Positions 1 to 34,001 of a DNA stretch of 34,001 bases are shown here, one piece after another. Within the stretch, counting starts at the first letter, position 1; the number at the start of each line of letters is the position of its first letter. The DNA is taken from assembly GCA_018826885.1 (NCBI GenBank), contig JAHJYN010000172.1:1-34001 (forward strand), written 5' to 3'. A program made the position numbers and the translations under genes. Under the pieces are notes generated by a model. The model did no database searches. It had not been told where the DNA came from and worked only from the letters and a program-made list of their open reading frames with translations. Source of the DNA: Alphaproteobacteria bacterium (GTDB taxonomy: Bacteria > Pseudomonadota > Alphaproteobacteria > Caulobacterales > Caulobacteraceae).

Positions 1-8
1 AACGACTA

Positions 9-36
9 AGGCCGCCGGGTTTTCACCCGACGGCCT
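9..36 (-). terminator. GC-rich hairpin with GAAA-type tetraloop, possible terminator
   Basis: aggccgccgggt-tttc-acccgacggcct; near-perfect 12-bp inverted repeat. Read on the minus strand it is AGGCCGUCGGGU GAAA ACCCGGCGGCCU followed by a weak UAGUCGUU tail. Downstream of the AI-2E gene (minus strand). Confidence 0.5.
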
Positions 37-154
37 CTGTCTGGACGAGCCCGGGAGGGGGAGGGGTCGTCCTCGCGCGCCGCGACCGGGGGAGGGGGAG
101 GGAGGCCGCGGCGGTGATCGACAGGTGGTCTGCCCCGACTCGCCTTTCAAGCCG

Positions 155-1297
155 TCAGCTATCCGAAACGTCCTGGCCTGCCTGTGGCGCGTTGACGCGG
201 GGCGAGGGCCGCTTGCGCGCGGGGGGCTCGTCCGCATCCGGATAGGGCTCGCCGTCGCCCGACATCAGAATGGCCATCCACCGGCTGCCCTTGAACTCAG
301 CCAGGATGGCCATCATCAAAACCGCCAGCGGCGTTGACAGGAACATGCCGATCACGCCCCACAGCTTGCCCCACAGGGCCAGTGACAGCAGGACCACCAC
401 CGGGTCGATGTTCTGGTTGTCGCCCTGCATGCGCGGCTGGATCCAGTTGCCGACGATGAACAGCACGGCCTGCAGGCCGATCAGCAGGATCAGCGCCGGC
501 CAGTAGCTCTCGAACTGAACCAGGGCGAACATGGGCGGGGCAAGACCCGCGACCGCGCCGCCCAGGATCGGAATGAAGCCGACCACGAAGATGACGAAGG
601 TCCAGAACTCGGCGTTCTGCAGGCCCACAGCCCGCATCAGCACCCAGGCCACGGCGCAGATCATGATGCCGGTCACGGCCTGGACCCACAGATAGCCCTC
701 GACCCCCGAGCGGATGCGCTGAAACACGGCGCGCGCCTCGTGTCGGGTTTCGCGGACCGGGAACATGCCGACGATCTTGCGCTGGAACCCTGCCTGGGCC
801 GCAATCAGGAACCCGAGATAGACAAGGACGAAGAAGGCGCCGCTGGCGACGTTCTGAACCTGCAGGGCAAAGTCGGCCACATAGCTGCGCAGATCGACAT
901 CCCCGATCAGATCCATGGCCGTCGGCGGGCTGGCGATCCCGAACAGGTCTGCCAGATCCCGGATGACCTGATCGATCCGGGGGCCGAGGCGGGTGGAGAC
1001 CCCCGAGGCCTCGCCGAAGAAGCCCGCCGCGCCATTCACGATGATGGCGATCGAGGCGAAGAAGCCCAGAATGACCAGAACCACAGCCGCCACACCGGCC
1101 ATCCGGTCGCTCAGCACCGTATTGTCGGCCACGAACCGCTTGATGCCGTCGATCATGATCAGCAGGAAGATGGCCATGGCCAGCGGGGTCAGAATGTCCC
1201 GCAGCCAGTAGAGCGCCGCTCCACCGGCCACGGCGGCCAGCAGCACCAGCGCATTGCGCGATACGGTCGAGGTCGGCAGCGCGAGGACGGATTTCAT
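155..1297 (-). CDS. AI-2E family transporter / permease
   Basis: ORF 155..2065(-) trimmed to internal [49 protein letters not shown]...; multi-[17 protein letters not shown] and NWIQPRMQG motifs typical of the PerM/AI-2E family. Confidence 0.85.
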
Positions 1298-1378
1298 GAG
1301 CCGGTTGTCCGGCTTCCCGGCGTTCCCGTCAATCGCGGTCTGGTCTATGTCTGGCAGCAGACATTGCGAGGACTGGGC

Positions 1379-2953
1379 ATGAGCGCGACGGACGGGCTGT
1401 TTCTGGGGTGGACCGAAGACGACGGGGAGACCCATGCCCGGCACCTGCGGTTTGATCGCGCCAACCGCCACGGGGTGATCGCGGGCGCCACAGGCACCGG
1501 CAAGACCGTCACCCTGCAGATTCTGGCGCAGGGCTTTTCCGACGCCGGGGTCCCGGTGTTCTGCGCCGATGTGAAGGGCGACCTGTCGGGCATAGCGGTG
1601 GCGGGCACCCCCAATGAGAAACTGATCGCCCGGGCCGAGGGCATGCAGCTGGCGCTGACCCCGCGCGCCGCGCCGACGGTCTTCTGGGACCTGTATGGCG
1701 AGGCGGGCCATCCGGTGCGCACCACCGTCAGCGAGATCGGGCCGGTGCTGATGGCCCGCATGCTGGGCCTGAATGAGGTGCAGGAGGGCGTGCTGTCGGT
1801 CGTCTTCCACGTCGCGGATACCGAGGGCCTGCTGCTGCTCGACCTCGACGATCTGCGGGCCCTGCTGGTCCATGTCGGCGAGAATGCCGAGCGGATCGGG
1901 CGCGAGGTCGGCCATGTGGCGCCCGCCTCGATCGCCGCCATCCAGCGGTCGCTGCTGCAGCTGGAGCAGGAGGGCGGCAAGGCCTTCTTCGGCGAACCGG
2001 CATTGCGGCTTGAGGATCTGATCCGCACCAGTCTGGACGGGCGGGGGCAGGTCAATGTGCTGCACGCCGCGCGGTTGATGAACAGTCCGCGGCTGTATTC
2101 CGCCTTCCTGCTATGGTTGCTGTCGGAACTGTTCGAGCAGCTGCCCGAGATCGGCGATCCGGAAAAGCCGCGTCTGGTGTTCTTCTTCGACGAGGCCCAC
2201 CTGCTGTTCGACGACACGCCGAAGGCCCTGGTCGACAAGGTGGAACAGGTCGTGCGCCTGATCCGGTCCAAGGGGGTCGGCGTCTATTTCGTCACCCAGA
2301 ACCCGGCCGATATCCCCGACAGTGTGCTCAGCCAGCTGGGCAACCGCATCCAGCACGCGCTGAGGGCCTATACGCCGTCCGAGCAGAAGGGCCTGAAGGC
2401 CGCCGCGGGCAGTTTCCGGCCCAATCCGGCCTTCGATACGGCCGAGGCCATTCCGGCGCTGGGCGTCGGTGAGGCGGTGGTCTCGACCCTCGACGAAAAG
2501 GGCGCGCCCTCGATGGTCGCCCGCACCAAGATCCGCCCGCCCGACAGTCGGCTTGGTCCGGCCACAGAGGCCGAACGCGCGCAGGTCATGGCCGCCAGCC
2601 CCGTACGCGGCGTCTATGACACGCCGGTCGATCGGGAATCCGCCCATGAAATCCTGACGGCCCGCCATGCAAAAGCGGATCAGGCCGAGGCCGAGGCGAA
2701 AGCCGCTGCGGACAAGGCCAGGGCCGATGCGCTGGCGGCCAAGGAGGCGGAGAAGGCCCGCGTGGCCCGGGAGAAGGAAGAGACCCGCATCCGCCGCGAG
2801 GCCGAGCGCGAAGCCCGCGCCCGCGCCCCGGCCCGCCGCTCGACCCGCGAAACTCCGCTGGAGGCCGCGACCAAATCCGTGCTGCGCACCGCCGGCTCAA
2901 CCCTGACCCGCGAGATCCTGCGCGGCGTCTTGGGCGGGATGCGGCGGCGGTGA
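1379..2953 (+). CDS. HerA-like helicase/ATPase, DUF853 family
   Basis: [47 protein letters not shown] (Walker A), [12 protein letters not shown] (Walker B), [27 protein letters not shown]; charged coiled C-terminus. Confidence 0.88.
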
Positions 2954-3411
2954 TCGACGCGTTCGTCGAGCGGCACGCCCTCTTCTTTGTCTTCTTCCCC
3001 TTGGTGTGGATTGGAGCCATCGTAACGGCATCCGTCGTCTTCCGCAGGCATCGCGGCAAGCGGATCTTTGCGACGAGTCCCGACGGCTGCATCTTCGAGG
3101 AAAATCGGACGTCGGGGCGTGAGCTGGGAGGCATCCGGGCGCTTGGGGGAGCATCCAACGCACTGAAAGTCTGTGTCACCCGCGATACGTTGTACGTTCT
3201 GCCGTGTTTCCCGTTCTCCCTGATGTTCATGCCCGAAATCTGGGGGCTGGACCATGAGATCAAGCTGCGCCGGATACAGACGATAGAGGATCGATCAGGA
3301 CTGTTCGGCCACTCACTGGTTGTGCACCTCGCCGATGACAAACGGATCGAACTTCGACTCCGTGACCCCGACGGCTTCCAGCACGCCATCCAAGCAGCAG
3401 GGCGAACCTAG
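2950..3411 (+). CDS. hypothetical membrane-anchored protein, possible PH-like domain
   Basis: 153 aa, GTG start overlapping the upstream stop (GTGA), N-terminal TM segment [23 protein letters not shown], beta-rich C-terminal part ([44 protein letters not shown]). Confidence 0.6.
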
Positions 3412-4520
3412 AATCGCGGCACCAGCCGCCACATCCTGAGGGGGTGGCGCACCGCGCCGGCTTCCGCGCCGGCCGCATCGCCCCGGCCCATATAGAGGTC
3501 GGCGCGGACCGGGCCGCGAATGGCCGAGCCGGTGTCGAGCGCCATGACGAGGCCGCGATAGCTGGCGCGGGCGCCGATCAGATTGCCGCCGTCGGCCTCG
3601 ATCCAGACCGGCTCGCCATAGGTCCAGTGGGCGGGATCCACCGCAATGGCGCGACGTGCCGGCAGGGGAATGCCCGCCGCTCCGGCCGGATGGCCACCGT
3701 CGTCGGGATCCATGCGGAAAAAGATGTAGCGCGGATTGAGCGCCATCACCGCCCTCGCCTCAGGCCCCCGGTGGGCGGCCAGCCAGCCCCGGATGGCGTC
3801 GCCCGAGGTGCCGTTCGGCGGCAGCAGGCCCTGGTCCGCCATGGGCCGGGCGATGCCGACAAAGGGATGGCCGTTGTCGGCCGCATAGGCGGCGCGCGCC
3901 CGCGATCCGTCGGCAAAGGTCAGATAACCCGAGCCCTGGATCTGCAGGAAGAACAGGTCTTCGGCCCGCATCCAACCGAGGATTTCGTAGGATGACGCAT
4001 TGGCCTCGATGGTCGCCCGGTCGTCCAGCCGGTCGCCGCGCTGCCAGCCTGCGGGCCGGGCCAGCACCGGGGCATCATAATCGGCGTCGGGGGCGCGGCG
4101 CGCCTCGTATTCCGGGGCAAAATAGCTCGTCAGCAGGGCGCGGGACGGCTCGGGGGCATAGGCCTCGACCGCCACAAACCGGCTTTCCAGAAAGGCGCGC
4201 GCCTCGCTGGGCGTCGGATTGTCGGCGACCAGCGCGCGGGCCTCGGCGCAGAGCGCCTGCGACGCGGGCTCGCGCCGGGCACTGCAGCCCGAGGCATAGG
4301 CGATCAGGGCCGTCAGATGGTCTTCCTGGTCCCAGCCGGGCAGGGCGGTGAGCGCCATCGCGCCCGAGATCGGAGACGGCGAGGTCGGAGGTGCGGGCCG
4401 GGTGACCGGAGGCTCCGGCAGGGGCGGCGCGGACGGCTCAGGCGCGCTGGCACAGGCCGAAACGACGGCGGCCAGCAGCAGGGCCGCAACCGCTTGCGCC
4501 CGACCGGCCGCCCGCGTCAT
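3408..4520 (-). CDS. mltA: membrane-bound lytic murein transglycosylase A (MltA)
   Basis: Lipobox VVSAC near N-terminus; LLTSYFAPEYEARR, FFLQIQGSGYLTFADG, NPRYIFFR, 3D-like C-terminal domain ALDTGSAIRGPVRADLYMGRGDAAG. Confidence 0.9.
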   Translation of the reverse strand: MTRAAGRAQAVAALLLAAVVSACASAPEPSAPPLPEPPVTRPAPPTSPSPISGAMALTALPGWDQEDHLTALIAYASGCSARREPASQALCAEARALVADNPTPSEARAFLESRFVAVEAYAPEPSRALLTSYFAPEYEARRAPDADYDAPVLARPAGWQRGDRLDDRATIEANASSYEILGWMRAEDLFFLQIQGSGYLTFADGSRARAAYAADNGHPFVGIARPMADQGLLPPNGTSGDAIRGWLAAHRGPEARAVMALNPRYIFFRMDPDDGGHPAGAAGIPLPARRAIAVDPAHWTYGEPVWIEADGGNLIGARASYRGLVMALDTGSAIRGPVRADLYMGRGDAAGAEAGAVRHPLRMWRLVPRF

Positions 4521-5152
4521 GCGGTGGCGGGCTCCACCCGGGCCAGCACCCAGTTGGGGTCGCTGGCGTTCAGCGGGCGCTCGAAGGTCCAGAGTTCCGC
4601 AGTGCGACGTTCCTCGACGCGCGGCTCGGCGTCGCCGGCGCTGATGGTCTGCTTCAGTTCCGACAGGAAGCGCACCTTGGCCACGGCCTTCTCTCCCTCG
4701 ACCGTCGCCAGCTCCAGATCGGCGCGCGGGACATGGGGAAATTCGACCCGTTCCTGCTCGCCGCGGGCCTCGCGGTCGGCCATGCCGGCCTCGAACGAGG
4801 TCATGACGACGGGGGTCAGGAGCGGCTTCAGGGCCTCCCGGTCGCCCTCGGCATAGCCGCGGACGATGGTCTCATGGGCCTGACGGGCCCCGTCGAGGAA
4901 GCGGTGGGGGTCAAAGGCGGGATCGCGGGCCTTCAGACCGGCGATGGCGGCAAGGGTTGCGGAATCGAGGACGGTTCCCGTCGCCGCCTGCCCGCCCTGC
5001 GGGGCATCGGCCCCCTCAGGCGTGCCCTTTGGCTTCGCACGGGCATCCTCTTCCGGCTGGCGGCCGACCTTCTTGCCCAGCACATTGTACAGCTGGAACA
5101 GCACCACGGCCGCGATCACGGCAAACAGGATGATCTGGAATTGAGGATTCAC
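4517..5152 (-). CDS. Tim44/TimA-like domain protein
   Basis: GTG start; (M)NPQFQIILFAVIAAVVLFQLYNVLGKKVGRQ N-terminal TM, then FDPHRFLDGARQAHETIVRGYAEGDREALKPLL typical of bacterial Tim44-like proteins. Confidence 0.82.
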   Translation of the reverse strand: MNPQFQIILFAVIAAVVLFQLYNVLGKKVGRQPEEDARAKPKGTPEGADAPQGGQAATGTVLDSATLAAIAGLKARDPAFDPHRFLDGARQAHETIVRGYAEGDREALKPLLTPVVMTSFEAGMADREARGEQERVEFPHVPRADLELATVEGEKAVAKVRFLSELKQTISAGDAEPRVEERRTAELWTFERPLNASDPNWVLARVEPATA

Positions 5153-5370
5153 GTCGGGTCCGGGTCTGGCGCCACCGAAGGTGCGGCGCTTGACCCTGAG
5201 GATTAGGGATTGCCGGGGCCCCATGCAAGGCGGCCCGGCGGCGCGCCCCGGCCCGGCTGCCCCCCGGGGGTGTGTGACATTGCCGCCCCGCGTCCGTCAT
5301 GCTAGTCGCCCCGCCTTCAGGCCGCTGCTGGGGTCTGAGCTTTCATCGATCCAGGAAGACCTGTCCGCGC

Positions 5371-5904
5371 ATGACCGATTCCACGCCTCCCGCCCCCAAT
5401 GGCGACACCCCGAACGGCTCGACCGAAACGCCGGTGCAGCCGGGCCAGCCCGCCCTGCCGGGCTTTCGCATCATGGCCCAGTATGTGCGGGACTTCTCGT
5501 TCGAGAACCCGCGCGCCCCGGAAAGCCTGAAGGTCGAGGGTCGCCCCAATATCGATCTCGGCGTCGAAATGAACGCCCAGGGCCGTCAGGACGGCCTGTT
5601 CGAGGTGGAGCTGAAGCTGTCGGTCAAGGCCACCAGCGAGGACAAGCCGGTGTTTCAGGTCGAGCTGGTCTATGGCGGCCTGTTCCAGCTGATGAATGTC
5701 GCGGAGAAGGACATCGAGCCGCTGCTGCTGATCGAATGCCCGCGCTATCTGTTCCCGTTCGCGCGCGAGACCATCGCCAAGGCGACCTCGGACGGTGGTT
5801 TCTATCCGCCCTTCCTGATGGAGCCGATCGACTTCGCCGCCATCTTTGCCCAGCGCCAGGCCCAGGTGGCGCGCGGCGCCTCGACCCCTCCCGGTCAGGC
5901 CTGA
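5371..5904 (+). CDS. secB: protein-export chaperone SecB
   Basis: [77 protein letters not shown]. Confidence 0.96.
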
Positions 5905-5923
5905 GCCTGTCTGAACGGGGCGA

Positions 5924-6613
5924 TCAGGCCTTCAGCCAGAGCGCCTGATCCCCCAGTTCGGCGGCGACAAAGGCCGCATGGGCCTGAACCTCGGCTTCGG
6001 TCAGGCGCGGTGAGAGCGGCGAAGGTCGCGCCCCGTGGCGCCGGGGGCCATCCGGTCCGCCCGTCTCATCCGAGCGCGCGACCAGCTCCAGCGAGCGGGC
6101 CTTGCCGCCCTTCAGCTCCAGATAGACATCCGACAGCAGGCGGGCATCGATCAGGGCCCCGTGCAGGCTGCGTTCGGTCAGGGAAATCTTGAACCGGCGA
6201 CACAGGGCATCCAGCGAATTGGCCATGCCGGGAAACCGCATCTGGGCCATCTGCAGGGTGTCGATCCAGCGCACCTCCTCGATCAGCAGCTGGCCGCACA
6301 GGCCCAGTTCGTGATTGATGAAGGCCCGGTCGAAGCTGGCGTTGTGGGCGATCACGGGCGCATCGCCGATGAACTCCAGCAGATCGGCCGCGATCTCGGC
6401 GAATTTGGGGGCATCGCGCAACTTCTCGAGCGTGATGCCGTGGACGGCGATGGCGCCGGCGGGAATGTCGCGCTCGGGGTGGATCAGACGGTGGAAGGTG
6501 CGGCCGGTCGGCAGCAGGTCGTCGATCTCGATACAGCCGACCTCGATCATCCGGTCACCGGTCCGGGGGTCGAAGCCGGTGGTTTCAGTATCCAGAACGA
6601 TTTCGCGCGCCAT
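5924..6613 (-). CDS. dnaQ: DNA polymerase III epsilon subunit (proofreading exonuclease)
   Basis: MAREIVLDTETTGFDPRTGDRMIEVGCIEI (ExoI), VIAHNASFDRAFINHEL (ExoII), LHGALIDARLLSDVYLEL (ExoIII). Confidence 0.95.
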   Translation of the reverse strand: MAREIVLDTETTGFDPRTGDRMIEVGCIEIDDLLPTGRTFHRLIHPERDIPAGAIAVHGITLEKLRDAPKFAEIAADLLEFIGDAPVIAHNASFDRAFINHELGLCGQLLIEEVRWIDTLQMAQMRFPGMANSLDALCRRFKISLTERSLHGALIDARLLSDVYLELKGGKARSLELVARSDETGGPDGPRRHGARPSPLSPRLTEAEVQAHAAFVAAELGDQALWLKA

Positions 6614-6643
6614 GGCCCTTGATGCCGCGCTTCGCCCCGGGCT

Positions 6644-7246
6644 TCAATCCGTTGAGGATGAGGTCAGGCGTTCCATCAACAGGGCAACCTGCTGTCGGGC
6701 ATGGGGTATGCCCTGGCCGGTATCGATCACCGCATCGGCGCGGGCGCGCTTTTCCGCATCCGGCACCTGGCGGGCGAGAATCTGCTTGAAACGGGCCTCG
6801 GTCATGCCGGGCCGGGACAGGACGCGCCGGCGTTGCTCGGCCTCGGGGGCGCTGACCACCACCACAGCCGTGACCCCGGTCCGGTCGGCCCCCGTCTCGA
6901 ACCAGAGGGGAATGTCCAGAACCGCGACCGCACGACCCTCTGCCCTCGCCCGGGCGACAAAGGACTCCCGGTCGGCTCGCACCAGCGGATGGACGATGGC
7001 TTCCAGCGCTGGAAAGCCTTCGGGAGACTCCTGAAGCCGGGCCGAGAGCCGGGTCCGGTCGACCGCGCCGTCGACGAGCACGCCGGGAAAGGCCGCCTCG
7101 ACGGCGTCCACCGCGGCGCCGCCCTTTTGATAGAGTGTGTGGACGGCGGCATCCGCATCCCAGACGGCAGCCCCCGCCTCTTCGAACAGGCGGGCGGTCG
7201 TGCTTTTGCCCATGCCGATCGAGCCGGTCAGCACCAGGATCTTCAT
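6644..7246 (-). CDS. coaE: dephospho-CoA kinase
   Basis: [53 protein letters not shown]. Confidence 0.93.
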
Positions 7247-8052
7247 GCCCGCTCTCCCAGCACCCGCAGGGCCTCGGCCCGGACATCAATGTCGGGCGGG
7301 GCGACGCCGAAGAGGGTCGTAAACGACGGCCGCGCCTGGCCGATCAGCATGGCCAGTCCGTCGACGACGGTGTGGCCCCGATCTGCGCCGGCCTGCAGGA
7401 ATCCGGTCATCAGGGGCCGGTAGGTCATGTCCATCAGCACGGCACCGGGCGCGATGGCCGTCATGTCCAGCTCGGGCGGGACGCTCAGCGCATTGACGAT
7501 GAGGGCGGCGTCGGAGACGGCAGGACTGCAGACCAGTCGGGCGGACACGCGGGGCTGGACGGCGGCGATCAGGGCCTCGACGCGCGCGGCCGTGCGGTTG
7601 ACGATCCGCACCTCGGCAAAGACCTGCCCGAGGGCAAGCACCGCCGCCCGCGCCGCGCCGCCAGCGCCCAGCACTGTGGCGATGCTGCCCGCCATCGCCA
7701 GAGCCGGAGCCTGTTCCGCCAGCGCGGCCATCAGGCCGTCACCGTCAGTGCTGTCGGCCTTGAGAACGCCCCCCTCCTGCCAGAGCAGATTGGCCGATCC
7801 ACAGGCGCGGGCCGTGTCGCTGGCGTCGTCCGCCAGGGCGAGGGCGGCTTCCTTCCACGGCGCGGTGACGTTCAGGCCGCGAAGGGCACCCGCCCGCACC
7901 CGCTGGACCAGCGCCCGGAACGCGGCCTCGTCTTCGGGCCCATAACGATCATAGACGGCATCAAGACCCACCGCCGCGAGCCAGGCCCCGTGGATCACCG
8001 GACTGAGCGAATGGGCGATCGGCCAGCCCGCAACCCCGGCCCGGATGGTCAT
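7243..8052 (-). CDS. aroE: shikimate dehydrogenase
   Basis: [81 protein letters not shown]. Confidence 0.93.
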
Positions 8053-8657
8053 CGGTCGATCAGGCCCTGATCCCGCAGGGCCTCCAGCACCGCCCACAGC
8101 GGCAGGCCGAGCACGGTGAAATAGTCCCCCTCGATGCGCGAGAACAACTGGGCGCCGGGCCCTTCCAGCCGGTAGCCCCCGACCACGCCGGTCAGGGCAG
8201 GACCCTCGACCTCGAGGTAGGTGGCGAGCCAGGCGTCCGAGAAGTCCCGCACGGTCAAGGCGGCGGTGTCGACGTGGCGCCAGACGACCGCTCCGTCCCG
8301 GGCGAGCGCCGCGCCAGAATGCAGATGGTGAGTCCGGCCCCGGAAGCCCCGCAGGCGCGCGGCAATGGCGTCAAGACTGTCGGCCTTGGACACGATCGCG
8401 CCCTGGTCCTCCAGAATCTGGTCGCCGCCCAGTACCAGCACCCCGGGGCGCATCCGGCTGACCGCGACGGCCTTGGCCTCGGCCAGGCGCACCGCCATAT
8501 CGGCGGGCCCGAGGTCCGGATGGGACTGCCGCAGGCCTTCCTCATCCAGATCGGCGGGCTGGAGGTCGACCGTCAGTCCGACGCCCGCCATGAGGGCGCG
8601 GCGGGCCGCGCTGGCCGAAGCCAGCACCAGGGGCTGACGCTGGAATCCGGCGCTCAT
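8049..8657 (-). CDS. maf: Maf family nucleotide pyrophosphatase
   Basis: PLVLASASAARRALMAGVGL, LVLGGDQILEDQ, GPALTGVVGGYRLEGPGAQLFSRIEGDYFTVLGLPLWAVL; start within ORF 8049..9056(-). Confidence 0.93.
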   Translation of the reverse strand: MSAGFQRQPLVLASASAARRALMAGVGLTVDLQPADLDEEGLRQSHPDLGPADMAVRLAEAKAVAVSRMRPGVLVLGGDQILEDQGAIVSKADSLDAIAARLRGFRGRTHHLHSGAALARDGAVVWRHVDTAALTVRDFSDAWLATYLEVEGPALTGVVGGYRLEGPGAQLFSRIEGDYFTVLGLPLWAVLEALRDQGLIDR

Positions 8658-9532
8658 GACGGCATGCCCGGCGTGCGGCCCGCCTTGCCCGAGCGGCGCT
8701 CGCTCAGCAGGTTGACGATGGCCGCGGCGGTTTCCTCGACCGAGCGGCGGGTCACATCGATGACCGGCCAGCCGCGACGTTCGAAGGCCCGACGGGCCTT
8801 GATCGTCTCGTCGCGCACCGCGTCGTGATCGACATAGGAGGAACTGCGGCCGGCGTTCAGACCGTCGAGGCGGTTGCGCCGGATCTGGACCAGCCGGTCC
8901 GGCGAGACGGTCAGGCCGACGACCAGCGGCCCGTTCAGCTGAGTCAGGCGCTCGCCGTCCTCCTGACCGGGGACCAGCGGCACATTGGCCGCGCGGATGC
9001 CCCGGTGCGCCAGATAGATGCAGGTCGGGGTCTTGGAGGTCCGGCTGACTCCGCACAGCACCACATCGGCGCTCTCCAGCTGTTCCGTCGTGCCCTGGCC
9101 GTCGTCATGGGCCATGGCGAAGTCCAGCGCGCCGATGCGGTTGAAATAGTCGGTGTCCAGCGCGTGCTGGGCCCCGACCCGGGTCGACAGCGCCGCGCCC
9201 AGATAATGGGACAAGGCCCCGACCAGAGGATCGAGGGCGCCGATCTGGGGCATGTCCAGCGCGCGGCAGCCGTCCTCAAGCTGCAGACGCAGGCCCTTGT
9301 CGACCAGGGTGTGGAGGACCACACCCGGCGCCGCGGAGACTTCCTCGAGCACCCGCTCCATCTGTTTGGGCGAGCGGACCAGGGCGTAGATGTGCTCGAT
9401 CGGGATCACCCCATCGAACCGGGCGGTGACCGCCTTGGCCATGGCATTCAGGGTCTCCCCGGTCGAATCGGAGACGAGGTGGACATGGAAATAGGTGGCC
9501 AGCCGGCCGGAGCCTGAGCGTGTCGGGGTCAT
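8654..9532 (-). CDS. ppsR: pyruvate, water dikinase regulatory protein (DUF299 kinase/pyrophosphorylase)
   Basis: FHVHLVSDSTGETLNAMAKA, DVVLCGVSRTSKTPTCIYLAHRGIRAANVPLVPG, GWPVIDVTRRSVEETAAAIVNLL. Confidence 0.93.
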   Translation of the reverse strand: MTPTRSGSGRLATYFHVHLVSDSTGETLNAMAKAVTARFDGVIPIEHIYALVRSPKQMERVLEEVSAAPGVVLHTLVDKGLRLQLEDGCRALDMPQIGALDPLVGALSHYLGAALSTRVGAQHALDTDYFNRIGALDFAMAHDDGQGTTEQLESADVVLCGVSRTSKTPTCIYLAHRGIRAANVPLVPGQEDGERLTQLNGPLVVGLTVSPDRLVQIRRNRLDGLNAGRSSSYVDHDAVRDETIKARRAFERRGWPVIDVTRRSVEETAAAIVNLLSERRSGKAGRTPGMPS

Positions 9533-9561
9533 GTCCTGTCATCGTCCGAAGCGGCGCAGGC

Positions 9562-9577
9562 GTCAAACCCGTTTGAC
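9562..9577. promoter_or_regulatory. perfect inverted repeat GTCAAAC-CC-GTTTGAC, putative operator
   Basis: 7-bp arms with 2-nt spacer, about 30 bp upstream of the ppsR start codon. Confidence 0.55.
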
Positions 9578-9585
9578 CCGGCCCG

Positions 9586-9612
9586 GACTCCTGCGGAGCG
9601 AATCCGGGATTC
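9586..9612. promoter_or_regulatory. cluster of three GANTC (CcrM methylation) sites
   Basis: GACTC 9586-9590, GAATC 9600-9604, GATTC 9608-9612. Confidence 0.75.
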
Positions 9613-9613
9613 C

Positions 9614-9622
9614 TGTGGACGA
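9614..9622 (-). promoter_or_regulatory. DnaA-box-like nonamer TCGTCCACA
   Basis: TGTGGACGA on plus strand; reverse complement TCGTCCACA is close to TTRTCCACA. Confidence 0.5.
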
Positions 9623-9782
9623 AGGGCCTCTCAGGACGGGGATCAATCGCGCGATCATGCGGGTGAAATGCCGCCTATCGCGCAGGCGCCACCGACCCGG
9701 GGGACCAATGTGAAGATCTGACGACGGTCCGGCGCCATCTGTCCCAAGGGCAAGACCGGCCGCCAGATGCCTTGGGGAAAGG

Positions 9783-9797
9783 TTAATGAGACGTTAA
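9783..9797. promoter_or_regulatory. CtrA box TTAA-TGAGACG-TTAA
   Basis: Exact TTAA-N7-TTAA. Confidence 0.85.
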
Positions 9798-9846
9798 TCC
9801 GCGAACAGATGATCCCCCGGGCGACGTCAGCGCAGGAGCCCGCGTG

Positions 9847-9861
9847 TTAAGGTTTGATTAA
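9847..9861. promoter_or_regulatory. CtrA box TTAA-GGTTTGA-TTAA
   Basis: Exact TTAA-N7-TTAA; immediately followed by TTATCCCCG (9865-9873). Confidence 0.85.
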
Positions 9862-10082
9862 GGATTATCCCCGGTTTCTACAGGCCCGGGTGCGCCCTTC
9901 CGATCTGGCCCCCCATCCCTGTGAAAAGGTCGATCCGGGGCGGCAGAAACGCGGCAACTGTCCCCGTCATCCCCGGCCCTACCTTCTATCTTCACCTTCA
10001 ATATCTCTATCGAGAGGAAGAGAAGCAGAGCGAGGCATTTCGCCCGCTTGAGCTCTCGGCCCGCCCGGCCTAAAGCCGCTCC

Positions 10083-11117
10083 ATGACGGATATGCGCTTG
10101 CTTAAGGCCCTGAGGGGCGAGGTCACCGACCGGCCCCCAGTCTGGTTCATGCGTCAGGCCGGGCGCTACCTGCCGGAGTACCGGGCTTTGCGGGCCGAGG
10201 CCCCGGATTTCATTGCCTTTTGCCTGCACCCGGAGATGGCCGCCGAGGCCACGCTTCAGCCGATGCGGCGCTTTGGCTTCGACGCGGCCATCGTGTTTGC
10301 CGACATCCTGCTGATCCCGCAGGCTCTGGGCCAGAAGGTCTGGTTCGAGGCCGGAGAAGGCCCGCGACTGGGGGCCCTGCCGGATCTGGCGTCGATGCAG
10401 GCGCTGACTTCCGACGCAGGGCAGGCCCTGTCGCCGGTCGGGGAAACCCTCAGCCGGGTCCGGGCCGCGCTGGATCCCGAGCGCACCCTGATTGGTTTCG
10501 CCGGGGCTCCGTGGACCGTTGCCACCTATATGCTGGACGGGGAGACCCGGTCGATCGGCAAGGGCGAACGGGCCCAGGCGCGCACCTTCTATTACCGCGA
10601 GCCGGGGAAGGTCCTGGCCCTGCTGGACATTCTGGTCGAGGCCACGGCGCATTATCTGAAGATGCAGGCCGATGCGGGCGCCCAGGTCCTCAAGATCTTC
10701 GAAAGTTGGGCGGAGGGGCTGCCGGACGATCTGTTCGAGCTTCTGGTGCTCAAGCCCCACCAGAAACTGGTGGCCCGCGTCCGGGAGCTGGGGGTCAGTG
10801 TGCCCCTGATAGGCTTCCCGCGTGGATCGGCAGCGCTGGCCGAACGTTATGCCCATGAGTGTGACGTTCAGGCCGTGGCGCTGGATACCGCCTGTCCGCT
10901 CTCGGTTGGCCGGAAAGTGCAGGCGATCAAGCCGATCCAGGGCGCGCTGGACCCGCTGTTGCTGCGAGTGGGCGGCGAGGCGCTGGACCGCCGCGTGGAC
11001 CAGTTACTCGAGGCGTGGGGCGAGGGCCCGTGGATCTTCAACCTCGGCCACGGCATCCTGCCCGATGTGCCGATCGCCCATGTCGAGCAGGTACTGAAAA
11101 GGATTGGCGCCCAATGA
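10083..11117 (+). CDS. hemE: uroporphyrinogen decarboxylase
   Basis: RPPVWFMRQAGRYLPEYRALR, FADILLIPQALGQKVWFEAGEGP, GFAGAPWTVATYMLDG, FNLGHGILPDVPIAHVEQVL. Confidence 0.97.
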   Translation: MTDMRLLKALRGEVTDRPPVWFMRQAGRYLPEYRALRAEAPDFIAFCLHPEMAAEATLQPMRRFGFDAAIVFADILLIPQALGQKVWFEAGEGPRLGALPDLASMQALTSDAGQALSPVGETLSRVRAALDPERTLIGFAGAPWTVATYMLDGETRSIGKGERAQARTFYYREPGKVLALLDILVEATAHYLKMQADAGAQVLKIFESWAEGLPDDLFELLVLKPHQKLVARVRELGVSVPLIGFPRGSAALAERYAHECDVQAVALDTACPLSVGRKVQAIKPIQGALDPLLLRVGGEALDRRVDQLLEAWGEGPWIFNLGHGILPDVPIAHVEQVLKRIGAQ

Positions 11118-12178
11118 GCAGGTCCGGGGACAGTCAGGGCCGCCGGCTCGCCGTGGTGCTGTTCAATCTGGGCGGCCCGGACGGCCCGGAGTCCGTAAAG
11201 CCCTTCCTGTTCAACCTGTTCAATGATCCGGCCATCATCGGCCTGCCGGGACTGTTGCGGACAGCGGTCGCCCGGCTGATCTCGAGCCGCCGGGAAAAGA
11301 GCGCCCAGGCCAACTATGACTGTATGGGCGGGGGATCGCCCCTGCTGCCCGGAACCCGGGCCCAGGCCGTGGCGCTGGAGCAGGTCCTCTCGGAACGCCT
11401 GCCCGCCGACGACATCAAGGCCTTTATCGCCATGCGCTATTGGCACCCGATGACCGAGGCCGTGGCGGCCGAGGTTGCGGCGTGGGCGCCGGACGAGATC
11501 GTGCTCCTGCCCCTTTATCCGCAGTTCTCGACCACCACGACGGCCTCATCGCTGAAGCTGTGGCACGAAACCTATCGTGGGTCAGGTACCAGCCGGGCCA
11601 TCTGCTGCTATCCCCGGGCCGAAGGCTGGGTCGAGGCCCAGGCCGGGTTGATCCGCGAGAGCCTGAAGACAGCGGGAAACGGGCCGGTCAGGGTCCTGTT
11701 TTCCGCGCACGGCATCCCCGAGTCGCTGGTGACGAAAAAGGGCGACCCCTATGCCGAACAGGTCGAAGCCGGGTGCCGGGCCGTCGCCGAGCGGCTTGGA
11801 CTGACCGACTGGGGCCTCTGCTACCAGAGCCGGGTAGGGCCGATGAAGTGGCTGGGACCGTCGACGCCTGAAGCGCTGGAACAGGCCGGCAAGGACGGCG
11901 TCGGGGTTGTGCTGGTGCCGATTGCCTTTGTCTCGGAGCATATCGAGACCCTCGTCGAACTGGATATCGAATACCGCGAGCTGGCCGAGGAACACGGCAT
12001 CCACCCCTACATCCGGGTGCCGACCGTCAGCGTGACGCCGACCTTCATCTCCGGTCTGGCCGAGGGCGTGATCGCGGCGCTTGACCGGTCGGGCACGGCG
12101 CCGTTTGGACCGGGCTGTCAGGCGGCGTGGAAGGCCTGTCCCTGTCAGGCGGAACAGCGGCTCGGGGCAGCGGCGTGA
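11114..12178 (+). CDS. hemH: ferrochelatase
   Basis: RLAVVLFNLGGPDGPESVKPFLFNLFNDPAII, MRYWHPMT, LLPLYPQFSTTTTASSL, VLFSAHGIPESLV, GLCYQSRVGPMKWLGP. Confidence 0.97.
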   Translation: MSRSGDSQGRRLAVVLFNLGGPDGPESVKPFLFNLFNDPAIIGLPGLLRTAVARLISSRREKSAQANYDCMGGGSPLLPGTRAQAVALEQVLSERLPADDIKAFIAMRYWHPMTEAVAAEVAAWAPDEIVLLPLYPQFSTTTTASSLKLWHETYRGSGTSRAICCYPRAEGWVEAQAGLIRESLKTAGNGPVRVLFSAHGIPESLVTKKGDPYAEQVEAGCRAVAERLGLTDWGLCYQSRVGPMKWLGPSTPEALEQAGKDGVGVVLVPIAFVSEHIETLVELDIEYRELAEEHGIHPYIRVPTVSVTPTFISGLAEGVIAALDRSGTAPFGPGCQAAWKACPCQAEQRLGAAA

Positions 12179-12645
12179 ACCTGTACGATCTCGCCCGGGC
12201 CCTTCACATTCTGGCGGTGATCGCCTGGATGGCGGGGCTGCTGTTCCTGCCGCGTCTCTATGCCTATGACGCCGAACAGGCCGACAAGGCCGAGCCGTTG
12301 CGGGGCGAGATGCGCGGCCTTTTGCGCGTCTGGCAGCGGCGTTTGCTGAAGATCATCCTCAACCCCGCCATGGCGGCGACCTGGGCCTTTGGCCTGTGGC
12401 TGTTCTGGTTGCGGAGTGGCGGCGGCGAGGACTGGAGTTTCGCCCACCAGCCGTGGATGCTGGTCAAGATCGCCGGTGTGTTGGCGCTCAGCGGCTGGCA
12501 CGGCTATCTGTCCGGCGAATTCCGCCGCATCCAGGCGGGCGCTTCGGTACGGACCGGGCGGTTCTGGCGGATGACCAATGAGGTCCCCTTTCTGATCGCC
12601 ATCGTCATGGTGCTGTCGGTGACCCTGGAGTGGGGCACGCGCTGA
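12175..12645 (+). CDS. hemJ: protoporphyrinogen IX oxidase HemJ family
   Basis: GTG start; NLYDLARALHILAVIAWMAGLLFLPRLYAY, WMLVKIAGVLALSGWHGYLSGEFRRI, NEVPFLIAIVMVLSV. Confidence 0.9.
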   Translation: MNLYDLARALHILAVIAWMAGLLFLPRLYAYDAEQADKAEPLRGEMRGLLRVWQRRLLKIILNPAMAATWAFGLWLFWLRSGGGEDWSFAHQPWMLVKIAGVLALSGWHGYLSGEFRRIQAGASVRTGRFWRMTNEVPFLIAIVMVLSVTLEWGTR

Positions 12646-12862
12646 CGTGGCGGGCTTGACCCGGTGCGGCGGGCGTGGTTTCCGTGGTCCTGAGCCGTCC
12701 TCGCGGGCGGTGCCCTTCTCTTCCTCCTGTGTCCGCCGCTGATCGCCCTTCGAGGCCGGGCAGGCTCCGGAGTTCCCCGACTGGTCCATAAGGGCCTGAC
12801 ATTACTAGGTTTTTCGCTCCAGAGCATCGGTTGTTCGGGGGCTCATTCCCGTGCGAGTTCCG

Positions 12863-14254
12863 ATGAGCGACACCTCCGACACCCCCGAGACCGAGCCCAC
12901 ACTGATCGATCCCGCTGTGGCCGATGCGCCGGCGACCGAGGTCGAGACGACCGAAGACGATGAGGACGAGGGCGAGGCGATCGTGCCGTCCGGCCGGATC
13001 ACCCTGGCCGAGCTGAACGAAAAGACCCCGGCCGATCTGGTCGCCTTTGCCGAGCAGTTGGAAGTCGAGAACGCCTCCAACCTGCGCAAACAGGACCTGC
13101 TGTTCGCCATCCTCAAGGCCCTGGCCGAGGAAGAGGTCGAGATCATCGCTGACGGGGTGCTGGAAATCCTGCCGGACGGCTTTGGGTTCCTGCGCAGCCC
13201 GGACGCCAACTATCTGCCCGGGCCCGACGACATCTATGTCTCACCGTCGCAGATCCGCCGCTTCGGCCTGCGCTCGGGTGACACCATCCACGGAGCCGTG
13301 CGCGGCCCGCGCGAGGGTGAGCGCTATTTCGCCCTGCTCAAGGTCGACACGATCAATCTGGAGGACCCGGAACTGGTCAAGACCAAGGTCCTGTTCGACA
13401 ACCTGACGCCGCTCTATCCGGAAGAGCGGCTGCACATGGAAATCCAGGACCCGACGCTCAAGGATCGCTCCGGACGGGTGATCGACATCGTCGCCCCGCT
13501 CGGCAAGGGCCAGCGCTGCCTGATCGTCGCCCCGCCGCGGGTCGGCAAGACGGTCATGCTGCAGAACATTGCCAAGTCGATCGAGGCCAACCACCCCGAG
13601 GTCTTCCTGATCGTGCTGCTGATCGATGAGCGGCCGGAAGAAGTCACTGACATGCAGCGGACGGTGAAGGGCGAGGTCGTCGCCTCGACCTTTGACGAGC
13701 CCGCCACCCGCCACGTCGCCGTCGCCGAAATGGTGATCGAAAAGGCCAAGCGTCTGGTCGAGCACAACAAGGATGTGGTGATCCTGCTGGACTCCATCAC
13801 CCGTCTGGGCCGCGCCTATAACGCCACCGTTCCGTCGTCGGGCAAGGTGCTGACCGGTGGTGTCGACGCCAACGCCCTGCAGCGGCCCAAGCGCTTCTTC
13901 GGTGCGGCGCGCAATGTGGAACAGGGGGGGTCGCTGACCATCATCGCCACGGCCCTGATCGACACCGGCAGCCGGATGGACGAGGTGATCTTCGAAGAGT
14001 TCAAGGGCACGGGTAACTCCGAAATCGTCCTCGATCGCAAGGTCGCCGACAAGCGCATCTTCCCGGCGATCGATGTGCTCAAGTCCGGCACGCGCAAGGA
14101 AGACCTCATCACGCCGAAGGATCAGCTGGCCAAGACCTATGTCCTGCGCCGGATCCTCAATCCGATGGGGCCGCAGGACGCGATCGAATTCCTGCTCGAC
14201 AAACTGCGCCAGTCCAAGAACAACGGCGACTTCTTCCAGTCGATGAACACCTGA
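12863..14254 (+). CDS. rho: transcription termination factor Rho
   Basis: [90 protein letters not shown]. Confidence 0.98.
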
Positions 14255-14300
14255 TATTTGCCCAGCCGCTCGCAACGCGGTTGCTCGCTGCCTGAGGGCA

Positions 14301-14316
14301 TGTTTCACGTGAAACA
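14301..14316. promoter_or_regulatory. parS: parS site 1, TGTTTCACGTGAAACA (perfect)
   Basis: Exact 16-bp consensus palindrome, in the leader of the DUF6489 gene next to its GGAGG Shine-Dalgarno. Confidence 0.95.
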
Positions 14317-14328
14317 GGAGGTCCCATC

Positions 14329-14553
14329 ATGAAGGTCAATGTCGAAATCGACTGCACCCCGGCTGAGGCGCGCGCCTTTCTGGGTCTGCCGGACGTGACC
14401 CCCCTCAATGAGGCCATGGTCGCTGAAATGCAGAAGCGGATGGCTGACAATTTGGCCGCCATGCAGCCGGAAGAGCTGATGAAGACCTGGACCGGCTTCG
14501 GCCTCCAGGCCCAGGAGCAGTTCCGGCGCATGATGGAAGCCGCGACGAAATGA
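14329..14553 (+). CDS. DUF6489 family protein (74 aa)
   Basis: MKVNVEIDCTPAEARAFLGLPDVTPLNEAMVAEMQKRMADNLAAMQPEELMKTW; SD GGAGG upstream. Confidence 0.85.
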   Translation: MKVNVEIDCTPAEARAFLGLPDVTPLNEAMVAEMQKRMADNLAAMQPEELMKTWTGFGLQAQEQFRRMMEAATK

Positions 14554-14560
14554 GGCCCGG

Positions 14561-15877
14561 GTGACGGATACGCTCTTTGCCCTGGCCACGCCGCCGGGTC
14601 GGGGGGCGGTGGCCGTCATCCGCCTGTCTGGACCGGACTGCGACCGGGTGCTGGCGGCCCTCGGGGGACGGCTGCCCGAGCCGAGACTCGCGGTCGTGCG
14701 CTCGCTCCGCCATCGGGGCGCGGTGCTGGATCAGGCGCTGGTCCTGCGCTTCAAGGCGCCCGCCAGCTATACCGGCGAGGACGCGGCCGAGCTGCACCTC
14801 CACGGTGGTCGGGCGGTGGTCGAGGCGGTCAGCCAGGCGCTGATCGATCTGGGTGTGCGGCCGGCCGAACCGGGCGCCTTCACCCGTCGTGCCTTCGAGA
14901 ACGGCAAACTGGATCTGACCCAGGCCGAGGCCATCGCCGATCTGATCGATGCCGAAACGGCCGAACAATCGGCCCAGGCATTGGGCCAGTTGGGCGGCGC
15001 GCTGGCGGAGACCTATGCCGGCTTCCGCCGCGACCTGCTGACCGCCCTGTCACTGGTCGAGGCCGAGATCGATTTTCCCGACGAGGACATTCCCGATGCC
15101 CTGGCCATGCGGGCCGGGCCGGTACTCGACACGCTGATCACCGATCTGGAGCGGGCGCTGGCGGACGGGAAGCGGGGCGAGCGCATTCGCGACGGCTACC
15201 GGATTGTTCTGATCGGCGAGACCAATGCCGGCAAGTCGTCGCTGTTCAATGCCCTGGTCGAGCGTGAAGCGGCCATCGTCACACCGATTGCCGGCACGAC
15301 GCGCGATGTGCTGGACGCCTCGCTCGTGATCGGGGGCTATGCTGTCACCCTGTCCGACACCGCCGGGCTGCGGGACAGCGACGATCCGGTTGAGGCCGAG
15401 GGCGTCCGTCGCGCCCGCGCCCGGGCCGAGGCGGCCGACCTGCGGCTGTGGGTTGTTGCGCCCGGCGATCCGGTGGGTCCTGCCGGCGCGCTGGTGCGGT
15501 CCGACGACCTGTGTGTCCGGACCAAGTCCGATCTTGGCCGCGCGGACTGGCCCGATGGGTCCGGGAAGATTACGACCCTGACCGTGTCACCGACGTCGGG
15601 AGAGGGGTTGGATGCCTTGACCGACTGGCTGTCGAACCGTCTTGCAGCGGACCTCAGCGGCGGAGATTTCCCGGCCCTGACGCGCGAACGCCACCGCCTC
15701 AGACTGGAGGAGGTGCTGGCTTCGGTGCGAGCCGGACGTCAGGCCTTGACCGTTGCGCCCGAGATGGCCGGTGAAGATCTGCGCCGGGCTGCAGCCAGTC
15801 TCGCTCGTATCACCGGTGAGATCGGAGTCGAAGATGTGCTGGGCGAGGTCTTCGCCAGCTTCTGCATCGGCAAGTAG
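14561..15877 (+). CDS. mnmE: tRNA modification GTPase MnmE (TrmE)
   Basis: GTG start; [71 protein letters not shown]-terminal CIGK. Confidence 0.97.
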
Positions 15878-15891
15878 TTTCACGTGAAACA
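15876..15891. promoter_or_regulatory. parS: parS site 2, AGTTTCACGTGAAACA (15/16)
   Basis: One mismatch at the outermost position; overlaps the mnmE TAG stop. Confidence 0.9.
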
Positions 15892-15939
15892 GGCCGGGCG
15901 CGGTGGCGGAAGGGCCAGTTTTCGCCTATGTCCCCGGCC

Positions 15940-17796
15940 ATGAACACGTTCGACGTCATCGTCATCGGGGGAGGGCACGCCGGCTGTGAAGCTGCGGCCG
16001 CCTCGGCACGCGCCGGGGCCCGGACCGTTCTGCTGACCCAGCGCCTCGATACCATCGGCGAGATGAGCTGCAACCCGGCCATCGGCGGTCTGGGCAAGGG
16101 CCATCTGGTGCGCGAGATCGACGCCATGGACGGCATCATGGGGCGCCTCGCCGATGTGTCGGGCATCCAGTTCCGCATGCTGAACCGGTCGAAGGGCGCA
16201 GCGGTACAAGGGCCGAGGTCCCAGATTGACCGTCGCCTCTATCGCGAAGCCATGCAGGCCGAACTGGCCGCTACCCCCAATCTGACCCTGATGGGCGGCA
16301 CGGCCGCGCGCCTGATCGTCGACGGCGCCCGCGTCGTCGGCATTGAGACCGAGGCCGGGGAGACCGTTCGCGCCGCCGCCGTGGTTCTGACGACCGGCAC
16401 CTTCCTGAACGGGGTCATCCATCGTGGCGATCTGCGCATCCCGGCGGGGCGTCATGGCGAGGCGCCCTCGACCGGCCTGGCCGCGGACCTGCATGCCGCG
16501 GGGCTGGCGCTGGGTCGGCTCAAGACCGGCACGCCCGCCCGGCTGGATGGGCGCACCATCGCCTGGGATCGACTGGAGATGCAGGCCGCGGACGCCGAGC
16601 CTGTGCCCTTCAGCTTCCTGACGGACCGGATCAGCGTGCCCCAGATCGCGTGCGGCATCACCCATACGACCGAAGAGACCCACCGCATCATCGCCGGGAA
16701 CCTGGGCGAAAGCGCCGTCTATGGCGGGCATCTGTCCGGACGGGGCCCGCGCTACTGCCCCTCGATCGAGGACAAGGTGGTCCGCTTCGCCGACAAGACC
16801 AGCCACCAGATCTTCCTTGAACCCGAGGGGCTGGACGATCCGACCGTCTATCCAAACGGCATCTCGACCTCGGTCTCGGAAGCCACCCAGGACGCCTTCC
16901 TCAGGACCATTCCGGGCCTCGAGGCGGTTGAGGTGATCCGCTACGGCTATGCGATCGAGTATGACTATGTCGATCCGCGCGAGCTGCTGCCGACGCTGGA
17001 GGTCAAGGCCCGGCCCGGTCTCTATCTGGCCGGCCAGATCAATGGCACGACCGGCTATGAGGAGGCTGCGGCCCAAGGGCTGATGGCCGGGCTGAATGCC
17101 GCCCGTGCGGCCGGCGGACAGGACGCGGTGATCCTGCGACGCGATCAGGCCTATATCGGCGTGATGATCGACGATCTGGTCACACGGGGTGTGACCGAGC
17201 CCTACCGCATGTTCACCAGTCGGGCCGAATACCGGTTGAGCCTCCGGGCCGACAATGCCGACCGCCGCCTGACGCCGCTCGCTATGGAGCTGGGGCTGGC
17301 CGGTTCTGAGCGCATGCGGGCCTTCACCGCAAAACGGGCCGAGCTGGACGACGTCCTGACCTGGGCGAACGAGACCCGGTTCACGCCCGGAGAGGCCAAA
17401 CGTCTGGGTATTCATGTGAACGCCGATGGCCAACGTCGGTCGGTGCAGGACCTTCTGGCCCATACCAACGTGAGCCTGGATCAGTTCCTGCCGGTGCGAC
17501 CGGACCTCGCGGACGTGAGCCCCGTGGTGCGCGATCAGTTGGCCATCGAGGCCCTCTATGCCGGCTATCTGGATCGCCAGTCGGCCGATGCCGAGGCGCT
17601 GCGGCGGGAAGAGGATCTGCGTCTGCCTGCCGACCTTGACTATGCGGGCATGGGCAGCCTGTCGACCGAGGTTCGGGAGAAGCTGGCCAAGGTTCGCCCC
17701 CTCACTCTGGGACAGGCGTCGCGTATCGAAGGCGTGACGCCCGGCGCGCTCACGGCCCTGTTGGCCCATGTGAAAAAGAGCCGGGTCGCGGCGTGA
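15940..17796 (+). CDS. mnmG: tRNA uridine-5-carboxymethylaminomethyl modification enzyme MnmG (GidA)
   Basis: [81 protein letters not shown]; alternative start at 15928. Confidence 0.97.
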
Positions 17797-18425
17797 CGGT
17801 TCGCACGCGAGAGGAGTTCCAGACCCGCACCGGTGCCTCCGTCGACCGGATGGCCGAGCTGGACCGCTTCCGGGACATGCTGGCCGAGACCAATGCGGTG
17901 ATGAATCTGGTGGGCCCGGATACGCTGCCGGACTTCTGGTCACGACACGCCTGGGACAGTGCGCAGCTGCTCGCGATGGCGCCGGAGGCCAAAACCTGGG
18001 CGGATCTGGGGGCCGGTGCGGGCTTCCCCGGTTTGATTCTGGCCATACTGCTCAAGGACAACCCCGACGCCCATATCTGGCTGATCGACAGTCTCGGCAA
18101 ACGATGTCGTTTCCTGTCCGCTGTTGTTGAAACGCTGGAATTGCCGGCCACGGTGATCCACGGTCGCGCCGAAGACCAGAAGGATATCGCCGTCGATGTC
18201 GTGACGGCCCGGGCGGTCGCCCCGATGGAGCGGCTGCTCGGTTATGCACAGCCCTATATGAAACGCGGTGCACAAGCCGTGTTTCTCAAGGGGGAACGGG
18301 CGGAGGAGGAGTTGCGCGAGGCGCGGAAATCCTGGCAATTCACCCATGAACTCTGGCCGTCGCAAAGCGATCCCCGCGGCCGTATCGTCCATATCGGGAG
18401 TCTGCGCCGTGTCCGTTCTGTCTGA
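17793..18425 (+). CDS. rsmG: 16S rRNA (guanine527-N7)-methyltransferase RsmG (GidB)
   Basis: GTG start overlapping mnmG stop; [57 protein letters not shown]. Confidence 0.95.
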
Positions 18426-19233
18426 GACCAAGCCGGGACCGCGCGTGCTGGCGGTGTCCAACCAGAAGGGTGGCGTCGGCAAGACCACGACGGCAATCAA
18501 TCTGGGCACGGCCCTGGCCGCCATCGGCGAGAAGGTCCTGATCGTCGACATGGACCCCCAGGGCAATGCCTCGACGGGGCTCGGTGTTTCACGTGAAACA
18601 CGGCGCGTCACCATCTATGACGTCGTGACCGATGGTAGGGCCGTGGCCGAGGCGGCGGTCGAAACGGCCGTCCCGGGGCTCCACATCATCCCGTCGGATC
18701 CGGACATGTCGGGTGTCGAAATCGAGCTCAGTCAGGCAGACCGGCGATCCTTTCGGCTTCGCGACGCGCTTTTGGCGCATGGGCGCACCGGTCAGACACA
18801 GTATGACTATGTCCTGATCGACTGCCCGCCCTCGCTGAACCTGCTGACGCTCAACGCCATGGCGGCGGCCGATGCGGTTCTGGTGCCGCTGCAGTGCGAA
18901 TTCTTTGCGCTTGAGGGCCTGACCCAGCTGATGAAGACCATTGAGATGGTCCGCCAGAGCCTCAATCCCCGTCTGGAAATCCAGGGCCTGGTCCTGACCA
19001 TGTACGACCGGCGCAACGCCCTGTCGGGTCAGGTGGCCAATGATGTCCGGGCCCATTTTGGCGACAAGGTGTATGACGCGGTGATCCCGCGGAATGTGCG
19101 GGTGTCCGAGGCGCCGTCCTTCGGCAAGCCGGCCCTGATCTACGACCTCAAATGCGCGGGCAGTCAGGCCTATCTGAAGCTGGCGCGTGAAGTGGTCAAA
19201 CGCGAGCGCTCCCGTCGTCTGGCAGCGGCCTGA
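18409..19233 (+). CDS. parA: chromosome-partitioning ATPase ParA
   Basis: GTG start; RVLAVSNQKGGVGKTTTAINLGTALA (deviant Walker A), IVDMDPQGNASTGLG, IDCPPSLNLLTLNAMAAADAVLVPLQCEFFALEGLTQL. Confidence 0.97.
   Translation: MSVLSETKPGPRVLAVSNQKGGVGKTTTAINLGTALAAIGEKVLIVDMDPQGNASTGLGVSRETRRVTIYDVVTDGRAVAEAAVETAVPGLHIIPSDPDMSGVEIELSQADRRSFRLRDALLAHGRTGQTQYDYVLIDCPPSLNLLTLNAMAAADAVLVPLQCEFFALEGLTQLMKTIEMVRQSLNPRLEIQGLVLTMYDRRNALSGQVANDVRAHFGDKVYDAVIPRNVRVSEAPSFGKPALIYDLKCAGSQAYLKLAREVVKRERSRRLAAA
18585..18600. promoter_or_regulatory. parS: parS site 3, TGTTTCACGTGAAACA (perfect), inside parA
   Basis: Exact 16-bp consensus palindrome spanning the parA codons for GVSRET. Confidence 0.95.
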
Positions 19234-19256
19234 GTAGCACAGCAGAAAGAGTCCAA

Positions 19257-20153
19257 GTGTCTGAACGTCAAAGAGGTCTGGGGCGCGGTCTGTCGGCCCT
19301 TCTGGGTGAGAATGTCGGGGAGCAGGCGGTTGCCGTGACCGGCGAGGGCGCGCCCGCCGGCGTGCGGATGCTGCCGATCGAGCTGCTGAGCCCCAATCCG
19401 GACCAGCCGCGCAAGCAATTCACCCCGGCCGATCTCGAGGAACTGACCGTTTCGATCCGCGACCGCGGCGTGCTTCAGCCCATTCTGGTTCGCGCCTGGC
19501 CGGGAGAGACGGACCGCTGGCAGATCATCGCCGGAGAGCGGCGCTGGCGCGCAGCCCAGGCGGCCCGCCTGACCAACGTACCGGTCATCGAGCGCCAGAT
19601 GGACGATGTCGAGGTTCTCGAGGTCGCGATCATCGAGAACGTCCAGCGGGCCGATCTCAACCCGATGGAAGAGGCCAATGCCTATGCCCAGCTGATGGAG
19701 CGGTTCGGGCGCACCCAGGACGCCGTCGCCGGCGTGGTCGGCAAAAGCCGCAGCCATGTGGCCAATACCCTCCGCCTGCTGCAGTTGCCGTCTCCCGTAC
19801 GCGAACATGTGATGGCCGGCCGGCTCAGCGCCGGTCACGCGCGCGCCCTGATCACGGCGCGCGACCCGGTGGCTCTGGCGGAAGAGGTTCTGGCCAAGGG
19901 GCTGAATGTCCGCCAGACCGAAATCCTGGCGCGTCAGGCAACGGAGGGCGAGCGGCCGGTGCGGCCCTCACAACGGGGTGGTGCCGCGAGCAGCGAGGCC
20001 TCGGCTGACATTGAAGCCCTGCAGCAGGATCTGGCCGACGCCTTGGGTATGAAGGTCGAGCTGGCGGATCGGGGCGGGAAGGGCGAGCTGACCCTGCGCT
20101 ACGCCAGCCTCGAACAGCTGGACGAACTGTGCCGTCGTTTGATGCGCCTTTGA
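19257..20153 (+). CDS. parB: chromosome-partitioning protein ParB
   Basis: GTG start; RQRGLGRGLSALLGE, LLSPNPDQPRKQFTPADLEELTVSIRDRGVLQPILVR, IIAGERRWRAAQAA, GRTQDAVAGVVGKSRSHVANTLRLLQLP (HTH). Confidence 0.97.
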   Translation: MSERQRGLGRGLSALLGENVGEQAVAVTGEGAPAGVRMLPIELLSPNPDQPRKQFTPADLEELTVSIRDRGVLQPILVRAWPGETDRWQIIAGERRWRAAQAARLTNVPVIERQMDDVEVLEVAIIENVQRADLNPMEEANAYAQLMERFGRTQDAVAGVVGKSRSHVANTLRLLQLPSPVREHVMAGRLSAGHARALITARDPVALAEEVLAKGLNVRQTEILARQATEGERPVRPSQRGGAASSEASADIEALQQDLADALGMKVELADRGGKGELTLRYASLEQLDELCRRLMRL

Positions 20154-20179
20154 TCGGGGGCGCGTGCTAGGGTGCGAGG

Positions 20180-20371
20180 ATGACAGACACGCCGACAAAC
20201 CCGACCGCTGAAGCCATGAAGCGGGCCCTTGCCGCCAAGAAGGCCGGTGGGGGCGGTGGTGCGGCCTCGTCCGGCGGCTTCAAACCCGCTCAGCACGAGG
20301 AGAAGAAGGTCGCGCGCCAGAGCGCGGCGGCAAACAAGCCGGCCTTCCGCAAGGCGTCCAAGCGCGGTTAA
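20180..20371 (+). CDS. small basic hypothetical protein (63 aa)
   Basis: MTDTPTNPTAEAMKRALAAKKAGGGGGAASSGGFKPAQHEEKKVARQSAAANKPAFRKASKRG; GAGG upstream; co-directional with parB. Confidence 0.65.
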   Translation: MTDTPTNPTAEAMKRALAAKKAGGGGGAASSGGFKPAQHEEKKVARQSAAANKPAFRKASKRG

Positions 20372-20397
20372 GTCTCTGAACTATAAGAATATTTCAG

Positions 20398-21450
20398 CTA
20401 AAGCCCCAGCCTGCGGGCCCGGGCAGAAATCTCCAGAAACAGCCGCTCGGTGATCAACCGGTCGGGCAGGCCCGTGGTCTTGGTGCGCACCTCGGCCAGC
20501 GCCACGGCCTCGGTGACCTCCTGCAGGTCGCGGGTCGACCAGACCTTCACCTGCCGCAGGATTTCAGCTTCCTGCTTCCAGAAGACCCCCGCCGCCTTGG
20601 CGGCCTCGCGCGCGCCCTGACCCGAGGCAATGGCGGCCGAGATGCGCCGCAGCCGTCCCAGATGCTGGCCCGCGGCGCGGACCGCCGCGACCGCCGCCTC
20701 GCCTTCGGCAAAGGCCCGGCGCAAGCCCCCCTGACAGGCCGCCGCCTTGCCGCCAAAGGCCTGCTGGGCCGCGTCCTGAAACGAGGCCTGGGGCTCGACC
20801 CCCAGATGGGCCTCAAGCTCGGCCTCATCGATCTGACGGCCTGAGCCCGGGCCGATATAGAGGATCAGTCGCTCCAGCTCCTGACGCATCAGGCCGCGCT
20901 CCCGCGGCAGGCGGGCGACAAACCGGTCCAGCGCCTCGCGCGTCAGCCCGACATTGTCCGCCTGCAGGGCCTCGCGCGTCATCCGCGCGACATCGCCGGT
21001 CTCGTCCTCATAGCAGACGATGCCGACGGACCCTGACTGGCTCTCGGCCGCGCGGCGCAGCGCCGAATCCCGGCCCAGATTGCCCGCCTCGATCACCCAG
21101 ACGGCATCGGGGTTGTACTGGCCGTCGGCGTGGCCCTTGAGGACGGCCGCCAGCGCCTTTTCCTGCGGCACGCGCTCGCCGCCGAGGCGCAATCGCACCA
21201 GACGCCGCCCACCCATCATCGACAGGGCCGACAGGGCGTCTTCCAGCCGGCCATCGTCCGCCTCGACATCGGTCTCGGTCAGCAGGGAGACGTTGAAGGG
21301 GTCATTGAGGTCCGGGGTGACGGTCTTGCACAGCCGTTCGGCACGCTCGCCGACGCCCGAGCGGTCACGCCCGTGGATCAGGACCACCCGCACCGACGGG
21401 TCGGGGGACTTGAGGAAGCGCTCGATCTCCGGAGCCTTGGAGAGCTGCAT
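20398..21450 (-). CDS. holA: DNA polymerase III delta subunit
   Basis: VVLIHGRDRSGVGERAERLCKTV, DPFNVSLLTETDVEADDGRLEDALSALSMMGGRRLVRLR. Confidence 0.92.
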   Translation of the reverse strand: MQLSKAPEIERFLKSPDPSVRVVLIHGRDRSGVGERAERLCKTVTPDLNDPFNVSLLTETDVEADDGRLEDALSALSMMGGRRLVRLRLGGERVPQEKALAAVLKGHADGQYNPDAVWVIEAGNLGRDSALRRAAESQSGSVGIVCYEDETGDVARMTREALQADNVGLTREALDRFVARLPRERGLMRQELERLILYIGPGSGRQIDEAELEAHLGVEPQASFQDAAQQAFGGKAAACQGGLRRAFAEGEAAVAAVRAAGQHLGRLRRISAAIASGQGAREAAKAAGVFWKQEAEILRQVKVWSTRDLQEVTEAVALAEVRTKTTGLPDRLITERLFLEISARARRLGL

Positions 21451-21459
21451 GGCCCCGGA

Positions 21460-21966
21460 TCAGGGGCGGGCCGGGGCGGTCGGGCACACGGCGTGGAACA
21501 GGGCCAGACGGATCCGCTGGGCGAGGGCTTCGGCGGCGCGCTCCTCAGCGTCCTCCTGGGCCGCGATTGCGGCATAGGGCTGGTCCGAAACGGCATAGGT
21601 GACCGTGACCGTCTCGCTACCGGCCAGCGCCTCGCCCCCCGACAGGGGAGTCAGCGTCCACTGACCGATGAGCGTCATCTCATAGCGGGCAGCGGTGTCG
21701 TCGATCCGTCGGCCCAGTGGCCTGCGGGACGGGTCCAGCGTCACGTCCAGCCGCCATTCGGGCGCGAGGGCGCGATCATACAGCAGGGCATCTTCCAGCC
21801 GTTCGCGCAGCCGATAGCCCAGACGGGTGTCGGGGGTTTCAACGGCAATGCGCGACAGGCCGGCCGTGGTCGCCTCGCCATACAGGGGGGTGAAGCCGCA
21901 GGCCGAAACGACCAGCATCAGGGCCGCAGCCCCGCCCAGCCACAGGCCGCGCAGGCCCCCGGTCAT
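21460..21966 (-). CDS. lptE: LPS-assembly lipoprotein LptE
   Basis: Lipobox [42 protein letters not shown]; 4-nt overlap with leuS. Confidence 0.88.
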
Positions 21967-24536
21967 CCTGCCACCAGATTGACGATACGATCGGGCACCA
22001 CGATCACCTTTTTGACCGACAGACCATTGGCTTCAAGGTAGGCGCGCACGGCGGGATTGGCCAGCGCCTCGGCCTCGACGGCCTTGGGATCGGCCCCGCG
22101 CGGCATGACGATTTCGCCGCGCTTCTTGCCGCCGATCTGGACGGGCAGAGTCAGCTCGTCGTCGGCCGCGAGCGCCGGGTCCCACTGGGGCCAGGGGGCG
22201 TCGAGGACCATCCCGTCCTCGCCCAGCGCCGACCAGCACTCCTCGGCCAGGTGGGGGGTAAAGGGCGCGATCAGGCGGGCGAAGGCCGACAGGGCCTCGT
22301 GCCGGGCCGCACCGCCGGCGCTTGCATGGGCGCGCAGGGTCGACAGGAAGCCATACAGTTTTGCGATGGCCGAGTTGAAGCGGAAGCCTTCGACGCCTTC
22401 GGTGACGGCCTTGATCGCCTTGTGGGTCTCGCGGCGCAGGGCCAGATCGGCCTCGCCCTGATCGGGAGCGGAGGCGTCAAAGCCGTCGAACTCGGCCCAG
22501 ACGCGCTGGACGAAGCGACCGGCGCCTTCCAGACCGCCGGTGGTCCACTGGACATCGCGCTCAGGCGGGCTGTCGGACAGAACGAACAGCCGCCCGGCAT
22601 CGACGCCGTGGCTGTCGAGGATCTCCTGCGGCGCCACCACATTCTTCTTGGACTTCGACATCTTCTCGATGTCGCCGATCGACAGGGTCTCGCCGGTCGA
22701 CAGGCGGGTCGCGACGCGCTGGCCGTCCACGGTCTCGAGGCGGACGTCGGTTGGTTCGACCCAGGCGCCGGCCTCGGTGCGGTAGGTCTCGTGGACCACC
22801 ATCCCCTGGGTGAACAGGCCGGCGAAGGGCTCCTTCACCGACATCATGCCTGCGTCCGACAGGGCGCGGCTGATGAAGCGGGCATAGAGCAGGTGCAGGA
22901 CCGCGTGCTCGACCCCGCCGATATACTGATCGACGGGCAGCCAGTGGTCGGCGGCGGCCTTATTGATCGGCGCCTCCGCCTTCGGATCGGTGAAGCGGGC
23001 GAAATACCAGCTGGAATCGACGAAGGTGTCGAGCGTGTCGGTCTCGCGCACCGCCTCGGCGTCGCAGGAGGGGCAGCGGACGTGCTTCCAGCTCGGGTGC
23101 CGGTCCAGCGGATTGCCCGGTTTGTCGAACGTGACATCCTCGGGCAGCACCACCGGCAGCTGGTCAGCCGGCACCGGCACCGCGCCGCACGACGGACAGT
23201 GGATGACCGGGATCGGACAGCCCCAGTAGCGCTGGCGGCTGACACCCCAGTCGCGCAGGCGGTACAGGGTCTTGCCTTCGCCGGCCCCGGCCGCCTCGAC
23301 GCGGGCAATCACCTCGGCCTTGGCGTCGGCGATCGCCTTGCCGTTCAGGAAGTCCGAATTGAACAGGGTGCCGGGCCCGGTATAGGCCTCGCCCGCCACG
23401 TCAAAGTCGTCGCCCGCGCCCTCGGGCCGGACCACCGGCAGCACCGGCAAGCCATATTTACGCGCAAACTCCAGATCCCGCTGGTCGTGGGCCGGACAGG
23501 CGAAGATGGCGCCCGTGCCGTATTCCGAAAGGATGAAGTTGGCGATCCAGACCGGGATCTCCTCGCCGGTGAAGGGATGGCGGACCTTCAGACCCGTATC
23601 GCGGCCGATCTTTTCGGCCTGTTCGATCTCGGCCTCGGACGTGCCGCCCCGGCGGCATTCGGCCACGAATTCCGCGACGGCAGGATCGGCCCCGGCCAGT
23701 TGCTTCGACAGCGGATGATCCGGCGCCAGACCCAGGAAGGACGCCCCGAACAGGGTGTCGGGTCGGGTCGTATAGATGTCGATGCCACCCTCGAACCCCT
23801 TGGGCGGGGTGCCGGCAAAGGCCCAGGTCATCTGCAGGCCGCTGGACCGTCCGATCCAGTTTTCCTGCATGGTCCGCACCTTGTCGGGCCAGCGATCCAG
23901 CGTCTTCAGCCCGTCGATCAGGTCATCGGCATAGTCGGTGATCCGCAGGAACCACTGGTTCAGCTTGCGTTTTTCGACCAAGGCGCCCGAGCGCCAGCCG
24001 CGCCCGTCGATCACCTGCTCATTGGCCAGAACCGTATTGTCGACCGGATCCCAGTTGACGACCGAATCCTTGCGATAGACCAGACCGCGCTTCAGCAGCT
24101 CCAGGAACCAGGCCTGCTGCTTGCCGTAATAGGCCGGATCACAGGTCGCGAACTCGCGCGACCAGTCCAGCGACAGGCCCAGCAGCTTCAGCTGATCGCG
24201 CATGGTGGCGATGTTGGACCAGGTCCATTCGCCGGGGTGGACGCCGCGCTCCATGGCGGCGTTCTCGGCCGGCATGCCGAAGGCGTCCCAGCCCATGGGG
24301 TGCAGCACCTCAAAGCCCCGGGCCCGTTTGAAGCGGGCCACCACATCGCCCATCACATAGTTGCGCGCATGGCCCATGTGGATGTTGCCCGACGGATAGG
24401 GAAACATCTCGAGCACATAGTATTTGGGCTTGCCGGTCGGCGTGCCGGAATCGAACGCCGGGTTGGTGAAGGCGTCAGCCTCGCGCCAGCGGTCCTGCTG
24501 GCGGGGCTCGGCGGTCTTGGGGTCGTAACGGGCCAC
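21963..24536 (-). CDS. leuS: leucyl-tRNA synthetase
   Basis: [26 protein letters not shown] (HIGH-type), [10 protein letters not shown] (KMSKS), editing-domain [21 protein letters not shown]. Confidence 0.98.
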
Positions 24537-24655
24537 GCGAAAGAGGGCTCCTTGAACGAGCCCGGCGCGGGCCGGGCCCGGATGCGTCGGTCGGGAGAGA
24601 CGAGGCCCCGTTCAGGGCCCGTCAGATCGGGCGCGGGGGCGGCTGCCCCCGACAG

Positions 24656-25114
24656 TCAGCGGGCGTCGGCGAGGTTGAGCTGGCGCGCGCGCGTCAGGAT
24701 CGCGTTCTCGAGGTCCGTTTCGGTCTGCGGATCGACCGGGGCGGCCGTCCACTGGCCGTCGGCGCCGCGCACCTGCTTGACCACCGACACGTTCAGGGCG
24801 TCGGCCCGAAGGCGGGTGTCGAGAATGAAGACGGTGGCCTTGAACCGCTCGTTCGGAGCGGCAGGGTCCGAATACCAGTCATAATTGATCACGCCGCCCC
24901 AGGGGTCGGCGCTGGCCAGCGGCATGAAGCTGAGCGTATCCAGCGAGGCGCGCCACAGATAGGCATTCACCCCGATACCGACGGACGGGGCGCTGGACGG
25001 CGCCGCATTGTCCGAACCGCCGATGATCGGGATCGAACTACATCCGGCCACGGCCAGGCTCGATGCCATCAGGACCATTGCTGCGCCGCGAACCACAGCC
25101 GACTGGGTGGCCAT
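24656..25114 (-). CDS. DUF3576 domain-containing lipoprotein
   Basis: Lipobox AVAGC; GIGVNAYLWRASLDTLSFMPLASADPWGGVINYDWY. Confidence 0.85.
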   Translation of the reverse strand: MATQSAVVRGAAMVLMASSLAVAGCSSIPIIGGSDNAAPSSAPSVGIGVNAYLWRASLDTLSFMPLASADPWGGVINYDWYSDPAAPNERFKATVFILDTRLRADALNVSVVKQVRGADGQWTAAPVDPQTETDLENAILTRARQLNLADAR

Positions 25115-25472
25115 TCAGGACTCTCCGTTCAGATTCAACCTCATCGCTCCCGGACAGAAGCGTATGCGTCGCCCCGGATCACGCAGACCCGAAACTGTTC
25201 GTCCTATAGCACGGGGAAAAGGGGCAAAGACAAGGCAAAGCCGCATCCGGGGCCCGGCGCGCGACTCGCCAGCGGGGAGACGGGTTCCAGGCCGGAATTC
25301 GCGTGACGCTTGCGCCACAGGCCGCAACGGAGTCGGCCCGCGCGCAACCCTTGGCTCCGGTTTGCATTGACCGTCCATGCGGCCAGTGTCTTAGTTTCAG
25401 GTCAGAAAGCGCCGGGATCGGCTTTTGCCGGTCGCTGACGCCAATCAGAGTCGAAGGCTCGAAGGGCAGGAC

Positions 25473-25919
25473 ATGCGCCAGATGCGCACAGGACAGGACA
25501 GGACATGGCGCGCCCGCACGGGCGTGATGGTCAGCCTGTCGGTCGCTCTCGCGGTGTCGGGGGTCAGCCTGACGGTCGTGCCCGGCACCGCTGAGGCCCA
25601 GACCCGACCCGCCCCCCGTGCCCAGGCCCCGACCGTCTCGCTCAGCGAGGCGGATCGCGCAGCGCGCACGGGCCAGCGCCGCGGCCTGCGCCTGAACGAG
25701 AGCGGGCGCTGGGGTCTCGATTTCAACCTCAGCCCGCCGGTCGGCCGCGAGGCCGAATGGGGCGATGTCGAAGCCGGCGCCTATTACCGCGTCAATCCCA
25801 GCCTGCGCGTCGGCGCCTCGGCCGGTCTCGCCGTGGCCGATCCCGATCCGGCCCGGGTCCGCGAATCTGACGGCCGCGCCCAGCCGCGCGTGCGTCTCGA
25901 AAGCATTTTCCGCTTCTGA
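25473..25919 (+). CDS. NtrZ-like periplasmic regulatory protein
   Basis: Signal peptide MVSLSVALAVSGVSLTVVPGTAEAQ; RLNESGRWGLDFNLSPPVGREAEWGDVEAGAYYRVNPSLRVGASAGLA...PRVRLESIFRF; start could instead be 25524/25527. Confidence 0.7.
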   Translation: MRQMRTGQDRTWRARTGVMVSLSVALAVSGVSLTVVPGTAEAQTRPAPRAQAPTVSLSEADRAARTGQRRGLRLNESGRWGLDFNLSPPVGREAEWGDVEAGAYYRVNPSLRVGASAGLAVADPDPARVRESDGRAQPRVRLESIFRF

Positions 25920-25925
25920 GCCCCG

Positions 25926-26567
25926 TCAGTCGGGGCTGAAGGCCGTCAGCACGCCGTCGATAGCGGCCAGCCCGCACAGGCCGGTACCCGTCAGAGCGGC
26001 TGCCGTCTCTGCCGTAATGCCGCCGAGGCCGTAGACCGGCAGGGGCAGGTCTGCGACGCGCCGGGTGACGTTTTCAATCCCCAGAGGGTCGCGATCCGCG
26101 CTGGCGCCGCCCGCCCGGAACACGGGGGACAGGATCACCGCATCGAGGGCAGAGAGCCCCTCAGAGGCGTTCCCGTGAAGGGCGCCGGTCAGGATCCACT
26201 CCGGGTGACGGGCTCGCAGGTCCGGGGCCCGCTCCAGATGTCGCTCGGGCAGATGCACGCCGTCGGCCCCAATGGCCCGGGCCAGATCGGCGTCCTGGCC
26301 GATCAGCAATCGCACCCCCCGGCTTGTTGTCATCCGCCGAAGCTCGCGGGCCTCATCCGCCATCCCGGGGCGGCCAAAACCGCGATAGACCACGCCGGCG
26401 CCCCGGGGCAGGCGCGCGGCGATGTCCCGGGGCCGGGGCGTGCGAACCGGATCGGTGAAGAACAGCAGCGGGGGCAAGGACGCGACACCCGGGCTGACAG
26501 CCGACGCCGCCCGGTTTAGAGCCTGTGCCGTCTGCCAGAGCTGGTTTTCGTCCGGATCCCCCGTCAT
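25926..26567 (-). CDS. thiamine phosphate synthase / TenI-like protein
   Basis: GVRLLIGQDADLARAIGADGVHLPERHL, GALHGNASEGLSALDAVILSPVF, LPVYGLGGITAETAAAL. Confidence 0.8.
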   Translation of the reverse strand: MTGDPDENQLWQTAQALNRAASAVSPGVASLPPLLFFTDPVRTPRPRDIAARLPRGAGVVYRGFGRPGMADEARELRRMTTSRGVRLLIGQDADLARAIGADGVHLPERHLERAPDLRARHPEWILTGALHGNASEGLSALDAVILSPVFRAGGASADRDPLGIENVTRRVADLPLPVYGLGGITAETAAALTGTGLCGLAAIDGVLTAFSPD

Positions 26568-27264
26568 GTCGTCCTCTTCGCCTGTCTCCGCCCCCGCGTC
26601 CATTGCTGAGCGTCTGGCCGCTGTCCGGGCGCAGATCGACGCGACCGCCCGCGACTGCGGGCGGGACCCGGCCGCTGTCACCCTCGTTGCCGTGACCAAG
26701 ACCCAGCCCTGGGGTCGGGTGAAGGCCATACTGGACGCCGGGCAGGCGGTATTCGGCGAGAACCGGGTGCAGGAGGCCGACAGCCGCTGGGGCGCGCCCG
26801 AGGCCGCCGGCCATGCCGTCGAACTGCGGTTGATTGGCGCGCTACAGACCAACAAGGCCGAGGCGGCCCTGGCCCGCTTTGACATCATCGAGACCCTGGA
26901 TCGCGACCGTCTGGCCGAGGCCCTGGCGCGGGCCGCCGACAAACTGGGCAAGCGTCCGCGCGTGCTGGTTCAGATCAATACCGGCGAGGAACCCCAGAAG
27001 GCCGGTCTTGCGCCGCGCGACGCCGATGCCTTCATCGCCCGGGCGCGCGAGGTTCACGGCCTGTCGGTCGAAGGCCTGATGGCCATTCCGCCGGTTGAGG
27101 AGGCGGCTGGCCCCCATTTCGCCCTGCTGGCCAAAATCGCCCGACGGAATGATCTGAACGTCCTGTCCATGGGAATGAGCGGCGACTTTGAGACCGCCAT
27201 CCGCTTTGGTGCCACCCATGTGCGGCTGGGCACGGCCCTGTTCGGCCCTCGCGACACCGACTGA
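26566..27264 (+). CDS. YggS family pyridoxal-phosphate homeostasis protein (PLPBP)
   Basis: SIAERLAAVRAQIDATARDCGRDPAAVTLVAVTKTQPW, FGENRVQEA, LRLIGALQTNKAEAAL, VLVQINTGEEPQKAG, LSMGMSGDFETAIRFGATHVRLGTALFG. Confidence 0.95.
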   Translation: MSSSSPVSAPASIAERLAAVRAQIDATARDCGRDPAAVTLVAVTKTQPWGRVKAILDAGQAVFGENRVQEADSRWGAPEAAGHAVELRLIGALQTNKAEAALARFDIIETLDRDRLAEALARAADKLGKRPRVLVQINTGEEPQKAGLAPRDADAFIARAREVHGLSVEGLMAIPPVEEAAGPHFALLAKIARRNDLNVLSMGMSGDFETAIRFGATHVRLGTALFGPRDTD

Positions 27265-27324
27265 ACGACCGGAAAACGCAGGCCTGCCCTTGGCGTAGGG
27301 CCCGACGCTCGCCATTGTCGTTCC

Positions 27325-28011
27325 ATGCCCACGTCCAAGACCCTGCTGATCATCGACGACGACGACGACCTTCGCGAGGCGCTGGCCGAGCAACTGGCCC
27401 TGCACGAGGAGTTCGTGCCGCGTCAGGCGGCCAACGCCACCGACGGCATCCGCATGGGCCGCGACTCCCGGATCGACCTGATCCTGCTGGATGTCGACCT
27501 GCCCGATATGGACGGGCGCGAGGCCTGCCGCCTGTTGCGCAAGGCCGGGGTCTCGACCCCCATCATCATGCTGACCGGCCAGACCTCGGACTCCGATACG
27601 GTTCTGGGTCTCGACGCCGGGGCCAATGACTATGTGGCCAAGCCCTTCCGGTTTGCCGTGCTGCTGGCCCGCATCCGCGCCCATCTGCGCAGCCACGAAC
27701 AATCCGAGGACGCCGTTTTCCGGATCGGCCCCTATGAGTTCCGCCCCGCCGGCAAGATGCTGTCGGCATCCGAAGGCCGGAAGATCCGGCTGACGGAGAA
27801 GGAAACCAATATTCTGAAATACCTGTACCGCGCCGGCGCCAAGGCCGTCTCGCGTGAGGAACTGTTGACCGAGGTCTGGGGCTACAATGCCGGGGTCACC
27901 ACCCACACGCTCGAGACCCACATCTATCGCCTGCGCCAGAAGATCGAGCCCGAACCCGGGCAGGCCCGCATCCTCGTGACCGATCAGGGCGGTTATCGGC
28001 TACAGCCGTAG
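27325..28011 (+). CDS. cenR: OmpR-family response regulator, probable CenR orthologue
   Basis: LLIIDDDDDLREALAEQL receiver, LILLDVDLPDMDGREACRLL, LTEKETNILKYLYRAGAKAVSREELLTEVWGYNAGVTTHTLETHIYRLRQKIE winged helix; orphan (no adjacent kinase) in the neighbourhood where Caulobacter cenR is found. Confidence 0.75.
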   Translation: MPTSKTLLIIDDDDDLREALAEQLALHEEFVPRQAANATDGIRMGRDSRIDLILLDVDLPDMDGREACRLLRKAGVSTPIIMLTGQTSDSDTVLGLDAGANDYVAKPFRFAVLLARIRAHLRSHEQSEDAVFRIGPYEFRPAGKMLSASEGRKIRLTEKETNILKYLYRAGAKAVSREELLTEVWGYNAGVTTHTLETHIYRLRQKIEPEPGQARILVTDQGGYRLQP

Positions 28012-28014
28012 GCG

Positions 28015-28893
28015 TTACCCCGGACGCCACTCGCTGAGCACAGTGCCGGAGCTGCCATCCTCGAAGGCGACGCGGTCCAGCTGGACGGCGGCGATGCAGA
28101 CCGGGCGCTGGTCGATGCTGGCGGCGCGGCAGCGGATGGCGCGACCGTCCGGGAAGCTGGCGAAGCGCCCCTCCAGAACCACACGATAGCCCCTGGGCGA
28201 GGGCACCGGGGCGCGGTCATCCTCGCCCCTGAGGGTAAAGCGGTAGGCCTGCCCGTCGCGACGGCCCAGACGCGAGCTGTCGGTTTCGTGGACCGAGGCC
28301 AGGCCGACGGTCTGTGGATCCGCCTGTCCGGCACCGCCGCCCAGAGGGTCGCGCGCAATCGTCTGCGGGCAGGCCTCGCTGCCCAACCAGGGGCGGCTGA
28401 CCCAGAACCCCTCGACCGCTTCCCAGCGATCGCCGGCGCCCGAACTGGTGATCAGGGCTGTGTCCGACCAGTCGTCCGGCGTCAGCGACAGGCGCAGGGT
28501 CCTGTTCTCCGGACCCCACGTGAGCGACGGCAGACCGGCGTCGGGGGAGCGGGCCGTGCCCTCCGCGTCGGAAGGCGTGGCCGAGACCGCAGGCTGCGGA
28601 CGTCCGCAGCCGAAGGGCAGGCGGATGGCAAAGGTGCGGCCGACCAAGGGGTCCGGTCCGCTGGCGGTCGTGCCGATGGCATAGGCCGACCCGGCCCGTG
28701 ATATGGCGCCCAGAAAAGCCGACCGGTCGAGCGTGGTCGGGGTCGCAATATCCGGCTCGGGCACCGGCGTCTCGACGATCGGTTCGGCATCGACGGGCTG
28801 TTCGCGCGGTTCGCGATCGCACTGGGCCAGACCCAGAGCCATCACGGACGCCATCGCCAGGCGGGTGACAGGCATATCGCGGATCGATTTCAT
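28015..28893 (-). CDS. hypothetical exported/lipoprotein-like protein
   Basis: N-terminal MKSIRDMPVTRLAMASVMALGLAQCDREP signal with Cys; start at 28911 also possible. Confidence 0.65.
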   Translation of the reverse strand: MKSIRDMPVTRLAMASVMALGLAQCDREPREQPVDAEPIVETPVPEPDIATPTTLDRSAFLGAISRAGSAYAIGTTASGPDPLVGRTFAIRLPFGCGRPQPAVSATPSDAEGTARSPDAGLPSLTWGPENRTLRLSLTPDDWSDTALITSSGAGDRWEAVEGFWVSRPWLGSEACPQTIARDPLGGGAGQADPQTVGLASVHETDSSRLGRRDGQAYRFTLRGEDDRAPVPSPRGYRVVLEGRFASFPDGRAIRCRAASIDQRPVCIAAVQLDRVAFEDGSSGTVLSEWRPG

Positions 28894-28997
28894 CGTGTCA
28901 TTCCCAAGCATCCCAAGGCTTTAGCACAGTCTGACTTCAAGACGAATTTCCGTGAGCCGTATTGACGCCGGCCTCGGGGGCGCGTCTTCAGGGATGG

Positions 28998-30404
28998 ATG
29001 AGTCTTGATCAGATCATAGCCCTTGGCGTCCTTGTGACCGTGGTCGGCGTGCTGATCCACGGCCGGGTTCGCGCGGATGTCGTGGCCCTGGCCGGGGCGG
29101 CGGTGCTGCTGCTGCTGGGCGTGGTCCGGCCCGTCGAGGTTCAGGCGGCCTTTGCCAGCCCGGCCGTCATCGCCCTCGCCTCCCTGTTCGTCATTGCCTA
29201 TGCCATTGAGCTGTCAGGCCTGCTCGGACTGCTGATCCGGCAGGCGACCAAGCTGTGCGCGCGGCTGGGCGAGGCAGGCCTGTGGATCGTCATGATGCTG
29301 TGCGGCGCGGCTTCGGCCCTTCTGAACAACACGCCGATCGTGGTGCTGGCGGCGCCGGTCATCAAGGACGTGGCCGGAACGCTGAATCGCTCGCCCAAGC
29401 GCTTCCTGATTCCGCTCAGCTACATCAGCATCATGGGCGGATCTTGTACCCTGATCGGCACCTCAACCAATCTGTTGGTCAATGACATGGCCAGAAACGT
29501 CGGACAGCCGGTCTTCACCCTGTTCGAGATCACGCCGGTGGGCCTGGCCATCGCCGTCTGTGGGGCGCTCTGGCTGTATTTCGTGGGTGCGCGTCAGCTG
29601 GGCCGCGCGGTTGCCGACGATGAGGCCGAGGCGCTGCGCCGCAAGCGCGCCGAGGAGGCTCGGATCGAGGCCGAGACCCAGAGAGCGGCGCGGCGCTTTC
29701 GCCTGCCGTTCAACCTGCCGCGTCTCGGCGAGCCCCGTCCGTTGGACAACGGGTCTGGCGACGCTCAGCTGGGGGACCTCAAGCTCTATGCGGCCGCCGA
29801 CCGGCCGCTCGACTTCAAACGGGCCATGGTGTCGCTGAGCATCTTTGTGGCGGTCGTGCTGGCGGCCGGCATGGGCTGGATCCCGATCGCGGCGGCGGCC
29901 TTTGGCGGCGCTGTGGCGCTGATCCTGTTACGGATCCTGACAGCGGAAGAGGCCTATTCCGGCCTGCGGCCCGACATACTGCTGCTGATCGCGGGCATGG
30001 TCGTGCTCGGCATCGCCATCGAGGTCACCGGTCTCGGCCAGAGCGGGGCCACCCTGCTGATCGACGTCATTCGCCCGTTCGGCCCGCTGGCGGCGCTGAT
30101 CATCCTGTACGGCGTGACCCTGTTCGCGACGGAACTGTTGTCCAATGCCACGGTCGCCGTCCTGATCACCCCGGTCGCAGTGGCCCTGGCCGTCAGCCTC
30201 GGCGTGGATCCCCGCCCGTTCCTGGTGGGGGTAATGATGGCGGCGTCAGCGGCCTTTGCCACGCCGTTCGGCTACCAGACCAATGTCTTGGTCTATCAGC
30301 TGGGTGGCTACAGCTATATGGACTTCGTCCGCATCGGGGTGCCGCTCAATCTGATCACCTGGGTCGCGGCCATGGTCGCCATCCCGATCTTCTTCCCGTT
30401 CTGA
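28998..30404 (+). CDS. SLC13/ArsB-NhaD-like anion permease
   Basis: MSLDQIIALGVLVTVVGVLIHGRVRADVVALAGAAVLLLLGVV, NNTPIVVLAAPVIKDVA, SYISIMGGSCTLIGTSTNLLVNDMA, SNATVAVLITPVAVALA. Confidence 0.88.
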   Translation: MSLDQIIALGVLVTVVGVLIHGRVRADVVALAGAAVLLLLGVVRPVEVQAAFASPAVIALASLFVIAYAIELSGLLGLLIRQATKLCARLGEAGLWIVMMLCGAASALLNNTPIVVLAAPVIKDVAGTLNRSPKRFLIPLSYISIMGGSCTLIGTSTNLLVNDMARNVGQPVFTLFEITPVGLAIAVCGALWLYFVGARQLGRAVADDEAEALRRKRAEEARIEAETQRAARRFRLPFNLPRLGEPRPLDNGSGDAQLGDLKLYAAADRPLDFKRAMVSLSIFVAVVLAAGMGWIPIAAAAFGGAVALILLRILTAEEAYSGLRPDILLLIAGMVVLGIAIEVTGLGQSGATLLIDVIRPFGPLAALIILYGVTLFATELLSNATVAVLITPVAVALAVSLGVDPRPFLVGVMMAASAAFATPFGYQTNVLVYQLGGYSYMDFVRIGVPLNLITWVAAMVAIPIFFPF

Positions 30405-30408
30405 CGCC

Positions 30409-31206
30409 CTAGACGTCCAGATCGACGCTGACCGGCGCGTGGTCGCTGGGCCGCTCCCAGGCGCGCACCGGCTCGTGAATGCGCGCCGAGCCGGGCACCA
30501 CGGCCGGGGTCAGGCCCGGCGACGTCCAGATGTGGTCGAGGCGCAGTCCGCGGTTCGACTTGCGGAAGTCCTGGGCGCGGTAGCTCCACCAGCTGGCCAA
30601 CTTTTCCGGTTCAGGGAAGGCGTCGCGGATCACATCGCTGAACCGCCCGGCCGCCTGCAGCCGCGTCAGGGTCTCGATTTCGACCGGCGTGTGGCTGACG
30701 ACCTTCAACATATAGCGGTGGTTCCAGACGTCGAACTCGCCCGGCGCGATGTTGAAATCCCCGGCCAGCAGCAGGGGCGCGTTCGGATCGCGGCGCCCGA
30801 CCTCTGCGGTCAGCCGTTCGTAGAAGTCCATCTTGTGATCGAATTTCGGATTGAGCGCCCGGTCAGGCAGATCGCCGCCCGCCGGGATGTAGAAATTCTG
30901 GATCTCGACGCCCCGGACGGTGGCCGAGACGCAGCGCGCATGGCCCTCCCGGCACAGGCCCAGGTTCGGCGCCGCGTCCAGCGGCAACCGACTGGCGATG
31001 GCCACCCCGTGCCAGCCCTTCTGGCCCCCGATCTTCAGATGGGGCAGCCCCATCTCCTCGAACGCCCGCACCGGAAACTGGTCGTCGGTGCATTTGATCT
31101 CCTGCAGCAGCAGGACGTCGGTGGCGCTCTCGCTCACATAGCGCGCCACCTGATCGATGCGCAGGCGGACGGAATTGATGTTCCAGGTGGTCAGGCGAAG
31201 GGTCAT
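30409..31206 (-). CDS. xth: exodeoxyribonuclease III
   Basis: MTLRLTTWNINSVRLRIDQVARYVSESATDVLLLQEIKCTDDQFP, LLAGDFNIAPGEFDVWN, LRLDHIWTSP, SDHAPVSVDLDV. Confidence 0.95.
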   Translation of the reverse strand: MTLRLTTWNINSVRLRIDQVARYVSESATDVLLLQEIKCTDDQFPVRAFEEMGLPHLKIGGQKGWHGVAIASRLPLDAAPNLGLCREGHARCVSATVRGVEIQNFYIPAGGDLPDRALNPKFDHKMDFYERLTAEVGRRDPNAPLLLAGDFNIAPGEFDVWNHRYMLKVVSHTPVEIETLTRLQAAGRFSDVIRDAFPEPEKLASWWSYRAQDFRKSNRGLRLDHIWTSPGLTPAVVPGSARIHEPVRAWERPSDHAPVSVDLDV

Positions 31207-31240
31207 GCGCCCGCCTTAGCAGGGGTTGGTCAGCCCGCGC

Positions 31241-31270
31241 AAAAAAACGCCCGGCTATCAGACCGGGCGC
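31241..31270 (-). terminator. Rho-independent terminator (minus strand)
   Basis: Minus strand gCGCCCGG-TCTGATAG-CCGGGCG-TTTTTTT: 7-bp GC stem followed by seven T. Confidence 0.9.
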
Positions 31271-31338
31271 TTTCAGAGGTGTCTCTGCCGCAGGGAGGGG
31301 GATGACATCCGTAGCGGTCAAATGGCTGCTGCCAGCCT
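31241..31338 (-). ncRNA. candidate small RNA (~98 nt) between lolA and xth
   Basis: Bounded by TTGACG-N17-CATAAT promoter and U7 terminator; 5' hairpin GGCUG-GCAG-CAGCC, C-rich CCCCCUCCC segment, hairpin CAGAG-ACAC-CUCUG; no ORF of note on that strand. Confidence 0.6.
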
Positions 31339-31344
31339 GTTGTC

Positions 31345-31373
31345 ATTATGCAACGTCAAACCGAAAACGTCAA
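31345..31373 (-). promoter_or_regulatory. sigma70-type promoter TTGACG-N17-CATAAT (minus strand)
   Basis: Plus strand ATTATG 31345-31350 and CGTCAA 31368-31373, 17-nt spacer. Confidence 0.7.
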
Positions 31374-31376
31374 ACC
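31352..31376. repeat. direct repeat AACGTCAAACC x2, 14-bp period
   Basis: 31352-31362 and 31366-31376, within the candidate sRNA promoter. Confidence 0.75.
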
Positions 31377-31436
31377 CGCGTTACAGCGGCGCCTCCTGTG
31401 GCGGTCCCGACACGATTCGTCGATCAGGCGTTTGCG

Positions 31437-32096
31437 TCAACGATTGCGTCCGGGGCGGCGGGTCGGGTCACGCAGCTGGAACAGGCTGCTCGACAGACCG
31501 CTCGCGGGTCGGAGCGTCGTCAGCTGGGTGCGGGTCCGGGCCCCCTGGGCGTCGATCACGGTCCACTCCTGCAGCCGCATGGGGTCACCGGCAAAGGCCA
31601 GGGTGACTGCGCCGTCGTTCGGGCGGCGGGAGTCGCGCGCCACGAGGGCAAAGGCCCCGGACTCCCGACGGACGACCCGGTCGATGCGCACGCCCTGGTC
31701 GAGCCGGACCTCGCGCGACAGGAAGGTCGACAGCGGCGTCTCGCTGAGCGGGACCTGTCGGAACACCTCGAGGCGCGGGTCATAGCGCATGACATTGTTG
31801 CCGTCCGAAACGACCAGCAGGCCCTCGGGATTGGTGTATTCGAAGCGCATCTTGCCGGGGCGCTGCAGCCAGAACCGGCCCGTGCGGCGCTGACCGCCCG
31901 CGCCCGTCTCGACAAACTCGCCCTGGGCCGCGGTCAGGCCGCGCAGATAGGTCTGGGCGCGGGCCACCACGGCCTGGTCCTCGGCCGACAGGCCCGCCTG
32001 GGCCATGACAGAGGGTGCACTGACCAGCAGGCCGGTCACGCCGAGCGCAGCGCCGAGGCCGAAATCGCGGCGGGACAGGATGTGAGGCGTCGTCAT
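31437..32096 (-). CDS. lolA: outer-membrane lipoprotein carrier protein LolA
   Basis: AQTYLRGLTAAQGEFVETGAGGQRRTGRFWLQRPGKMRFEYTNPEGLLVVSDGNNVMRYDPRLEVFRQVPLSETPLSTFL; alternative start 32105. Confidence 0.9.
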   Translation of the reverse strand: MTTPHILSRRDFGLGAALGVTGLLVSAPSVMAQAGLSAEDQAVVARAQTYLRGLTAAQGEFVETGAGGQRRTGRFWLQRPGKMRFEYTNPEGLLVVSDGNNVMRYDPRLEVFRQVPLSETPLSTFLSREVRLDQGVRIDRVVRRESGAFALVARDSRRPNDGAVTLAFAGDPMRLQEWTVIDAQGARTRTQLTTLRPASGLSSSLFQLRDPTRRPGRNR

Positions 32097-32270
32097 GAAA
32101 TCCATCCTTGAAAGTGAAGCGGATCGAGGCTCGACCATCCCCGGTCCACATGGCGCGGTCATGGCTCCAGCCTGACCATATTCCGGCGCTGCGATGAAGC
32201 CCCGTTCATCGGAAACAGGGCGTGGCGCCGCTCCGGCCCCGATCAACGCGTCCCACGCCCGCGGGTTCAT

Positions 32271-32310
32271 CCCTCAAGCAGCGAGCGACCGCGTCGCGAG
32301 CGTCAGGGCC
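32271..32310. repeat. 40-bp intergenic hairpin repeat, copy 1
   Basis: CCCTCAAGCAGCGAGCGACCGCGTCGCGAGCGTCAGGGCC, internal stem GCGAC-CGC-GTCGC. Confidence 0.85.
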
Positions 32311-32318
32311 AAAAGCCG

Positions 32319-32358
32319 CCCTCAAGCAGCGAGGCTCCGCGAGCCGAGCGTCAGGGCC
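32319..32358. repeat. 40-bp intergenic hairpin repeat, copy 2
   Basis: CCCTCAAGCAGCGAGGCTCCGCGAGCCGAGCGTCAGGGCC, internal stem GGCTC-CGC-GAGCC. Confidence 0.85.
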
Positions 32359-32362
32359 ACTC

Positions 32363-34001
32363 CTAAAGAGGCGGCGGTCCGGCCAGCACATCGCGCTTGC
32401 CGGCATGGTTGGCGGGGCTGACCACGCCTTCCTGCTCCATGCGCTCGATCAGGGTGGCGGCGCGGTTATAGCCGATCTGCAGGCGGCGCTGGACATAGGA
32501 GGTCGAGGCCTTGCGGTCGCGGGTGACCACAGCCACCGCCCGGTCGTACAGGTCATCGCCGGTCCCGCCGCCGTCGTCGCCGCCGTCGCCGCCGTCTCCG
32601 TCCGGCTCGTCGGTGATCAGGTCCAGATAGTCGGGCGCTCCCTGCGCCCGCAGGTGGGCACAGACTTCCTCGACCTCGCGGTCGGTCACGAACGGGCCGT
32701 GCAGGCGGGTGATGCGGCCACCGCCGGCCATATAGAGCATGTCGCCCTGGCCCAGCAGCTGCTCGCCGCCCTGTTCGCCGAGGATGGTCCGGCTGTCGAT
32801 CTTGGACGTGACCTGGAAGGAAATGCGGGTCGGGAAGTTCGCCTTGATCGTGCCGGTGATCACATCGACCGACGGCCGCTGGGTGGCCATGATCAGGTGG
32901 ATACCCGCCGCGCGGGCCATCTGGGCCAGTCGCTGGACCGCGCCCTCGACGTCCTTGCCCGCCACCAGCATCAGGTCGGCCATCTCGTCCATGACCACCA
33001 CCAGATAGGGCATGGGTTCGGGCCGGATCTTCTCGGACTCATAGACCGGACGGCCCTGTTCGTCGAAACCGGTCTGGACGGTGCGCTCGAAATGCTCGCC
33101 CTTCTCCTGGGCTTCCCGGGCACGGGCATTATAGCCGGCGATGTTACGCACCCCCAGCTTGGACATGCGGCGATAGCGGTCTTCCATCTCCCGGACCGTC
33201 CATTTCAGCGCCACGACCGCCTTCTTGGGGTCGGTCACCACCGGGCTGAGCAGGTGGGGAATGCCGTCATAGACGCTGAGCTCCAGCATCTTGGGGTCGA
33301 TCATGATGAAGCGACATTCGTCGGGGCTCAGCCGGTACAGGATCGACAGGATCATGGCATTGACCCCGACCGACTTGCCCGAGCCGGTGGTCCCCGCGAT
33401 CAGCAGGTGCGGCATGCGGGCCAGATCGGCGACATAGGGCTCGCCCCCGATGGTCTCGCCCAGTGCCAGCGGCAACAGATGGGCGGGCTTGTCATATTCG
33501 CCCGAGGCCAGCAGGTCGCGCAGGTACACCGTCTCGCGCTTGGCATTGGGCAGTTCGATGCCGATGGCGTTCCGGCCCTGAACCACACTGATGCGACAGG
33601 CGCGGGCCGACATGGAGCGGGCAATGTCGTCGCTCAGTGCCACCACGCGTCCATGCTTGACGCCCGGGGCGGGCACCAGTTCGTACAGCGTAACCACCGG
33701 GCCCGGCCGGATCTGGTCGACCGTGCCACGGACGCCGAATTCCTGCAGCACCTCTTCCAGCAGGCGAGCGTTCTGCTTCAGGGCAGCCTCGTCGACGGCG
33801 CCGACGCGTTTTTCCGGCTTGGCCAGCGTGGCCAGCGACGGCAGGTCAAAGGCGCCCGGCGGTCGCACGAAGTCAAAGGTCCGCTGGTCGACATCGGCGT
33901 CCTTGCGGGCGGCACGGGTCGCCTTGGTCGGGGCGACGCGCGGCTCGGATATGTCGGTCGTGCGGGCCGCAGCGGGCGCGGGCTGCGGTGCGGGCGGGGC
34001 C
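32363..34001 (-). CDS. ftsK: DNA translocase FtsK, N-terminal part beyond window end
   Basis: [64 protein letters not shown]-terminal winged-helix (gamma) [32 protein letters not shown]; frame stays open through 34001. Confidence 0.95.

Follow-up and report, generated by a model that had tools for sequence, protein, structure and literature searches.

Results

Predicted promoter, transcript and terminator between lolA and xth

The stretch of DNA analysed here, 34,001 nt in length and hereafter called the window, carries on its minus strand the genes lolA (31437..32096; LolA PF03548, 97.9 bits, above the cut-off, with the start codon taken at MTTPHILSRR) and xth (30409..31206; Xth TIGR00633, 171.8 bits, also above the cut-off). 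The gap between them holds a putative transcription unit on the same strand. Its predicted promoter is formed by a -35 box TTGACG (31373-31368), located 63 nt past the lolA stop (31437), and a -10 box CATAAT (31350-31345), with a spacer of 17 nt. From the predicted start at 31338, an RNA of about 98 nt (31241..31338) would end at an intrinsic terminator (31241..31270), made of a stem at 31270-31248 followed by U7 at 31247-31241. The U-run lies 34 nt from the start of xth, its downstream neighbour. In 2.2 kb of sequence, where 0.2 sigma-70-like promoters were expected, that of the sRNA was the only one found. These elements had been proposed in a sequence-only reading of the window; on recheck, the coordinates of promoter, start and terminator and the 63-nt spacing from lolA all agreed. 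Intergenic palindrome-like repeats of the type CTCAAGCAGCGAGCGACCGCGTCGCGAGCGT were seen near lolA at about 32270-32360, and also near the RNA in several Brevundimonas loci (L005, L013 and L014).

Predicted fold of the RNA

The window RNA folds at -42.8 kcal/mol, compared with -30.0 +/- 3.2 kcal/mol for shuffled sequences (z -4.07), and was more stable than 200 of 200 shuffles. The predicted fold comprises four minus-strand stem-loops, the last being the terminator. Stem-loop 1 (31324..31338) shows compensatory changes in relatives; stem-loop 2 (31288..31317), whose core is nearly invariant, bears the C-rich loop AUCCCCCUCCC (31293..31303); and stem-loop 3 (31274..31287) is a feature of the predicted fold only, as stem 3 was absent from the consensus structure of the Brevundimonas alignment described below. 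The sequence-only reading had also pointed to a CAGAG/CUCUG stem. This stem is perfect in the window genome and in its nearest relative, but most other Brevundimonas have GAGAGAGAC...ACCUU at that position, and it is therefore not a conserved feature.

Conservation and covariation within Caulobacteraceae

An alignment of 18 Brevundimonas loci (the window plus 17 fully alignable homologues from a DNA search) revealed that promoter, RNA and terminator are kept in all of them. The -35 element reads TTGAC-NTTTT, its TTGAC being retained in the 18 loci, and the -10 box stays at the same place with a variable sequence. The invariant core of the RNA is CCGC-N2-CGGA...AUCCCCYUCCC-N-GCGG. In the first and last stems, that is stem-loop 1 and the terminator, compensatory changes amounted to 25 cells, as against 10.0 +/- 3.6 in shuffles, and none of 500 shuffles equalled this value; the numbers of paired cells and the covariation both exceeded all 500 shuffles, and sliding the stem partners abolished the pairing. 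As stem 2 is almost invariant, it provides no covariation evidence. The alignment of the lolA-xth gap in relatives that the sequence-only reading had put forward as a check yielded covarying first and last stems and a retained C-rich segment.

The nearest copy of the window RNA, in genome G004, is 96% identical, and its relatives identify the window genome as a Brevundimonas. A covariance model built from the aligned Brevundimonas sequences (R1) had matches in 259 of 300 Caulobacteraceae genomes (E <= 0.01); among the 73 Brevundimonas genomes listed, 66 had E < 1e-6. When R1 matches from Caulobacteraceae other than Brevundimonas were retrieved, 19 out of 20 were situated between lolA and xth. 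Conservation, covariation and synteny all back the earlier proposal of an orphan, discrete sRNA that would pair through a C-rich segment. The Brevundimonas core sequence also occurs on a contig that bears a Paracoccus MAG label (L096) and was probably misbinned.

Relationship to RusT

In Caulobacter crescentus the gap between lolA and xth encodes RusT (CCNA_R0199), a 118-nt sRNA that, according to the text of the original report, is bound by Hfq through stem-loop 3 and carries a seed that includes C53 in stem-loop 2 (PMC11005374). The order and strand of lolA, RNA and xth in the window are the same as at the RusT locus. To compare the RNAs we used a covariance model (R2) derived from the lolA-xth gaps of other Caulobacteraceae and free of any Brevundimonas sequence. 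R2 recovered the window RNA with a score of 43.9 bits (E 1.2e-9), and in a search of the whole genome this RNA was the top match (E 9.7e-8), the next one having an E value of 0.157.

The Caulobacter-type loci were numbered with the help of two published coordinates, that of CCNA_R0199 (3987216) and that of a hypomethylated GANTC site (3987164) lying 52 nt upstream (PMC5988900, PMC5172544); the start was placed 52 nt from GAATC. Numbered in this way, the loop of stem-loop 2, AUCCUAUCCCCUC, occupies nt 45-57 with a C as residue 53, AGAGAC begins at nt 72, and the RNA measures about 121 nt versus the published 118. Because the published RusT numbering is reproduced, we consider these loci to be RusT; the assignment was made by locus and numbering and is indirect but tight.

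The window RNA shares with RusT the lolA-xth gap, the order on the strand, the succession of four predicted stem-loops, the last of them an intrinsic terminator, the C-rich seed loop of stem-loop 2 that includes C53, and a GAGAC-containing stem-loop 3 region, which aligns to the hairpin region through which RusT binds Hfq. Its AUCCCCCUCCC aligns to UAUCCCCUCCC in the loop of stem-loop 2, so that the C-rich stretch singled out in the sequence-only reading corresponds by position to the tested seed loop of RusT. The two RNAs differ in length (98 nt versus 118), the shortfall of about 20 nt falling mainly in stem-loop 1, and in the stem of loop 2, which is CCGC-UA-CGG in the window and CCGUGCCGG in RusT. 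Judged by its locus, by sequence and structure homology and by its seed, the window element is an orthologue of the published sRNA RusT.

A candidate operator upstream of the promoter

A dyad CGTG-N10-CACA (31397..31414, minus strand) is located 24-41 nt upstream of the -35 box. The pattern YGTG-N10-CACA was present in 13 of 73 regions upstream of the RNA in relatives (shuffles gave a mean of 1.3 and a maximum of 5), and there it is often followed by GGCAAG. Given the occupancy of the rusT promoter by NtrX in Caulobacter, we view this dyad as a candidate operator, and by analogy it is possibly an NtrX operator. Published NtrX sites are of the CAAN2-5TTG or GCAN9TGC type. A GAATC sequence at 31414-31418, a GANTC motif of the CcrM type, touches one end of the dyad. 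For Caulobacter, a published list of hypomethylated sites includes a GANTC located upstream of CCNA_R0199 (PMC5172544).

Discussion

Proposed action and putative targets

As described in the text of the RusT report (PMC11005374), RusT is elevated upon disruption of ntrX, NtrX is present at the rusT promoter, iron chelation and zinc are inducers, and the RNA acts in trans as a discrete molecule on TonB-dependent receptors and OmpW. The following model transfers this behaviour to the window species. The RNA would be transcribed from its own sigma-70 type promoter up to its own terminator, and the C-rich loop AUCCCCCUCCC of stem-loop 2 would pair with the G-rich regions where ribosomes bind mRNAs for envelope proteins. 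By transfer from Caulobacter, a disturbed iron homeostasis would raise its transcription under the control of NtrYX, and the RNA, acting with Hfq, would reduce the production of some receptors and porins of the outer membrane. The hfq gene is present in the genome. Transcription, NtrX control, Hfq binding and the targets in the window species are all deduced by analogy.

The start regions of TonB-dependent receptors did not, as a class, pair better with the seed than other starts did (21 versus 164; medians of -12.5 and -11.9 kcal/mol, p = 0.42), in a test that is weak, with a rough choice of start codons and a control set in which a few sequences are the RNA itself in antisense. One receptor, on contig 182 of G000 (L176, start codon at 1339), has a ribosome-binding site, CAGGGAGGG, that is complementary to CCCUCCCUG of the RNA, a match of nine bases, and 14 homologues of this receptor retain a G-rich site (GGGAGG). 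We regard this gene as a lead only, since it was selected as a top pair out of a large number and conservation is in any case usual at ribosome-binding sites.

Alternative explanations

The position of the unit invites the idea that its promoter serves xth and that the terminator sets the degree of read-through, the RNA being a leader or attenuator. That xth begins 34 nt past the U-run on the same strand, in an arrangement preserved in Caulobacteraceae, is consistent with this; yet the distance from RNA to xth varies and reaches 415 nt (L069), many copies in other families of the order lie beside lolA with no adjoining xth, and in Caulobacter the orthologous 118-nt RNA is a discrete molecule with targets in trans, all of which makes an xth leader very improbable. 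Orthology with GsrN, the comparison suggested in the sequence-only reading, or with another general-stress sRNA, is hardly credible. GsrN resembles the window RNA in having a C-rich loop for pairing to G-rich sites in mRNAs (PMC5869019), and the small size also fits; it differs in its sigma-T/EcfG promoter and its neighbourhood, the two features by which it was set apart. The sigma-EcfG type motif GGAAC-N15-19-CGTT does not occur near the RNA (the window has a single match, at 23948 on the plus strand), and the neighbours are lolA and xth, not sigT/phyR, the genes that GsrN homologues typically adjoin in Caulobacteraceae except C. crescentus (PMC5869019). The match to the model of the RusT locus is also strong, and RusT is the right comparison.

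A different doubt concerns function. The RNA could be a RusT orthologue by descent whose regulon and signal have changed in Brevundimonas, as might be suspected from the non-significant receptor class test and from a seed and stem-loop 1 unlike those of Caulobacter. We consider such a change possible but unlikely, as the seed core AUCCCCYUCCC is retained and one receptor has a matching ribosome-binding site whose G-rich character persists in its homologues. The reading of the window RNA as a RusT orthologue, with its own promoter and terminator and acting as a C-rich loop regulator with the iron, NtrYX and Hfq roles transferred from Caulobacter, is in our opinion highly probable. It would give an orphan feature of an intergenic gap a name and a regulatory role amenable to testing in Brevundimonas.

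Other sRNAs with comparable sequences were considered. A scan of the window gave no Rfam family at the gathering level; SorX (RF02784) reached 19.2 bits against a gathering score of 46.6 and anti-hemB (RF02837) 19.6 against 49.5, weak matches that come from a shared CCUCCC-type stretch followed by a GC-rich terminator. PmaR of Agrobacterium also has an accessible C-rich loop that pairs with targets; it differs in that reports of it are confined to Agrobacterium and a single strain of Rhizobium, and in its position between genes unrelated to those here (PMC6234868).

A probable wider family in Alphaproteobacteria

The main text of the RusT report names Caulobacteraceae for its homologues (PMC11005374). 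R2 also matched other families of the order, and all 15 loci retrieved from them (L120-L134, E < ~4e-5) lie just downstream of a lolA homologue. These RNAs have a further hairpin on their upstream side, with CCCCCC in its loop, and those of Caulobacteraceae lack this second C-rich loop; R2 matches from outside the order likewise have the two-loop form. RusT-like RNAs outside Caulobacteraceae were noted at L120-L134, L137, L144, L149, L208-L212, L214 and L216-L239; they are mostly beside lolA and bear the additional conserved hairpin loop GCGUUGCCCCCCCGC. Matches without lolA in their vicinity (L068, L135, L138, L143, L145, L146 and L152) were attributed to chance.

At E <= 1e-4, a model of the two-loop form without Caulobacteraceae sequences (R3) matched 36 of 387 genomes from the class; several matches had E values of 1e-17 to 1e-21, and some of these belong to its own training set. 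When R3 was run against the window, the window RNA ranked first (E 0.0016). Many R3 loci adjoin LolA, and some adjoin other genes (L229 to L233 and L237). No Rfam family exceeded its gathering threshold in a scan of RNAs from eight sources, in Caulobacteraceae and beyond.

We think it probable that RusT represents one lineage within an ancient family of alphaproteobacterial sRNAs, mostly associated with lolA and without an Rfam entry, and that this family in its wider form has two C-rich loops, GCGUUGCCCCCCCGC and UAUCCCCUCCC, only the second being present in Caulobacteraceae, this Brevundimonas included. If this is true, the family may couple the control of outer-membrane proteins to the adjoining gene for a lipoprotein carrier. 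The window RNA is the Brevundimonas version of a known sRNA, and the greater novelty lies in the two-loop family that spans the class; the occurrence of two-loop RNAs across the class is the new part here, although its priority is not certain. The finding made in Caulobacter is thereby extended to a family found throughout Alphaproteobacteria with a conserved seed, in which the second C-rich loop was either lost or gained. Such a class-wide spread offers enough sequence diversity for an RNA family model and for comparative target prediction.

In other orders, a small gene whose product has GRWPIGVSGNTFHIF-like residues at its end was observed beside the RNA (L209, L212, L213 and L215), and in L212, L213 and L215 it directly precedes xth.
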